Shown here: positions 1 through 64,000 of the stretch, in pieces
Position numbering within the stretch: the stretch's first letter is position 1
Layout: each line of letters opens with the position of its first letter
DNA from: Lacibacter sp. H407
GTDB taxonomy: Bacteria; Bacteroidota; Bacteroidia; Chitinophagales; Chitinophagaceae
Direction: 5' to 3'
Assembly: GCF_037892605.1 (NCBI RefSeq)
Contig: NZ_JBBKTU010000001.1
Coordinates: 3,348,001-3,412,000, forward strand
Length of the DNA: 64,000 nt
The notes under the pieces: generated by a model
Databases searched by the model: none
The model's input: only the letters and a program-made list of their open reading frames with translations
What the model was told of the DNA's origin: nothing
Made by a program: the position numbers and the translations under genes

Positions 1-683
1 ACGGTTTTTTGCGAAACGAAGAAGCTCAATGGTACCAGCGTGAAAATGCGGTGTGCGAAAATGGGCAGCTTGTAATTACCGGCAACAAAGAGCGTAAGCC
101 AAATCCGAATTATGTTGCCGGAAGTACAGATTGGAAAACCAAACGGGAGTTTATCGAGTATACGTCAGCCAGTGTGGTGATGCAAAAAGAGCATGCGTTC
201 CAATATGGCAAAATGGAAGTAAGGGCGAGAATTGATGCGCAAACGGGTTTGTGGCCAGCGATCTGGACATTGGGAACCTTTGGCGAGTGGCCATCCAATG
301 GTGAAGTGGATGTAATGGAATATTATGACGAGAAGATACTGGCAAATTTCGCATACGGAAGTGCTACACGTTGGCAAGCTATTTGGGACGGTGCGTCCAA
401 GTCGGTTGCTTCTTTTGGAGGTGCATTGTGGGCGAATCAATTTCATATCTGGACATTGGAGTGGGATGAAAGTATGATGCGAATCTTGCTGGATGGACAG
501 CTCATGAATTCAATCGATTTGAATCAGACATTCAATAAAATTGACGGGAAGAATCCATTTCGTCAACCACATTACCTGTTGCTGAATCTTGCCATGGGTG
601 GCAACAGCGGTGGGAGTTTAGCCAATACAATTTTACCTTCGAAGTATATGATTGATTATGTAAGGATTTATCAGAAGCAGTAA
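1..683 (+). CDS. GH16 family endo-glycosidase, C-terminal part (5' end outside window)
   Basis: The gene enters from the left edge in frame 3 and the stop is at 681-683; the first TTG (position 9) is not a real start. The fragment keeps the GH16 catalytic signature GEVDVMEYY (catalytic glutamates at bases 303-305 and 318-320), of the beta-bulge type ExDxxE found in laminarinases, agarases and carrageenases rather than the ExDxE type of lichenases. It also shows the typical strand GLWPAIWTLG just before. Family knowledge: these are secreted retaining endo-hydrolases of beta-1,3 or beta-1,4 glucans or galactans. Because the downstream genes are sulfatases, a beta-galactosidase and galK/galT, cleavage of a sulfated galactan is a reasonable guess, but the visible sequence is laminarinase-like and does not settle the substrate. 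Signal peptide not visible (missing 5' end). Confidence 0.88.
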   Translation, partial: GFLRNEEAQWYQRENAVCENGQLVITGNKERKPNPNYVAGSTDWKTKREFIEYTSASVVMQKEHAFQYGKMEVRARIDAQTGLWPAIWTLGTFGEWPSNGEVDVMEYYDEKILANFAYGSATRWQAIWDGASKSVASFGGALWANQFHIWTLEWDESMMRILLDGQLMNSIDLNQTFNKIDGKNPFRQPHYLLLNLAMGGNSGGSLANTILPSKYMIDYVRIYQKQ

Positions 684-748
684 GCAATTGTTTTAATCGT
701 TACCTGCTATCAGCAGATTCGTTGTTCAATCTTCATTAATCGAAACAC

Positions 749-2146
749 ATGCTAAAGTATTTCTTGTTATCGTTTGCATTTTTCATTGCGAATATGTCGT
801 TTTCGCAAACCCGGGTTCCAGCCATGTTTAGTGATAATATGGTGCTGCAGCAACAGCAAATGGTTTCAGTTTGGGGAGTTGATAATCCCAATGCAAAAAT
901 TGCTGTAAGTGGCAGTTGGGGAAGAAATGCCACTGCTACTGCCGATGTAAAAGGGCATTGGAAACTAAAATTACAAACGCCTTCAGCAGGTGGACCTTAC
1001 ACAGTAGTTATTAAAGGAAGCAAAGAAGTAACATTGAAAAATGTATTGATTGGTGAAGTGTGGTTCTGTTCAGGACAATCAAATATGGAAATGCCGGTAA
1101 AAGGTTATTCCAACCAACCAATCATTGGCAGCAACGAAACAATACTCAACTCTGCTAATGACAATATTCGTTTTTTAAACACACCCCGTTCAACAAGTAT
1201 AACTCCTTTGTATGATGTAAAAGGAGAGTGGAAATCAGCCGGTCCCGCAACCACCGGAAATTTCAGTGCCACCGCTTATTACTTCGCAAAAAAATTGCAG
1301 GCGGTATTGAATGTCCCCGTTGGTATTATTCAATCGGCATGGGGTGCCTCTACTATTGAGAGCTGGATGGATAAACAAACTTTATCAACGTTTGAAAACA
1401 AAGTCATACCAGATAAAGTTCCCGATAGTATCCCCAACAGAACTCCTACAATTATGTACAACTCCATGTTGCATCCATACATTGGTTATACCATTAAAGG
1501 CGTGCTTTGGTACCAGGGAGAATCAAACCGTGAAAATGCAAATGAATATCATGCGTTGTTTACTTCCATGATCAACTCGTGGAGAAAGCAATGGGAGCAG
1601 GGAGACTTTCCATTTTACTTTGTACAGATAGCTCCAATTGAACCGGGAAAAGTGAATGCTGCTTTTTTGCGTGAAGCACAGCTGCAAACAATGTTGTCAG
1701 TAAAAAATACAGGGATGGCCGTTACAATGGATATTGGTGAACGAACAGTAATACACCCTGCGCAAAAAGAACAAGTAGGAAACCGCTTGGCGTATTGGGC
1801 ACTGGCAAAAGATTACAGTGTGAAAGGCATTGCTTTCAGCGGACCTGTGTATAAACAAGTGGACAAGACAGCTAACGGCAGGTTAATGTTAACGTTTGAC
1901 TACTGTGATCAAGGGTTAACGAGTTTTGGTAAACCTCTTACTGATTTTGAAATAGCTGGTGAAGACAAAATATTTTATCCTGCACAGGCAATGATACGGA
2001 ATGATAAAAACGGTGTACTCGTTGTTTGGAGCGATGCAGTTAAAAACCCTGTAAGTGTTCGCTACGCATTTAAAAATTGGACAGAAGGCAGTTTGTTTAA
2101 TACGCAGGGTTTGCCTGCTTCCTCTTTCAGAACTGATAATTGGTGA
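749..2146 (+). CDS. SASA-family carbohydrate esterase (sialate O-acetylesterase-like)
   Basis: A 465-residue secreted protein with an N-terminal signal peptide (about residues 1-20, ending near SFSQ). It carries the SGNH-like nucleophile block FCSGQSNMEMPV (about residues 107-118), the second conserved block LWYQGESNRENANEY, and the C-terminal DIGE...IHPAQK block expected to contribute the catalytic His. The end PASSFRTDNW is typical of the Bacteroidota members. Family knowledge: these esterases remove acetyl groups from sialic acids or from other plant and algal glycans. No sialic acid catabolism genes are nearby, so in this locus it more likely deacylates the galactan substrate (inference). 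It starts 65 bases after the GH16 gene and is probably co-transcribed. Confidence 0.88.
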   Translation: MLKYFLLSFAFFIANMSFSQTRVPAMFSDNMVLQQQQMVSVWGVDNPNAKIAVSGSWGRNATATADVKGHWKLKLQTPSAGGPYTVVIKGSKEVTLKNVLIGEVWFCSGQSNMEMPVKGYSNQPIIGSNETILNSANDNIRFLNTPRSTSITPLYDVKGEWKSAGPATTGNFSATAYYFAKKLQAVLNVPVGIIQSAWGASTIESWMDKQTLSTFENKVIPDKVPDSIPNRTPTIMYNSMLHPYIGYTIKGVLWYQGESNRENANEYHALFTSMINSWRKQWEQGDFPFYFVQIAPIEPGKVNAAFLREAQLQTMLSVKNTGMAVTMDIGERTVIHPAQKEQVGNRLAYWALAKDYSVKGIAFSGPVYKQVDKTANGRLMLTFDYCDQGLTSFGKPLTDFEIAGEDKIFYPAQAMIRNDKNGVLVVWSDAVKNPVSVRYAFKNWTEGSLFNTQGLPASSFRTDNW

Positions 2147-2183
2147 TGATTTTCCTCTTTGGACTGTTTATTTGAATAGAATA

Positions 2184-2272
2184 CCCCCTTTTTTTGACGG
2201 TGTGATTTCGCCCTTTGTAGGCAGTTACGATTAGTTTTAGACAGTTAACGGTATAAGCATGTTCTTGCTGAA
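2184..2272 (+). promoter_or_regulatory. intergenic stretch with motifs shared with the region upstream of the GH2 gene
   Basis: The gap 2147-2303 contains CCCCCTTTTTTTGA (2184-2197) and TTCTTGCTGAA (2262-2272). The gap before the GH2 gene (11242-11420) contains CCCCCCTTTTTGA (11291-11303) and the identical TTCTTGCTGAA (11356-11366). The shared 11-mer in two gaps of one locus suggests a regulator-binding or promoter element, possibly for the locus sensor. Spacing between the two motifs differs by about 13 bases, so support is weak. Confidence 0.3.
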
Positions 2273-2303
2273 GTATATCGAATAAGGTTTAATTATCAAT
2301 CCA

Positions 2304-3953
2304 ATGAACGTCAAAAAAATAGTCTTCTTAGTAGCACTTGTTTGCTTTAGTTTTTCTTTAAAAGCAACCAATTATTATATCAACTCAGCAAATGGTAATG
2401 ATTCGAATAAGGGAACCAGCTCAACGAACTCCTGGAAAACTATTTCGCCTGTAAAGTCAATTCAATTAAAACCCGGCGATTCCATTCTTTTTGCAACAGG
2501 ACAAAAGTTCACCGGCATGTTATCACTCATCAATGTAAAAGGGAGTGCCCAACATCCTGTTGTTATCAGCAGTTACTCATTTAAAGGAAGTAAATCAAAA
2601 CCTGTTTTAGATGCGGGTGAAGAATTGAATGCATTGTTGATTCAAAATTCTTCCTTCATACAGGTAAGCGGAATTGAATTTACTGGTATGTTACCTTATC
2701 AAAAAAGTACCACAGCTAACAAAGCTGAAATGCGTTGCGGTATTTTGGTTGAAGTAACGAAAGACGACGTATTTGAAAGCATAAAGTTGAACGATATTGT
2801 TGTGCATGATGTGTATTACAATCCAAAAGGCTTTACACGTTCAGCTGCTGAAATTAAAACAGCAAATGGTACGCAGAATTATGGTTGGGGAATCCGTGTT
2901 ATCAATAATACAAAGGCCGGACGATTAACAAATTTGAAGATATTAAAGTGTGAAGTATTCAACGTGAGTCATACAGGAATAAAAGCGACAGGTTTTGTGA
3001 ACAGCATTCAACAGTTGGAAATTGCTGAATGTAAGCTGTATCAAACCGGCGGACCTGGCATGCAGTTTTCGGGAGTAACGGATGGACATATTCATCATAA
3101 CAAAATTGATCATTCAGGTTCAACGGCCGATAGCAGAAACTGGGGTCGTGGCAGTGGTTTGTGGACATGGAGTTGCAGTAACATTGTAATTGAACACAAT
3201 CGCTTTGAAAATGCAAACGGCCCCGGCGATTCTGCAGGTGTACATATTGATTACAATTGTAATGATGTAATAATACAATATAATGTAAGTGCAAACAATG
3301 CCGGCGGTTTCTGCGAAATTTTAGGTAACAACTACAATTGTGCATACCGCTATAACATCAGCATTAATGATGGCTATCGGGTAAAAGGTGTGAATGGAGC
3401 TTTTCAGGAAGGAAAGATTTTCTGGCTAAGCGGTTACCAAGGGGATCAAAAGAAAAATGCAGGTCCCTATAACAGCTATTTCTACAACAATACTATTTAT
3501 GTTGCTGCCAATATTATTCCGAAGATAGCAGTGAGCAGCAGTGCGGATGGAGTGTTGATTGCCAATAACATTTTTTATTTCGAAACGGCTGCTCAAACGG
3601 TGGCAGGTGATCAGAAGAAAAAAGAAGTAGATGTTGATGGAGTGCCGAATGTGGTGTTTACCAATAATCTTTTTTTACGTGCCGATAACTGGCCAACTGA
3701 TTTTGCTTTCAAAGATGCTACGCCGATGTATGGCGATCCGTTGTTTAAAAACAAAGGAAGCGTACAGTTGAAAGATTATGTGCCTGCAAATACAAAATTG
3801 ATATTGAACAAAGGGATCTCTGTTCAACACATTCCAAACGACAGTATCGGTATTCGTGTTGGCTTGAAAGTGCAGCATGATATTTTAGGAAATCCAATTC
3901 AGGGAAAACCGGACATGGGTGCCATTGAATTGAGTGATAAGAAAAAGAAATAA
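2304..3953 (+). CDS. secreted right-handed parallel beta-helix protein
   Basis: A 549-residue protein with signal peptide (residues 1-21, KKIVFLVALVCFSFSLKA). Residues about 22-60 show the common opening YYINSANGNDSNKGTS...SWKTI found on Bacteroidota pectate-lyase-like beta-helix proteins, followed by many short N/I/V-rich repeats (for example IVIEHNRFENANG, VIIQYNVSANNAGG, YFYNNTIYV) that form successive helix coils. The fold is used by polysaccharide lyases, GH28, GH82 iota-carrageenases and others; no catalytic signature could be assigned, so activity is unknown. It lies between an esterase and sulfatases, so a role on the same polysaccharide is inferred. The 157-base gap upstream contains a possible regulatory site (see 2184-2272). 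Confidence 0.8.
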   Translation: MNVKKIVFLVALVCFSFSLKATNYYINSANGNDSNKGTSSTNSWKTISPVKSIQLKPGDSILFATGQKFTGMLSLINVKGSAQHPVVISSYSFKGSKSKPVLDAGEELNALLIQNSSFIQVSGIEFTGMLPYQKSTTANKAEMRCGILVEVTKDDVFESIKLNDIVVHDVYYNPKGFTRSAAEIKTANGTQNYGWGIRVINNTKAGRLTNLKILKCEVFNVSHTGIKATGFVNSIQQLEIAECKLYQTGGPGMQFSGVTDGHIHHNKIDHSGSTADSRNWGRGSGLWTWSCSNIVIEHNRFENANGPGDSAGVHIDYNCNDVIIQYNVSANNAGGFCEILGNNYNCAYRYNISINDGYRVKGVNGAFQEGKIFWLSGYQGDQKKNAGPYNSYFYNNTIYVAANIIPKIAVSSSADGVLIANNIFYFETAAQTVAGDQKKKEVDVDGVPNVVFTNNLFLRADNWPTDFAFKDATPMYGDPLFKNKGSVQLKDYVPANTKLILNKGISVQHIPNDSIGIRVGLKVQHDILGNPIQGKPDMGAIELSDKKKK

Positions 3954-3969
3954 TTTAAAATAACAATCG

Positions 3970-5409
3970 GTGAACAGAAAAAGAATTCAAACTGGTGTAA
4001 TTGGATTAGCTGCAATCTTGCTGATCGCAACAGCATGGGCTTTTACACGAAAATCAACGCAGCAGATAGTTGTCAATCAAGACAAACCGAACATCATTAT
4101 CATTCTTACCGATGACCAGGGTTATGCTGATGTTGGTTTTAATGGATGTAAAGATATTCCTACACCAAATATCGATCGCATTGCAAAAAGCGGCGTTGTG
4201 TTTACCAATGGTTATGTAAGTTATGCGGTTTGTGCTCCGAGCCGTGCGGGTCTTATCACCGGTCGATATCAAGATCGTTTTGGTTACAGTCGTAATCCGC
4301 TGTATCGTCCATTCGACGCAAGCATTGGTCTTCCGCTTACTGAACAAACATTACCCGAGCTGTTAATGCAAAACGGTTACAATACAATGGGCATAGGTAA
4401 ATGGCATTTGGGTGTGCATGAAAAATTCCGTCCATGGAACAGAGGCTTCAATGAATTTTTTGGATTCCTTGGTGGTGGACATCGCTATCTGCCGGAAGAA
4501 TATACGATCGTAAATCAGGATAGTGCAAAAAACGAAGGCGAGAGTTATCGTACCAAACTTATACGCAATAATAAATTAGTTGAGGAAAGTGACTATTTAA
4601 CTGATGCACTGTCAAGAGAAGCTGTTTCATTTATTGAAAGAAATAAGCAACAACCATTCTTCCTCTACCTCGCATACAATGCGCCGCATGCGCCGTTACA
4701 GGCTACGCCAAAATATTTGAGTCGTTTCGATCATATCAAAAATCCCAAACGCAAAACCTACGCAGCAATGGTGAGTGCTGTTGATGATGGGGTAGGTACG
4801 GTGTTGGATAAACTGCAGCAATTAAATCTTACAGAAAATACCATTGTTATTTTCCTATCGGATAACGGTGGACCTGAAACTGATAATGGCAGTGACAACG
4901 GTCCGTTGCGTGCCGGCAAAGGATCACTTTTTGAAGGAGGAATCAGAGTGCCGTTTGCCATGCAGTGGCCAAGCCAGATCAAAGCAAATACCAAATACGA
5001 GCAACCGGTTATTTCATTAGACATTTTTGCAACCATTGCTGCTAACATCGGTAAAGCAGCTGCGCCAAAAAATGAGCTGGATGGTGTAAACATCCTGCCT
5101 TATCTCAAAGGAGCAAAACAAGGATCACCACATGAGTATTTGTTTTGGCGACAATTTGATCAGAAGAATTATGCAGTACTTCATCAATCGGGTTTTAAAG
5201 AAGTGATTCTGAGAGATTCGAGTTTAACTCTTTACAATTTGAAAGAAGACATTGAAGAAAAGACCAAGGTGGATGATGCAAAAATGATGAGCACATTCGA
5301 ACAGCAACGCAAAAAATGGGAAGCGAATACTGTTGCACCACTTTTCTATGGCTTGAACCAGGAAGAACAGTACGAACGTGAAAAGAAAGCACAACAGAAA
5401 AAACAGTAA
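3970..5409 (+). CDS. S1-family sulfatase (Cys-type), membrane-anchored or secreted
   Basis: A 479-residue sulfatase with a GTG start 16 bases after the beta-helix gene and a hydrophobic N-terminal segment (residues 7-25). The metal-binding opening ILTDDQGYADVGF (about 45-57) and the activation motif VCAPSRAGLITGR place the residue to be converted to formylglycine at Cys88. The GKWHLG and LSDNGG blocks are also present. Family knowledge: S1 sulfatases hydrolyse sulfate esters on sugars and need C-alpha-formylglycine; a candidate maturase lies at 16125-17288. The specific sulfate position (galactose O-2, O-4 or O-6) cannot be read from the sequence. The C-terminus is rich in K, E and Q, with no obvious extra domain. 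Confidence 0.9.
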   Translation: MNRKRIQTGVIGLAAILLIATAWAFTRKSTQQIVVNQDKPNIIIILTDDQGYADVGFNGCKDIPTPNIDRIAKSGVVFTNGYVSYAVCAPSRAGLITGRYQDRFGYSRNPLYRPFDASIGLPLTEQTLPELLMQNGYNTMGIGKWHLGVHEKFRPWNRGFNEFFGFLGGGHRYLPEEYTIVNQDSAKNEGESYRTKLIRNNKLVEESDYLTDALSREAVSFIERNKQQPFFLYLAYNAPHAPLQATPKYLSRFDHIKNPKRKTYAAMVSAVDDGVGTVLDKLQQLNLTENTIVIFLSDNGGPETDNGSDNGPLRAGKGSLFEGGIRVPFAMQWPSQIKANTKYEQPVISLDIFATIAANIGKAAAPKNELDGVNILPYLKGAKQGSPHEYLFWRQFDQKNYAVLHQSGFKEVILRDSSLTLYNLKEDIEEKTKVDDAKMMSTFEQQRKKWEANTVAPLFYGLNQEEQYEREKKAQQKKQ

Positions 5410-5447
5410 GCTTTCAGAAAATAGTTAACAGCACATTGAAATTAGGA

Positions 5448-6902
5448 ATGAAATGTATTCAATCAATAGATAAAAAGAGGCGCAGCATTATTGCAGCTGG
5501 CTCATTGCTGGCTTTCACCTTGATCGTTTTTTTTATCATCAGCTGCGGGTTTAAAGAAGATACACCGAATGCAAAACCTAACATCATTGTCATTTTGATT
5601 GACGATGCAGGTTATGCTGATTTTGGTTTCATGGGTTCAAAAGATCTGCAAACGCCCAATCTTGATAAACTGGCAGCACAGTCGATCCGTTTTACCGATG
5701 CACATGTTACAGCATCTGTTTGCAGTCCTTCAAGAGCAGGATTGTTAACGGGTAAATATCAGCAGCGCTTTGGTTACGAGTGTAATGAAGGCGAAGGATA
5801 TACAGGTATGGATACTGCGCAGACAATCATCCCGAAACTATTACAACAACAGGGTTACAGAACTGCAGCGTTTGGCAAATGGCATCTTGGTTTTGAAGCA
5901 AGTCAACATCCGTTGCAAAAAGGCTTTCAATACTACTATGGTTTTTTAGCTGGTGGCAGAAGTTATTTTTACAAACCCGAGAAAGACGATCGGAAAGGTT
6001 CAAGAAATGTCCTGCTGGAAAATCATCAGCAAATAAAATTTGATGGCTATCTTACTGATGTGCTTGGCGACAAAGCGGTGGACTATATCCGAAAAAGCAA
6101 TGATCACCCGTTTTTCATGTATTGGGCGCCCAATGCGGTGCACACGCCAATGGAAGCAAGCGAAGCTGATATGAAAAAGTTTGCCGGGCATCCACGACAA
6201 AAGCTGGCGGCAATGACTTTTTCGCTCGACAGAGCAATTGGTAAAATGATTGATGAATTAAAGCAGCAGGGATTATTTGAAAACACACTTATTTTCTTTT
6301 TAAGCGATAACGGCGGGGCGCACAATAATCAATCCAGCAATTTGCCTTTGAAGGGTTTTAAAGGAAACAAGTATGAAGCCGGTCACCGGATTCCGTTTTT
6401 AGTGAGTTGGCCAAAGAAATTTAAAGGCGGAACAGATTTCAACGGACTCACTTCATCATTGGATATTTTTCCAACTGCTCTTGAAGCAGCCGGTGTTCAA
6501 ATGAATGCTTCGTTGGGTTTAGATGGTGTAAGCCTCTTGCCTTTTTTAACAGTTGAAAAAAACAAAAGTCCGCATGAGCAATTGGTTTGGCGGAAAGATG
6601 CAGAAGCAGCTATTCGTTTGAATCAATACAAACTGATACGTGTAAATGGTCTGGGCGAGCGTTTGTATGATCTGAATCAAGACCCTGGCGAAACAAACGA
6701 TCTGCAGTTACAACAGCCGCAGCTATTCTCATCCATGAAGCAACAACTGCTTACATGGGAAAAAGATAAAATGAAACCTGTCTGGACAGAAGGCGCAGTT
6801 TGGGACACCATCACATGGATGATCCATGATGATTTAATGAATAACAGAAAGGTGAGAGTCCACAATCCGGAGGAATTGGACAAACTCCGTTTAAGAAAAT
6901 AG
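5448..6902 (+). CDS. S1-family sulfatase (Cys-type), lipoprotein
   Basis: An ATG at 5448 gives a clear lipoprotein signal: KKRR, a hydrophobic core, then the lipobox FIISC (lipid-modified Cys near residue 33). A TTG at 5436 is possible but less likely. The metal site VILIDDAGYADFGF and the motif SVCSPSRAGLLTGKY (Cys to be formylglycine near residue 92) are intact, followed by GKWHLGF and LSDNGGAHNN. It is a distinct sulfatase from its upstream neighbour, not a close duplicate, which suggests a different sulfate position. It is probably exposed on the outer membrane or held in the periplasm. It is the last enzyme gene before the regulator and likely ends the transcript that starts at GH16 or the beta-helix gene. 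Confidence 0.9.
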   Translation: MKCIQSIDKKRRSIIAAGSLLAFTLIVFFIISCGFKEDTPNAKPNIIVILIDDAGYADFGFMGSKDLQTPNLDKLAAQSIRFTDAHVTASVCSPSRAGLLTGKYQQRFGYECNEGEGYTGMDTAQTIIPKLLQQQGYRTAAFGKWHLGFEASQHPLQKGFQYYYGFLAGGRSYFYKPEKDDRKGSRNVLLENHQQIKFDGYLTDVLGDKAVDYIRKSNDHPFFMYWAPNAVHTPMEASEADMKKFAGHPRQKLAAMTFSLDRAIGKMIDELKQQGLFENTLIFFLSDNGGAHNNQSSNLPLKGFKGNKYEAGHRIPFLVSWPKKFKGGTDFNGLTSSLDIFPTALEAAGVQMNASLGLDGVSLLPFLTVEKNKSPHEQLVWRKDAEAAIRLNQYKLIRVNGLGERLYDLNQDPGETNDLQLQQPQLFSSMKQQLLTWEKDKMKPVWTEGAVWDTITWMIHDDLMNNRKVRVHNPEELDKLRLRK

Positions 6903-6933
6903 ACATTTGTAACCTGATAAATAGCACAATCGT

Positions 6934-7053
6934 ATGATTACAAAACCCAAAAGTGAGAATATTGAAAAAAACAATCAACGGATAAACATAAAGCTGGCAG
7001 TAATTTATTTTTTATTGGTGCTTCTGTTTATCTCATTGTTAGTATTTTTATAG
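6934..7053 (+). CDS. 39-residue single-pass membrane peptide, unknown function
   Basis: An ATG at 6934 opens a 39-codon frame closed by TAG at 7051-7053. The first 20 residues are polar and basic (KPKSENIEKNNQRINIK) and the last 19 are almost entirely aliphatic (VIYFLLVLLFISLLVFL), giving one transmembrane helix with the N-terminus predicted inside. It sits 31 bases after the second sulfatase and 90 bases before the sensor-regulator. The segment looks designed rather than random, but short frames can occur by chance. It could be a small protein acting on the sensor or on a transporter; function is not known. Confidence 0.45.
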   Translation: MITKPKSENIEKNNQRINIKLAVIYFLLVLLFISLLVFL

Positions 7054-7143
7054 TTATTCTGTAGCAAGCTTTTAAAATACCTTCAACTAACGTGGAATTC
7101 ATCTAAATTGTAAGTTCGAGTTAACGATTAATTTAGAAATGCT

Positions 7144-10100
7144 TTGCCTTCCTCTGTAAAAAAATATGCTTGCCTGCTCTTGTTGGTTTGGGTAACTGTT
7201 GCCGGTTATACCCAGCAAGCCAGTTCCTTTATCAGTATTTCCGATCAGTTGGTGAATAATGAAGTTACTTCCATCATCCAGGATAAAAATGGTTTTATCT
7301 GGTTTGGTACAAGGGGTGGGTTGCAACGCTTTGATGGTTATGAAATGAAATTGTTGAAGAATGATTTTGGCAAGGGCAGTAACCTGTTAAGTCAGTCGAT
7401 TGAAGTGTTGCAAAACGGGAAGCAGAGTAATATCTGGATCGGTACAAAGTCGGGCGGATTGAGCGGTTATGATCTGAAGACCGGCAAAATAACCAACTAC
7501 CCTAACAATAATCCCAACACCACAGGTTTTAATGCCGACTATATTCTTTCCATATTAGATACAGACAGTGAAAAGTTATTCATCGGTACATGGAAAGGGT
7601 TTCAATACCTCAACAAAAAAACCGGTGAATTTAAAATCCTTAACAGCATTTGGAAAACGTTTGATATACAACCCGACGGTAATGGCGGTTACTGGGTGGC
7701 TACAAATAGTGGGTTAAAGCATCTCAATCAAAACCTGGTTAACGATATTTCGTACAACTTTGCTGTAAACAATATCAACATCACTTCTATTGTAAATGAT
7801 AAGTCGAATAACTGTTTGTGGCTGGGTACATGGAACGAAGGTTTGCTTCAATTTGATCTCTCCACAAAAGCGTTTAAAAATTACCGTCATCAAAAAAATA
7901 ATCCGGCTTCTTTAAGTTCAAATAACACGTATCGTATTTTACTCGATTCGAAAGGCAATTTATGGGTTGGAACATGGGGTGGTGGATTAAGCCGCTTCGA
8001 TCGCAAAACAGAAACGTTTGAAAAAATACATTTAAATATTCCTGGCCTATTTACAAACGATAATCAAATCATCTTAACCATACAGGAAGATCCTTCAGGG
8101 TTGTTGTGGGTGGGTACTGACGGTACGGGTGTTTTTAAATTTGATCTCAATCAGAAAAAGTTTTCAAATATTGGCTATGAAAATTTAAGAAGCCCGCTGT
8201 TGGGAAGTACGCATGTGCTCTCAGTGTATGTAGATCCGTTTAATAAACTTTGGCTGGGAACAAAAGGCGGCGGTATACAATATTCAGGCAATTGGAAAGC
8301 ATTTACCGGGCTCAACATTGAAGAACCGGAGATAAGCACCGCTCAGGAATTGCCTTATGAAAGTCGTTCATTTATGCAGGAAGGCGATTATTTATGGGTT
8401 GCTACAAACAAAGGTCTGATTCGTATTCTCAATAAAGCTGGCAAGCCAGGGGCTTATGAAATTTTTGAACCCCGATTGAAAGATTCCACGTCCATTGGAG
8501 GTAAAAAAATAAATATGCTTGTGAAAGATTCTTTCGGCAGAATCTGGATCGGTACACAGGAAAGTGGACTCAGTTATATTGCAGGATATGATAAAAAGAA
8601 TCAACCAATTTTTAAAAACTATCTACCGGCTTATAGTGTAAAAGGTGCATTACAAAATGAACGGGTGAGTTGTTTATTGGTTGATTCGAAAAAACGATTG
8701 TGGATCGGAACGTACAAAGGTCTGCATCTGTATCAACCATCAACAGATCAGTTTGATGTGTTTGTTCAAACCGATGAATACAAAAACTCTCTCAGCAACA
8801 ATACAATTCTTTGTTTGGCCGAAGACAAATTTGGAAACATCTGGGCTGGTACACAGTATGGGTTGAATAAAATTTCCGGCTTCGATGGCAACAAATTAAA
8901 TGTAGCCAGTTATACAACCAAGGAAGGTCTTCCAAGCGATTATATTCATGCGGTTGTTCCCGATGCGAAAGGAAATATCTGGGCGAGTACGAATAAGGGC
9001 ATCATACGATATAATCAAACAAATAATTCATTTGCTGTTTTTGATAAGCGTGATGGTGTGCAGTCAATTGTTTTTTCTGAAAATGCTTCGTGTAAAGATG
9101 AAGCTGGTCGCTTTTTCTTTGGTGGGCTGGAAGGACTGACTTATTTCTTTCCTGATAGTATTCAAATCAATCAGTTTTATCCGCCGATCTACTTTACCAA
9201 TTTAACCGTCAACAATACGCCTTACGAATTTGGTACAGGAACAACAGACAGTTCTATTCTTCGCAAACCATTTTATGAAACGGAAAGTATAACGCTCAAC
9301 CACAAAGAAAATATCTTCTCCATTGAATTTGCTGCACTCGATTATCATGCGCCCGATAAGAATGAGTACATGTATAAGCTGGAAGGGTTTAATGAAGAGT
9401 GGGTATATGCAGGCAATAATCGGTTGGTGTCATTTACCAACCTAAAGCCCGGTACTTATCAGTTGCAAGTGAAAGCAACAAACAGTGATAAAACATGGAA
9501 TCCGATTGCACATCAATTAACCATAAAAATATTGCCGCCACCATGGAAAACATGGTGGGCCTACAGCATTTATATTGCTGTGTTCATTTTTCTTCTTTGG
9601 CTAACACGACACCTGGGGTTGCGACAGGTTGCATTAAAAAATCAATTAACGCTGAGTAAATTTGAACGGCAACAGGAAAATAAACTGGCCGATTTTAAAG
9701 AGCGGTTGTTCACAAATATTTCGCATGAATTCCGTACGCCGCTCACGTTGATCCTTGGGCCGCTGGATGATCTGCTGCAACGGAAGAAATTTGAAGTGCC
9801 TGTTGAAAAAAGCCTTCGCCTTATTCAAAAACAATCGAAGCGAATGTTGCGGATGGTGAACCAGTTGTTAGATTTTCAGAAGGCAGAGGCAGGAAGTCTA
9901 AAACTATCGTTACAGCCGGGTGAGATCGTTTCGTTTTGCCATGATATTTATATTCTTTTTAATGATGAAGCAAGCAGACGAAACATTGATTACAAATTTT
10001 ACTCACAGGAAAAATATCTTTCGTTTACGTTCGATCATAATAAACTTGAGATCATTGTTTTTAATATTTTATCGAATGCATTTAAATTCACACCTAGTGG

Positions 10101-11241
10101 TGGTCGCATTGAGTTCAACGTAAAGAAAAACGCAGATCAGTCTTGTGAAATAAGTATTCGGGATACGGGGAGAGGGATACCTTTGAATGAAATTGACCGG
10201 ATATTCGATCGGTTTTATAGAGGAAGGGCAGAAGATGCCACCACCATCTCCGGAACCGGGATCGGACTTTCGTTTGTAAAAGAATTAACGGAACTGCACG
10301 GAGGAACAATTGTTGCTGAAAGTGATGGTGAGCATGGCAGTTTGTTTACTGTTCAATTACCTTCGTCAACCGCTACTGAATCGTTACTGAACATGTCTGC
10401 AGAGCCTTTGAATTATACCAATCAAAACATTGAAACAAATTTAAACTCAGATACTATGCCTGAAGAAAATGATCAGATGAGTCTGGAACAGGAGCTGCCG
10501 ATTATTCTGGTGGTGGAAGATGAATCTGATATGCTGCAGTATGTTTATGAAATATTATCTCCTTCGTTTAAAGTAGTAACTGCAACAAACGGAAGAGAGG
10601 GTATTGAAAAAGCATTTGAAACCATTCCTGATTTGATTGTAAGTGATGTAATGATGCCTGAAGTGGATGGTATTGAATTGTGCCGGAAATTAAAATCGGA
10701 TAAAGACACATCGCATATTCCGATTATTCTGTTAACCGCATTGTCGGATATGGCGCATCATGTGCAGGGCATTCGTGAGGGGGCTGATGTGTATTTGCCC
10801 AAGCCGTTCAACTCGCAACTGTTGCTGGTACATATTCACAACCTGATCAACTCCAGGAATACGCTGAAGGAATTTTATGCAAAACGTATTTTTCTCGGCA
10901 CGGGAAATTTTGAAATCAAAACATTTGAAGAAGAATTTTTGGTAAAGCTGATGAAGCTGGTGGAAGAAAATATTTCAAACAGCAATTTCAATAACGATGA
11001 TCTGGCGAATTTAATGTTCATGAGCCGGTCAACGTTTTACCGGAAGCTAAAGGCAGTAACAGGTATGTCGGGCAATGAATTTATACGAACAGCCCGTTTA
11101 AATTATGCGGCGAAGCTGCTTGAAAGCGGCAAGTATTCTGTAACAGAAGCTGCATATGAAGCAGGGTTCAACGACATTAAATATTTCAGGAAACGTTTTC
11201 AGGAACAATTTTCAGTTTCTCCTTCCGAGTATAAGAAATAG
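7144..11241 (+). CDS. hybrid two-component system sensor/regulator (HTCS)
   Basis: A 1365-residue one-protein signalling system. Order: signal peptide (about 1-24), periplasmic double beta-propeller of Reg_prop repeats with recurring IWIGT/LWVGT motifs (about 30-710), Y_Y_Y domain (about 725-795), transmembrane helix (about 804-823), HisKA with NISHEFRTPL (phosphoacceptor His861), HATPase with N box NILSNAFKF (about 974) and G boxes DTGRGIP/GTGIGLS, receiver domain (acidic pocket VVEDE at 1123-1127, phosphoacceptor Asp1168, Lys1220), and C-terminal AraC-type HTH (about 1265-1365). Family knowledge: HTCS proteins bind an oligosaccharide in the periplasm and activate the local polysaccharide locus. 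The TTG at 7144 is the only start codon between an upstream in-frame stop (7129) and the signal peptide. It is flanked by locus genes on both sides, so it is very probably their activator. Confidence 0.95.
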   Translation: MPSSVKKYACLLLLVWVTVAGYTQQASSFISISDQLVNNEVTSIIQDKNGFIWFGTRGGLQRFDGYEMKLLKNDFGKGSNLLSQSIEVLQNGKQSNIWIGTKSGGLSGYDLKTGKITNYPNNNPNTTGFNADYILSILDTDSEKLFIGTWKGFQYLNKKTGEFKILNSIWKTFDIQPDGNGGYWVATNSGLKHLNQNLVNDISYNFAVNNINITSIVNDKSNNCLWLGTWNEGLLQFDLSTKAFKNYRHQKNNPASLSSNNTYRILLDSKGNLWVGTWGGGLSRFDRKTETFEKIHLNIPGLFTNDNQIILTIQEDPSGLLWVGTDGTGVFKFDLNQKKFSNIGYENLRSPLLGSTHVLSVYVDPFNKLWLGTKGGGIQYSGNWKAFTGLNIEEPEISTAQELPYESRSFMQEGDYLWVATNKGLIRILNKAGKPGAYEIFEPRLKDSTSIGGKKINMLVKDSFGRIWIGTQESGLSYIAGYDKKNQPIFKNYLPAYSVKGALQNERVSCLLVDSKKRLWIGTYKGLHLYQPSTDQFDVFVQTDEYKNSLSNNTILCLAEDKFGNIWAGTQYGLNKISGFDGNKLNVASYTTKEGLPSDYIHAVVPDAKGNIWASTNKGIIRYNQTNNSFAVFDKRDGVQSIVFSENASCKDEAGRFFFGGLEGLTYFFPDSIQINQFYPPIYFTNLTVNNTPYEFGTGTTDSSILRKPFYETESITLNHKENIFSIEFAALDYHAPDKNEYMYKLEGFNEEWVYAGNNRLVSFTNLKPGTYQLQVKATNSDKTWNPIAHQLTIKILPPPWKTWWAYSIYIAVFIFLLWLTRHLGLRQVALKNQLTLSKFERQQENKLADFKERLFTNISHEFRTPLTLILGPLDDLLQRKKFEVPVEKSLRLIQKQSKRMLRMVNQLLDFQKAEAGSLKLSLQPGEIVSFCHDIYILFNDEASRRNIDYKFYSQEKYLSFTFDHNKLEIIVFNILSNAFKFTPSGGRIEFNVKKNADQSCEISIRDTGRGIPLNEIDRIFDRFYRGRAEDATTISGTGIGLSFVKELTELHGGTIVAESDGEHGSLFTVQLPSSTATESLLNMSAEPLNYTNQNIETNLNSDTMPEENDQMSLEQELPIILVVEDESDMLQYVYEILSPSFKVVTATNGREGIEKAFETIPDLIVSDVMMPEVDGIELCRKLKSDKDTSHIPIILLTALSDMAHHVQGIREGADVYLPKPFNSQLLLVHIHNLINSRNTLKEFYAKRIFLGTGNFEIKTFEEEFLVKLMKLVEENISNSNFNNDDLANLMFMSRSTFYRKLKAVTGMSGNEFIRTARLNYAAKLLESGKYSVTEAAYEAGFNDIKYFRKRFQEQFSVSPSEYKK

Positions 11242-11361
11242 CGGAGCGCTAAAACTGAATACTGAGCATCAAGTGTATTGCTACGTTTGTCCCCCCTTTT
11301 TGAGAGGAACAGGTAATCCGGTTATAATAATTTAGCTGCAATTGCCATCATGCCATTCTTG

Positions 11362-11392
11362 CTGAACCGCATACGCATTAGTTTGCACTAAC
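11362..11392 (+). promoter_or_regulatory. candidate operator upstream of GH2, related to a site upstream of susC
   Basis: The segment runs CTGAA-N18-GCACTAAC and contains CCGCAT. A similar segment CTGAA-N17-GCACTAAC with CCGCAT occurs at 20620-20649 upstream of susC. Two near-matching composite sites in front of separate transcription units of one locus are what is expected for a binding site of the locus regulator, but this was found by eye only. Confidence 0.35.
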
Positions 11393-11402
11393 AGTAAAGT
11401 AA

Positions 11403-14567
<3,165 letters not shown>

Positions 14568-14572
14568 ATTAT

Positions 14573-16105
14573 ATGAAGACAACAATCATGAATCGATTCC
14601 TGCTTGCGACGCTGTTACTTTCGTTTGCAGTAACAACGAACAGTCAAACTGGTAAAAATAAAAAACCAAATATTATTTTGATCTATACCGATGATCTCGG
14701 TTATGGTGATGTAAGTAGTTACGGTACATCGGCTATTCAAACGCCCAATATTGATCGCCTGGCAAAGAATGGTGTGCGTTTTACCAATGCACATGCGACA
14801 TCTGCCACATGTACGCCATCCCGTTTTTCGTTGCTTACAGGAAAGTATGCATGGCGCAAAGAAGGAACAGGTATTGCTCCCGGTGATGCAACATTGCTGA
14901 TTCCTGTTACAACAACAACATTGCCAGGCATGCTGCAAAAAGCAGGATACAATACGGCGGTGATTGGTAAATGGCATCTTGGTTTGGGTGATGCAAAAGG
15001 TATTAATTGGAATGAAAAAATCAAACCCGGCCCTGCAGAGATTGGATTTAATTATTCGTTCTTAATTCCTGCAACGGGTGATCGTGTTCCTTGCGTATTT
15101 GTAGAAAATCAGCAAGTGGTGAATCTTGATAAGAATGATCCGATAACCGTAAGTTATACGGGCCCTGTTGATCCGAACGCACCAACCGGAAAAAAGAATC
15201 CGGAGTTGTTGAAAATGCATCCATCACACGGGCATGACATGACGATTGTAAACGGCATCAGCCGTATTGGTTATATGAAAGGCGGCAATGCTGCACTTTG
15301 GAAAGATGAAGACTTTGCCAACATACTTGTGCAAAAGGCGACAGCTTATATCACACAACAAAAAGCAAATCCGTTCTTTTTATATTTTTCAACACACGAT
15401 ATTCATGTGCCACGTGTTGCACATGAGCGTTTTGCAGGAAAGAGTGGCTTTGGCCCGAGAGGGGATGTGTTATTACAATTAGACTGGACAGTTGGACAAA
15501 TTGAAGAAGTATTGAAGAAGAATGGTTTGTTGGAAAATACATTGATCATTTTCACCAGCGATAACGGGCAGGTAATTGATGATGGTTACAAAGATGATGC
15601 CGTTGAAAAATTAGGTAATCATAAACCAAACGGTATTTATCGTGGTGGCAAATACAGTGCGTTTGAAGCAGGTACAAGAGTTCCGTTTATTGTGAGCTGG
15701 AAAGGAAAAGTAAAAGCAGGTAAAGTAAACGATGCATTATTCAGCCAGGTTGATTTGTATGCAAGCTTAGCAGCTTTGGCCGGCGTTAAAGTGGAAGCAG
15801 GACAGGCACCCGACAGTAAAAACTATTTGCAAGTATTGCTCAATCAAAGTAACAAGCCACGTGAATTTTTAATTGAGCAATCCATTAACTCTACGCTTTC
15901 GTTGTTAGTTGGTAACTGGAAATACATTGAGCCGTCAAAAGGCCCGAAGATCAATAAGGATACAAATACGGAATTGGGCAACGATCCAAAGCCGCAATTA
16001 TATAACTTAGCAACTGATCCGGGTGAAACAAAAAATCTGGCGGAAGTTTACCCTGAGCGTGTAGCTGAAATGAAGCTTAAGTTAGATAACATCAAACAAA
16101 AATAA
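14573..16105 (+). CDS. S1-family sulfatase (Cys-type), secreted
   Basis: A 510-residue arylsulfatase-A-like enzyme starting at ATG 14573, five bases after the GH2 stop, so almost certainly co-translated. Signal peptide about residues 1-24 (ending TTNSQ). Metal site IYTDDLGYGDVSSYG, activation motif ATCTPSRFSLLTGKY with Cys80 as the residue converted to formylglycine, then GKWHLGLGDAKGINW and FTSDNGQV. It has a longer middle region than the two upstream sulfatases (a loop around GPVDPNAPTGKKNPELLKM), pointing to a different S1 subfamily. Direct coupling to the beta-galactosidase suggests it removes a sulfate that otherwise blocks galactose release (inference). Confidence 0.92.
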   Translation: MKTTIMNRFLLATLLLSFAVTTNSQTGKNKKPNIILIYTDDLGYGDVSSYGTSAIQTPNIDRLAKNGVRFTNAHATSATCTPSRFSLLTGKYAWRKEGTGIAPGDATLLIPVTTTTLPGMLQKAGYNTAVIGKWHLGLGDAKGINWNEKIKPGPAEIGFNYSFLIPATGDRVPCVFVENQQVVNLDKNDPITVSYTGPVDPNAPTGKKNPELLKMHPSHGHDMTIVNGISRIGYMKGGNAALWKDEDFANILVQKATAYITQQKANPFFLYFSTHDIHVPRVAHERFAGKSGFGPRGDVLLQLDWTVGQIEEVLKKNGLLENTLIIFTSDNGQVIDDGYKDDAVEKLGNHKPNGIYRGGKYSAFEAGTRVPFIVSWKGKVKAGKVNDALFSQVDLYASLAALAGVKVEAGQAPDSKNYLQVLLNQSNKPREFLIEQSINSTLSLLVGNWKYIEPSKGPKINKDTNTELGNDPKPQLYNLATDPGETKNLAEVYPERVAEMKLKLDNIKQK

Positions 16106-16124
16106 ACTTGTATTGAAACAACCC

Positions 16125-17288
16125 ATGCTGAATAACGATTGCTTGAAAACTGTAAAAGGAAAAAGGAAAACGCAATGGCTTGCTGTTTTCTTTGCGGTAA
16201 TTTTTATCAACTACGGTTGTAGAAACAACGAAAATAAAGAACAGGTTCAGCAACAAAAAGATTCGGCTATCTCCTGCATGCAACTTCCGTCGAGGTTTGG
16301 TGCCGGTGCAGACAGTTCTTCCGTAGCTTTCGGTGGTGATACTTCGTTAACAGGAATGGTGTTTATTCCCGGCGGCACATTTGAAATGGGAGGCGATAAT
16401 GAACAGGCATCAGAAGATGAATATCCCAAACACAAAGTAACAGTTAATCCATTTTACATGGATGTTACAGAAGTGACCAATGCACAGTTTCAAAAATTTG
16501 TTGATGCCACAGGTTATATTACTACTGCAGAACGCAAACCCGATTGGGAAGAATTAAAAAAAACAGTACCACCCGGTACAGAAAAACCAGCCGATAGTTT
16601 ATTGGTAGCAGCATCGTTGGTATTTAAACCAAGCAATGGCCCTGTTGATTTGAATAATTATTCGCAATGGTGGAGTTGGGTGGCAGGTGCCGATTGGAAA
16701 CATCCCGAAGGGCCGAACAGCAGTATCACAGGAAAAGAAAATTTTCCTGTGGTACATGTTAGCTGGGACGATGCAATGGCTTATTGTAAATGGGCCGGCA
16801 AACGTTTGCCAACAGAAGCAGAGTGGGAGTTTGCTGCAAGAGGTGGGTTGAACAACAATATTTATCCATGGGGCAATGAACATGTAAATGTTGGTGCGCC
16901 GAAAGCAAACAGCTGGGAAGGAAAGTTCCCTTACTTAAATGAACAACGTGATGCATTTTTAAAATACGCTCCTGTAAAAACATACAACTGCAACCGGTAT
17001 GGTTTGTTTGATATGGCCGGCAATGTATGGGAGTGGTGCAGCGATTGGTACGATCATAATTATTACCAAACAATAGCAAAAAACACAACTGTTAATCCAA
17101 CCGGTCCGCAAAAAAGTTTTGATCCGCAGGATCCTTATACACCCAAACGGGTGTTGCGTGGCGGAAGTTTTCTTTGCAACGACAGTTATTGCAGTGGTTA
17201 TCGTGTTGCAAGAAGAATGAAAAGCAGTCCCGACACAGGACTTGAACATACTGGTTTCAGATGTGTGAAGGATGTAACGGCTAAATAA
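16125..17288 (+). CDS. formylglycine-generating enzyme (FGE/SUMF1 family), exported lipoprotein
   Basis: With ATG 16125 the protein begins with a basic stretch, a hydrophobic core and the lipobox INYGC, so it is an outer- or inner-membrane lipoprotein facing the periplasm. The FGE-sulfatase domain starts at GMVFIPGGTFEMGG and includes HVSWDDAMAYCKWAGKRLP, ARGG..NIYPWG, NVWEWCSDWY and GFRCV at the end. Near the C-terminus is RGGSFLCNDSYCSGYRVARR: the two cysteines (351 and 356 from this start) are spaced C-x4-C exactly as the catalytic, copper-binding pair of aerobic FGE. Most SUMF1-like proteins in PULs lack this pair, so here true maturase activity on the four Cys-type sulfatases is likely. 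It implies oxygen-dependent maturation after export. Confidence 0.9.
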   Translation: MLNNDCLKTVKGKRKTQWLAVFFAVIFINYGCRNNENKEQVQQQKDSAISCMQLPSRFGAGADSSSVAFGGDTSLTGMVFIPGGTFEMGGDNEQASEDEYPKHKVTVNPFYMDVTEVTNAQFQKFVDATGYITTAERKPDWEELKKTVPPGTEKPADSLLVAASLVFKPSNGPVDLNNYSQWWSWVAGADWKHPEGPNSSITGKENFPVVHVSWDDAMAYCKWAGKRLPTEAEWEFAARGGLNNNIYPWGNEHVNVGAPKANSWEGKFPYLNEQRDAFLKYAPVKTYNCNRYGLFDMAGNVWEWCSDWYDHNYYQTIAKNTTVNPTGPQKSFDPQDPYTPKRVLRGGSFLCNDSYCSGYRVARRMKSSPDTGLEHTGFRCVKDVTAK

Positions 17289-17372
17289 CAGATACAGTAA
17301 TTTCTTTTTTATATCTCCGGCAGAAGTAAACGCATTTCTATTTATCCTAAACGGGTACTCAAAAATTGTTTG

Positions 17373-18875
17373 ATGAATTTCAACATAAAATTTCAACGTG
17401 TATTTATTCTTCTGTTGCTGACATTCGTCTGCATTCATTCGTCTGCACAAGTATTACAACCGGCCACCACGCCAAACGCTGCACAAAAAGAATTGATCAA
17501 GCGTGGTTATGGTATGTTCATTCATTTTGGCGTTAATACATTTACCGATCTGGAATGGTCGGATGGTACTACACCTGCGAGTGCATACAATCCAACCAAT
17601 CTCGATCCTGATCAATGGGTGCGTACTGCAAAAGAAGCAGGCTTTCGTTATGTGTTGCTGATTACAAAACACCACGATGGTTTTTGTTTGTGGGACAGCA
17701 AGTACACCGATTATGATGTGGCTTCCTCACCGGTTAAAACAGATGTGGTAAAAGCTGTTGCAGATGCCTGCAAAAAATACGGATTACAGTTTGCTATTTA
17801 TTATTCTCTTTGGGACAGGCACGAACCTTCGTTTAATGATAAAAATCCGCAAGCATACATCGACTTTATGCTCAATCAATTAAAGGAATTGTTCACCAAC
17901 TACGGTTCTATTTGTGAATTGTGGCTCGACGGTGGTTGGAAAAGAAGTCCAACCGATTGGGGCATTGATCAGGTGTATAAACTGGTGAAACAGTATAACC
18001 CCAAATGTGCTGTAAGTGTTAATCATACAATCGTAAATGAAGAAGGCAAACGAAAATTCACCTTGCCTTCGCTAATGACAGAAGACAATAAATATTTCTT
18101 TCATTACTTCCCAAGCGATTTCCGACTGTGGGATCCGAAGATCATCACCAAATTTGATAAGAAGCAATACCTGCACGAAGGGAAATCGTATTACCTGCCG
18201 TATGAACATACGATTTGTCTCAGCAGTCGCTGGAACTGGTTTCAAAAATCAGCACAACTTCCGGTAAGAGAGCTGGATGAACTGCAGGAATTATTTTATT
18301 GGTGTACCGATAATGATAACTCACTGGTGATAAATGTGCCGCCGGATAAAACCGGACGAATAAGAGAGTATGAAGCGTTAACAGTAATTGAATTAGGAAA
18401 ACGATTGGGCTTAGCTGCTAATAAGCCATTACCCAAAAACGGAACATTCATTTCACTGTTAAAACCTACAGCTGCATCAAGTGTGTTTGCTGACAAAGAC
18501 ATTACCTACAGTGCGTCATTCGTCAACGACGGAAGTCTTGACAGCCGATGGCTTGCAGCAGATACATTAGCTGAAGTAACGATCGATCTCAATCCTGCTG
18601 AAGCATTTAATAAGATCAGCATTTTTGAATACAAAGACACAAAGAATTTGCCTGACGGCTTTTCGCAAATAAGAACCGGAAGAATTCAGGAGTATAGCAT
18701 TGATATCTTACAGAATGAGCAATGGCAAACGATTTACTTAGGCACTGAGCCGATGGGTGATAGCAAAGTGATCAGGTTGCCACGAAATTATCAAACAACG
18801 AAGTTGCGGTTGAAGATACGAAAGGCAACAGCGCCGCCTTCTTTGTATGAGTTATCGGTGATAAAGCTGTTGTAA
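17373..18875 (+). CDS. GH29 alpha-L-fucosidase with C-terminal F5/8-type domain
   Basis: A 500-residue secreted enzyme (signal peptide about 1-26, ending HSSAQ). The GH29 barrel is marked by GYGMFIHFGVNTF near the start, TKHHDGFCLWDSKYTDYD, and ELWLDGGW holding the nucleophile Asp186. The LPYEHTICLSSRWNW and INVPPDKTGRI segments are also typical. The region after about residue 365 (SVFADKDITYSASFVNDGSLDSRW) resembles an F5/8 type C carbohydrate-binding domain. ATG 17373 is preferred over the adjacent TTG. Family knowledge: GH29 enzymes are retaining exo-alpha-L-fucosidases, and some act on alpha-L-galactose. No fucose catabolism genes are in view, so either fucose or L-galactose could be the released sugar. 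Confidence 0.92.
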   Translation: MNFNIKFQRVFILLLLTFVCIHSSAQVLQPATTPNAAQKELIKRGYGMFIHFGVNTFTDLEWSDGTTPASAYNPTNLDPDQWVRTAKEAGFRYVLLITKHHDGFCLWDSKYTDYDVASSPVKTDVVKAVADACKKYGLQFAIYYSLWDRHEPSFNDKNPQAYIDFMLNQLKELFTNYGSICELWLDGGWKRSPTDWGIDQVYKLVKQYNPKCAVSVNHTIVNEEGKRKFTLPSLMTEDNKYFFHYFPSDFRLWDPKIITKFDKKQYLHEGKSYYLPYEHTICLSSRWNWFQKSAQLPVRELDELQELFYWCTDNDNSLVINVPPDKTGRIREYEALTVIELGKRLGLAANKPLPKNGTFISLLKPTAASSVFADKDITYSASFVNDGSLDSRWLAADTLAEVTIDLNPAEAFNKISIFEYKDTKNLPDGFSQIRTGRIQEYSIDILQNEQWQTIYLGTEPMGDSKVIRLPRNYQTTKLRLKIRKATAPPSLYELSVIKLL

Positions 18876-18932
18876 ATGTTATAAACAGAGTTCTTGAAAA
18901 TCTAAAACACAAACGATCAAACAGAAGAAGTT

Positions 18933-20453
18933 ATGTATAGAAATTTTATTGTCCTGCTCCCGCTTCTTTTTGTTCAATATACTACAGAAGCCCAAAGCAA
19001 AAGCAAGCAGCCGAATGTGATCGTTATTCTTGCTGATGATCTTGGGTGGGCCGATCTTGGTTCGTACGGAAGTACATTTTACGAAACGCCCAATCTTGAT
19101 AAACTTGCATCAAACGGAATTCGTTTTACACAGAATTACGCTACTTGTCCGGTATGCAGTCCTACACGTGCAAGCATGATGACAGGAAAGTATGCAGTGA
19201 AAACGGGTGTTACAGATTGGATAAAAGGACGGCAGGAAGATGGGAAAGCAATGCCGTATGAAAAATTAATAGCACAACCAACCGCATATCAATTGGCATT
19301 GGAAGAAAAAACAATTGCTGAGTATGCGTTGGAAAATAATTACAAAACTTTTTTCGCAGGTAAATGGCATTTAGGTGAAGAAGAAAAGTATTGGCCGCAA
19401 TACCAGGGATTTCAAACCAATTTAGGAGGATGGAGTAAAGGTTCACCTACCGGACGAGTTAATGATACAACCGGTGGCTTTTTTACACCGTATAAAAATC
19501 CAACCTTACCAGATGGTCCAACTGGTGAATATTTAACCGACAGGTTGACCAATGAATGTTTGTCGTTTATAGAGCGTAATCAGCAAACTCCTTTCTTTCT
19601 AATGTATTCGTTATACGCTGTGCATAATCCATTGCAGGCACCAGCTGCATTAATTAAAAAATATCAGGAAAAACAAAAGGTGCTTGGCATTCAAAACAAA
19701 GATCGGTTTGCAAAAGACGAAGACTGGATGAAATATGAAAACGGATGGAGAAGAAGATTGGTGCAGGATAATCCGGTGTATGCAGCTATGATTGAAAATA
19801 TGGATTGGAATATCGGTCGAATGTTAAATATGCTGAAGCAATTCAATCTTGATGACAACACATTGGTGATCTTTACGTCTGATAATGGCGGGTTAAGTAC
19901 TGCCGAAGGAAGCCCGACCACAAATGGTCCGTTACGTGCAGGCAAAGGTTGGTTATACGAAGGTGGCATCCGTGTACCATTGATCATGTATTGGAAGGGA
20001 AAAATTATTGCAGGAACAACTTCTGATCTGCCGGTAACTACAGCCGATCTGTTTCCAACAATTGCCAAAGCAATCAATGTAAATTATCGCAAAGAAAAAA
20101 ATATTGATGGTGATAATATTTTGCAGTTGTTGAATAAACCACAAGCTTATCAAAACAGGAAACTTTATTGGCATTATCCGCATTACAGCAATCAGGGTGG
20201 TAAACCAGGATCAGCAATACGTTCAGGAAATTATAAACTCATTTATAATTATGAAGATGAAAGTGTGGAGTTGTATGATGTGGTGAATGATATTGCTGAA
20301 AAAAATAATATCGCATCTGTCAATAAGAAAAAAACAAATCAACTCAGGAAGAAGTTGCAAAAGTGGCTCAAGCAAAATAAAGCACTCATGCCATACAAGA
20401 ACACCGCATATAATCCATCAGCAGTTGCGGGTGCAAAGAAGGTGCATGAATAA
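18933..20453 (+). CDS. S1-family sulfatase (Cys-type), secreted
   Basis: A 506-residue enzyme with signal peptide (about 1-20, ending TTEAQS). Metal-binding opening VILADDLGWADLGSYG, activation motif CPVCSPTRASMMTGKY with Cys75 converted to formylglycine (the Ser of C-x-P-S-R is Thr here, which is tolerated in the family), GKWHLGEEE, FTSDNGGLST and GPLRAGKGWLYEGGIRVP. The last blocks are typical of arylsulfatase A-like exo-sulfatases. It is the fourth sulfatase of the locus and the last enzyme gene before the SusC/SusD pair. All four sulfatases differ clearly from each other, which suggests that several sulfate positions are attacked in sequence. Confidence 0.92.
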   Translation: MYRNFIVLLPLLFVQYTTEAQSKSKQPNVIVILADDLGWADLGSYGSTFYETPNLDKLASNGIRFTQNYATCPVCSPTRASMMTGKYAVKTGVTDWIKGRQEDGKAMPYEKLIAQPTAYQLALEEKTIAEYALENNYKTFFAGKWHLGEEEKYWPQYQGFQTNLGGWSKGSPTGRVNDTTGGFFTPYKNPTLPDGPTGEYLTDRLTNECLSFIERNQQTPFFLMYSLYAVHNPLQAPAALIKKYQEKQKVLGIQNKDRFAKDEDWMKYENGWRRRLVQDNPVYAAMIENMDWNIGRMLNMLKQFNLDDNTLVIFTSDNGGLSTAEGSPTTNGPLRAGKGWLYEGGIRVPLIMYWKGKIIAGTTSDLPVTTADLFPTIAKAINVNYRKEKNIDGDNILQLLNKPQAYQNRKLYWHYPHYSNQGGKPGSAIRSGNYKLIYNYEDESVELYDVVNDIAEKNNIASVNKKKTNQLRKKLQKWLKQNKALMPYKNTAYNPSAVAGAKKVHE

Positions 20454-20717
20454 TTGGTTCATTTCCTCATAGTGTATTTGATTCTTATATCAAATTATTC
20501 TAAACAAAATCCGTTGTTGTTTGTTTAATAGTTTCAGTATAATCGGCAATAAAATGTAAAACATTTCAGTGCTGCAAAACTTGCTTGTTTTTTACACTCG
20601 TCACGTACAACCCAATGAACTGAATACACCGCATTTTTGAAGCACTAACCCACCTACCATATTAAATTTTGTTGCTTACTTAGTTGTGTAATTCTAAATT
20701 AAACTAAAACTGAAACG
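20454..20717 (+). promoter_or_regulatory. 264-base gap upstream of susC with candidate operator
   Basis: No credible gene is seen here. The segment 20620-20649 matches the composite CTGAA...GCACTAAC site found upstream of the GH2 gene. Further down, AAATTTTG at 20664-20671 is one base away from the Bacteroidota -7 element TAnnTTTG, with a TTTG at 20636-20639, although the spacing (24) is longer than the 20 seen at other promoters of this window. The susC transcript probably starts in this gap. Confidence 0.35.
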
Positions 20718-23700
20718 ATGCTTGTGCTAAAAAGGAATTTACCCTCTCACATTGGCTTATTCTGTCTCTTATTTTTAATGAGCCTTCAGTCATTTTCACA
20801 AACAAGAACTGTAAGCGGTACAGTTATGAATGCAGGTGATAATACGCCTGTTGTTGGTGTGTCAGTTGTACAACAAGGCTCTGCAAAAGGTACTTCAACT
20901 GACCAGAAAGGTTCTTTCAGCCTGAGTGTAATCGGCAGCAAACCCGTGCTTGTGTTCAGTAGTGTTGGATTTCAAACCTACACATTAACATGGGATGGCT
21001 CATCTGCCATTGCCATTCAACTGGAACCTGAAGTTTCAGCATTGCAGGATGTTGTGGTGGTGGGTTATGGTACTCAGAAAAAAATTAATCAAACAGGTGC
21101 AACACAAACGTTAAAATTGGACGATGCCGTAAACCAACCGGTAACCAATTCTTCACAACTGATGTACGGAAAGTTTTCCGGCGTACAACTTACACAAGGC
21201 AACGGATTGCCCGGAGCAGATGGTTCTACCATTACGATTCGTGGTGTAGGAACATTTGGATCAGTTACTCCGTTGGTGGTGATCGATAATATTCAGTACA
21301 GTGGTTTGGAAGTGTTCAATAATTTAGCACCTTCTGATATTGAAAGTATTTCAGTATTGAAAGATGCATCTGCCAGTGCAATTTATGGTGCAAGAGGCGC
21401 TAATGGTGTCATCGTTGTTACTACCAAAAAAGGGAAAAGCGGTGCTATGAGTGTTATCTATAATAGCTATACCGGTTTTCAGGAAGTAACAGTGGTGCCG
21501 AAGTACCTCAATGCTGTGCAATATGCTACACTGAAAAACGAAAAAGATATTAATGCAAATACGTCTCCCAATCCAACCAATATCCGTTATACGCCGGCAA
21601 ATATTCAGGCCATCATTGATGGTTCCAATCCGGATCAATATGCAAATACAAACTGGGCAAAAGAAATTTTAAGAAGAGCGCCCATTCAAAATCATTACCT
21701 CGCCTTTTCTGGTGGAAGCGAGAAGACCACTTACAGAGTTTCACTTGGTTACCTGAACCAGGAGGCCATTGTAAGAGGTAAATTCAAAAACGAGCGTTTC
21801 AACTTAAGTTTAAATATTAATTCAAACGTAAAGAATTGGTTAACCATTTCCAACGTTACCAATATGTACTGGACCCGTTTCAAAGGGCCATCTGGTGGTG
21901 CTGATGCCATTACGGGTGAAGGGGGGATCATCAATCAGTTTCAACGTTCGGCTCCAACCATTCCTGCTTATTATTCCAATGGTGCGTATGGTATTGTGGA
22001 TGGCTCTTACCAATATACCAACTTCAGTTATCCTTCTACCAATCCTCTTCAACGAGGCGTGTTGGGCGATTACAGTAGTGATGATATTAATATAGCAGAG
22101 CGGTTTGGAATAAAAGTGGATTTCAACAAACAACTTTCGTTTGAAACCAGTGGAAGTGTGAACATGAGTTTTGGTAACACATCTAATTTTAATCCAACAA
22201 ATACAACCTACGACTGGGCGGGAAATCTGGTAGGTCAAAACGCAGTCAATAGTTTGAATAACGGAACAAGTTTTAATTACCGGTTGTTAAATGAAAATAT
22301 TTTACGCTACGCTAAAAAATTCGGAGACAGACATGATTTTTCTGTATTGGCAGGTCACTCTGTAATTTATAACAGGAACGATGGCTTCTCCGGTTCTTTA
22401 CAATCGTTTCCCACAAATGCTTTACAAGAGTTTGATGCAGGTGGTGTACTCAATCCAAACGTAAATGGTAGTGCATCTGAAGAAGCGGTTCAATCGTTCT
22501 TCTCCCGTATCAATTATATCTATGACGGGAAGTACTTGCTTGAATTTAATGTAAGAAGAGATGGCTCTTCTAAATTCGGACCTACAAATCGCTATGCAAA
22601 TTTCCCATCAGCCTCTGCTGGCTGGAGAATCAGCGATGAGAAATTTATGAGTAAGATAGGTTGGCTTTCTGATTTAAAATTAAGAGCGAGCTGGGGTATT
22701 ACCGGCAATGACAATATCGGAAATTATATTTTTGATCAAACCTATAATACAGGATTGGATTATTTCTTAGGCACCAATACAATTGTGAGTGCAGTAGCAG
22801 TTACACGATTGGCTAATCCAACAATTCGTTGGGAAAAAGTAGAGCAGTATGATATTGGATTAGATGCCGGCTTCTTCCGTAATCGTTTATCCGTTACCGC
22901 CGATTATTTCAAGCGAATGAGTTCAGATGTATTGTATGGCAACTTCCCGATTCCTGCATCAATAGGCGTCACTAGTCTTGCAGCTCAAAATGCAGCCAGC
23001 ATGGTGAATAGCGGAGTTGAACTTGCAGTGAATTACAGAGGGAATTTCAAAGGTCTCAACTACAGCGTTGGTGCGAGCATGAGCAAATTTGCAGATAACC
23101 AGGTAACAGGGTTAGGCGACAGAGGTATTGAAACCATCAATAATGAAAGTATCATCCGTATTGGTGTTCCTTTCAACGCTTATTTTGGCTACAAAGCTAT
23201 CGGTATATTTCAAACAGCGGCTGAAGTAGCAGCCGCTCCAAAACAGTTTGGCAGCAATTTTACAGCACCCGGCGATATTCAATATGCTGATTTGTCCGGA
23301 CCGGACGGTAAGCCTGATGGTGTTATCAATGCACAGGACAGAACAGTTATCGGAAATCCTTACCCCAGCATGATCTATAATTTCAACACCAGTTTATCGT
23401 ATAAAGGGTTTGATTTTAATGTAGTGCTTGAAGGGTTGAATGGATTGGATCGTATACTCAACGACAATGGTCAGCAACCGATGGAAGGTGATCGTAATAA
23501 TGCGCTTGCTTATTGGATCGATCGCTGGACTCCCCAGAATCCTTCTACCAAACTGCCTCGTTTGGGTGGAGTAAACAATCAAGTAACTTCCGATTTCTAT
23601 ATTGAGGATGTATCATACCTCCGTATGCGTAACCTGGAAATTGGATATACGTTACCGTTACGTTTCACAGAAAAGGCAGGTATGTCGAAACTGCGCATCT

Positions 23701-23834
23701 ACGTAGGCGGACAAAACTTATTAACCTTTACCAAGCTGGAGAACTTTGATCCGGAAAGGGCAAGGGGCGGTAATACCGATCAGTCAGCGCCTCTTTATAA
23801 GATATACACGATTGGCTTAAACGTTAAATTTTAA
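20718..23834 (+). CDS. SusC-family TonB-dependent outer-membrane transporter
   Basis: A 1038-residue protein. Signal peptide (about 1-27, ending QSFSQ), carboxypeptidase-regulatory-like domain (TVSGTVMNAGDNTPVVGVSV to QLEPE, about 33-110), TonB-box region with the hallmark VVVGYGTQKK (about 114-123), plug domain with IRGVGTF and VLKDASASAIYGARGANGVI, then the beta-barrel ending in GLNVKF with a terminal aromatic residue. Family knowledge: SusC proteins import oligosaccharides across the outer membrane together with a SusD lid. There is no sigma/anti-sigma pair beside it, in keeping with control by the HTCS. The stop is five bases before the susD start. Confidence 0.96.
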   Translation: MLVLKRNLPSHIGLFCLLFLMSLQSFSQTRTVSGTVMNAGDNTPVVGVSVVQQGSAKGTSTDQKGSFSLSVIGSKPVLVFSSVGFQTYTLTWDGSSAIAIQLEPEVSALQDVVVVGYGTQKKINQTGATQTLKLDDAVNQPVTNSSQLMYGKFSGVQLTQGNGLPGADGSTITIRGVGTFGSVTPLVVIDNIQYSGLEVFNNLAPSDIESISVLKDASASAIYGARGANGVIVVTTKKGKSGAMSVIYNSYTGFQEVTVVPKYLNAVQYATLKNEKDINANTSPNPTNIRYTPANIQAIIDGSNPDQYANTNWAKEILRRAPIQNHYLAFSGGSEKTTYRVSLGYLNQEAIVRGKFKNERFNLSLNINSNVKNWLTISNVTNMYWTRFKGPSGGADAITGEGGIINQFQRSAPTIPAYYSNGAYGIVDGSYQYTNFSYPSTNPLQRGVLGDYSSDDINIAERFGIKVDFNKQLSFETSGSVNMSFGNTSNFNPTNTTYDWAGNLVGQNAVNSLNNGTSFNYRLLNENILRYAKKFGDRHDFSVLAGHSVIYNRNDGFSGSLQSFPTNALQEFDAGGVLNPNVNGSASEEAVQSFFSRINYIYDGKYLLEFNVRRDGSSKFGPTNRYANFPSASAGWRISDEKFMSKIGWLSDLKLRASWGITGNDNIGNYIFDQTYNTGLDYFLGTNTIVSAVAVTRLANPTIRWEKVEQYDIGLDAGFFRNRLSVTADYFKRMSSDVLYGNFPIPASIGVTSLAAQNAASMVNSGVELAVNYRGNFKGLNYSVGASMSKFADNQVTGLGDRGIETINNESIIRIGVPFNAYFGYKAIGIFQTAAEVAAAPKQFGSNFTAPGDIQYADLSGPDGKPDGVINAQDRTVIGNPYPSMIYNFNTSLSYKGFDFNVVLEGLNGLDRILNDNGQQPMEGDRNNALAYWIDRWTPQNPSTKLPRLGGVNNQVTSDFYIEDVSYLRMRNLEIGYTLPLRFTEKAGMSKLRIYVGGQNLLTFTKLENFDPERARGGNTDQSAPLYKIYTIGLNVKF

Positions 23835-23839
23835 TTCAA

Positions 23840-25426
23840 ATGAAACAAATTATCACCATCATATTAATCCTGGCAGTAACGGGATGTTCAAAAGATTTTT
23901 TAGACCGTCGTTCTCTTGTGCAATTGGGTGATGCCAGCTTTTGGAAAAATGAGCAGGAAGCCCGTTTAGGAATCAATAGTATCTATGATGCATTGCAGGA
24001 TCGTGTTTTATACAGCGGTACCCTCAATGCAACAGGAGGGGCGAGTTTTCATATGTATGATTGCTTTGGCGACAATGCTTTTAACAACTACAAGTATGAA
24101 GGGCCGGGTAATTTTATGGAATCGAATATCGATCAATCGAATCTCCTGTTTAGCAACTTATGGACTTCTTTATACAAAGGAATAGCCCGTGCAAATGCTG
24201 CCATTGAGAATCTTGAAAAAATTCCTGCAGAGAATATTTCAGATGCCAGTAAAAATTCATTTATCGGACAGGCGAAATTCTTACGTGGTTTATTTTATTC
24301 GCATCTAGCTGTTTATTTCCAGGAAGCTCCGTTGATCCTGAATGTGCAGAAATTAGAAGATGCATACGTAGCAAAGAATTCCTATGCTGAACTGTCTGCC
24401 CAGGTTATAAAAGATTTTACCGAAGCCGTGGATTTGTTGCCTGCATCTTATCCTGCAACAGATTATGGCTATGCTACTAAAGGAGCGGCATTAGCTTTGT
24501 TGGCACGCTTTCATCTTTATAATAAAAATTACCAGGGTGTATTGGATGCTACTACACCAATGTTGACATTGGGTTATGGTCTTAACCCAAATTATGCACA
24601 ACTTTTTTCTGAGCAGGGTGAGTTTTCGAATGAAGTGGTTTTTTCTGTACGGTTTAACCAGGATGTATCAAATAATGGCGAATTGTTATCTGCTACATTT
24701 TTGGGAGTTCCGAAGGTAAATTACCAGCCCATGAAAAATCTGGTGGAAGATTATTATTGTACGGATGGCAGACCTGCAATCTTAAGCAGAAGTCCTTTAA
24801 CTTATAATCCATTGTACAGTCCGGGTACTGCAGCGAATAATGCTCCACAAAAAAATAACAGAGATCCACGCTTAACCGCCTCTGTATATTTTAATCAGGA
24901 TACATTCCTTACCGATCTGGGCCGGAGATTTACAGCAAATACAGCTACCAAATACGGACTGAAAAAGTATATCCGCAAATCATCTGTTTCTGTAACCGGT
25001 ATAAGTGCAGGTAATCCGGGTGGTCAGGATTTTTATGTGGTCCGTTATGCAGATGTATTGTTAATGCGTGCAGAAGCAATGATCGAATTAAATCAATTGT
25101 CAACAGCTTATCCATTGATCAACCAGGTGCGTGCCAGAGTAAATATGCCTACTGTTGAATCGGTGGAAGGTGCCGGCTTAAGTCAGGGTGCGTTGCGAGA
25201 CGTGTTGCGTCATGAAAGAAGAGTGGAGCTTGCATTTGAAGGACTGCGTTATTTCGATCTGAAACGTTGGGGTACGTTGGAGCAGGCTTATCTTAGAGCA
25301 AGAGCAGATGCTGTGCCGGCTTACAACCCTACATTTATGCCGGGAGGAAAATCGGAGGTGTTTGCAATTCCATTATCAGAATTGACCGCCAATAATAATC
25401 TTGTACAGAACCCGCTTTGGCAATAA
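23840..25426 (+). CDS. SusD-family surface glycan-binding lipoprotein
   Basis: A 528-residue lipoprotein: short signal ending in the lipobox AVTGC (Cys near residue 16), then SKDFLDRRSLVQLG..FW, the common SusD opening. The SusD-like N-terminal domain and RagB/SusD C-terminal domain follow, with VLRHERRVELAFEGLRYFDLKRWG near the end, a strong family signature. It starts five bases after susC and must be translated with it. It caps the SusC barrel and captures oligosaccharides produced by the surface enzymes. Ligand specificity cannot be read directly; galactan is inferred from the neighbours. Confidence 0.96.
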   Translation: MKQIITIILILAVTGCSKDFLDRRSLVQLGDASFWKNEQEARLGINSIYDALQDRVLYSGTLNATGGASFHMYDCFGDNAFNNYKYEGPGNFMESNIDQSNLLFSNLWTSLYKGIARANAAIENLEKIPAENISDASKNSFIGQAKFLRGLFYSHLAVYFQEAPLILNVQKLEDAYVAKNSYAELSAQVIKDFTEAVDLLPASYPATDYGYATKGAALALLARFHLYNKNYQGVLDATTPMLTLGYGLNPNYAQLFSEQGEFSNEVVFSVRFNQDVSNNGELLSATFLGVPKVNYQPMKNLVEDYYCTDGRPAILSRSPLTYNPLYSPGTAANNAPQKNNRDPRLTASVYFNQDTFLTDLGRRFTANTATKYGLKKYIRKSSVSVTGISAGNPGGQDFYVVRYADVLLMRAEAMIELNQLSTAYPLINQVRARVNMPTVESVEGAGLSQGALRDVLRHERRVELAFEGLRYFDLKRWGTLEQAYLRARADAVPAYNPTFMPGGKSEVFAIPLSELTANNNLVQNPLWQ

Positions 25427-25533
25427 AAAATATTATTCCCGGGAAAACCGATCCAATGAAATTCACCATGGGCAAAGAAATGTGTTTAACAGCATGTCTT
25501 TTGTTCCATGTATAATAGCACAGTTCAAGGCAG

Positions 25534-25573
25534 TTTACAACTACAGGGTTTTATTAAACTCTGTAGTTGTAAA
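25534..25573 (+). terminator. 40-base near-perfect hairpin between susD and galK
   Basis: The left arm TTTACAACTACAG (25534-25546) and right arm CTGTAGTTGTAAA (25561-25573) are perfect reverse complements. Inside them a G-U pair (25547/25560) and GGTTT-like pairing (25548-25551 with 25556-25559) extend the stem to 18 pairs closed by the loop TATT. No T tract follows, so it is not a canonical intrinsic terminator. It could be a transcript-end stabiliser for the susCD mRNA, an attenuator, or a dyad operator for galK-galT about 60 bases upstream of the galK start. Confidence 0.6.
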
Positions 25574-25630
25574 TAAGCAAAAACGGAATACTGTTCATTG
25601 CAGTATGAATCAGAAAAGCAATTTGTTTTT

Positions 25631-26830
25631 ATGATGGACCAAACGATCGATCTTGTTTCGGGTAGTGCAGCTGAAGTTAAAACGAAACTCACAGCAACTT
25701 TTCAAACTTTTTTTGAAACCGGCAGTACGCCGCTGATCATACGTTCTCCGGGACGTGTGAATATTATTGGTGAACATACTGATTACAACGAAGGGTTTGT
25801 ATTGCCTGCAGCGATTGATAAGTATGCATATTTAGCTATAGCACTTCGTGATGATCATGAAATACATATTAAGGCAGCCGATTTGAATGAATCGTTCTCA
25901 ACAGCCGTATCGGATCTGAAACCGGTGAATGATATCAGCTGGCCCAATTATATCTTAGGAGCAGCGGCTCAATTCATCAAACTTGGAATTCCATTACCCG
26001 GCTTTAATGCCATACTCACCAGCAACGTACCGATGGGAGCAGGTTTATCTTCATCCGCAGCAGTAGAATGTGCAACTGTATTTGGGTTGAATGAATTACT
26101 GCAAACCAACATCGACCCTGTAAGTATGGTGAAGATGGCGCAAAAAGCCGAGCATGAGTATGCCGGCGTAATGTGTGGCATCATGGATCAGTTTGCATCG
26201 ATGATGGGAAAGAAAGATCATGTGATCAAACTTGATTGCCGTTCACTTGAATATGAATATGTTCCGTTTAAACTGGATGGCATCAAAATACTTTTGCTGA
26301 ATACAAACGTCAAACATTCATTGGCATCATCTGAATACAATACCCGTCGCAATGAATGTTCGCAGGCGGTGAAATGGATCGCAGAACAGCATACAGAAAT
26401 AACTTCTCTGCGAAACGCAACAATTCCGATGCTGGATGAATTGGTGTTACCAAGAAATGGAACGATCGATAGTAGAAGCAGATTTGTTGTGGAAGAAATT
26501 GGGCGGTTACTGGCAGGCTGTGTAGATTTGCAGCAGGCTGATATAGCAGCACTCGGCAAAAAAATGTTTGCAACACACGATGGTCTCAGTAAAATGTATG
26601 ATGTTAGCTGCAAAGAACTTGATTTCCTGGTTGATTTTGTACGCAACCGTCCGGGTGTGATCGGTGCACGGATGATGGGTGGTGGCTTTGGTGGTTGTAC
26701 CATCAACCTTGTTGAAGAATCAGCAATTGAACAATTGGTTGCCGAGATAAAACCTGCTTATAGCTTGGCTATGCATTTAGAATTGGATTATTATATTGCT
26801 TCCATTGAAAACGGAACAGAAATTATTTGA
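25631..26830 (+). CDS. galK: galactokinase
   Basis: A 399-residue GHMP kinase. It phosphorylates galactose at C1 with ATP in the Leloir pathway in the cytoplasm. Visible motifs: RVNIIGEHTDYNEGFVLP (galactokinase signature near the N-terminus), the GHMP ATP-binding motif PMGAGLSSSAAVE, and the C-terminal GARMMGGGFGGCTINL. ATG 25631 is preferred (MMDQTIDL) to an upstream in-frame TTG at 25598; it lies downstream of the hairpin at 25534-25573. The gene follows susCD by about 200 bases and is translationally linked to galT (overlap region at 26830), which supports galactose as a major product of the upstream locus. Confidence 0.96.
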   Translation: MMDQTIDLVSGSAAEVKTKLTATFQTFFETGSTPLIIRSPGRVNIIGEHTDYNEGFVLPAAIDKYAYLAIALRDDHEIHIKAADLNESFSTAVSDLKPVNDISWPNYILGAAAQFIKLGIPLPGFNAILTSNVPMGAGLSSSAAVECATVFGLNELLQTNIDPVSMVKMAQKAEHEYAGVMCGIMDQFASMMGKKDHVIKLDCRSLEYEYVPFKLDGIKILLLNTNVKHSLASSEYNTRRNECSQAVKWIAEQHTEITSLRNATIPMLDELVLPRNGTIDSRSRFVVEEIGRLLAGCVDLQQADIAALGKKMFATHDGLSKMYDVSCKELDFLVDFVRNRPGVIGARMMGGGFGGCTINLVEESAIEQLVAEIKPAYSLAMHLELDYYIASIENGTEII

Positions 26831-26832
26831 TC

Positions 26833-27873
26833 ATGTTTGATAAAAAAGAACATTCGCATACACGTTTAAATATTCTTACAGGCGATTGGGTATTGGTATC
26901 GCCGCATCGAATGAAGCGGCCTTGGCAAGGTAAAGTGGAAGCTTTGCCTGAAGATAACAGACCGGCATATGATCCAAACTGTTATCTCTGCCCCGGTAAT
27001 AAACGATCCGATGGAAGTCAAAACCCGGCATATGAAGATGCGTATGCATTCATCAACGATTTTTCTGCATTGTTACCCGATACTCCGACAGGAGGTGATG
27101 ATATGAATGGATTGTTGATCAGTAAAAGTGAAACAGGGATTTGCAAAGTAATTTGTTTCTCACCCGATCATCGTCTTACGCTTCCATTGATGGAAGAAAA
27201 AGCAATTGTAAAACTCATTCAACTTTGGAAAAAAGAGTTTACTGAGTTGGCACAAAACAAACAGATCCGCTACATACAGATATTTGAAAACAAAGGCGAT
27301 GTGATGGGTTGCAGTAACCCGCATCCACACGGACAAATTTGGGCGTCTTCCTCTTTACCGCTTGAGTTAAGTAAAGAAACCACACAGCAAAAAAACTATT
27401 ACGAACAACACCGTAAGAGTTTACTGAGTGCCTATCTCGAACTGGAATTGCAGCAGAAGGAGCGATTGGTAGTGGAGAATGCACATTTTGTTGCATTGGT
27501 TCCTTATTGGGCAGTGTGGCCTTTTGAAACCATGATCATCAGTAAACGTCACATTCAAACCATTACACAATTTACTGCGGAAGAAGAAACCGCTTTTGCT
27601 GATATCTTAAAACAACTCACCGCTAAATACGATAATTTATTTAACGTATCATTTCCGTATAGTGCAGGTATACATCAGGCACCGGTAAATGATGGAGATC
27701 ATCCTGAATGGCATTTTCACATGCACTTTTATCCGCCACTTTTGCGGAGTGCAACGGTAAAGAAATTTATGGTTGGATATGAAATGCTTGCAAATCCGCA
27801 ACGGGATATTACAGCAGAGTGGGCGGCTGAGCGATTAAGAGATCTGAGCATAGTGCATTATAAGAATGCATAA
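26833..27873 (+). CDS. galT: galactose-1-phosphate uridylyltransferase
   Basis: A 346-residue enzyme that exchanges UMP between UDP-glucose and galactose-1-phosphate. The start ATG at 26833 lies two bases after the galK stop. It shows the GalT opening RLNILTGDWVLVSPHRMKRPWQG, a metal-binding CYLCPGN, and the active site NPHPHGQIW with nucleophilic His166. A C-terminal HxH segment (WHFHMHFYPP) is also typical. No galE or galM is in this window, so the epimerase step must be encoded elsewhere. The gene converges on the small secreted protein gene at 27886, with a 12-base gap. Confidence 0.96.
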   Translation: MFDKKEHSHTRLNILTGDWVLVSPHRMKRPWQGKVEALPEDNRPAYDPNCYLCPGNKRSDGSQNPAYEDAYAFINDFSALLPDTPTGGDDMNGLLISKSETGICKVICFSPDHRLTLPLMEEKAIVKLIQLWKKEFTELAQNKQIRYIQIFENKGDVMGCSNPHPHGQIWASSSLPLELSKETTQQKNYYEQHRKSLLSAYLELELQQKERLVVENAHFVALVPYWAVWPFETMIISKRHIQTITQFTAEEETAFADILKQLTAKYDNLFNVSFPYSAGIHQAPVNDGDHPEWHFHMHFYPPLLRSATVKKFMVGYEMLANPQRDITAEWAAERLRDLSIVHYKNA

Positions 27874-27885
27874 CAGCAGCGAACT

Positions 27886-28356
27886 TTATTTCACTTTGAT
27901 ACTGATATCGGGAGCTGTGTAGTAATAGCCCCATTTGTCTTTTACAATAATATCGGTGATCAAAATCTCATCTTCTTTCTTGATGATCTCATAGAGATTC
28001 TTTTGCCATAATGCTGAAAGAAAAGGGGAGTTGCTCACGTTATCGGCCGATGAATTAAATCTTGATTTTATTTCACCTGTTTTTTCATCTTCATATTTAT
28101 CCTTGCTGCGGTGCACCACAATAAAACGGGAAATATGATAACGTGCTTTTTTATCATCAATCACCCAAATTGCAGAATCGATCGTTGTTAAAACAATTTC
28201 CAGTGGCAGGTCGCCACCCTTTGTTTTACCCCAAAAACTCTGGAGAGGTGGTGGCTTCAATGTGGTAGGCTTCGGTTTTACCTGTGCGGCTGCAGCAACT
28301 GTAATGAAAGTGGCAAACAGGAACAAAAGCAAACGAACGGGTCTTTTCAGCAACAT
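27886..28356 (-). CDS. small secreted protein of unknown function
   Basis: A 156-residue protein with a clear signal peptide (KRPVRLLLFLFATFITVAAAAQ). The mature part begins with a proline-rich stretch (KPKPTTLKPPPLQ) and ends with alternating strands (YEIIKKEDEILITDIIVKDKWGYYYTAPDISIKVK). This end faintly recalls the C-terminal strands of GldM-type gliding and secretion proteins, but this is an impression and no family is assigned. It follows valS on the same strand with an 18-base gap, so it is probably on the valS transcript. Confidence 0.7.
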   Translation of the reverse strand: MLLKRPVRLLLFLFATFITVAAAAQVKPKPTTLKPPPLQSFWGKTKGGDLPLEIVLTTIDSAIWVIDDKKARYHISRFIVVHRSKDKYEDEKTGEIKSRFNSSADNVSNSPFLSALWQKNLYEIIKKEDEILITDIIVKDKWGYYYTAPDISIKVK

Positions 28357-28374
28357 GGATCAATTTGATTTGTG

Positions 28375-31047
28375 TTATAACGATGCAAGGCTTTCTTCTA
28401 TTGCTTTGATCTTGGCTTCGGCATCAGCTTTCTTTTTCTTTTCAATATCCACTACTTCGGGTTTTGCATTCTGCACAAAACGTTCGTTGCCGAGTTTCTT
28501 TTCAACAGAAAGAAGGAACCCTTTGAGATACTCAAGATCTTTGAGCATCTGTTCTTTTTGAGAAGACGTGTCAATTGCCTGTTCAGTTGCAATGTAGAAT
28601 TTATCCTTTTGTATCACCGTTGAAATGCAGCCGGCAACTGGTGCTGAAACATAAGAAATGCTTTCTGCGTTCAGTTGTTTTGCAAGTATTGATTCAATTG
28701 ATTTGTACGACGTTTGCTGATCTGTTTCAATTGAAAGCTTGATGGCTTCTTTTGGTTTGATCTGGTTCTTCACCCGAATATCACGCAAAGCAGTGATCAC
28801 TTCTTTCAACTGTATGGCAAGTTGTAATACTTCTTTATCTGCTTTTGCAGCTGCTGAAAGTTGTTTGATAGTAATATCGTCACCTGCTGCACGTACTTTC
28901 AATGCATGGTAGATCTCTTCTGAAATGAACGGCATAAACGGATGAAGCAGTTGCATCAGCTCTTCAAAGAAGCTTACTGTTTTGTTATACACAGCAGCAT
29001 CAATGGGCTGCTCAAAACCAGGCTTCACCCATTCTAAATACCAACTGCAGAAATCATCCCATATCAGTGAATAGATCGTTTTCAGAGCCTCACTCAAACG
29101 AAATTCTTTGAACAACTGATCGATCTCTGATTTCGCTTCGTTCAATCTATTGTCGAACCATTCAACTGCAAAGCTGCTTTCAGCCGTGGTCTTTTGTCCA
29201 TTGTCTTTGGTCCTTCCTTCCCACATCTTCACGAGCTTCAAAGCATTCCATAACTTGTTATTAAAGTTGCGGCCTTGCTCATTGCTGCTTTCCTCCCACA
29301 AAAGATCGTTGCCGGCGGGTGATGCTATGAGGATACCGAAGCGAACTGCATCAGCACCATATTGATCGATCAAGTTCAACAGATCAGGAGAGTTGCCCAA
29401 TTGCTTACTCATTTTTCTCCCTTGTTTATCTCTTACCATTCCGGTGAAATAAACATCCTTAAATGGCTGCTCTTTTTTGTATTCGAAACCGGCCATGATC
29501 ATTCTGGCTACCCAGAAGAAGATAATGTCCTGACCCGTTACCAAAGTGGTGGTAGGGTAGTAGTATTCAGCATCTTTATTCCCAGGATTGCTGATGCCTT
29601 TGAACACTTCCATTGGCCAAAGCCATGATGAGAACCAGGTGTCGAGGCAGTCTTCGTCTTGATGAATGGCTTCCGTTGATAAGTCATAGTTGTATTGTTT
29701 CTTAAACTCAACTACAGCTTCTGTTGCGGTTTCTGCCACAACAAACTCACCATTTGGTAAATACCACGCAGGTATCCGTTGTCCCCACCATAATTGACGT
29801 GAAATACACCAGTCTTTAATATTGTTAAGCCAATGGCTGTAGGTGTTTTTTGTTTTTTCAGGATAGAACCTGATTTCATCGTTCATTACAGCCGATAAGG
29901 TCTCAGGATTCCGATTTAAAAACTCCTTCATATTGATGAACCATTGCAGGCTCAATCTCGATTCAATGATGGCGCCAGTTCGTTCACTTGTTCCTACCTG
30001 TCCTTTATAATCTTCAATTTTCTCAACTTGATTGAGTTGTCCAATGTCGTCTGCAATTTTCTTTCTTAATTCAAACCGGTCAATGCCGTTATAAGAAAGT
30101 ACAAGTTCAGATGGGTTGTCATCTGCAAGTTCTTCAGCTGTAAATCTTCCTTCCGCATCCAATGTATTTAAAGCTTTCAGGTTATGCTTCCTTCCAAGCT
30201 CATTGTCATTTTTATCATGCGCAGGTGTTATTTTTAATGCACCTGTTCCAAATTCTGCATCTACATATTCATCTGCAATAACAGGAATCTTGCGGTTGAT
30301 GATCGGTACAATCACTTCTTTACCTATCCACGCTTTATAACGTTCGTCGGTTGGGTTTACACAAATTGCAACATCACCTAAAATCGTTTCAGGCCTTGTT
30401 GTTGCAACGGTAATAAACTGATTGCTGTTTTCAACCAATTGATATTTTACATAGTACAGTTTTGAATCGATCTCTTTAAAGATCACTTCTTCATCACTCA
30501 GGGCTGTCTTGCCAACGGGGTCCCAGTTAACCATGCGCAATCCTCTGTAGATTATACCTTTCTTATGCAGGTCAATAAAAACCTTGATAACGCTTTTGTA
30601 ATAATCTTCGTCCATCGTAAAGCTGGTACGATCCCAGTCTAAACTGCAACCCATTTTCTTCAACTGCTGCAGAATAATACCGCCATATTTCTCTTTCCAT
30701 TCCCAGGCATAGCCAAGAAATTCATCACGACTGATAGAAGCTTTCTGAATCCCTTTTTCACGAAGCATCTGTACCACTTTTGCTTCGGTTGCAATCGATG
30801 CATGGTCGGTACCGGGCACCCAGCAGGCATTTTTGCCCTGCATACGGGCACGACGGACAAGCACATCCTGAATGGTATTGTTGAGGCAATGCCCCATGTG
30901 CAACACACCCGTTACGTTGGGTGGGGGAATCACAATCGTATAAGGCTCCCGGTCATCGGGAGTGCTATTGAAATACTTCTGTTCGTTCCAGTAGCTATAC
31001 CATTTTTCTTCGGATGCTTTATGCTCAAAATTTTTGCTCAGTTCCAT
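28375..31047 (-). CDS. valS: valyl-tRNA synthetase
   Basis: Class I aminoacyl-tRNA synthetase charging tRNA-Val. From ATG 31047 the protein has 890 residues, the usual length; an upstream TTG at 31074 adds nine unlikely residues. The HIGH-type motif is PPPNVTGVLHMGHCLNN and the KMSKS motif is GRKMSKQLGNSPDLL. Editing (CP1) domain segments such as VATTRPETILGDVAICVNP and the C-terminal coiled-coil arm (LKDLEYLKGFLLSVEKKLGN onwards, to KAIEESLASL) are present. All expected regions are intact. Confidence 0.97.
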   Translation of the reverse strand: MELSKNFEHKASEEKWYSYWNEQKYFNSTPDDREPYTIVIPPPNVTGVLHMGHCLNNTIQDVLVRRARMQGKNACWVPGTDHASIATEAKVVQMLREKGIQKASISRDEFLGYAWEWKEKYGGIILQQLKKMGCSLDWDRTSFTMDEDYYKSVIKVFIDLHKKGIIYRGLRMVNWDPVGKTALSDEEVIFKEIDSKLYYVKYQLVENSNQFITVATTRPETILGDVAICVNPTDERYKAWIGKEVIVPIINRKIPVIADEYVDAEFGTGALKITPAHDKNDNELGRKHNLKALNTLDAEGRFTAEELADDNPSELVLSYNGIDRFELRKKIADDIGQLNQVEKIEDYKGQVGTSERTGAIIESRLSLQWFINMKEFLNRNPETLSAVMNDEIRFYPEKTKNTYSHWLNNIKDWCISRQLWWGQRIPAWYLPNGEFVVAETATEAVVEFKKQYNYDLSTEAIHQDEDCLDTWFSSWLWPMEVFKGISNPGNKDAEYYYPTTTLVTGQDIIFFWVARMIMAGFEYKKEQPFKDVYFTGMVRDKQGRKMSKQLGNSPDLLNLIDQYGADAVRFGILIASPAGNDLLWEESSNEQGRNFNNKLWNALKLVKMWEGRTKDNGQKTTAESSFAVEWFDNRLNEAKSEIDQLFKEFRLSEALKTIYSLIWDDFCSWYLEWVKPGFEQPIDAAVYNKTVSFFEELMQLLHPFMPFISEEIYHALKVRAAGDDITIKQLSAAAKADKEVLQLAIQLKEVITALRDIRVKNQIKPKEAIKLSIETDQQTSYKSIESILAKQLNAESISYVSAPVAGCISTVIQKDKFYIATEQAIDTSSQKEQMLKDLEYLKGFLLSVEKKLGNERFVQNAKPEVVDIEKKKKADAEAKIKAIEESLASL

Positions 31048-31138
31048 GCAGGATGTATCTTTTTTGGTGGGCAAAGTTAAGGAAAGCGAGGTTGATTGGC
31101 TGAAGGAATCCTCTGGTTGAGAAGGGGATAGAAATGAA

Positions 31139-31160
31139 AAAGCTCCTTTACCGGAGCTTT
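31139..31160 (-). terminator. rho-independent terminator of the small peptide gene
   Basis: On the minus strand the stem AAAGCTCC/GGAGCTTT with a six-base loop is followed by a run of T. It lies about 75 bases after the stop of the 34-residue peptide gene and before valS, so that gene forms its own short transcript. The reverse orientation also has an A/T flank and may work in both directions. Confidence 0.75.
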
Positions 31161-31233
31161 AAAAAAGGTGAAAAAGGTACTGAGCTGTTCTTACGAACAG
31201 CGATTGAGTAAATTTCTTATCATAGGCAATTGA

Positions 31234-31338
31234 TTAACCGAACATTAATAAGGTAATCAATGCAATCGCTGCGAAAAATACAATTACAAAAATTGTAGTT
31301 TTCACTGTGTCACTCATTTGTGATGAATTTGATGCCAT
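31234..31338 (-). CDS. 34-residue single-pass membrane peptide
   Basis: The minus-strand ATG at 31338 opens 34 codons closed by TAA (31234-31236). The product starts MASNSSQMSDTVKTT and continues as one hydrophobic helix (IFVIVFFAAIALITLLMFG). It has its own downstream terminator at 31139-31160 and about 180 bases of upstream intergenic DNA, which is what a genuine monocistronic small gene would show. It is separate in sequence from the 39-residue peptide at 6934, although both end in a membrane helix. Function unknown; a small membrane regulator or stress peptide is possible. Confidence 0.6.
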   Translation of the reverse strand: MASNSSQMSDTVKTTIFVIVFFAAIALITLLMFG

Positions 31339-31516
31339 AACTTTTAAGTTTAAAAGGTTACAAATTACTTCACAGGAAATACGGAATTCTAATCGTACTG
31401 TTGAGTTCTTACAGGAGTGGTAGAGGTAAATCTTATACGAATTTACTTTAGTTTAAGCAGTCAACAAAAAATATGCCCTTTTTATTTTAATTTGCCATAC
31501 GTGGTTTTACGTACTT

Positions 31517-32881
31517 ATGCTTTACGCTATTACAGATATTGAGACAACAGGAGGGTACGCAGCTTCAAACGGTATTACTGAAATAGCAGTTTATATCCAT
31601 GATGGTCAGCAGGTTGTGGATAGTTTTGAAACGCTTGTAAACCCGCATCAATCCATTCCCAGGTTTGTACAGTCTTTAACAGGCATCACCGACGATATGG
31701 TACAGCTGGCACCTTCCTTCGAAGAAATTGCCCCACGCTTGATGGAATTGTTTCAAGGCAAAGTGTTTGTAGCTCATAACGTCAACTTCGATTATTCGTT
31801 TGTTAACCATCAACTACAATCGCTTGGCTACAATCTGAACTGTAAAAAATTATGTACCGTTCGTTATGCAAGAAAGATCTTTCCAAAACTTGCATCGTAC
31901 AGCTTAGGCAATCTTTGCAGGCATTTTGAAATTCCATTGTACAACCGTCACAGGGCAGCGGGTGATGCAAAAGCAACTGTTCAATTGCTGGAACTGTTGC
32001 GTAAGAATGATGTGAATAATCATTTGCACACAATGATCGGGAAGCAATCGAAAGAACAATACCTGCCACTGCATCTGAATAAAGAAGATATTGATCAGTT
32101 ACCGCTTACGCCCGGTGTGTATTATTTCCATGATGCAAAAGATAAGATCGTTTATGTGGGTAAGGCATTGCAGTTAAAGAAGCGTGTAACCAGTCATTTT
32201 TCCAATAACAAACCTTCACGCCAGAAACAGGAATTTCAACGAAACATCCATCGCATCTCTTATCAGCAATGTGGCACAGAGTTGATGGCTTCGGTATTAG
32301 AAACGATCGAGATCAAACGACTGTGGCCAAAGTATAACCGGGCCGTTAAGGGTTATGAAGCCAGCTATGGTTTGTATTTGTACGAAGATGGAAATGGTTA
32401 CATGCGCCTGGCGGTTGACCGGAAACATAAACATCTCCCGGCCGTGCATTTGTTTTACAGCAGGTACGAAGGGGTAACAGAATTAAAACGACTAATTAAA
32501 GAATTTAATTTGTGCAACAGGCTTTGCTTTATCGATCGGTCTACTGATCCTGTTTGCAGTGCAGAAGGATGTAAAGGTGCCTGCAATGGGACCGAAACTG
32601 CAGCAGCTTACAATGAAAGAGTTAAAAATGCAGTTGATCAATTGAAACAGGAGTTACCAAGTTTTGCCATACGGGAACGATCTTATTTCAATGAAAAAGA
32701 CAGTTGCATTTTAATGGAAGGTGGCCGCTTTTATGGAATGGGCTATGTGGCAACTGAATTTGATCTCAGTGCAAAAGACGAACTCCGAAACCAATTGCAG
32801 GAATACCCAGAATATGATTTTGTACGAAACATCATCAAACGATATGCATTAGAACAACCGGATAAAGTGGTTTGGTTGTAA
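31517..32881 (+). CDS. DEDDh exonuclease fused to a GIY-YIG (UvrC/Cho-like) nuclease
   Basis: A 454-residue two-domain protein. Residues 1-165 form a DNA polymerase III epsilon-like 3'-5' exonuclease: TDIETTGG (Asp7, Glu9), HNVNFDYSF (Asp92), and HRAAGDAKAT (His145, Asp150) complete the DEDDh set. Residues about 197-285 form a GIY-YIG nuclease domain related to UvrC (GVYYFHDAKDKIVYVGKAL, with Arg223 in KKRV). The C-terminal part contains four cysteines (DPVCSAEGCKGAC region), possibly a metal site. The same fusion is known in several bacterial groups with a presumed role in DNA repair, but not well characterised. It stands alone between a gap and a DUF2147 gene. Confidence 0.88.
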   Translation: MLYAITDIETTGGYAASNGITEIAVYIHDGQQVVDSFETLVNPHQSIPRFVQSLTGITDDMVQLAPSFEEIAPRLMELFQGKVFVAHNVNFDYSFVNHQLQSLGYNLNCKKLCTVRYARKIFPKLASYSLGNLCRHFEIPLYNRHRAAGDAKATVQLLELLRKNDVNNHLHTMIGKQSKEQYLPLHLNKEDIDQLPLTPGVYYFHDAKDKIVYVGKALQLKKRVTSHFSNNKPSRQKQEFQRNIHRISYQQCGTELMASVLETIEIKRLWPKYNRAVKGYEASYGLYLYEDGNGYMRLAVDRKHKHLPAVHLFYSRYEGVTELKRLIKEFNLCNRLCFIDRSTDPVCSAEGCKGACNGTETAAAYNERVKNAVDQLKQELPSFAIRERSYFNEKDSCILMEGGRFYGMGYVATEFDLSAKDELRNQLQEYPEYDFVRNIIKRYALEQPDKVVWL

Positions 32882-32974
32882 TAATAAAAAGCAGGAAATT
32901 CCAAATTCCAAAACCCAGAGAGCCGTTTAAAGATTCAAACCACAAACTTAGAACTGAAGAACTTAGAACTTGTT

Positions 32975-33424
32975 TTATTGCCTTGTCCACGTATCTGTTC
33001 TTCCAATCAATGATACACCAATATAGCCCCTCACTTTGATTACATTATTGCTTTCCATGGCAACCTTGCAAGAATACGTTTTGCCATTTTTTGGATCATA
33101 AATTTTTCCGCCCGTCCATTCGTTTTTATCAGTGTATTTGAATCCCCACATATTTACTAGACCCAAAACAGGGCGTGAATGATTCTTTTCTTCAGGGTGG
33201 TTGATATCTGTTTTTGGTTTGCCTGTTTTAGGATCGTTGGGCTCTTTTAACCAGGTGATCTTCCCCTGGTACTTGTCACCATTCTTATAGATCTGGATAA
33301 TGCCGGTGCCTTCGCCATTTTTCCAGCTACCAACAATGGCATCAGGGTTATCTTGTTTTACAGCAAACGAAGAGATGACTAACAAAAAGCAAACAGTCAG
33401 AGTTGCAAGAATGATTTTTTTCAT
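32975..33424 (-). CDS. DUF2147 family secreted protein
   Basis: A 149-residue protein with signal peptide (residues 1-21, LLVISSFAV). The mature part has the DUF2147 pattern IVGSWKNGEGTGIIQIYKNGDKYQGKITWL..., GFKYTDKNEWTGGKIYDPKNGKTYSCKV and KVRGYIGVSLIGRTDTWTR. Family knowledge: small lipocalin-like beta-barrel proteins of unknown role in the periplasm. The gap to its right contains an inverted repeat and then the trp promoter in the opposite direction. The gap to its left (32882-32974) holds AT-rich, degenerate AAATTCCA-type repeats. Confidence 0.88.
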   Translation of the reverse strand: MKKIILATLTVCFLLVISSFAVKQDNPDAIVGSWKNGEGTGIIQIYKNGDKYQGKITWLKEPNDPKTGKPKTDINHPEEKNHSRPVLGLVNMWGFKYTDKNEWTGGKIYDPKNGKTYSCKVAMESNNVIKVRGYIGVSLIGRTDTWTRQ

Positions 33425-33447
33425 ACGACAAATTTTTAATTTACGTG

Positions 33448-33500
33448 AGACCTATGAGGTTTGCCGGACGGGGTCGCTGCGCTGCAAACCTCATAGGTCT
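33448..33500. repeat. REP-like element: 17-bp perfect inverted repeat
   Basis: The arms AGACCTATGAGGTTTGC (33448-33464) and GCAAACCTCATAGGTCT (33484-33500) are exact reverse complements around a 19-base GC-rich centre. It lies 23 bases upstream of the DUF2147 start and before the trp promoter. Such palindromes are typical of dispersed intergenic elements in Bacteroidota; no second copy was seen in this window. Confidence 0.7.
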
Positions 33501-33564
33501 GACTACTCAAAAGTAAACAACCATTAGTATAATTTGTTACATGTAACGCCTCTTTGAAAAAAAA

Positions 33565-33596
33565 TTTGATTATTTAACTGTCATACAACATCTTTG
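33565..33596 (+). promoter_or_regulatory. candidate promoter of the trp operon
   Basis: TTTG (33565-33568), 20 bases, then CATCTTTG (33589-33596), one mismatch from the Bacteroidota -7 consensus TAnnTTTG. The predicted start is about 33602, just before the leader peptide ATG at 33604. The spacing of 20 equals that of the promoter in front of tRNA-Ser (53704-53735). Confidence 0.5.
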
Positions 33597-33603
33597 CAAC
33601 ACA

Positions 33604-33663
33604 ATGAACAAAGCAATTGTAAATAATCAGTGGTGGTGGCATACAACTCTAAGGGGTCTGTAA
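33604..33663 (+). CDS. trpL: tryptophan operon leader peptide
   Basis: A 19-codon frame MNKAIVNNQWWWHTTLRGL with three consecutive Trp codons (33631-33639) and TAA at 33661-33663. It precedes trpE by 90 bases and ends just before the attenuator stems. Three Trp codons in a row in a 19-residue peptide in front of trpE cannot reasonably be chance. When charged tRNA-Trp is scarce the ribosome should stall on these codons and leave the downstream segment 33653-33658 free to pair. Confidence 0.9.
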   Translation: MNKAIVNNQWWWHTTLRGL

Positions 33664-33721
33664 TACTATTACTGTGATTGTTCCAATCATATTCTGACCC
33701 CGAATTACTTCGGGGTTTTTT
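33653..33721 (+). promoter_or_regulatory. trp attenuator (antiterminator and terminator)
   Basis: Terminator: stem ACCCCGAA (33697-33704) with TTCGGGGT (33709-33716), loop TTAC, then six T (33716-33721). Antiterminator: GGGGTC (33653-33658), inside the last codons of the leader peptide, is perfectly complementary to GACCCC (33696-33701), the left arm of the terminator. Between them lies a small hairpin TGATTG/CAATCA (33675-33689) that would bring the antiterminator arms together. A ribosome reaching the leader stop covers GGGGTC and lets the terminator form; one stalled at Trp codons does not. The geometry fits classical leader-peptide attenuation. Confidence 0.88.
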
Positions 33722-33753
33722 ATTTGCTGAAACTGAAATGAATTAAACGGATC

Positions 33754-35169
33754 ATGAAGAAAATTAAGATAGAAACGACTTGCAAAAAAATGCTGGCAGA
33801 TGTGTTCACTCCTGTCGGTATTTATCTACGTCTGAGGGATCGCTTCAGGGATACCATCCTGCTGGAAAGTACAGATCATCATGCAGCAGAAAACAGCTGG
33901 TCGTTTATTGGTATCAATGCGATAGCGGGGATGGAGATCAGCTCCACCACAAGCATTGAATTTAAATTGCCCGGACAAAAGCCTGAACGTATTGCCATCA
34001 AACAGCCAACGGAGGTGCCGCAGCAACTGTATGATTTCATGAATCGCTTTGAAGCAAGCGGCGATTGCAAAGAAGCAAAATTTGCACAGGGTCTTTATGG
34101 CTATACAACTTACGATGCAGTACAATTCTTCGATACTATCAAACTGAATGCAGAACGAAAAGATCCGGCTGCTATTCCGTTAATGCGTTACCGTTTGTAT
34201 CAATACGTGATTGCTATCAATCATCATAAAGATGAATTGTTCATTTGTGAAAACAAGATCGCAGGTATTGAAAGCGATGTGGCGGTTGTAGAAAGTTTGA
34301 TCCGCAGTAAAGATGTTCCTGTTTATCCGTTTGCAGTAAAAGGTGAAGAAAGTTCCAATGTAACCAATGAAGAATATGTGGAGATGGTGAAGAAAGGCAT
34401 AGCCAGTTGCCATCGTGGTGATGTGTTCCAAATTGTTTTGAGCAGAAGGTTTCAGCAATCGTTCAGTGGCGATGAGTTTAATGTGTATCGTGCATTACGC
34501 AGCATCAATCCTTCTCCTTATTTATTCTTTTTCGATTATGGCGATTATAAATTAATGGGTTCATCGCCTGAATCGCAGATCATCATTAATAATGGTAAAG
34601 CTGTTGTTCATCCCATCGCAGGTACATTTAAACGCACAGGTGATGATGAAATTGATCAACGAGAAGCAGCCCGTTTACTGGAAGATGCAAAAGAAAATGC
34701 CGAGCATGTAATGTTGGTTGATCTTGCAAGAAATGATCTCAGTCGGGTGTGTGATGATGTAAGTGTGGCACATTACCGGCAGGTACAGTATTACAGTCAT
34801 GTGATTCATTTGGTAAGTGAAGTGGTGGCGAAGGTTCGTCCCAACTCTAATCCGTTTGAATTATTAGCCAAAACATTTCCTGCAGGTACGTTAAGTGGCG
34901 CACCAAAAATTAAAGCAATGCAATTGATTGACGCAAACGAACCAACAGCCCGTAGTTATTATGGTGGAGGTATCGGCTTTATGGGTTTTGATGGTAGCTG
35001 CAATCATGCCATCATGATCCGTACGTTCATGAGCCGTCAAAATACATTGGTCTATCAAGCTGGTGCAGGTGTAGTAGCAGCAAGTAAACCTGAAAGTGAA
35101 TTGCAGGAAGTGAATAATAAGTTAGGAGCATTAAAGAAAGCAATTGAGTTTGCGGAAAGCATTCGTTAA
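33754..35169 (+). CDS. trpE: anthranilate synthase component I
   Basis: A 471-residue chorismate-binding enzyme that, with TrpG, makes anthranilate from chorismate and glutamine. The N-terminal feedback site LLEST (Leu36-Thr40, Ser39 equivalent to Ser40 of Salmonella TrpE) is intact, so end-product inhibition by tryptophan is expected. The catalytic half shows RGDVFQIVLSRRF, PIAGTFKRTGDDEID, DLARNDLSRV, FPAGTLSGAPKIKAMQ and GGGIGFMG. It is the first structural gene after the attenuator. Confidence 0.97.
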   Translation: MKKIKIETTCKKMLADVFTPVGIYLRLRDRFRDTILLESTDHHAAENSWSFIGINAIAGMEISSTTSIEFKLPGQKPERIAIKQPTEVPQQLYDFMNRFEASGDCKEAKFAQGLYGYTTYDAVQFFDTIKLNAERKDPAAIPLMRYRLYQYVIAINHHKDELFICENKIAGIESDVAVVESLIRSKDVPVYPFAVKGEESSNVTNEEYVEMVKKGIASCHRGDVFQIVLSRRFQQSFSGDEFNVYRALRSINPSPYLFFFDYGDYKLMGSSPESQIIINNGKAVVHPIAGTFKRTGDDEIDQREAARLLEDAKENAEHVMLVDLARNDLSRVCDDVSVAHYRQVQYYSHVIHLVSEVVAKVRPNSNPFELLAKTFPAGTLSGAPKIKAMQLIDANEPTARSYYGGGIGFMGFDGSCNHAIMIRTFMSRQNTLVYQAGAGVVAASKPESELQEVNNKLGALKKAIEFAESIR

Positions 35170-35190
35170 TAGTTGATGAACCATAACACA

Positions 35191-35769
35191 ATGAAAATTT
35201 TAGTATTCGATAACTACGACAGCTTTACATACAACCTTGTCCATTTGGTGGAGAAGATCACACATATAAAAGTAGATGTGTATCGTAACGACCAGATTCC
35301 ATTGGAAAAGGTGAAAGACTATGATAAGATTATTTTATCACCGGGTCCCGGTATTCCTGAAGAAGCAGGCTTGTTGTTGCCATTGATCAAAGAATATGCA
35401 GCAACAAAATCTATTCTGGGTGTATGTTTAGGTCACCAGGCAATTGGTGAAGCATTTGGTGGAACGTTGACGAATCTGTCAACTGTATTTCATGGAATAG
35501 CTACACCGATAAAAATCCAAAATCCAAGATCCAAAAAACAAAATGCTGTGTTGAATGATCTGCCCGATACAATTGAAGTAGGTCGTTATCACAGTTGGGT
35601 AGTAAATAAAGAAGGGTTTCCAGCTGAATTAGAAATAACCGCAGAAGATGAAACAGGAATGATCATGGCATTGCAACATAAAACATTTGATGTGCAGGGT
35701 GTACAGTTTCATCCGGAAAGTGTGTTGACGCCGGTGGGTGAAAGTATTCTTCGAAACTGGCTGGTCTGA
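35191..35769 (+). CDS. trpG: anthranilate synthase component II (glutamine amidotransferase)
   Basis: Class I amidotransferase supplying ammonia to TrpE. The standard start MKILVFDNYDSFTYN is at ATG 35191; in-frame ATG 35176 adds five residues. LSPGPGIPEEAG, catalytic Cys79 in LGVCLGHQAIGEAFGG, and VQFHPESVLTP with the His/Glu of the triad are present. Between residues about 108 and 118 (IQNPRSKKQ) there are several extra residues encoded by a run of ATCCAAA-type units (35512-35543), which looks like an in-frame repeat insertion. The stop TGA lies inside the left inverted repeat of the GxxExxY cassette. Confidence 0.95.
   Translation: MKILVFDNYDSFTYNLVHLVEKITHIKVDVYRNDQIPLEKVKDYDKIILSPGPGIPEEAGLLLPLIKEYAATKSILGVCLGHQAIGEAFGGTLTNLSTVFHGIATPIKIQNPRSKKQNAVLNDLPDTIEVGRYHSWVVNKEGFPAELEITAEDETGMIMALQHKTFDVQGVQFHPESVLTPVGESILRNWLV
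35512..35543 (+). repeat. short ATCCAAA-type repeat inside trpG
   Basis: AAAATCCAAAATCCAAGATCC followed by A-rich sequence. The same flavour of sequence (AAATTCCAAATTCCAAA) occurs in the gap at 32893. It encodes about eight residues that break an otherwise well conserved part of TrpG just before LPDTIEVGRYHSW. Confidence 0.5.
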
Positions 35770-35777
35770 ACTGGGAT
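35764..35777 (+). repeat. left terminal inverted repeat of GxxExxY cassette
   Basis: GTCTGAACTGGGAT; contains the trpG stop codon TGA at 35767-35769. Exact reverse complement of 36253-36266. Confidence 0.75.
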
Positions 35778-35828
35778 GAATGAGATGAAGGGATTAGTGG
35801 GATTGAGATAATTTTTAAAAGTGATATT

Positions 35829-36272
35829 ATGCCGGAATTTAAATATGGTGACATAACTGAGAAGATTATCGGCGCCTGTTTTAAAGTACATAGCACACTC
35901 GGGAATGGATTCCAGGAAGTTATCTATCAACGTGCGTTAGAGCTGGAGTTGAAATTAATTCCATTAGATTATGCCCGTGAGTTTGAAATGCCGATTTATT
36001 ATCTCGATCAGCAGATAGGAACGAGAAGGGTAGATTTCTTAATTGACAATAAAATAAGTGTTGAATTGAAAGCAATCATAAAATTGGAGGATGTTCATTT
36101 TGCTCAGGCGATGAATTATTTAGAAGCGTATAATCTTGAAGTAGGTTTGCTGATTAATTTCGGAAGTAAACGAATGGAATTTCACCGGTTTGCAAACAAG
36201 AAATATAACCCTGCAGTTTTCTTACATCCCAATCATCCAACAAATCCTAAAAATCCCAGTTCAGACAAATGA
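35829..36272 (+). CDS. GxxExxY family protein, PD-(D/E)xK nuclease-like
   Basis: A 147-residue protein with the family-defining motif GNGFQEVIYQ (Gly27-Glu30-Tyr33) after HSTLG. Residues RRVDFLIDNKISVELKAI contain Asp69, Glu79 and Lys81 in the D...ExK arrangement of PD-(D/E)xK nucleases. The last 18 residues (HPNHPTNPKNPSSDK end) are encoded by the right inverted-repeat region and look like repeat read-through rather than fold. Function of this common Bacteroidota family is unknown. It has no relation to tryptophan synthesis and is a cassette insert between trpG and trpD. Confidence 0.9.
   Translation: MPEFKYGDITEKIIGACFKVHSTLGNGFQEVIYQRALELELKLIPLDYAREFEMPIYYLDQQIGTRRVDFLIDNKISVELKAIIKLEDVHFAQAMNYLEAYNLEVGLLINFGSKRMEFHRFANKKYNPAVFLHPNHPTNPKNPSSDK
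36253..36266 (-). repeat. right terminal inverted repeat of GxxExxY cassette
   Basis: ATCCCAGTTCAGAC, exact reverse complement of the left repeat; it lies inside the 3' end of the GxxExxY frame, three bases before the trpD start. Confidence 0.75.
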
Positions 36273-37264
36273 AAAAGATACTTCAGTTACTATTCGAACA
36301 TAAAAGCCTTGATCGTCAACAAGCGAAAGAAGTGTTGTTGAACATCGGCAAAGCCATGTACAACGAACATGAGATCACTGCTTTTATGACGGTGTATCTC
36401 ATGCGGAGCATTACAATAGAAGAACTGCAGGGTTTCCGTGATGCATTGCTGGAGCTTTGTGTACCGGTTGATCTCAATGGACATGCAGTGCTTGATATTG
36501 TTGGCACTGGTGGTGATGGAAAAAACACCTTCAACATTTCTACACTCTCTTGTTTTATTGTTGCAGGTGCCGGACAAAAAGTTGCCAAGCATGGTAACTA
36601 TGGTGCATCAACCATCAGTGGTGCAAGTAATGTAATGGAGCAGCTGGGTTATAAATTCAAGAACAATGTTGATCAGTTGAAACGTGAAGTGGAAGAAGCA
36701 AATATCTGTTTCATGCATGCACCGATGTTTCATCCGGCATTAAAAACAGTTGGCCCTATCCGTAAGAATCTTGGGATGCGTACCTTCTTTAATATGCTGG
36801 GCCCAATGGTGAATCCTGCAAGTCCGGCGTATCAGTTGGTGGGCGTATTTAGTTTGGAGATGGCGAGAGTGTACAATTATTTATTGCAGCAAGCAGGTGG
36901 TGCATTCACCATTATTCATAGTCTTGATGGATATGATGAGATTTCATTGACCAACGATACAAAAGTGATCACCAATAAAGGCGAGTTTATCATGACACCT
37001 GAGCAGTTAGGCAAACGTATGGTACAGCAAACTGATATACATGGTGGCAACAGCATTGAAGAAGCAGCGAAGATCTTCACGAAAATATTAAGTGGCGAAG
37101 GCACATGGGCACAGAATGCGGTGGTCATGGCGAATGCAGCTATGGGTTTGTATTGCACTGGTGCTTATAAAACTTATGATGATGCATTTGCAGCCGCAGT
37201 TGAAAGCTTGGAAAGTGGAAGAGCGAATGGATGTTTGAAAAAACTGATTGAGTTGAATAATTAA
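36269..37264 (+). CDS. trpD: anthranilate phosphoribosyltransferase
   Basis: A 331-residue enzyme joining anthranilate to phosphoribosyl pyrophosphate. It shows the PRPP-binding motif DIVGTGGDGKNTFNIST (about 74-90), KHGNYGASTISGASNVME, and MHAPMFHPALKTVGPIRKNLGMRTFFNMLGP split motifs typical of TrpD. The start overlaps the stop of the cassette gene by ATGA, so translation is coupled to a foreign insert. Length and motifs are normal. Confidence 0.96.
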   Translation: MKKILQLLFEHKSLDRQQAKEVLLNIGKAMYNEHEITAFMTVYLMRSITIEELQGFRDALLELCVPVDLNGHAVLDIVGTGGDGKNTFNISTLSCFIVAGAGQKVAKHGNYGASTISGASNVMEQLGYKFKNNVDQLKREVEEANICFMHAPMFHPALKTVGPIRKNLGMRTFFNMLGPMVNPASPAYQLVGVFSLEMARVYNYLLQQAGGAFTIIHSLDGYDEISLTNDTKVITNKGEFIMTPEQLGKRMVQQTDIHGGNSIEEAAKIFTKILSGEGTWAQNAVVMANAAMGLYCTGAYKTYDDAFAAAVESLESGRANGCLKKLIELNN

Positions 37265-37296
37265 AACGTTGTGTTCTCCGTGCACGCCTCCGTGAA

Positions 37297-37328
37297 CTTT
37301 GTGTAACTATAGCGCAAAGGACACAAAG
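37297..37328. repeat. CTTTGTGT/ACACAAAG inverted repeat between trpD and trpC
   Basis: The 93-base gap holds CTTTGTGT (37297-37304) and ACACAAAG (37321-37328) with further CACAAAGG copies after it. This resembles a dispersed intergenic repeat style seen again between trpB and trpA. Confidence 0.45.
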
Positions 37329-37357
37329 AATGCACAAAGGGAACAAAGAAATAAAAT

Positions 37358-38149
37358 ATGAATATTTTAGAGAAGATCATAGTTCAGAAACGAATTGAAG
37401 TAGAAGAGCGTAAAGCAAAAACCAGTGTGGCTGAATTGCAGCAACAGCCACTGTATGCAAGACCTGTTCTTTCGTTGAAACAGTTTCTGCTCGATGATAC
37501 AAAGACAGGTATTATTGCAGAGTTCAAACGTCAATCGCCATCCAAAGGTGTGATCAATGGCAAAGCTGATGTTGTGGAAGTAACAACTGCTTACACAAAC
37601 AACGGTGCATCCTGTTTGAGTGTGTTGACTGATGAACAGTTCTTTGGCGGCAGCACAAATGATCTGCTGAAAGCAAGAGTGAACGAAATTCCTATCTTAC
37701 GGAAAGACTTCATTGTTGATGAATACCAGATCACAGAAGCAAAGGCAATGGGTGCTGATGTAATTTTGCTCATCGCTGCCTGTTTAAACCCTGCAGAAGT
37801 GAAACGATTAGCGACCTTTGCAAAATCGCTTGGGCTGGAAGTGTTGCTGGAACTGCATACAGAAGAAGAGCTGGAGCATATTTGTGAGGAAACGGAAATC
37901 GTTGGCATCAACAACCGCAACCTCAAAACATTTGAAGTGGATATTGAACGTAGTTTGCGCATGGCCAAACAAATTCCGGCAGATAAAATTAAAGTAGCGG
38001 AGAGCGGCATCAGTTCCGTTGAAAATATATTATTGTTCAAAGCAAACGGGTTCAGAGGATTTTTGATTGGTGAGAATTTTATGAAAGAAGAAAATCCCGG
38101 AAAAGCATTTGAACAATTCACACAACAATTAAAAAAAGCAGAAGCATGA
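37358..38149 (+). CDS. trpC: indole-3-glycerol phosphate synthase
   Basis: A 263-residue TIM-barrel decarboxylase/cyclase making indole-3-glycerol phosphate. Motifs: IIAEFKRQSPSKGVI (catalytic Glu and Lys near residue 50-53), LSVLTDEQFFGGS, ILRKDFIVDEYQI, GINNRNLKTFEVD and AESGIS, all as expected. It overlaps trpF1 by ATGA (38146-38149). In many Proteobacteria trpC and trpF are fused; here they are separate. Confidence 0.96.
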   Translation: MNILEKIIVQKRIEVEERKAKTSVAELQQQPLYARPVLSLKQFLLDDTKTGIIAEFKRQSPSKGVINGKADVVEVTTAYTNNGASCLSVLTDEQFFGGSTNDLLKARVNEIPILRKDFIVDEYQITEAKAMGADVILLIAACLNPAEVKRLATFAKSLGLEVLLELHTEEELEHICEETEIVGINNRNLKTFEVDIERSLRMAKQIPADKIKVAESGISSVENILLFKANGFRGFLIGENFMKEENPGKAFEQFTQQLKKAEA

Positions 38150-38772
38150 ATATTAAAGTTTGCGGTATTACCCAATTGAAACAGGTACAACAGTTAGAAG
38201 GATTGGATATTGATTTTGTCGGATTTATTTTCGACAAGAATTCTCCCCGTTATGTAGAAGGAAAGCTGGATAAGATAGAGATCAAGAAAGCGGATTACGA
38301 CATGAAGAAAGTAGGCGTGTTTGTGAATCCATCATACAGCGATATCCTCGATGCCATTGAAGATTACGGTTTGGATGTAGTGCAATTGCATGGCGAAGAA
38401 ACACCTGAGTTTTGTTCTGATCTTAACGAAGATGTGGAAGTGATCAAAGTATTTCATATTGATGAATCGGTGAAAGATATTGATGCGTTGGTAGCACCTT
38501 ATGATGAAGCTTGTGATTATTATTTGTTCGATACAAAAAGCGGAGACAAGAAAGGTGGCACCGGCAAACAATTCGACTGGGATGTTATTGCAAAAAGCAA
38601 AATTGAAAAACCGTTTTTCCTGAGTGGTGGTATTGGTATTGAAGATGTAAAACGGATCAAAGCATTTAAGCACCCTGATTTTTATGGTGTGGATGTTAAC
38701 AGCAAAGTTGAGAAAGCACCCGGTGAAAAAGATATGAGTTTGGTGCTGCAGTTTAAGTTAGGGATGAAATAG
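38146..38772 (+). CDS. trpF: phosphoribosylanthranilate isomerase, copy 1
   Basis: A 208-residue (beta-alpha)8 isomerase (Amadori rearrangement before TrpC). The catalytic Cys is in KVCGIT (Cys5) and the general acid Asp in FDTKSGDKKGGTGK. VGVFVN, VVQLHGEE, FFLSGGIG and GVDVNSKVEKAPGEKD phosphate- and substrate-binding segments are complete. It is translationally coupled to trpC. Its stop codon TAG overlaps a sequence related to the cassette repeat. Confidence 0.95.
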   Translation: MNIKVCGITQLKQVQQLEGLDIDFVGFIFDKNSPRYVEGKLDKIEIKKADYDMKKVGVFVNPSYSDILDAIEDYGLDVVQLHGEETPEFCSDLNEDVEVIKVFHIDESVKDIDALVAPYDEACDYYLFDTKSGDKKGGTGKQFDWDVIAKSKIEKPFFLSGGIGIEDVKRIKAFKHPDFYGVDVNSKVEKAPGEKDMSLVLQFKLGMK

Positions 38773-38820
38773 TCGGAACTGTGATTTGCGGGATGACAGG
38801 ATTGTTGGGACGATGAATAA
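38772..38820 (+). repeat. solo end related to the GxxExxY cassette repeat
   Basis: GTCGGAACTGTGAT (38772-38785) differs from the cassette repeat GTCTGAACTGGGAT at two positions and is followed by GCGGGATGACAGGATTGTTGGGA, again the same internal pattern as both cassette ends. It begins at the last base of the trpF1 stop, just as the cassette begins at the trpG stop. No gene follows it within the element, so it is a solo end or decayed copy. Confidence 0.55.
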
Positions 38821-38861
38821 CGATTGCGTATGCTTACAACCAACCAATTAAGGCAAAGCGT

Positions 38862-39497
38862 ATGAGAATTAAAGTTTGCGGCATGACCGATTTGCAACAG
38901 ATGCACCAATTAGGAGAAATGGGTGTTGAATTTGCCGGAATGATCTTTTACCACAAATCGCCGAGGTTTGTGTTAAAGCATTTAAATGGTGTACAGGTGA
39001 AACGGGCGAAGCTGAAAGTGTACAAGGTGGGTGTGTTTGTAAATGCGTCGTATGATGAGATCATTAATCATGTAGAAAATTTTGGGTTGGATATGGTGCA
39101 GCTGCATGGTGATGAAACGCCGAAGTTCTGTGAAAAGGTATCGGATTACATTTCGGTGATCAAAGCATTCCGCATCACTGATGATGATAATATTCCCTGG
39201 AAGATCAAAGATTATGTGGAAGCGGTGGATATGTACATGTTCGATACGATGGGTGCAGGTTACGGCGGCACAGGAAAAAAGTTTAACTGGAACATGCTGA
39301 AAGGCTTGAACATCGGCAAACCGTTCTTCTTAAGCGGAGGAATTGAGCCAACCGATGCAGCAGCGATCAAGGAATTTGCAAAGGAAGAAGTAGCAAAAGA
39401 TCTGTTTGCATTGGACATGAACAGTAAGTTTGAAACGATGCCCGGAGTAAAAGATATGGAATTGGTGAAGAGGTTTGTGGGAGAGTTGAGAAGATGA
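38862..39497 (+). CDS. trpF: phosphoribosylanthranilate isomerase paralog, copy 2
   Basis: A 211-residue protein clearly homologous to copy 1 over its full length. Catalytic Cys (KVCGMT, Cys6) and Asp (MFDTMGAGYGGTGK) are kept, as are VGVFVNASYDEII, MVQLHGDETPKFC, FFLSGGIEP and LDMNSKFETMPGVKD. There is no frameshift or missing motif, so it should be an active isomerase. It may be a true duplicate or have a changed substrate. It follows copy 1 after an 89-base gap containing a solo repeat end. Confidence 0.9.
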   Translation: MRIKVCGMTDLQQMHQLGEMGVEFAGMIFYHKSPRFVLKHLNGVQVKRAKLKVYKVGVFVNASYDEIINHVENFGLDMVQLHGDETPKFCEKVSDYISVIKAFRITDDDNIPWKIKDYVEAVDMYMFDTMGAGYGGTGKKFNWNMLKGLNIGKPFFLSGGIEPTDAAAIKEFAKEEVAKDLFALDMNSKFETMPGVKDMELVKRFVGELRR

Positions 39498-39502
39498 GGT
39501 TG

Positions 39503-39533
39503 AAACACAGAGACACGGAGGTACAGAGATTTA
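39503..39533 (+). repeat. AAACACAGAGACACGGAGG-type intergenic repeat
   Basis: AAACACAGAGACACGGAGGT followed by ACAGAGATT, quasi-periodic CACAGAG/CACGGAG units immediately after trpF2. It resembles a degenerate dispersed repeat; no function is suggested. Confidence 0.4.
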
Positions 39534-39565
39534 GTAAAGATTCAATTTATTTTGAGAGATCGAAC

Positions 39566-39678
39566 CGTCATGTCGAAGAAGGAGACATCTCTGAAGTTTG
39601 AAGTTGCTTGAATGTTTGTCAACCCGATTAAAGAATACAATATGAGATTTTAGAGATGCCTCGTGCCTCGGCATGACG
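39566..39678. repeat. 27-bp imperfect inverted repeat, 113-base element
   Basis: Left arm 39566-39592 (begins CGTCATGTCGAAG) and right arm 39652-39678 (ends CTCGGCATGACG) match in 22 of 27 positions when one is reverse complemented, around a 59-base AT-rich centre. No reading frame fills it. It is a miniature inverted-repeat-like element in the 282-base gap between trpF2 and the secreted hypothetical; otherwise the gap shows no gene. Confidence 0.6.
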
Positions 39679-39779
39679 CACTCAGACTAAAATTTACAAT
39701 TTAAGTGGTAGAAGTATAAATGGATGGTGAGTTTGTGTAAATAAATGTGCTTATTCATCAACTATGATAAACAACTATT

Positions 39780-40742
39780 ATGAAAAAGACTATTTGTTTG
39801 TTGATCTTGTTTTACGCTAATTATGCGATTGCTCAATTAAAAGTTGAACAACTGAAGAATGATTCTTTGATGAAAGTATTCATAAGCCAGCAAACGGGAA
39901 AAAAGTTTCAGGATTTGCATTTTATGACCTTAAAAGAATTAAGAGATAGAAGAGTAATTGGGGTTAATTCAAAATTGGATTCGATTAAAACGGAGAAAAG
40001 CTTGATTGCAGATTTTAATAAAGATGGTAAACAGGATTTGGTTGTAAGTTATGCGGTGCGAACACCGTCTCAAAAGTATGTTGACGGGTTTTATGTAATG
40101 ACTTTTGTATCGACATTATCAGGGGATTACAAAAAGAAGAATCTTTGGAATGAGTATGATCATTTGTATGGCAGTCCAGTCAGATTGTTTTCAAATCCAT
40201 TGTATTTTGTGTTAGCACGACTTGAATACGAATTCAGAGAAGAGAAAATACGATATGATACATTGAAATACTTTCAGGGAGAATTTATAAATGTGAATGA
40301 TGCTTGTGTGAAGGCTTTTGATAGTATAAAATATTATAGAACATCAAATTGGGTTTCGTCATCTTATCAGTATAGTCATTTGACGGTATTCTCAAATATG
40401 ACAATGAAACGAGAGGATTTTAATGACGGTAAGAAGAGAATTTATACGTGTTCATTAAAGGTTGAAGTGTTCGATAGTTTATACAAGCTTATCTGCCAGG
40501 TTAACCTTTGGAATTTAAAGGAAAGCTACGAGATGAAATCTATTTCTGATGCAGGTACATCGCATCTCGTTATTGGGTATCGGGGTGTTGTAAAGACAAT
40601 TGATGATTATGGCCATTGGGGGAATTTTGGGTTGGGAGCTTTATATAAGGTTTTGAATAGATTAAGCGATGAGGCCCAATGGACTTTATTGATTCCACCG
40701 AAAATTGAATATCAACCTCAGAAAAAACTGAAGCTTAACTGA
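39780..40742 (+). CDS. secreted protein of unknown function within the trp operon
   Basis: A 320-residue protein with signal peptide (KKTICLLILFYANYAIAQ). The segment LIADFNKDGKQDLVVSYA (about 74-91) is a D-x-N-x-D-G calcium-loop/FG-GAP-like motif. The rest shows no family I recognise. Its base composition is more A+T rich than the neighbouring trp genes and it has no link to tryptophan synthesis. It is flanked by a 282-base repeat-rich gap on the left and an 83-base gap with a GCGACGCAA motif on the right, so it appears to be a later insertion into the operon. Confidence 0.75.
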   Translation: MKKTICLLILFYANYAIAQLKVEQLKNDSLMKVFISQQTGKKFQDLHFMTLKELRDRRVIGVNSKLDSIKTEKSLIADFNKDGKQDLVVSYAVRTPSQKYVDGFYVMTFVSTLSGDYKKKNLWNEYDHLYGSPVRLFSNPLYFVLARLEYEFREEKIRYDTLKYFQGEFINVNDACVKAFDSIKYYRTSNWVSSSYQYSHLTVFSNMTMKREDFNDGKKRIYTCSLKVEVFDSLYKLICQVNLWNLKESYEMKSISDAGTSHLVIGYRGVVKTIDDYGHWGNFGLGALYKVLNRLSDEAQWTLLIPPKIEYQPQKKLKLN

Positions 40743-40825
40743 TGCCCTCTGCACAACCGATGAAAGGATTGCGACGCAACAGTTGATGCCATGAAAAACA
40801 AAAGCTGGTATCATTAAAATATAAA

Positions 40826-42013
40826 ATGATGGAAACAACATATCAAAAACCTTCTTCGCAAGGTTATTACGGAAAATTCGGTGGAGCGTATATTCCTGAA
40901 ATGCTGCATCGAAATGTGGAGGAATTGCAGAGCCGTTACCTCGATATAATGAGCGATGCTGCTTTTCAAAAAGAGTTCAGGGCTTTGCTGAAAGATTATG
41001 TAGGTCGTCCCACGCCGTTATTTTATGCAAAGCGGTTGAGCAAACAATTCAACACCAACATCTGGCTGAAGCGTGAAGATCTTTGTCATACCGGTGCGCA
41101 TAAGATCAATAATACGGTGGGACAAATTTTGCTGGCTGAACGTCTCGGTAAGAAACGCATCATTGCAGAAACAGGTGCGGGACAACATGGTGTGGCAACG
41201 GCAACAGTGTGTGCGTTGAAAGGCGTGGAGTGTATTGTGTACATGGGCGAAAAAGATATTGAACGCCAGGCGCCGAATGTGGCTCGTATGAAAATGTTGG
41301 GCGCAACTGTGGTACCTGCAACAAGCGGCAGTAAAACATTAAAGGATGCAACGAATGAAGCCATTCGTGACTGGATCAATAATCCCAACGATACACATTA
41401 TATCATCGGCAGTGTAGTAGGACCGCATCCGTATCCTGATATGGTGGCGAAGTTTCAAAGTGTGATCAGTGAAGAAATGCGTTGGCAGTTAAAAGAACAT
41501 ACGGGCAAAGATTTACCTACGCATGTAATGGCGTGTGTGGGTGGTGGCAGTAATGCGGCCGGTGCGTTCTATCATTTCTTAGATGAGTTGAGTGTAAAAA
41601 TTATTGCTGTTGAAGCAGCAGGTCATGGTGTGAACAGCGGAATGAGTGCAGCTACCACACAACTTGGTAAGCCGGGTATTTTGCACGGCAGCAAAAGTTT
41701 GTTGATGCAAACAGCAGATGGACAGGTGGTAGAACCACACAGTATTTCAGCGGGATTGGATTATCCGGGTATAGGCCCCATGCATGCAAATTTATTTGAC
41801 AGCGGTCGTGGTATATTTTTAAGTGCAACAGATGAAGAAGCATTGGACGCTGCTTTTGAAGTAAGTAAGCTGGAAGGAATTATTCCGGCGTTGGAAACAG
41901 CGCATGCGTTTGCAGTGTTGCATACTTACAAGTTTAAAGAAGACGACCAGGTGATCATTTGTTTGAGTGGAAGAGGGGATAAGGATTTGGCGACGTATAT
42001 GAAACATTTATAA
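40826..42013 (+). CDS. trpB: tryptophan synthase beta chain
   Basis: A 395-residue PLP enzyme that condenses indole with serine. The PLP Lys is in HTGAHKINNTVGQ (Lys93 from the first ATG), the phosphate loop is GGGSNAAGAFY, and ETGAGQHGVATAT and EPHSISAGLDYPGIGP are conserved. Two ATG codons in a row (40826, 40829) are both possible starts. It is of the standard TrpB1 type, normal in length. Confidence 0.97.
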   Translation: MMETTYQKPSSQGYYGKFGGAYIPEMLHRNVEELQSRYLDIMSDAAFQKEFRALLKDYVGRPTPLFYAKRLSKQFNTNIWLKREDLCHTGAHKINNTVGQILLAERLGKKRIIAETGAGQHGVATATVCALKGVECIVYMGEKDIERQAPNVARMKMLGATVVPATSGSKTLKDATNEAIRDWINNPNDTHYIIGSVVGPHPYPDMVAKFQSVISEEMRWQLKEHTGKDLPTHVMACVGGGSNAAGAFYHFLDELSVKIIAVEAAGHGVNSGMSAATTQLGKPGILHGSKSLLMQTADGQVVEPHSISAGLDYPGIGPMHANLFDSGRGIFLSATDEEALDAAFEVSKLEGIIPALETAHAFAVLHTYKFKEDDQVIICLSGRGDKDLATYMKHL

Positions 42014-42030
42014 CAGCAAAGGCACGAAGG

Positions 42031-42068
42031 CGCAAAGAAGAGTAAACTTTGTGCTTAGCGACTTTGCG
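42031..42068. repeat. CGCAAAG/CTTTGCG inverted repeat between trpB and trpA
   Basis: The 72-base gap contains GGCACGAAGGCGCAAAG on one side and CTTTGTGCTTAGCGACTTTGCG on the other; CGCAAAG (42031-42037) pairs with CTTTGCG (42062-42068). It is the same style as the repeat between trpD and trpC. Confidence 0.45.
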
Positions 42069-42085
42069 ACTTAGCGGTAAAAACA

Positions 42086-42856
42086 ATGAGTAGAATTAAA
42101 ACATTATTTGAAAGAAAAAGAAAGAACGTTCTCAACGTGTATTGCACTGCAGGTTATCCGCAGTTGAACAGTACAATTGAAGTCATGAAAGCGTTACAGG
42201 AAAACGGTGCAGATTTAATTGAGCTTGGTATGCCGTACAGCGATCCGTTAGCCGACGGTCCGGTGATACAGAACAGTGGATTAGTTGCATTGGCAAATGG
42301 TATGACGATTGAAACATTGTTCACCCAATTGAAAGATGCACGAAAGGAAATTAACGTGCCAATCATTTTAATGGGTTACATGAATCCTGTATTGCAATAC
42401 GGCTTTGATCGTTTTTGTAAAGAGGCGGCTGCGGTTGGTGTGGATGGGTTAATACTGCCTGATTTGCCGGAATATGAATTTGAAACAGAGTATGGTGCCA
42501 TCATCAAAGCAAATGGGTTGGATTTTATTTTCTTAGTTACTCCTGAAACAAGTGAAGAGCGGATTGAGAAATTAGACAGCTTGAGTACAGGTTTTTTATA
42601 TGCGGTTTCATCTTCATCTACAACAGGCAGCAATCAGAACATGACAGATGTAAATGCATATTTGCTGAAATTAAAAAACATGCAGTTGAAAAATCCTGTG
42701 TTGGTTGGTTTCGGTATTAAAGACAAACAGACTTTTGATACTGCTTGCGCCAATTCAAACGGAGCTATAATTGGTACAGCTTATATTAAAGCATTGGATG
42801 GAACGAATGATGTGGCTGCAACAACAAAAGCATTTCTTGAAACCGTATTATCATGA
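42086..42856 (+). CDS. trpA: tryptophan synthase alpha chain
   Basis: A 256-residue TIM barrel that splits indole-3-glycerol phosphate. Catalytic Glu46 and Asp57 lie in ADLIELGMPYSDPLADGP. ILMGYMNPVLQYG, DGLILPDLPEYE, FLVTPETSEERI and VGFGIKDKQT are conserved. Its stop overlaps the hisH start by ATGA (42853-42856), so hisH translation is coupled to trpA. Confidence 0.97.
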   Translation: MSRIKTLFERKRKNVLNVYCTAGYPQLNSTIEVMKALQENGADLIELGMPYSDPLADGPVIQNSGLVALANGMTIETLFTQLKDARKEINVPIILMGYMNPVLQYGFDRFCKEAAAVGVDGLILPDLPEYEFETEYGAIIKANGLDFIFLVTPETSEERIEKLDSLSTGFLYAVSSSSTTGSNQNMTDVNAYLLKLKNMQLKNPVLVGFGIKDKQTFDTACANSNGAIIGTAYIKALDGTNDVAATTKAFLETVLS

Positions 42857-43512
42857 GTGAAGATAAAAATAGCGGAGTCTCTTCAGTTCCCCCTTCAGGG
42901 GGCGGAAGGGGCACTATAGCAATTGTAAAATACAACGCAGGGAATATTCAGTCGGTGCTGTTTGCACTGGAACGTTTGGGTGTTGATGCAAAAGTGACGG
43001 ATGATCAGGATGAATTATTTGCTGCTGATAAAGTTATCTTCCCCGGTGTGGGTGCTGCACGCAGCGCTATGGATAGTTTGAAAGAGAAAGGTTTGGATGC
43101 TGTCATTAAACAATTAAAGCAACCTGTGCTGGGAATTTGTGTAGGTATGCAGTTGCTGTTTGAACATTCGGAGGAAAGCGATACAACATGCTTGGGAATT
43201 ATTCCAGCGAAGGTGAAGTTATTCAAGAGCGAAGAGATCAGCCCCGACATTCCTATTAAAGTGCCGCAGGTTGGTTGGAATGATATTTACAATCTGAAAA
43301 CCGATCTTTTTAAGAATGTACCGGAACATAGTTATATCTATTATGTGCATAGTTATTATGCGGAAATGAATCCGTATTGCATTGCAACATCAAACTACGG
43401 GTTAGAATATGCAGGCGCTGTACAGAAAGATAATTTTTACGGTGTCCAGTTTCACACGGAGAAAAGTGCGAAAGTGGGAGACCAGATACTCAGCAATTTT
43501 CTCTCCATCTAA
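42853..43512 (+). CDS. hisH: imidazole glycerol phosphate synthase subunit HisH, with extended N-terminus
   Basis: A 219-residue glutaminase that feeds ammonia to HisF. The normal fold starts at TIAIVKYNAGNIQSV (residue 21); PGVGAARSAMDSL, catalytic Cys96 in LGICVGMQLLFEHSEE, and His201/Glu203 in GVQFHTEKS are intact. The first 20 residues (MSEDKNSGVSSVPPSGGGRG) are extra and encoded by a C/G-rich repeat (42889-42912). There is no other start codon between ATG 42853 and the core, so the extension must be translated. No hisF follows in this window. Confidence 0.94.
   Translation: MSEDKNSGVSSVPPSGGGRGTIAIVKYNAGNIQSVLFALERLGVDAKVTDDQDELFAADKVIFPGVGAARSAMDSLKEKGLDAVIKQLKQPVLGICVGMQLLFEHSEESDTTCLGIIPAKVKLFKSEEISPDIPIKVPQVGWNDIYNLKTDLFKNVPEHSYIYYVHSYYAEMNPYCIATSNYGLEYAGAVQKDNFYGVQFHTEKSAKVGDQILSNFLSI
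42889..42912 (+). repeat. CCCCCTTCAGGGGG palindromic repeat inside hisH
   Basis: CCCCC-TTCA-GGGGG (42889-42902), then CGGAAGGGGC. It forms a strong five-pair GC hairpin in the mRNA 36 bases after the hisH start and encodes the PPSGGGRG stretch. A related palindrome CTTCCT-N7-AGGAAG lies at 63777-63795. Confidence 0.6.
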
Positions 43513-43539
43513 TTAATAATTTATAACTGATAATTGATA

Positions 43540-44256
43540 ATGCAAATTATTCCGGCGATAGATATCATTGAAGGCAAATGTGTTCGATTGACAGAAGGAG
43601 ATTATTCTCAGAAAATTATTTACAACGAAAACCCATTAGAGGTAGCCAAAGAATTTGAAGGAGCAGGTCTGCAACGTTTGCACCTGGTTGACCTTGATGG
43701 AGCAAAAGCAGGTGCAGTTAAGAATTGGAAAGTATTAGAAACAATTACTTCTAAAACTTCACTCATTATTGATTTTGGTGGTGGTATTAAGCAGGAAGAA
43801 GATGTAAAGATCGTTCTCAATTCCGGTGCAGCATTGGCAACTGTTGGAAGCATTGCTGTGAAAGATGAAACGAAGTTTGTAAGCTGGCTGGAGCAATTTG
43901 GTGCAGAGAAATTTTTATTAGGCGCTGATGTAAAGAATGAAAAAATTGCTGTAGGCGGTTGGTTAGAAACAACAGATATCTGGATATACGACTTTATAGA
44001 AAAATACATCAATCACGGTGTTCAGCAGATCTTCTGCACCGATGTAAGTAAAGATGGTCGTCTCGAAGGCCCATCAACTGAACTCTATAAAAACATTCTT
44101 CAAAAATTCCCTCAACTGCATTTTATTGCCAGTGGTGGTGTTAGCTCCATGAAAGACCTGGATGAATTAGCCGAGATCGGCTGTAATGGTGCTATCGTCG
44201 GCAAAGCCATTTATGAAGGCAGAGTAACTTTGAATGAATTAAAGAAGTTCAGTTAA
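43540..44256 (+). CDS. hisA: ProFAR isomerase
   Basis: A 238-residue (beta-alpha)8 isomerase of histidine synthesis, 1-(5-phosphoribosyl)-5-[(5-phosphoribosylamino)methylideneamino]imidazole-4-carboxamide isomerase. The catalytic Asp pair is in IPAIDIIEGKCVRL (Asp near residue 8) and CTDVSKDGRLEGPS. LVDLDGAKAG, DFGGGI and ASGGVSSMKDL are conserved. ATG 43540 is chosen over TTG 43534. It is the last gene of the trp-his unit; the next gene is on the other strand and starts to converge two bases later. The rest of the his pathway is not in view. Confidence 0.95.
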   Translation: MQIIPAIDIIEGKCVRLTEGDYSQKIIYNENPLEVAKEFEGAGLQRLHLVDLDGAKAGAVKNWKVLETITSKTSLIIDFGGGIKQEEDVKIVLNSGAALATVGSIAVKDETKFVSWLEQFGAEKFLLGADVKNEKIAVGGWLETTDIWIYDFIEKYINHGVQQIFCTDVSKDGRLEGPSTELYKNILQKFPQLHFIASGGVSSMKDLDELAEIGCNGAIVGKAIYEGRVTLNELKKFS

Positions 44257-44257
44257 G

Positions 44258-45751
44258 TTATTTTCTTCCAAAACGCTTTTTCGCTATGTCTACCAACTGC
44301 ATCGCATCAGGCGTAAGCTTGAATGCAAAGATGCTTATGAAGAATAGAACGGTAAACAAGGTGCTGCGCAGAATAATTCCCATCCATCCATTCATTTCGC
44401 TGAAAAGATAATAGCTGATGAAATAAGCAATGACAGCAGTTACAATACTGAATATTGTTTTGCTGCTGAATGGTTGCAGCTGAAAACGCTTCCAGAGAAA
44501 AACATAACGGATAAGATTATAAACTGTGAACGATATCAGGTTGGCATACGCACTTCCTTCAATGCCGATTTTTTTGATGAGAATATAATTCAGCGGCAGT
44601 ATCATCAGTAATAACAATACGCCTGTAATAAATTCAAAGCGCCATTGGGTAGAGGTACCGATGATCTGAGAGTTAACACCCGTGCCGGCATCGATGATGC
44701 GTGAAAGTCCCAAAATAAAAATCACCGATATACCGGTTGCATATTCGGCCTGGATATTCAACAACCGAAATGCATCTTCGATATTGAGCCAGATGCCGCA
44801 AAAAATAAACATGGCAGCTAGCAACAGGTTAATAGAGGAGCGTTTGTAAATACGATCGATCTCCGCCATGTTTTTGTCTTTCCATGCCTGCGCCAACGTA
44901 GGAATGGCGATAGCGTTAATACTACGTTGCGGTATCTGAATCAGGTTGGCAATATAAGAAGCAAGGGCATAAATGCCTGTTGGGATCATCCCCATAATAC
45001 TTGCAATGAAAATGCTGTCCATTACCTGCGACAGTATAAAAATGATCTGACCGGAAAAAATAAAGCCGGCCAGCGTCAACATCTTTGTTTTGAATTTTCT
45101 TGTAACTCTGCTAACGGTAAAGTTTAAGTGCAGGTGTTTATTTTTTACCAGTGAAACAACAAGCAGTATTGCAATAATGAGAAAGCTGAAGGCAAACAGT
45201 TTAATGAAAAGATCAAAATCGACCAGTTGAAACAGGTATAGCACGATCAACAGGGTAGTGATCAATCGAAAAGCAGTTTCCCGTAAAAAAGCCGGATAAA
45301 TTGTTTTACGAACACTGCCGCTGAATGCTTCAAGCACAGTAAATAGAAGGATTCCGAGACCAAATGGGAATACCCATTTATAATAGTCAACAAACAAAGG
45401 AGAGCGACCGATAAATTTTTGAATCACCAATGGCTCAAAGATCAATCCGCCGGCAACAACAAGACAAAAACCAATGAGTACAGCACTGAACGACCATGTC
45501 ATCAGATCATTGTCTTTCGCTGCAAGGTTGTCTTTATAATAAGGATAGAATTTGTAAATAACGGAGATCACACCAAGGTTTGCGCAGGCAAACATGAGTT
45601 GCCCGACATCAAAAAACAAACGGGTAAGTGCATATTGTTCTGGTAAAAAACTACCATTCTTGGTAAAAAACCAGGTATTGATAAATCCAATAAAAAAGCC
45701 AATGTAAATGACGATGCTGGATACGATGGCTTGTTTCCTGATTTGACCCAT
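44258..45751 (-). CDS. polysaccharide/lipid-linked oligosaccharide flippase (MOP superfamily)
   Basis: A 497-residue integral membrane protein with about 12-14 hydrophobic segments, starting IYIGFFIGFINTWFF and ending near DIAKKRFGRK. The pattern fits Wzx/RfbX-type exporters (polysaccharide biosynthesis protein family). Segment YALASYIANLIQIPQRSINAI is typical. No glycosyltransferases are adjacent, so the cargo is unknown. It ends two bases from hisA (convergent) and is followed upstream by the M1 peptidase gene on the same strand with a 15-base gap; the two may form an operon. Confidence 0.85.
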   Translation of the reverse strand: MGQIRKQAIVSSIVIYIGFFIGFINTWFFTKNGSFLPEQYALTRLFFDVGQLMFACANLGVISVIYKFYPYYKDNLAAKDNDLMTWSFSAVLIGFCLVVAGGLIFEPLVIQKFIGRSPLFVDYYKWVFPFGLGILLFTVLEAFSGSVRKTIYPAFLRETAFRLITTLLIVLYLFQLVDFDLFIKLFAFSFLIIAILLVVSLVKNKHLHLNFTVSRVTRKFKTKMLTLAGFIFSGQIIFILSQVMDSIFIASIMGMIPTGIYALASYIANLIQIPQRSINAIAIPTLAQAWKDKNMAEIDRIYKRSSINLLLAAMFIFCGIWLNIEDAFRLLNIQAEYATGISVIFILGLSRIIDAGTGVNSQIIGTSTQWRFEFITGVLLLLMILPLNYILIKKIGIEGSAYANLISFTVYNLIRYVFLWKRFQLQPFSSKTIFSIVTAVIAYFISYYLFSEMNGWMGIILRSTLFTVLFFISIFAFKLTPDAMQLVDIAKKRFGRK

Positions 45752-45766
45752 ATTCAGTCGAAGATA

Positions 45767-47488
45767 TTATTTTACCTTTTTATAAGTCACATAAAAGTTT
45801 TTATCCATCAACTTACTGATGTCTTCGCCGGGCTGAAAATTGGTACGCAGTTTCTGCCAGTTTTCTGTAGCCAGCATTAATCCATATTTTGGCCTATTGC
45901 TGTCAGGTAGAAGTATTGGCATATTAAATCCTTTTACACAATTTACCCAACGGTAGTTTAAAACTTGAGTAGCGTTTTCTGTTTCCAGGTAATATTCAAG
46001 TACGGGTACTTGCGTGGTGCGCAGATATTGATCAAACATTTTGCTCAAATTAAATCCTGTACGTTTGGAGATAAAGTCTTCAATTTCGGCACCGGTTACT
46101 GTTTTGTGATAATATTTTTCATTCATATCACGCAGCAATAAACGGAACGTACTTTTATCGCCAATGATCTGCCGCACCATATGGATCATATTGGCAGCTT
46201 TCGGATACATATCTCCACTACCTTCTTTGTTCACATTGTATTTGCCAACAATCGGAATATCGTTACGGATATTTTTGCGAACACCTTGCACATACGCATC
46301 ACCTGCTTCGGTTCCAAAAATATAATCGGTGTATAATGTTTCGCTGTAATTGGTAAAGCCCTCATGCACCCACATGTCAGCAATGTCTTTTGTGCTGATG
46401 TTGTTGCCATACCACTCATGACCACTTTCGTGAACGATGATGAAATCCCATTTCAATCCCCAACCAGAGCCGCTCAGATCATTGCCTTTATAACCATTCA
46501 TGTACTCGTTACCGTAAGCAACCGCACTCTGATGTTCCATGCCAAGATGATTGCTTTCCACCAGTTTAAATCCATCTTCATAAAAAGGGTAGGGCCCAAA
46601 CCAATGTTCAAATGCATGTAGCATTGGCTTTACCTGATCAAAATGTTTTTTTGCCTTTTCAAGATTGTAGTCAAGTACATAATAATTGATATCCAGTTTT
46701 CCATTCTCACCATTCAATGTATCGCTGAAATTCACATACTTGCCCACGTTCATGGTTACATTGTATAAATTGATCGGTTGTGTTACAACCCATGTCCATA
46801 TTTTATTTCCTTTGCCATCGGCTGCTACGTTTTGCAATCGGCCGTTTGAAACATTCACTAATGTATCAGGAGCAGTGATGCTGATGTTTACACCATTATC
46901 GGGCTCATCGCTTTGGTGATCTTTACAAGGCCACCAAACACTCGCACCTAAACCCTGACAGGCAACGTTGATCCATGGATTTCCATTTTTATCTTTCTTC
47001 CACACAACGCCACCATCCCAAGGGGCACGTAAGGCTGGCTTTGGTACGCCATGGTAAACGATGCGTAACTGATGCAGATCTTTATCGCTGCTGATTGTTT
47101 TTGGTAATCTGCGTTTGGGTGTCTCAATAAACCATGCATTTCCTTCACGTGAAAAACTCATAGAAACGCCGTTTAGAATAGCACTGTCAATGATCAATGG
47201 ATCCTGCAAGTCGATCTGCATCCTTGCGGCTTTCTTTTTAACCAAACGGAAGTAGATCGTATTGTGTCCTTTGATTGTAAAGTTTAAAAAGTTGGGCGTT
47301 ACATGCAGATCATACTTCACCACATCCCACCAGGCACGTTCAGGAGTTATTGAGCCACGTAATGTATCATGTCTCGTAAGTTTTTCGTTATTATGAAACG
47401 ATTGGGATTGCGTTGAAACAGATTGTAACAACAAACAAAGAGTGATGCTGATAAGGGCTAATTGATTCTTTTTTTTCACCGGGTTCAT
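45767..47488 (-). CDS. M1 family metallopeptidase (aminopeptidase N-like), secreted
   Basis: A 573-residue protein from ATG 47488 with signal peptide (NPVKKKNQLALISITLCLLLQSVSTQS). The zinc site is VHESGHEWYGN followed 18 residues later by the Glu in WVHEGFTNYSE, the M1 signature. LGMEHQSAVAYGN replaces the GAMEN substrate loop. The N-terminal saddle domain contains GHNTIYFRL. Substrates are N-terminal residues of peptides in the periplasm or outside. Upstream TTG/ATG choices would add residues over a divergent promoter region shared with the gene at 47519. Confidence 0.92.
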   Translation of the reverse strand: MNPVKKKNQLALISITLCLLLQSVSTQSQSFHNNEKLTRHDTLRGSITPERAWWDVVKYDLHVTPNFLNFTIKGHNTIYFRLVKKKAARMQIDLQDPLIIDSAILNGVSMSFSREGNAWFIETPKRRLPKTISSDKDLHQLRIVYHGVPKPALRAPWDGGVVWKKDKNGNPWINVACQGLGASVWWPCKDHQSDEPDNGVNISITAPDTLVNVSNGRLQNVAADGKGNKIWTWVVTQPINLYNVTMNVGKYVNFSDTLNGENGKLDINYYVLDYNLEKAKKHFDQVKPMLHAFEHWFGPYPFYEDGFKLVESNHLGMEHQSAVAYGNEYMNGYKGNDLSGSGWGLKWDFIIVHESGHEWYGNNISTKDIADMWVHEGFTNYSETLYTDYIFGTEAGDAYVQGVRKNIRNDIPIVGKYNVNKEGSGDMYPKAANMIHMVRQIIGDKSTFRLLLRDMNEKYYHKTVTGAEIEDFISKRTGFNLSKMFDQYLRTTQVPVLEYYLETENATQVLNYRWVNCVKGFNMPILLPDSNRPKYGLMLATENWQKLRTNFQPGEDISKLMDKNFYVTYKKVK

Positions 47489-47518
47489 ATTTGACCCTAA
47501 ATTTAGCAGTAATTCTTT

Positions 47519-49222
47519 ATGGCAGATGCGAAAAATATAAGAGAAGTACGAACGGCTACCCAAAGGGCGATGTTGCTTGTAGGTTCAATACTTTCTCATT
47601 TCTCATTTTTCATTGTTTATTTTTCATTTCTCGTACTTCTTTCCTGCGGCAAGGCTAAAAAAAACGAACAACAGATTTTCCGGTATAATGAAGTAAGTGG
47701 TATCAGTTCGCTGGATCCTGCATTCGCCAAAAGTCAATCGGTGATTTGGGCTACACATCAGTTGTATAACACATTGGTTGAAACCGATCAGCAGTTGCAC
47801 ATTGTGCCATCACTTGCAAAAAGCTGGGAGATCAGTGACGACAGGCTGCAGATCATTTTTCATTTACGGAATGATGTGGTTTTTCATGATCATCCTGTAT
47901 TCCCGAATGGAAAAGGGAGAAAGCTGGTTGCTGCAGATGTAGTGTACAGCTTTAATCGGTTGATGGATAAGAATACAGCAAGCCCCGGTGCATGGATCTT
48001 TAACAACCGGGTCAATGGGGCAAATGGTTTTGTTGCTGTAGATGATTCTACTTTTCAAATCAATTTACTACGCCCATTTGTACAAATATTGGGTGTACTC
48101 AGCAATGTATATTGTTCCATTGTTCCGAGAGAGGTGGTGGAAAAATATGGACCTGATTTTCGTCGGAACCCTTGCGGTACCGGTCCGTTTCAATTCAAAG
48201 CGTGGGAAGAAGGGCAGGCATTGATACTTGTGAAGAATAAAAACTATTTCGAAAAAGATAGTGCAGGAGATCGATTACCGTATGTCGATGGAATTAAAGT
48301 AAGCTTTCTTGAAAGCAAAGCAGCGGAGTTTATGGAATTCCGGCAAGGCCGTTTGCATTTCATCAACGATATTGATCCTTCGTTTAAAGATGAAGTATTA
48401 AGTAAGAAAGGTGAGTTGCGTGAAAGTTGGAAAAACAAAGTGCAGTTGAACAAACATCCGTATCTCAATATCGAATATCTCGGCATATTGGTTGATTCAT
48501 CGAAAGATGTGGTGAAGAATTCGCCGCTGCGGTTAAAAGCAATTCGGCAGGCGATCAACTATGGGTTTGATCGACGCAAGATGATGTTGTATTTGCGCAA
48601 CTCCATTGGTACTGCTGCAGAAAGTGGTTTTGTGCCGATGGGCTTGCCCAGTTTTGATACCGCTGTTGTAAAAGGTTATCATTATGATCCGGCGAAAGCT
48701 GCTGCTTTACTAAAGCAGGCCGGATTCAAAAGCATACAGGAAGTTCCTGAAATAAAATTGTTGACGATTCCGATCTATGCTGATCTGGGAAGTTATATTG
48801 CCCGACAGTTGCAGGATATTGGATTGAATGTAAAAGTGGAGATCGTTCAAAAAAGTTTGCTGTTGACTCAAACGGCGAAGAGCGAAGCGTTGTTTTTTCG
48901 TGGTAGCTGGATCGCTGATTATCCGGATGCAGAAAATTACCTGAGCGTGTTCTATGGGAAAAATCCAGCACCACCGAATTATACCCGCTACAAGAATCCT
49001 GTGTTTGATGCCTTGTACGAACAATCGAATAAAGAACCCAACGATTCCTTCCGTTATCGTTTATACCAGCAAATGGATCAATTACTCATGAACGATGCGC
49101 CGGTTGTTCCCCTTTGGTATGATATGGTGATTCATTTAGTACAACCGGAGGTAACAGGATTTCAGCCCAATGCATTGAACTGGCTGGAGCTGCGACGAGT
49201 AAAGTTGGTGAGAGGTGAATAG
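47519..49222 (+). CDS. family 5 extracellular solute-binding protein (peptide-type), lipoprotein
   Basis: A 567-residue DppA/OppA-like binding protein. A signal peptide with the lipobox LVLLSC (Cys43) is followed by SSLDPAFAKSQSVIWATHQLYNTLVE, LRNDVVFHD, VAADVVYSFNRLMD and NPCGTGPFQFKAW, all family signatures. No permease or ATPase genes are nearby. Bases 47592-47632, coding the hydrophobic core (FSFFIVYFSFLVL), are a run of TTTCTCATTT-like units, resembling intergenic repeat sequence. ATG 47519 is chosen because it gives a basic n-region; ATG 47570 is an alternative. Confidence 0.88.
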   Translation: MADAKNIREVRTATQRAMLLVGSILSHFSFFIVYFSFLVLLSCGKAKKNEQQIFRYNEVSGISSLDPAFAKSQSVIWATHQLYNTLVETDQQLHIVPSLAKSWEISDDRLQIIFHLRNDVVFHDHPVFPNGKGRKLVAADVVYSFNRLMDKNTASPGAWIFNNRVNGANGFVAVDDSTFQINLLRPFVQILGVLSNVYCSIVPREVVEKYGPDFRRNPCGTGPFQFKAWEEGQALILVKNKNYFEKDSAGDRLPYVDGIKVSFLESKAAEFMEFRQGRLHFINDIDPSFKDEVLSKKGELRESWKNKVQLNKHPYLNIEYLGILVDSSKDVVKNSPLRLKAIRQAINYGFDRRKMMLYLRNSIGTAAESGFVPMGLPSFDTAVVKGYHYDPAKAAALLKQAGFKSIQEVPEIKLLTIPIYADLGSYIARQLQDIGLNVKVEIVQKSLLLTQTAKSEALFFRGSWIADYPDAENYLSVFYGKNPAPPNYTRYKNPVFDALYEQSNKEPNDSFRYRLYQQMDQLLMNDAPVVPLWYDMVIHLVQPEVTGFQPNALNWLELRRVKLVRGE

Positions 49223-49270
49223 TGAGTATCAGTCCCAATTACTAATCACGAATTCCTGATTCCTTTAAAC

Positions 49271-49954
49271 TTAATTCTTCCGCTTCTTGTCTTTAAACAC
49301 TTTGTCAAACTTTTCCAGTTTAGGTTTAATTACATAGTAACAATACGGGTTTGAATTTTTATTGTTGTTGTAATAATTCTGGTGATAGTTTTCTGCTTCA
49401 CTGTAATTTTTATATGCTTCAATGGTCGTAACAATCGGGTTATCGAAGGCGCCACTTTTATCCAAGGCTGCTTTATATTGTTCTGCTTTTTGTTTTTGTT
49501 CTGCATTATGATAAAAAACTGCACTGCGGTATTGCGGACCTGCATCGTTACCCTGACGGTTTAATGTAGTAGGGTCGTGCGTTTGCCAGAAAATTTCCAA
49601 CAGTTCATCAAACGAAATTTTCTTTGGATCAAATACGATCTGTGCTACTTCTGCATGACCGGTGGTTTTTGTATTTACCTGTTCATACGTTGGGTTTACT
49701 ACGTGTCCGCCACAATATCCACTGGTAACTTTCAACACACCTTCCACCTGTTGAAAAATAGCTTCCACACACCAAAAACAACCGGCACCAAACGTGGCGG
49801 TATCAATTGCGGCTTCATTGCCTGTGCTGCCGGTAAAGGCAACTGTATTTAAATTGTCGTTCATCATTTTATTATTCGGTTCACTGGTAACGCAGGAAAA
49901 AAACAGGAACGAACCTAGTGCCACACTTGTATTGAAAAGAAGTTTACTCCACAT
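49271..49954 (-). CDS. msrA: peptide methionine sulfoxide reductase A, lipoprotein
   Basis: Reduces methionine-S-sulfoxide in proteins. From ATG 49954 the protein has 227 residues with a lipoprotein signal (SFLFFSC, Cys21) and the MsrA active site FGAGCFWCVEA (catalytic Cys59). GVLKVTSGYCGGHV, YEQVNTKTTGHAEVAQIVFDP, FWQTHDPTTLNRQGND and GPQYRSAVFYH are typical. The long in-frame extension upstream of 49954 is not used. Periplasmic location suggests repair of exported proteins. Confidence 0.95.
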   Translation of the reverse strand: MWSKLLFNTSVALGSFLFFSCVTSEPNNKMMNDNLNTVAFTGSTGNEAAIDTATFGAGCFWCVEAIFQQVEGVLKVTSGYCGGHVVNPTYEQVNTKTTGHAEVAQIVFDPKKISFDELLEIFWQTHDPTTLNRQGNDAGPQYRSAVFYHNAEQKQKAEQYKAALDKSGAFDNPIVTTIEAYKNYSEAENYHQNYYNNNKNSNPYCYYVIKPKLEKFDKVFKDKKRKN

Positions 49955-50133
49955 ATCGTTTGTAATTTTAAGCAACATGCAATTTACGTGTAAAACTGTG
50001 CCGAAAGTTTTGATTGCCTTGTAGTACGGATGACAATTTAGGGATTTTAGAAATGCTTTAACGTTTGTGTTGAATTTTGGCTTGCATCTTTTATCTTTCC
50101 GCACAGATACATTCATCACCGCATTTACAACGT

Positions 50134-50787
50134 ATGGAGTCAACCGAACTGCTATCCCTGCTGGTAGCTGCCACCATGGGATTATCCTGGACAATTGTAT
50201 ATCTTCTCGTGATTTATCGTTCGTTTAAAGATAAGCAGTGCGGTATGCCTTCAGTGGCCATGGCCTTTAACCTTTCCTGGGAATTTCTGTACTCCTTTAT
50301 GTTTTACGATGCCCAATCGAACCTGCAGTTATGGATCAACCGGGTGTGGTTTGTATTTGATGTGCTCATTTTTGTTGCTTTTCTGATGTACGGAGCCAAA
50401 CAGTGGAACAAATTGTATCAAAAGTTTTTCTTTCCGTATGCAGTAGCCATGGTACTGGCAGCTTTTTCGTTGCTGTACTTCTTGCAGCTTGATTTTGGCG
50501 ACAGTGCAATCACTTATTCTGCTTTTACCATGAATGTGTTAATGTCGTGGATGTTTATTACAATGTTCCTGAAACAGCAGGACTTAAAAGGGCAGGCATT
50601 TGGCATTGCTTTTTTTAAAATGCTCGGCACGGCTGCTGCAACCATTATTTTATTTCTACGTTACAGTCAGTTTTTGCAGATGATGGGTGTACTCTGTTTT
50701 ATACTGGATATGATCTACATTATATTAATGACAGACCGGTACAAAAAACTAAATCTGCATTTGATAACCCGACGTTTGAAAGCCTGA
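50134..50787 (+). CDS. seven-helix membrane protein, possibly of the transmembrane terpene cyclase type
   Basis: A 217-residue protein from ATG 50134 with seven predicted helices and short loops. Helix 2 holds FNLSWEFLYSF with Glu50 and helix 7 holds FILDMIYIIL with Asp192. The length, seven-helix layout, N-x-x-W-E motif and late Asp resemble the Pyr4/PaxB family of membrane-bound terpene cyclases, whose catalytic residues are a Glu in helix 2 and an Asp in helix 7. This is from memory of the family, not alignment. No prenyltransferase or epoxidase lies nearby, so a function in terpenoid synthesis is unproven. Confidence 0.55.
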   Translation: MESTELLSLLVAATMGLSWTIVYLLVIYRSFKDKQCGMPSVAMAFNLSWEFLYSFMFYDAQSNLQLWINRVWFVFDVLIFVAFLMYGAKQWNKLYQKFFFPYAVAMVLAAFSLLYFLQLDFGDSAITYSAFTMNVLMSWMFITMFLKQQDLKGQAFGIAFFKMLGTAAATIILFLRYSQFLQMMGVLCFILDMIYIILMTDRYKKLNLHLITRRLKA

Positions 50788-51366
50788 TCATTTCATGAAA
50801 TTCAATTCGCCTGCTTTTATTGCAACAGGTAAATCGTTTTCCTTTGGTGGAATAGGACAGTTGTAACCCGCAGCATAAGCACAATAGGGATTGTATGCTT
50901 TGTTAAAGTCGAGCACATACACTGTGTTTTGTATGTCGGAAATGTTGAGGTCAATGTATCGTCCGCCGCCATAGGTTTCGATGCCGGATGTTTTATCGGT
51001 AAACGGAATAAATAAATGTTCACGATATTTTTCTGAAGTCAGTAATGAACGTGATTGGTAGATCTGCAATTCAACAGCGGTATCATGTATGTTAAATCGT
51101 ATAATGCCGTGCACCCGGTATTGTTTCTTTTCAGTTCCGGTGCTGTTCATTAAAAACCACGGACTGTTTTCTTTTCGTTCAAATGCTGCTGTGATCCTGT
51201 ATTGTTTCCGGACTGGATAAAACTTCAGGTTCTTTTTGTCGGCACCGGTTACCACTTCATGATCGGCAATATATTTTTCCTGAAACAGGTTCAGCGAATC
51301 TTCATAGCTGCTCTGTGCAAATCCAAGGCAGGGAAGAGAAAGCAGAACAAGTAAACAAAATCGCAT
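50788..51366 (-). CDS. DUF1684 family secreted protein
   Basis: A 192-residue protein from ATG 51366 with signal peptide (MRFCLLVLLSLPCLGFAQS). The conserved core is FIPFTDKTSGIETYGGGRYIDL and DFNKAYNPYCAYAAGYNCPIPP followed by END, the DUF1684 signature. Function unknown; the conserved Cys/Pro-rich stretch may form a binding site. It converges directly on the membrane protein gene (stops adjacent at 50787/50788). Confidence 0.88.
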   Translation of the reverse strand: MRFCLLVLLSLPCLGFAQSSYEDSLNLFQEKYIADHEVVTGADKKNLKFYPVRKQYRITAAFERKENSPWFLMNSTGTEKKQYRVHGIIRFNIHDTAVELQIYQSRSLLTSEKYREHLFIPFTDKTSGIETYGGGRYIDLNISDIQNTVYVLDFNKAYNPYCAYAAGYNCPIPPKENDLPVAIKAGELNFMK

Positions 51367-51440
51367 GGGTGCTGTTATTTGAGGCAATTTAAGAAACAGT
51401 CAGCAATTCAAGGTAGAAGCCGTTCGCTGCTGCGCTTGTT

Positions 51441-51474
51441 GCAGTAAAAGAGTGCGACGCAAGGAACGATGAAT
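51441..51474 (+). repeat. GCGACGCAA motif shared with the gap before trpB
   Basis: AGTGCGACGCAAGGAACGATGA here and GATTGCGACGCAACAGTTGATG at 40767-40788 share GCGACGCAA followed by A/G-rich DNA and GATG. Both lie in gaps just upstream of genes and may be copies of one dispersed element. Confidence 0.4.
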
Positions 51475-51511
51475 AGAATTACCTTTGCCGGCAACAAAAA
51501 AGTGGTTTTCA

Positions 51512-53629
51512 GTGATTAAGTTTTTTCCCGATTCGGCCTTGGTTCAGTTGGAGTTTGATAAAGTGAAGGCTTTGTTACATGCGCATTGCAAAACGGAGTA
51601 TGCGAAAGACAAGGCAGAGAATCTCCGTATCCATACCCGAAAAGAATATATTCACACAGAGTTGCGGCAGAGTTATGAAATGATGCTGCTGCAACAGCAA
51701 GGCCAATATTTCCCCGTTGATTATATTTTGAATTTAGGAAGAGAGTTGAAGTTGTTATCAATTCCCGGGGCAGTGTTAACAGAAGAGCAGTTGGTGCATA
51801 TCCGTAAACTGGCAGAGAATACACAAAGCATTTTCCGTTGGTTTGATGCAGATCGAAGGTCGGCTTATCCTGCATTAACACAGGTAATTGAAGGAACGTA
51901 TTACGAAAAAGTAATCCTTGAATTGATCAATGATGTGCTGGATGATGGAGGTGTTGTAAAAGATGATGCCAGTGAAGAGTTACGTGATATTCGGATGAGT
52001 TTGTATCGCAAACGGAATGAGTTGCGTCGTGAGTTTGAAAAGGTGTTGAAGAAATTACAGAAGCAAGGTTATGTAGCAGATATTGAAGAATCGTTTTTAA
52101 GTGGAAGAAGGGTAGTGGCTTTGTTTGCTGAACAGAAGCGGCAGGTGAAAGGAATTCTACATGGCGAAAGTGAAACAAGAAGAACTGTTTTTATTGAACC
52201 GGAAGAAACGATTGAACTGAATAATGACATCTTCAGTTTGGAAAATGAAGAGCGACGGGAAGTATATCGTATTCTGCGAGTATTGACAGAACAACTTTCT
52301 GTATATGCATCGTTGCTTGCAACGTACCATACCGTATTAGGTGAATATGATTTTATAAAAGCGAAAGCGAAGTTGGGAGTAGACATGCAGGCGAACTTTC
52401 CCATGCTTACTGATAAAGCATTGATTTCGTTGCGTGATGCGTATCATCCATTATTGCTGTTGTACAATAAGAAAAATCAAAAGCCAACCATTCCAACACA
52501 AATACGTTTGGATGAAAAGAGCAGGATACTCGTTATATCGGGGCCCAACGCCGGTGGTAAAACAGTAACCATGAAAACGGTTGGTTTGATGCAGTTGATG
52601 GTGCAGAGTGGTTTGCTGGTGCCGGTGCATCCGGATAGTGAGTTTGGTATTTTCAAACAGGTGATGATCCATATTGGTGATACACAAAGCATCGAATATG
52701 ATTTGAGTACATACAGTAGTCACTTGCTGCACATGAAACATTTCATGGAAACAGCGAATGGTCGCACATTATTTTTTATTGATGAGTTAGGTAGTGGTAG
52801 TGATCCCAACCTGGGCGGCGCATTTGCAGAAGTGATCTTACAGGAGTTGGTAAAAAAACATTCCCTCGGCATTGTTACAACGCACTATCTCAATTTAAAA
52901 GTAATGGCCAACCATACACCCGGTATTGTGAACGGTGCCATGAGTTTTGATGAAAAAAGTTTGCAGCCTTTGTACAAACTCATATTGGGCAAGCCCGGCA
53001 GTTCGTACACATTTGCCATTGCCGAACGTATCGGGTTGAGTAAACAATTGATCGATCGGGCAAGAGCACTGGTAGAAGAAGATCATTTTCGATTGGATAA
53101 ATTATTGAATACGGCGGAGAGTGATCTGCGACAAATTGAAAAGAAAGAAAAAGACCTGCATCGCCTTTTGAAAGAAAATGAACGGTTAAAAAAAGAAATG
53201 GAGCAGGTGCTCAACAAAGAAAAACATCAGCAACAGGTTGAATTGTTGAAGCAGCAGAATAAAATTACTGAAGACCGGTTGGCTTACCTCAAAGACATGG
53301 ACCGAAAACTCAAGGCTCTGGTACATGAGTGGAAACGCAGCGATAAGAAAGAAGAAGTAATGAAGCAGATGAATGCATTACTGTTCGATCAACGACAAAA
53401 ACAGGTAGCCGAGAAAAAAGATAAAAAGCTCAACGAAAAATTCCAGGAAGTGGGCGGCGAAATAAAGCCCGGCGTAAAGGTGAAAATGACGAAGAATCGC
53501 CAGGTAGGTATTGTAAAAGAGATCAAAGGCAAGAATGCTGTGGTACAGTTAGGTGCTATCCCCATCACTGTTAGTTTGAATGATTTGGTGGTGGTGGTTG
53601 ATAAAGTGGAGGAAACGGAAACGAAATAA
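51512..53629 (+). CDS. mutS2: endonuclease MutS2-like protein without Smr domain
   Basis: A 705-residue protein from GTG 51512 (MIKFFPDSALVQLEFDKVKALL, the normal opening). An upstream TTG at 51485 overlaps a TACCTTTG -7 element (51480-51487) and is not used. The MutS core includes Walker A SGPNAGGKT (343-351), Walker B TLFFIDELGSGSDP (Asp424) and THYLNLKVMA. A long coiled coil (about 530-650) follows and the protein ends in a small KOW-like domain (KPGVKVKMTKNRQVGIVKEI). The C-terminal Smr nuclease domain of canonical MutS2 is absent, so any endonuclease role is doubtful; MutS2 also acts on collided ribosomes. Confidence 0.92.
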   Translation: MIKFFPDSALVQLEFDKVKALLHAHCKTEYAKDKAENLRIHTRKEYIHTELRQSYEMMLLQQQGQYFPVDYILNLGRELKLLSIPGAVLTEEQLVHIRKLAENTQSIFRWFDADRRSAYPALTQVIEGTYYEKVILELINDVLDDGGVVKDDASEELRDIRMSLYRKRNELRREFEKVLKKLQKQGYVADIEESFLSGRRVVALFAEQKRQVKGILHGESETRRTVFIEPEETIELNNDIFSLENEERREVYRILRVLTEQLSVYASLLATYHTVLGEYDFIKAKAKLGVDMQANFPMLTDKALISLRDAYHPLLLLYNKKNQKPTIPTQIRLDEKSRILVISGPNAGGKTVTMKTVGLMQLMVQSGLLVPVHPDSEFGIFKQVMIHIGDTQSIEYDLSTYSSHLLHMKHFMETANGRTLFFIDELGSGSDPNLGGAFAEVILQELVKKHSLGIVTTHYLNLKVMANHTPGIVNGAMSFDEKSLQPLYKLILGKPGSSYTFAIAERIGLSKQLIDRARALVEEDHFRLDKLLNTAESDLRQIEKKEKDLHRLLKENERLKKEMEQVLNKEKHQQQVELLKQQNKITEDRLAYLKDMDRKLKALVHEWKRSDKKEEVMKQMNALLFDQRQKQVAEKKDKKLNEKFQEVGGEIKPGVKVKMTKNRQVGIVKEIKGKNAVVQLGAIPITVSLNDLVVVVDKVEETETK

Positions 53630-53660
53630 TAAAATTAATTTTCTTCTGAAAGTCTTTACT

Positions 53661-53683
53661 GGCGGCTGTTTCAGCCGCCTTTT
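53661..53683 (+). terminator. rho-independent terminator after mutS2
   Basis: Stem GGCGGCT (53661-53667) with AGCCGCC (53673-53679), five-base loop GTTTC, then TTTTC. It closes the mutS2 transcript 31 bases after the stop. Confidence 0.8.
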
Positions 53684-53703
53684 CTTTTTCTTTTCGATGA
53701 ATA

Positions 53704-53735
53704 TTTGGGGCGTATAACCTGTAAATGTATTTTTG
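53704..53735 (+). promoter_or_regulatory. promoter of tRNA-Ser
   Basis: TTTG (53704-53707), 20 bases, then TATTTTTG (53728-53735), an exact match to the Bacteroidota -7 element TAnnTTTG. The predicted start coincides within a base or two with the mature 5' end at 53740. Confidence 0.6.
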
Positions 53736-53739
53736 CGCC

Positions 53740-53824
53740 GGAGAGTTGGCAGAGCGGTCGATTGCGGCAGTCTTGAAAACTGTTGAGGTGAAAGCCTCCT
53801 GGGGTTCGAATCCCTAACTCTCCG
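53740..53824 (+). tRNA. tRNA-Ser (anticodon UGA)
   Basis: An 85-base class II tRNA. Acceptor stem GGAGAGT (53740-53746) pairs with ACTCTCC (53817-53823); the discriminator is G and CCA is not encoded. Anticodon stem GCAGT/ACTGT encloses the loop CTTGAAA with anticodon TGA at 53774-53776, reading UCA and other UCN codons. The long variable arm (GTTGAGGTGAAAGCCTCC) and T arm with GGTTCGAATCC are clear. Confidence 0.95.
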
Positions 53825-53833
53825 CAGAATTAC

Positions 53834-53868
53834 AAGCCGATCGGTGTAGAAAACCGGTCGGCTTTTTT
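53834..53868 (+). terminator. rho-independent terminator after tRNA-Ser
   Basis: Stem AAGCCGATCGG (53834-53844) with CCGGTCGGCTT (53854-53864), 11 pairs with one G-U, followed by a run of six T. Confidence 0.85.
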
Positions 53869-53983
53869 GTACTTCTGCCCGCAAACGTTTGTTGACTTTT
53901 TATTTGCACAGCAACCGTTTTTTTGTTGAATTAATGCAGTATAACCATCGGAATTTCACTATTTTACTGCCCAATTGTTGATT

Positions 53984-56674
53984 ATGAAGATTCAATTCTA
54001 TCTGCGTTTCTCTACGCAGTATGGCCAAACCCTGTTTGTTTCAGGAAACTGCGACGGGCTTGGTAATAACGATTTAGCTGCCGCACTACCCATGCAATAC
54101 CTGACGGATGAATTCTGGACAGTAACCATTGAATTAAATAAAGATTTCGAAAACCACCTTCAATACAATTATATTCTTCAAAACGAGGACGGTGAGCAGG
54201 TAATTGAATGGGGCGATGACCGTATAATTGAGGTGATGAAAATGCAGGTGGATGAATTAACACTCATTGATACCTGGAACCATGCCGGTGAATTTGAAAA
54301 TGCGTTCTACACCCAACCATTTCAACAGGTATTACTGCCCAAGCGAAAAGAGGGCAAGTCAAAGTCGCTTAAAAACATCACTCATATTTTTAAAGTAAAA
54401 GCACCTTTGTTGAAGGCAGATGAAGTGCTTTGCCTGTCGGGAACCAATGAAACATTAACAAAGTGGAGTACAACAGAGCCGGTGTTGATGCAATGTGAAG
54501 GCAACTGGTGGACGGCCCGACTGAATTTTTCCAACGAAAGTTTTCCTGTAGCGTATAAGTATGGGGTGTTCAATACCAAAACAAAAACCTTTGTTGGTTT
54601 TGAAACAGGCAACAACCGTATCCTGTACGACAGCTATGGAAAAAAGAAGATCAGTGTTCTGCAGGATGGGTTTGCACAATTGCCCAACAATACATGGAAG
54701 GGAGCAGGCGTTGCCATTCCTGTGTTTAGTTTACGCACACAAAAAAGTTTAGGTGTTGGTGAGTTTACTGATATTAAAGAATTGGTGAATTGGGCAAAGA
54801 AAGTTGATTTGAAATTGATCCAGATATTGCCCATCAACGATACAACCGCAACACATACCTGGCTTGATTCATATCCCTATGCAGCGATCTCTGCTTTCGC
54901 ATTACATCCCATCTTTTTGAATATTGAAGCGGCAGCAGGCAATGCCAATCATCCTGTTGTAAAGTCATTAAAAAAGAAACAGAAAGAGTTGAATGCGTTG
55001 CCCGATGTTGATTACGAAGCGGTGATGAAAGTAAAGTGGGCTGCCATTAAAGAATTATATACTGAGCAAAAGAAAGCAATGCATGAAGATGCTGTGTTTT
55101 TTGAGTTCTTTGAATTGAATCGTCATTGGTTGGTTCCTTATGCTGCGTTCAGTCATTTGCGTGATAAATACAAAACGCCTGACTTCAGCCAATGGAAAGC
55201 ACACAGTGTTTATAACGAAGCAGCTATTCAAAAGTTTGTTGATCCAACACATAAATATTACGATGAAGTAGCGCTTTATTATTTCATCCAATATCATTTG
55301 CACCTGCAATTAAAAGATGCAACCGATTATGCACATAGCAATGGTATTGTTGTGAAAGGTGATATACCGATCGGTATTTACAGAAACAGTTGCGATGCTT
55401 GGGTTGAACCTGCGTTATACAACATGAGTATGCAGGCAGGTGCACCTCCGGATGATTTTGCAGTGAAAGGACAGAACTGGGGTTTCCCGACATACAACTG
55501 GCAACGCATGGCGCAGGACGATTTTAAATGGTGGCGCCAGCGCTTTGAGCAGATGAGTGCGTACTTCGATGCATTCCGCATTGATCATATTCTTGGTTTC
55601 TTCCGCATCTGGAGTATTCCCATGCATGCAGTAGAAGGTATCATGGGTTATTTTGTTCCGGCGTTACCTGTACATATCAATGAGTTTGGTCAACGTGGAA
55701 TATGGTTTGATTATCAACGTCTTTGTCGTCCGTTCATTAACGATTCTGTGTTGGCTGAATTAATGGGAGGAGATACAGAACTATTGAAGCCTTACCTCAA
55801 CGATATTGGTGAAGGACGATTTGAATTAAAAGAAGCATTCAATACACAACGAAAAGTAGAAGCACATTTTGAACAGTTAGAAAAAAACGATCATCACAAT
55901 CGCATCAAAACCGGATTGTTTGATTGCATCAGCAATGTGATCTTTTTTGAAGTGGAGGGAAGCAACGGACAACAGTTTCATTTCCGTATCAGCATGAGTT
56001 CAACTACTTCGTTCCGTTACCTGGATGATGGTTCAAAACGAAAACTGGATGATTTGTATGTGAATTATTTCTTCCGCCGGCAAGATGATTTCTGGCGCAA
56101 AGAAGCATTGGCAAAACTTCCTTATCTGAAACGTTCCACCAATATGCTGGTGTGTGGCGAAGATCTGGGAATGGTGCCCGACTGTGTGCCCGATGTAATG
56201 AAGCAAATGGGCATGTTGAGTTTAGAAATTCAACGGATGCCCAAAGACCCCAACACACAATTCTTTCATCCGGCAAATGCGCCTTATCTGAGTGTGGTTA
56301 CGCCAAGCACACATGATATGAGCACCATTCGTGGATGGTGGGAAGAAGACAGAACGCAAACACAGAAATTCTATACCAACGAATTGAGCCAGCGTGGTGA
56401 AGCTCCTTATTTCTGCGAGCCATGGATCGTACGCAGCATTCTTGCACAGCATTTATATTCTCCTGCAATGTGGAGCATTTTTCAAATACAGGAATTGTTA
56501 GGGATGAATGAAAAGCTCCGGAGAGAAAATCCAAACGATGAACGCATCAATGTGCCGGCGAATCCCAAAAATTACTGGCGCTACCGCATGCACATCAGTC
56601 TCGAAGATCTTCAAAAAGAAGATGAGTTTAACAGTGAAATAAGAGGGTTTGTAATTACGAGCGGGAGAGGATAG
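53984..56674 (+). CDS. malQ: 4-alpha-glucanotransferase (amylomaltase, GH77) with two N-terminal starch-binding modules
   Basis: Transfers maltodextrin segments. From ATG 53984 it has 896 residues, much longer than classical MalQ (about 500-700) because residues 1-235 form two CBM20-like domains (first from IQFYLRFSTQYGQTLFVSG, second from THIFKVKAPLLKADEVLCLSG). The GH77 barrel shows VKGDIPIGIYRNSCDAW, AGAPPDDFAVKGQNWGFPTY, catalytic nucleophile Asp534 in FDAFRIDHILG, acid/base Glu726 in VCGEDLGMVPDCV, and Asp778 in STHDMSTIRGWW. The architecture resembles plant DPE2. It lies upstream of glgA/glgC and fits glycogen and maltose turnover in the cytoplasm. Confidence 0.93.
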   Translation: MKIQFYLRFSTQYGQTLFVSGNCDGLGNNDLAAALPMQYLTDEFWTVTIELNKDFENHLQYNYILQNEDGEQVIEWGDDRIIEVMKMQVDELTLIDTWNHAGEFENAFYTQPFQQVLLPKRKEGKSKSLKNITHIFKVKAPLLKADEVLCLSGTNETLTKWSTTEPVLMQCEGNWWTARLNFSNESFPVAYKYGVFNTKTKTFVGFETGNNRILYDSYGKKKISVLQDGFAQLPNNTWKGAGVAIPVFSLRTQKSLGVGEFTDIKELVNWAKKVDLKLIQILPINDTTATHTWLDSYPYAAISAFALHPIFLNIEAAAGNANHPVVKSLKKKQKELNALPDVDYEAVMKVKWAAIKELYTEQKKAMHEDAVFFEFFELNRHWLVPYAAFSHLRDKYKTPDFSQWKAHSVYNEAAIQKFVDPTHKYYDEVALYYFIQYHLHLQLKDATDYAHSNGIVVKGDIPIGIYRNSCDAWVEPALYNMSMQAGAPPDDFAVKGQNWGFPTYNWQRMAQDDFKWWRQRFEQMSAYFDAFRIDHILGFFRIWSIPMHAVEGIMGYFVPALPVHINEFGQRGIWFDYQRLCRPFINDSVLAELMGGDTELLKPYLNDIGEGRFELKEAFNTQRKVEAHFEQLEKNDHHNRIKTGLFDCISNVIFFEVEGSNGQQFHFRISMSSTTSFRYLDDGSKRKLDDLYVNYFFRRQDDFWRKEALAKLPYLKRSTNMLVCGEDLGMVPDCVPDVMKQMGMLSLEIQRMPKDPNTQFFHPANAPYLSVVTPSTHDMSTIRGWWEEDRTQTQKFYTNELSQRGEAPYFCEPWIVRSILAQHLYSPAMWSIFQIQELLGMNEKLRRENPNDERINVPANPKNYWRYRMHISLEDLQKEDEFNSEIRGFVITSGRG

Positions 56675-56724
56675 AAGTTGTGTAGTTGATAATTGGATAA
56701 TTGATAATTTTTTCACTTATTGGC

Positions 56725-57012
56725 ATGATAAAGAAATTACCATTCATTGCATTTATAATTATACTAGTATCCTTCATTCCTTATTTGTTATTTTTCATAA
56801 GATTTACTCTTAATATACCTATCAAAGTATTTGTTTTGTATCCATTTCTCCGTACACTATGTTTCTTTTTTTGTCCTGTTCTAATATTTGTTTTTTCGCT
56901 ATTATTAGTAATTACAGGGAATAGATCACAGCGTTTTTGGGGCGTTTTCTCTATTTTTTTATTAGCTGTATCCTATTTTTACTATCTAATTATGGTTGCA
57001 AAAAATATATAA
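56725..57012 (+). CDS. small hydrophobic membrane protein, unknown
   Basis: A 95-residue protein from ATG 56725 with three hydrophobic helices (IAFIIILVSFIPYLLFFI; CFFFCPVLIFVFSLLLVI; FWGVFSIFLLAVSYFYYLIMV). The DNA is much richer in A+T than the malQ and epimerase genes beside it. It is preceded by a TTGATAATT-repeat junk-like stretch (56686-56712). The frame is plausible but not certain to be expressed; no family is recognised. Confidence 0.45.
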   Translation: MIKKLPFIAFIIILVSFIPYLLFFIRFTLNIPIKVFVLYPFLRTLCFFFCPVLIFVFSLLLVITGNRSQRFWGVFSIFLLAVSYFYYLIMVAKNI

Positions 57013-57131
57013 ATATAGTTTGATGAAGTGTTGAGGTTCGTAATGTGATGGTCAAAACAAATTATGAAAAATCACGATATTGCTTGTCGCCTGACCAACA
57101 AGTTTTTTTTCGACAAATTAATAAGATCAAA

Positions 57132-58157
57132 ATGCCTTTAGCAGTAAAATATAAAAAAACAGAACTTCCGTTTCAATATCCGTTCACGATTTCAAAAGGA
57201 ACAAAAACGCATCAGCCAGCCCTGCTTGTTGAGTTAGAACATCGTGGTGCAAGAGGTTATGGCGAAGCACCTGCCATTGCCTATTATAATCTTCCGGTTG
57301 AAAAAATGATCGAAGACCTGGAACGGAAAAAAATATTCGTGGAGAAATTTGCGTTCACCGATCCGGAACGTTACTGGCATTACCTCCATCATTTATTTCC
57401 GCAAAATCATTTTTTAGTTTGTGCGTTGGATATTGCAACATGGGATATGTATGGCAAACTCCGCAACAAACCTTTGTATCAACTCTGGAATCTGGATTAC
57501 AGCAAAGCGCCATTGTGCGATTATACCATCGGTATTGATACGGTTGAAAAAATGGTAGAGAAGATGAAACAAAAGCCCTGGCCCATTTACAAAATAAAAG
57601 TAGGCGTGCCCGGCGATGTGGAGCTGGTAGCAGCTTTACGAAAACATACTGATGCTGTGTTTCGTGTGGATGCAAATGCAGGATGGACCTTGGACGAAGC
57701 TTTGGAAAAAATTCCGCAGTTGAAAGAACTCGGCGTTGAGTTTGTAGAGCAACCGTTGGCAAAAGATAATTGGGAAGGCATGAAGGTATTGTACAACGAA
57801 TCATCGCTGCCGTTGATTGCAGATGAAGCTTGTGTGTACGAGAGTGATGTGGAGAAATGCTTTAATCATTTCCATGGTATCAATATCAAGTTAACGAAGT
57901 GCAGCGGCATTACGCCTGCCCGACGCATGATCGATAAGGCAAGGGAATTGAATATGAAGACCATGATCGGTTGCATGAATGAATCAACCATTGGTTCAGC
58001 AGCCATCGCTCATTTGGCACCGTTAGTAGATTATATTGACATGGATGGTCCGTTGTTACTGGCTGAAGATGTTGCAACAGGCTTGACGTATGACTATGGA
58101 AAAGTAGCAGTAAGTGATAAGCCTGGATTAGGAATTCAACTGCTCAAAGATTTTTGA
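57132..58157 (+). CDS. dipeptide epimerase (enolase superfamily, L-Ala-D/L-Glu epimerase-like)
   Basis: From ATG 57132 the protein has 341 residues (an earlier in-frame start at 57045 adds a non-conserved 29-residue leader). Muconate-lactonizing/mandelate-racemase fold: IYKIKVG with the KxK catalytic Lys pair, metal ligands in FRVDANAGW (Asp), EFVEQPL (Glu) and LIADEA (Asp), catalytic Lys in NIKLTKCSG, and the epimerase-specific end MNESTIGSA and IDMDGPLLL. Family knowledge: the epimerase recycles murein dipeptides. It stands alone and is followed by a strong terminator. Confidence 0.9.
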   Translation: MPLAVKYKKTELPFQYPFTISKGTKTHQPALLVELEHRGARGYGEAPAIAYYNLPVEKMIEDLERKKIFVEKFAFTDPERYWHYLHHLFPQNHFLVCALDIATWDMYGKLRNKPLYQLWNLDYSKAPLCDYTIGIDTVEKMVEKMKQKPWPIYKIKVGVPGDVELVAALRKHTDAVFRVDANAGWTLDEALEKIPQLKELGVEFVEQPLAKDNWEGMKVLYNESSLPLIADEACVYESDVEKCFNHFHGINIKLTKCSGITPARRMIDKARELNMKTMIGCMNESTIGSAAIAHLAPLVDYIDMDGPLLLAEDVATGLTYDYGKVAVSDKPGLGIQLLKDF

Positions 58158-58175
58158 TTTGTATAAACAGATCGC

Positions 58176-58211
58176 AAATAAAAAAGGAGCCAGACAGCTC
58201 CTTTTTTATTT
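58176..58211. terminator. bidirectional terminator between convergent genes
   Basis: AAATAAAAAAGGAGC (58176-58190) and GCTCCTTTTTTATTT (58197-58211) are perfect reverse complements around a six-base loop, giving A/T-rich flanks on both sides. It serves the epimerase gene on + and the ROK kinase gene on -. Confidence 0.85.
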
Positions 58212-58229
58212 ATGCAGTGTCAATACTGT

Positions 58230-59189
58230 TTACGCATCCCAAACCAATGCACTTGCTCCAAGTATGGCAGCATCTGCTTCCTTTAGATCGCTGTACAGGA
58301 TCTTTACTTTATTTTTAAATATCTGAATCAAATTCATTTCCATTGCCTGTACCGTTGGATTCAGGATCAGGTCGCCTGCTTTGGTTAAGCCACCGAATAA
58401 AACAATGGCTTGTGGCGATGAGAACATTACAAAGTTCGCCAAGGCTTCACCCAATATCTGTCCCGTAAATTCAAAGATCTGGTTCGCAATAGCATCACCT
58501 TGTTCCGCACATTTGAAAACGGTTTCACTTGTAAGATCATCAATGGCAAAATTGCGCAGCAAACTTGGTGCTTTTGGATTGTCATTGAGCATTTCAATGG
58601 CTGTTTCACGTACACCCGTTGCAGATGCATAGGATTCCAATGATCCACGTACTCCTGTTCCTTTGTGTAATCGTCCACCCGGACGAATAACGGTATGTCC
58701 TAATTCGCCGGCAAAACCATCATAGCCCAAAACAATTTTTCCATCGATCACAATACCACTCCCTACACCCGTGCCTAAAGTAATGGTGATGAAATGTTTC
58801 ATGCCTTTGGCAACGCCATACATCATTTCACCCATCGCTGCAGCATTGGCATCGTTGGTGAGTTTTGTAGGAACACCAAATTTTTTCTCGATCAGATCAG
58901 CAACAGGAATAATGCCTTTCCATTTCAGATTTGGTGCATATTCAATGGTGCCGGTATAGTAGTTGCCGTTTGGGGCACCTACACCAATTCCTTTGAAATG
59001 ATCGTTGCCTCCATGATTGGCCATCATCAACCGAAGCTTGCCATGCAATGCTTCAATAAAGTCTTCTGCATTTTCATATTCATCCGTTCGCATACGATCC
59101 TGTTCAAGGATGATGCCATGCCGGTCAACAATACCAAACTTGGTATTTGTTCCGCCGATATCAATGCCTACTGCTAAATCCTTATTCAT
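58230..59189 (-). CDS. ROK family sugar kinase, probable glucokinase
   Basis: A 319-residue kinase: VGIDIGGTNTKFGIVD (phosphate loop), GVGAPNGNYYTGTIEYAPNLKWKG, LTNDANAAAMGEM (catalytic Asp) and LGTGVGSGIVIDG. The ROK zinc site normally reads C-x-C-G-x-x-G-C-x-E; here the segment is HTVIRPGGRLHKGTGVRGSLESYAS, so the cysteines are absent while the Glu remains. It probably binds no structural zinc. It lies downstream of the sugar transporter gene on the same strand (43-base gap), forming an uptake/phosphorylation pair for glucose or a related hexose. Confidence 0.9.
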   Translation of the reverse strand: MNKDLAVGIDIGGTNTKFGIVDRHGIILEQDRMRTDEYENAEDFIEALHGKLRLMMANHGGNDHFKGIGVGAPNGNYYTGTIEYAPNLKWKGIIPVADLIEKKFGVPTKLTNDANAAAMGEMMYGVAKGMKHFITITLGTGVGSGIVIDGKIVLGYDGFAGELGHTVIRPGGRLHKGTGVRGSLESYASATGVRETAIEMLNDNPKAPSLLRNFAIDDLTSETVFKCAEQGDAIANQIFEFTGQILGEALANFVMFSSPQAIVLFGGLTKAGDLILNPTVQAMEMNLIQIFKNKVKILYSDLKEADAAILGASALVWDA

Positions 59190-59232
59190 TGTACCTCAAT
59201 TTTCAATCTGAAAAAATTAGTTGTATAAAAAA

Positions 59233-60843
59233 TTAATGACCTCCGCCACCTATCTGGTTGTCGAAATCAAGTCCTTGTGCTTTCAAAACTGATTTTAATT
59301 TCAATGCGATCACTGCCAGTAAACCAAAGCAAAGTGCAGCAATGATATACGAGTAATGAATGCCGATTGCAGGTAAATCGCCCAACGAACCCTGGAATGG
59401 AGGAATGATGGCACCACCAAGGATCATCATAATAAGTAATGCAGACCCCTGGCTCGTGTATTTACCTAAGCCACCAACTCCAAGTGAGAAAATACAAGGC
59501 CACATAACAGAACAGAATAAACCGCCTGCCATGAACGCATAAACAGAAAGTAATCCGTTTGTAAATACACCGATCAACATTGCAACCATTGCTAAAACAG
59601 AAACAGTTACCAAAGTCTTCACTGGTTTTTCCTGTCCGTAGAAGAATGCACCAATTGCAATCATCACACAAACTGAATATAAAAACAGATCAGAAATATC
59701 ATTACCATAGATGTAGTTCACAAACAAGATCATTGCAAAGGCAATAAACGGAACCACGATCATAGCTAATACTTTACTGTTGCCTTTGAGATTGAATACA
59801 CTCACGGCACCTGTCCAGCGGCCGATCATTAAGCTTCCCCAGTACAATGAAATGTATTTAGATATTTCACTTTCGTCTAAACCTGTCTCATTAAAATAAC
59901 CGGGAACTTTTAAGAGTGCACCAAAATTATTATCGATCGTTACTTCTACGCCCACATATACAAAAATGGCAATCATACCAAAGATCAACTGTGGATATTT
60001 CATTGCTCCCCATCCTTCGTTATTGCCAATTGCTTTTTTGTTGGAGATCAGCAATACCAAAATCACCGCAAGAATAATAGCGATAAGTAAAGGCAGTTTT
60101 GGTATTTCAGTAAGCATACCTACAACAATGGTTGCAACAACAAGTCCTGTCATTACAAGCAATGAAGCAGATGCTTTATTTTCTTTCTCCACTTTTGATT
60201 CACTGATGCCTGATGGTAGTTTCGAAAACGTAAAGAAGATTGCAACAGCAGCAAATACACCTGCTACGATCATGTATAATGTGTTGATGTTGGTTACAGT
60301 TACTTCTGCTACTTCGCCACCAACTGATCCAAACAAAAAGAAGCTCACAATAATGGGCCCTAACGTTGTACCAAATGAGTTGATACTGCCACCCATGTTT
60401 AAACGGTGTGATCCGGTTGAAGGATCGCCAAGCGATATAGCGAATGGTTGCGCCGATGTTTGCTGCAATGAGAAACCAAGCGCCACTACAAAAAACGAAG
60501 CAAGAATAGCAGGGAAGGAATTGGCATTGGCCGATGGGATGATCAGCAAGGCGCCTATCACCGAGATCCATAAACCATAGATGATCCCTTTTTTGTACCC
60601 GATCTTGTTAATAATGTCGTACCCAAGAATATTTGAAGCAAGGAACAGCACCAATGAGCCAAAAAAGTAGGCTACATAAAATGCCGAACCGATCAGTTGC
60701 GATTCAAATTGACTTAGTTCGAAATGTGTTTTACAAAAAGGGATAAAGATGCTGTTGGAAGCGGCAATAAATCCCCAAAAGAAGAAAACGGTCACAAGGG
60801 TGCCAAGGGCACCATAGTTGGTTGGTTGTTTGGTCTGATCCAT
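59233..60843 (-). CDS. MFS sugar transporter, FHS (glucose/galactose/fucose) family
   Basis: A 536-residue protein from ATG 60843, with the FHS-type opening FFFWGFIAASNSIFIPF..HFELSQFESQLIGSAFYVAYFFGS and LQQTSAQPFAISLGDPSTGSHRLN. Typical members have about 400-440 residues; this one has an extra middle part (about residues 225-270, two hydrophobic segments SLLVMTGLVVATIVVGML and LLIAIILAVILVLLI). It likely imports hexose by proton symport in the inner membrane. Given the galactan locus and galK, galactose is a plausible cargo, but the adjacent kinase looks like a glucokinase. Confidence 0.88.
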   Translation of the reverse strand: MDQTKQPTNYGALGTLVTVFFFWGFIAASNSIFIPFCKTHFELSQFESQLIGSAFYVAYFFGSLVLFLASNILGYDIINKIGYKKGIIYGLWISVIGALLIIPSANANSFPAILASFFVVALGFSLQQTSAQPFAISLGDPSTGSHRLNMGGSINSFGTTLGPIIVSFFLFGSVGGEVAEVTVTNINTLYMIVAGVFAAVAIFFTFSKLPSGISESKVEKENKASASLLVMTGLVVATIVVGMLTEIPKLPLLIAIILAVILVLLISNKKAIGNNEGWGAMKYPQLIFGMIAIFVYVGVEVTIDNNFGALLKVPGYFNETGLDESEISKYISLYWGSLMIGRWTGAVSVFNLKGNSKVLAMIVVPFIAFAMILFVNYIYGNDISDLFLYSVCVMIAIGAFFYGQEKPVKTLVTVSVLAMVAMLIGVFTNGLLSVYAFMAGGLFCSVMWPCIFSLGVGGLGKYTSQGSALLIMMILGGAIIPPFQGSLGDLPAIGIHYSYIIAALCFGLLAVIALKLKSVLKAQGLDFDNQIGGGGH

Positions 60844-60978
60844 AATCAATCGTTACAATAGTTTGTTTGCAAAGCCTGAAAGTAAAAAGAAAATACGGAG
60901 CGAAAAATTATTTGTTGTTTTTTGGTGTAAGCAAAACTCCTTCCTATATTCAACTATCTTTTCTTATAACTCGTTTCA

Positions 60979-62394
60979 ATGGAAATTCTTCATGTAAGCG
61001 CAGAGTGTTATCCCGTAGCCAAAGCAGGAGGTTTAGGTGATGTGGTGGGAGCATTACCCAAATATCAACAGGATGCAGGCCACCAGGCCAAAGTAGTAAT
61101 GCCCATGTACCGTACAAAGTTTCTGCTCAATAACGAATGGGATGTTGTACACAAAGGCTACACAAATATTGGCGATTATTTTTTCGACTACACCATCATT
61201 AAAGAAACAACAAACAAACTTGGGTTTGGTCTTTACCTCGTTGATATAAATGGGTTACTCGACCGGGAAAAAGTGTATGGCTATGATGATGATGTGCAAC
61301 GCTTCACAGCTTTTCAGGTATGTGTGGTAGATTGGCTTGCTGCATGGCAGTTCAAACCTGATGTAGTACATGTGCACGACTATCATGCAGGCCTTATTCC
61401 GTTTATGATGCAGCATTGTTACCGTTACAATCAACTGGCATCTATCCCAACTGTTCTTACGATCCATAATGCACAATACCAGGGTTGGATGACATGGGAA
61501 CAAAGCGTATTACTTCCTCCATATGATGAATGGAAACGTGGTATGCTGGAGTGGGGAAGCAGCATCAACCCGTTGGCAAGTGCTGTTAAATGTGCAACAA
61601 AAGTTACAACCGTTAGTAACAGCTACATGGATGAGCTTAGGTATATGAGCAACGGTCTTGAAGCGTTGTTTGAATATGAGAAGGGGAAATGCAGCGGAAT
61701 ATTAAACGGAATTGATACTGAAGTATGGAACCCTGCTTCTGATAAATACATCAAACACGATTACTCACTCGCAACAATGGAGGAAGGCAAAGCCAAAAAC
61801 AAAGCCCAGCTTTGTGAAACCTTTGGTCTTGATTTCAGTAAGCCGTTGTTTGTTTTCATTGGCCGTTTGGTGGGTGAAAAAGCAGCGGATCTGTTACCCG
61901 GTGTAATTGGCGATTCGTTTTATTATATCGGCCGTCGAATGAATTTTTTAATTCTGGGTAGTGGCGAACCGGAAGTGGAAGGAAAACTGAATGGAATGAT
62001 GTCGGTTTCGCAAGGCGATTACAGTTGTTACATCGGTTACAACGAAGGGCTCAGCCATTTGATGTATGCCGGTGCCGATTTTCTGTTGATGCCGAGCCGT
62101 GTTGAACCATGCGGATTAAACCAGATGTATTCCATGCGTTACGGAACCGTACCTTTAGTGCGTAACACCGGCGGACTTCGTGATACAGTAAAAGATGTAT
62201 TGCTGCCGGATGGTTACGGATTGGTGTTTGACAATGCAACTGTCGGTGAAGTGTGTAATGCTGTATGGCGTGGTTGCGAGTTGTACAACAATAAAGAAAA
62301 GTTTACTGCAGCAAGGGAACGCATGATGCAGTTAGACTTTAGCTGGGAGTCAAGTGTTCAACAATATCTTGCTTTATACAAAAGTTTGAAATAA
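60979..62394 (+). CDS. glgA: glycogen synthase
   Basis: A 471-residue GT5 glucosyltransferase using ADP-glucose. It opens with HVSAECYPVAKAGGLGDVVG (the KxGGLGD nucleotide-binding motif near residue 15-21) and has PTVLTIHNAQYQGWM, FIGRLVGEKAADLLPGV and SRVEPCGLNQMYSMRYGTVPLVRNTGGLRDTV with the catalytic Glu. Length is normal. It precedes glgC by 36 bases on the same strand, so the two form a glycogen-synthesis operon, separate from the malQ gene. Confidence 0.95.
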   Translation: MEILHVSAECYPVAKAGGLGDVVGALPKYQQDAGHQAKVVMPMYRTKFLLNNEWDVVHKGYTNIGDYFFDYTIIKETTNKLGFGLYLVDINGLLDREKVYGYDDDVQRFTAFQVCVVDWLAAWQFKPDVVHVHDYHAGLIPFMMQHCYRYNQLASIPTVLTIHNAQYQGWMTWEQSVLLPPYDEWKRGMLEWGSSINPLASAVKCATKVTTVSNSYMDELRYMSNGLEALFEYEKGKCSGILNGIDTEVWNPASDKYIKHDYSLATMEEGKAKNKAQLCETFGLDFSKPLFVFIGRLVGEKAADLLPGVIGDSFYYIGRRMNFLILGSGEPEVEGKLNGMMSVSQGDYSCYIGYNEGLSHLMYAGADFLLMPSRVEPCGLNQMYSMRYGTVPLVRNTGGLRDTVKDVLLPDGYGLVFDNATVGEVCNAVWRGCELYNNKEKFTAARERMMQLDFSWESSVQQYLALYKSLK

Positions 62395-62430
62395 TTTTAA
62401 TTGTCTCTCTACTAAACCTAAACTTGTTAT

Positions 62431-63717
62431 ATGAATACGTCAGCATCCAAAAGTACATTAGCCGTTATCCTCGGCGGCGGCGCAGGAACCCGTTTATATC
62501 CGTTAACAGCAAGCCGTAGTAAACCTGCCGTTCCCATTGCAGGTAAATACAGGTTGGTTGATATTCCAATTTCGAACTGTATCAATTCAGGCATCAACCG
62601 CATGTTTGTATTAACGCAGTTCAATTCAGCATCGTTAAACAAGCATATTAAAAATACATATCACTTCAGCACATTCAGCAGTGCGTTTGTAGATATTCTG
62701 GCAGCAGAACAAACACCTGATAATCCGGGATGGTATCAGGGAACTGCTGATGCGGTGCGCCAATGTTTGCGCCACGTACATCAACACGATGCAGATTATG
62801 TGTTGATCTTATCAGGGGATCAATTATACCAAATGGATTTTCAGCAAATGATTGCTGATCACATTGCATTGGGTGCCGATATCAGTATTGCCACCATACC
62901 TGTTGGCGAACGTGATGCACCGGAGTTTGGTATTTTGAAAGCAGATGATAAAAGCATCATCACCTCGTTCATCGAAAAGCCGAAAAAAGAAGTGCTTGGT
63001 GAGTGGGTGAGTGATACAGGAAACGATATGCGCAATGCAGGTCGAGTTTATCTTGCTTCCATGGGTATTTATATCTTCAATAAAAAATTACTCATTGATC
63101 TGTTGCAGGATGAATATAAAGATGCCACAGATTTTGGTAAAGAGATCATGCCGGCCTCAATTGAAAAGTATAAAGTAGTCAGTTATCAATACGATGGTTA
63201 CTGGACAGATATCGGAAATATTTATTCCTTCTTTGAAGCCAACCTTGCTTTAACAGCGGAGATCCCAGATTTTAATTTGTTTGATAATACAAAGCCCGTG
63301 TTTACACGTGCACGGATGTTGCCACCGGCAAAGATCAGTGGTACTACATTGGAGAAAACAATCATTGCAGAAGGTTCCATTATTCTTGCCAGCCGTGTGG
63401 AGAATAGTGTGATCGGTATTCGTACTCGCATTGGTCATGGAACTACTGTAGTAAGCAGTTACATTATGGGTGGCGATTATTTTGAAACGCTGGAAGAAAT
63501 GAAACATTCAGCCGAACGTGGTATTCCAAAAATTGGTATTGGCGAACGTTGCTATATCAAGAATACCATTATCGATAAGAACTGCCGTATTGGAAATGAT
63601 GTTCGTATTAATGGCGGTGCTCATTTGCCGAATACAGATCATTCTCTTTATACTGTGAAAGATGGAATTGTGGTGGTGAAGAAAGGCGCCATTTTGCCCG
63701 ACGGATTTGTGATTTAA
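62431..63717 (+). CDS. glgC: glucose-1-phosphate adenylyltransferase
   Basis: A 428-residue enzyme making ADP-glucose from glucose-1-phosphate and ATP. N-terminal nucleotidyltransferase with ILGGGAGTRLYPLTASRSKPAVPI, YRLVDIPISNCINSGI, GTADAVRQCL, LSGDQLYQMDF, SFIEKP and GIYIFNK; C-terminal left-handed beta-helix (from GTTLEKTIIAEGSI). All active-site blocks are present. It is the second gene of the glgA-glgC pair. Confidence 0.96.
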   Translation: MNTSASKSTLAVILGGGAGTRLYPLTASRSKPAVPIAGKYRLVDIPISNCINSGINRMFVLTQFNSASLNKHIKNTYHFSTFSSAFVDILAAEQTPDNPGWYQGTADAVRQCLRHVHQHDADYVLILSGDQLYQMDFQQMIADHIALGADISIATIPVGERDAPEFGILKADDKSIITSFIEKPKKEVLGEWVSDTGNDMRNAGRVYLASMGIYIFNKKLLIDLLQDEYKDATDFGKEIMPASIEKYKVVSYQYDGYWTDIGNIYSFFEANLALTAEIPDFNLFDNTKPVFTRARMLPPAKISGTTLEKTIIAEGSIILASRVENSVIGIRTRIGHGTTVVSSYIMGGDYFETLEEMKHSAERGIPKIGIGERCYIKNTIIDKNCRIGNDVRINGGAHLPNTDHSLYTVKDGIVVVKKGAILPDGFVI

Positions 63718-63776
63718 ACTTTTTCCCCCGGAAAAGTTTCAGTTAAATAACGATCGATTATGAACCTAAACAGCAT

Positions 63777-63795
63777 CTTCCTTCTGGGGAGGAAG
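63777..63795. repeat. short CTTCCT/AGGAAG palindrome
   Basis: CTTCCT (63777-63782) and AGGAAG (63790-63795) around TCTGGGG, just upstream of the next gene. It resembles the CCCCCTTCAGGGGG element in hisH in style and its GGAGGAAGG end may serve as a ribosome site for the downstream start at 63800. Confidence 0.35.
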
Positions 63796-63799
63796 GTGA

Positions 63800-64000
63800 A
63801 TGATTGCTATGGCTGCAGGAATTTCTTCAGGTGCTTCATCCCAAAAAGGATTGGTGCCCAAACCTAAATTATCTTTCTGGCAGATCTTTAATATGAGTTT
63901 CGGTTTTCTCGGAATTCAATTTGGATTTGCATTACAAAATTCTAACGCAAGTGGTATTCTCCGCAACTATGGAGCAGATGTTGAACATTTGTCGTGGTTT
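63800..64000 (+). CDS. MFS transporter, N-terminal part (gene continues beyond window)
   Basis: In-frame ATG codons at 63800 and 63809 open a frame running off the right edge. The visible product contains KPKLSFWQIFNMSFGFLGIQFG and FALQNSNASGILRNYGAD, the opening of the sucrose/maltose-type MFS transporters (SUC/SLC45-like). The GGAGGAAGG just upstream gives a ribosome site for 63800. With glgA, glgC and malQ nearby, import of maltose-type sugars is plausible, but only 64-67 residues are visible. Confidence 0.8.
   Translation, partial: MIAMAAGISSGASSQKGLVPKPKLSFWQIFNMSFGFLGIQFGFALQNSNASGILRNYGADVEHLSWF

Follow-up and report, generated by a model that had tools for sequence, protein, structure and literature searches.

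The leader RNA Bacteroid-trp (RF01692), with NNTWWWNNLRQTS-type peptides before trpE, was described in Bacteroidota in the accessible part of Weinberg et al. 2010, and the Rfam text names it 'Bacteroidete tryptophan peptide leader RNA'. In Flavobacterium psychrophilum, the available portions of the transcriptome-map papers (PMC9723704, PMC6414381) give clues to leader-peptide attenuation of amino-acid operons and place Bacteroid-trp before the trp operon. In the Alphaproteobacterium Sinorhizobium meliloti, according to the accessible sections of PMC7298713, rnTrpL is leaderless with its 5′ end at the trpL ATG, attenuation operates without promoter repression, and a role in trans is reported together with Trp-dependent attenuation. 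In the open-access literature, so far as its accessible text goes, we found no Chitinophagaceae trp attenuator and no phylum-wide survey; Merino et al. 2008 and Lopatovskaya et al. 2010 may hold Bacteroidota predictions. An earlier note on the DNA studied here had called leader-peptide attenuators of this kind best known from Proteobacteria, a statement that RF01692 corrects.

We analysed the trp leader of Lacibacter sp. H407 within a 64,000-nt stretch of DNA (the window), in which the leader and the genes downstream lie on the + strand. We regard the element, with a probability of roughly 93%, as an attenuator of the classical E. coli kind, through which ribosomes control transcription of the trp operon. 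This reading is based on sequence, conservation, covariation, distances and the in silico pairing of truncated transcripts; we infer the transcription start, stalling, termination and the response to tryptophan. Direct reading confirmed a 19-residue leader peptide with three consecutive Trp codons: the trpL ORF (MNKAIVNNQWWWHTTLRGL) runs from an ATG at 33604 to a TAA at 33661-33663 (19 codons), and its Trp codons occupy 33631-33639, within segment 1. The GGGGTC/GACCCC antiterminator overlapping a terminator with six T was also present as the earlier note had it, according to the sequence, a terminator finder and folding. Its 5′ arm (segment 2, GGGGTC, 33653-33658) lies inside the last leader codons, and its 3′ arm (segment 3, GACCCC, 33696-33701) forms the 5′ half of the intrinsic terminator (3:4, 33696-33721), with the stem 33696-33704/33709-33717 and six T at 33716-33721.

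The minimum free energy of the leader was −36.2 kcal/mol (z −3.98), and none of 200 shuffles was as good. In the minimum-energy fold, as in the relatives' consensus, a 1:2 protector hairpin spans 33628-33674. Its lower stem pairs CAGUGGUGGUG (33628-33638) with UACUAUUACUG (33664-33674) and its apical part pairs 33642-33649 with 33654-33657 and 33659-33662, so that the hairpin contains the three Trp codons together with some of the GGGG arm. CAU-ACA-AAC-UC, the conserved codons that follow the Trp run, make up the 5′ side of the apical part. A small spacer hairpin, TGATTG-TTC-CAATCA (33675-33689, stem 33675-33680/33684-33689), was found by folding where a helper hairpin had been proposed to replace a 1:2 stem. 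The hairpin itself exists, but RNAalifold, applied to 55 three-Trp relatives, predicted the same kind of 1:2 hairpin and terminator and no pair at the place of the small one. The idea of a replacement was rejected, as both the minimum-energy fold and this consensus contain the 1:2 stem.

The kind of element is thus known, yet no Rfam model recognises that of the window over its cut-off. Like RF01692, it belongs to Bacteroidota, lies directly 5′ of trpE, carries WWW in an NNxWWW context and holds its Trp codons in a 1:2 stem. RF01692 nevertheless gave no match in the window at E values up to 10, nothing reaching its gathering score of 49 bits. Among 198 Bacteroidota genomes it matched 17 (15 over cut-off), all in a family labelled f5, probably Flavobacteriaceae; it also matched the control genome Bacteroides ihuae and is therefore not confined to f5. 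The RF01692 alignments shown end in the 5′ half of the terminator. The F. psychrophilum case is from Bacteroidota like the window, but from another family and with an RF01692-type element. In the order of its parts, the window's element resembles Trp_leader (RF00513, the E. coli type), which scored 32.2 bits on the leader (E 9e-5 in a 501-nt search, gathering score 41) with the full model aligned weakly. On the organism's own whole genome RF00513 gave no match at E≤0.001, and on the 198 Bacteroidota genomes it gave 0 matches over cut-off and 15 weak ones. In the E. coli trp leader the 5′ arm of the antiterminator lies after the stop codon, unlike in the window, where it is part of the final codons of the leader. 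Most such elements in our sample go unrecognised by Rfam's two trp leader models.

The claim that the element sits directly 5′ of the trp operon was borne out by the genes downstream. The first of them, trpE (anthranilate synthase component I, 33754-35169), begins 90 nt after the leader stop codon and has TIGR00564 as its best family (408.4 bits, below the cut-off of 517.7). It is followed by trpG (35173-35769; TIGR00566, 174.6 bits, above cut-off), trpD (36269-37264; TIGR01245, above cut-off), trpC (37358-38149; NF001377, above cut-off), two trpF-like genes in tandem (38146-38772 and 38862-39497; phosphoribosylanthranilate isomerase as best family, both below cut-off), trpB (40826-42013; TIGR00263, above cut-off) and trpA (42086-42856; PF00290, 250.8 bits). 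A family search identified a GxxExxY / PD-(D/E)XK nuclease-superfamily gene (35829-36272) between trpG and trpD, and a gene without a confident family lies between the second trpF-like gene and trpB. The next upstream ORF (32975-33424) is on the opposite strand, which argues that the terminator belongs to the trp transcript.

The window's TrpE was used to scan named genomes, and conservation was examined in the best 80 loci, which are hence close relatives and, where the family is named, Chitinophagaceae. One locus (L078) was dropped, its contig beginning inside trpE. At all 79 related loci with upstream sequence, trpE is preceded by a terminator and by a short ORF that contains one or more Trp codons in the sensor position. 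The 79 tabulated leaders comprise 78 of these loci and the window, with the ATG picked by rule (near and in frame), so that single cases may err; L080, with a WRW leader, was read by hand and stands outside the partner-swap, codon, geometry and Trp-number tables. Three Trp codons were present in 67 tabulated leaders, two in 6 and one in 6. The one-Trp leaders (L052, L056, L063, L064, L066 and L067) have an NNGWH or NTGWH context and still possess the hairpins, and in a TrpE tree of 40 loci they formed one clade, consistent with 1 change (support 100/100). Judged by its distance to GGGG, the single Trp of this clade would correspond to the third Trp of the others.

The pairing of the three stems was then compared between own and swapped partners in 52 representatives of the 79 leaders, using 2000 permutations that ignore relatedness. 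The own partners were superior for 1:2 (z −4.5), 2:3 (z −5.0) and 3:4 (z −14.8), with 0 of 2000 permutations as good in each case, and the 46 three-Trp representatives alone gave z −3.3, −4.6 and −14.1, respectively. Per species, the effects for 1:2 and 2:3 were modest, the own partner being better than the row median in 37/52 and 38/52, compared with 50/52 for 3:4. In an alignment of 55 leaders (A1), chosen for having three Trp and in which the invariant Trp run is consequently no independent result, 94.6% of the cells were paired and 9 pairs had changed on both sides; none of 500 shuffles, which ignore kinship, was as high, and sliding the partners by 1-3 columns left 39.9-55.7% of the cells paired. 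The seven lower 1:2 pairs showed changes on a single side, the opposite one being fixed by the Trp codons. In the GVL subgroup MAFFT places the GGGG arm one base off, and 2:3 was assessed by permutation rather than by A1 pair counts. The check that the earlier note had suggested, for conserved Trp codons and stem pairing in relatives, thus yielded a leader at 79/79 loci and covariation in three stems.

A covariance model (R1) built from the 55 three-Trp leaders matched 84 of 117 genomes of the family at E≤0.001; E was below 1e-7 for 69 of the 84. In the organism's own genome it gave one strong match, at trpE (E 8e-15), followed by others from E ~1e-3, and the weaker matches may for this reason be chance. 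R1 also misses real cases, as genome G007 has a leader (L092) and no R1 match.

The codons around the Trp run bear on whether the peptide or the RNA is conserved. Among the 52 representatives, Asn at +5 after Trp is encoded by AAC in 29/29, which favours RNA pairing over the peptide, and on this ground we rejected the view that HTNS after the Trp run is kept mainly by selection on the peptide. An arrest peptide of the TnaC kind, in which the nascent chain in the exit tunnel would sense free tryptophan and stall the ribosome, appears improbable to us. It would suit the Asn at −3, before the first Trp, in 41/52 representatives (AAT in 30, AAC in 11, never AAA or AAG), and the existence of one clade whose only Trp stands in NNGWH or NTGWH. 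Downstream of the Trps, however, it seems to be the RNA that is conserved, given the invariant AAC and the place of CAU-ACA-AAC-UC in the 1:2 hairpin, and other residues (Q, N, P, L and more) can take the place of His at +3. In addition, stalling at high free tryptophan would presumably have the wrong sign for a biosynthetic operon with such a layout. The f5 leaders, too, often carry NNTWWW, and RNA structure offers no explanation for the Asn(−3).

The distances in the leaders are in agreement with ribosome-mediated attenuation. GGGG lies in the ORF tail of 63/79 leaders and is absent there in 16/79; in those 63, the last Trp codon is 13-19 nt from GGGG (mode 16, window 13), and in 61/63 GGGG starts 4-9 nt 5′ of the stop codon. 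The footprint of the ribosome was assumed to reach from −14 to +16 relative to the P site. When the last Trp codon occupies the A site, such a ribosome would end 3-9 nt short of GGGG (3 in the window), and at the stop codon it would cover GGGG. Masked folding of transcripts ending before segment 4, usable for 60 of the 79 leaders, revealed that 2:3 was favoured in 59/60 with the ribosome on the last Trp, in 0/60 with the ribosome at the stop and in 12/60 without a ribosome. These distances and folds support, under the assumed footprint, the earlier suggestion that a ribosome at the stop codon hides the antiterminator arm and one stalled on Trp exposes it. In the window's ribosome-free RNA before segment 4, 2:3 stood at 0.65 vs 0.25 for the protector, so that in this model the window is among the leakier leaders and protection without translation may be leaky. 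In full-length RNA at equilibrium, the median for 3:4 was 1.00 in all ribosome states, and with the ribosome at Trp 2:3 exceeded 0.5 in 1/60. The terminator therefore wins at equilibrium in nearly all full-length cases, and antitermination would depend on timing.

A terminator and an antiterminator alone would suit any sensor, and the choice between them might be made by a TRAP-like protein, a T-box tRNA sensor or a Trp riboswitch, with the ORF incidental. Control by TrpR or a T-box was considered, and neither had a match in the organism's own genome: no TrpR match was obtained, and the T-box model (RF00230) gave 0 matches there and none listed in the leader. The lack of T-box matches, together with Trp codons in every tabulated leader and the narrow distances to GGGG and stop, makes such a protein or metabolite sensor very improbable. 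The leader-peptide attenuator reading put forward in the earlier note is supported by the conserved loci, the covariation of three stems, the geometry, the trp operon downstream and the lack of TrpR and T-box matches.

Under ribosome-mediated attenuation, the following sequence of events is proposed. RNA polymerase would begin some 3 nt upstream of the leader ATG, and a ribosome would load on the nearly leaderless RNA and trail the polymerase. When Trp-tRNA is low, the ribosome would stall at the Trp codons and block 1:2, allowing GGGGUC-GACCCC (2:3) to pair before the 3′ half of the terminator exists, with read-through into trpE. With ample Trp-tRNA, the ribosome would reach the stop codon and cover GGGG, 3:4 would form and transcription would probably end at about 33721. 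In the case of no translation, 1:2 would tend to hide GGGG and the terminator would form.

The predicted start rests on promoter elements in the sequence. A TTTG at 33565-33568 in the window is what we take to be the "-33-type" element of Bacteroidota sigma-A, and most relatives carry TTTG at a comparable place. A −7 box, CATCTTTG, lies at 33589-33596 and follows the consensus TAnnTTTG (−12 to −5), with a C replacing its T. In F. psychrophilum the sigma-A box is TAnnTTTG at −12 to −5, according to the accessible text of PMC9723704. This box would place the transcription start at about 33601, so that the 5′ UTR is predicted to measure 3 nt; as a prediction, the earlier proposal of a start almost at the leader ATG stands. 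In the relatives (77 leaders, after leaving out L011, whose leader was misassigned, and L034, at a contig start), TTTG begins 8-13 nt 5′ of the leader ATG in 67/77, exactly 11 nt in 41, vs 9/77 in a control using the same interval 60 nt further upstream. In 64/77, the TTTG nearest to the ATG has a second one 26-30 nt further upstream. Thus a 5′ UTR of 0-5 nt is predicted for 67/77 of the relatives' leaders. TTTG also lies 8-12 nt 5′ of the leader ATG in the families f3, f4 and f10 (8 genomes), and 20-24 nt in 10/18 of the f5 leaders. In F. psychrophilum leaderless messages make up only 5.5% of mapped mRNAs and the median 5′ UTR is 24 nt (accessible text of PMC9723704).

The predicted leaderless start and the Trp codons before trpE(G) liken the window to S. 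meliloti trpL as presented in the accessible sections of PMC7298713; in that Alphaproteobacterium both Trp-dependent attenuation and the role in trans have been reported. A released leader RNA or peptide acting in trans as well, like rnTrpL/peTrpL, would be compatible with attenuation. We think it unlikely for the window, with two observations pointing towards it, namely the predicted nearly leaderless short RNA, as in S. meliloti (same source, in its accessible part), and the Asn(−3) kept with synonymous codons. Ribosome-mediated attenuation works only if the ribosome keeps pace with RNA polymerase. If the proposed start is true, the ribosome would be behind the polymerase from the first codon, implying tight transcription-translation coupling in the window's family. 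In the phylum Bacteroidota, translation initiation is said to proceed mostly without Shine-Dalgarno pairing. For Flavobacterium, the accessible text of PMC9723704 likewise has translation starting mostly without it.

We also examined how widely such leaders occur, seeking TrpE in 198 Bacteroidota genomes. The window's class was represented by 49 sampled genomes (its own included), 45 of which had a clear TrpE. In 44 of these 45, own included, a terminator accompanies a leader ORF containing WW or WxW (WWW in 38); the single miss (L127) proved on inspection to have WWW and a strong hairpin whose T run is interrupted. This frequency makes coupling in Bacteroidota directly testable with a single reporter. 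Forty genomes of other classes were chosen by hand among those listed to cover many families, so that they are not a random draw; a leader was found in 23 of them (WWW in 21, WWLW in L138, only WGW in L149) and none was seen in 17.

Short ORFs and terminators are common, and a chance ORF beside an ordinary terminator has to be considered. Dinucleotide shuffles of the 500 nt 5′ of trpE gave a short ORF with WW or WxW in 98/2000, but a WWW ORF in 1/2000 and a WW/WxW ORF together with a terminator in 3/2000. Furthermore, leaders were seen on the sense strand of 67 of the 85 TrpE regions and on the opposite strand of 0/85. With the covariation of the stems, and with the ORF at 32975-33424 on the other strand, where the terminator serves no upstream gene, coincidence is extremely improbable. 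When both strands of the window were scanned for a terminator combined with a short ORF containing WW/WxW or a residue triplet, 2 places matched, the trp leader and 58041-58157 (LLL), and the Trp-run pattern had two further matches in the window's genome. In a search for further copies, no Trp leader was found around the middle of L203-L205, where there was only one LL ORF with a weak hairpin (L203).

The pairing partner of the ORF tail differs among the leaders. In f5 (RF01692) it pairs mostly with the loop and 3′ half of the terminator, and in the window with the 5′ half. This was tested with 41 hand-listed Chitinophagaceae representatives outside Chitinophaga and 30 loci of f5, f2 and Chitinophaga, with a margin of 2 kcal/mol. 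In the 41 Chitinophagaceae, pairing was better with the 5′ half in 36 and with the loop and 3′ half in 0, and permutations gave z −3.9 (1/2000) for the former and z −0.8 (416/2000) for the latter. In the 30 other loci, the loop and 3′ half were better in 25 and the 5′ half in 0, with z −6.3 (0/2000, 29 distinct) and z +1.0 (1661/2000), respectively. The remainder, 5/41 and 5/30 (L073, L095, L105, L112 and L122), lay within 2 kcal/mol, and the Chitinophaga loci L073-L075 pair weakly either way. An earlier rough sorting, in which 4 Chitinophaga loci had no terminator found and L017 and L028 were grouped with the 3′ half, was repeated with a better terminator finder to give these numbers. Differences between families drive part of the contrast. 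From its sequence, the window is assigned to the classical 5′-half type.

Three features are less ordinary: how broadly the element occurs in the phylum, its predicted, nearly leaderless start and a topology that changes among relatives. We lean slightly towards the view that the trp attenuator is old and nearly universal in Bacteroidota, nearly leaderless in the window's family, and that its antiterminator switched between two topologies, the 5′ half in Chitinophagaceae outside Chitinophaga and the loop and 3′ half in f5, f2 and most Chitinophaga loci. Comparing the two topologies would be a natural way to learn how termination depends on timing and on the placement of the toehold.

Several further observations were made around the operon. 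A motif search found a protein like the GxxExxY product of 35829-36272 in 2 of 80 relatives' stretches (L001 and L011). The two trpF-like genes share one best NCBIfam model, and a duplication is possible. trpA overlaps a class-I glutamine amidotransferase gene, probably hisH-like, which is followed on the same strand by a His_biosynth-family gene (42086-44256 in all), so that the trp transcript may run into histidine genes. Finally, a 51-nt element with perfect inverted arms, AGACCTATGAGGTTTGC ... GCAAACCTCATAGGTCT, lies at 33449-33499 between the divergent gene and the trp promoter. Its 16-nt arm motif has 5 matches in the genome with at most 1 mismatch, 2 of them being these arms and 3 lying elsewhere.
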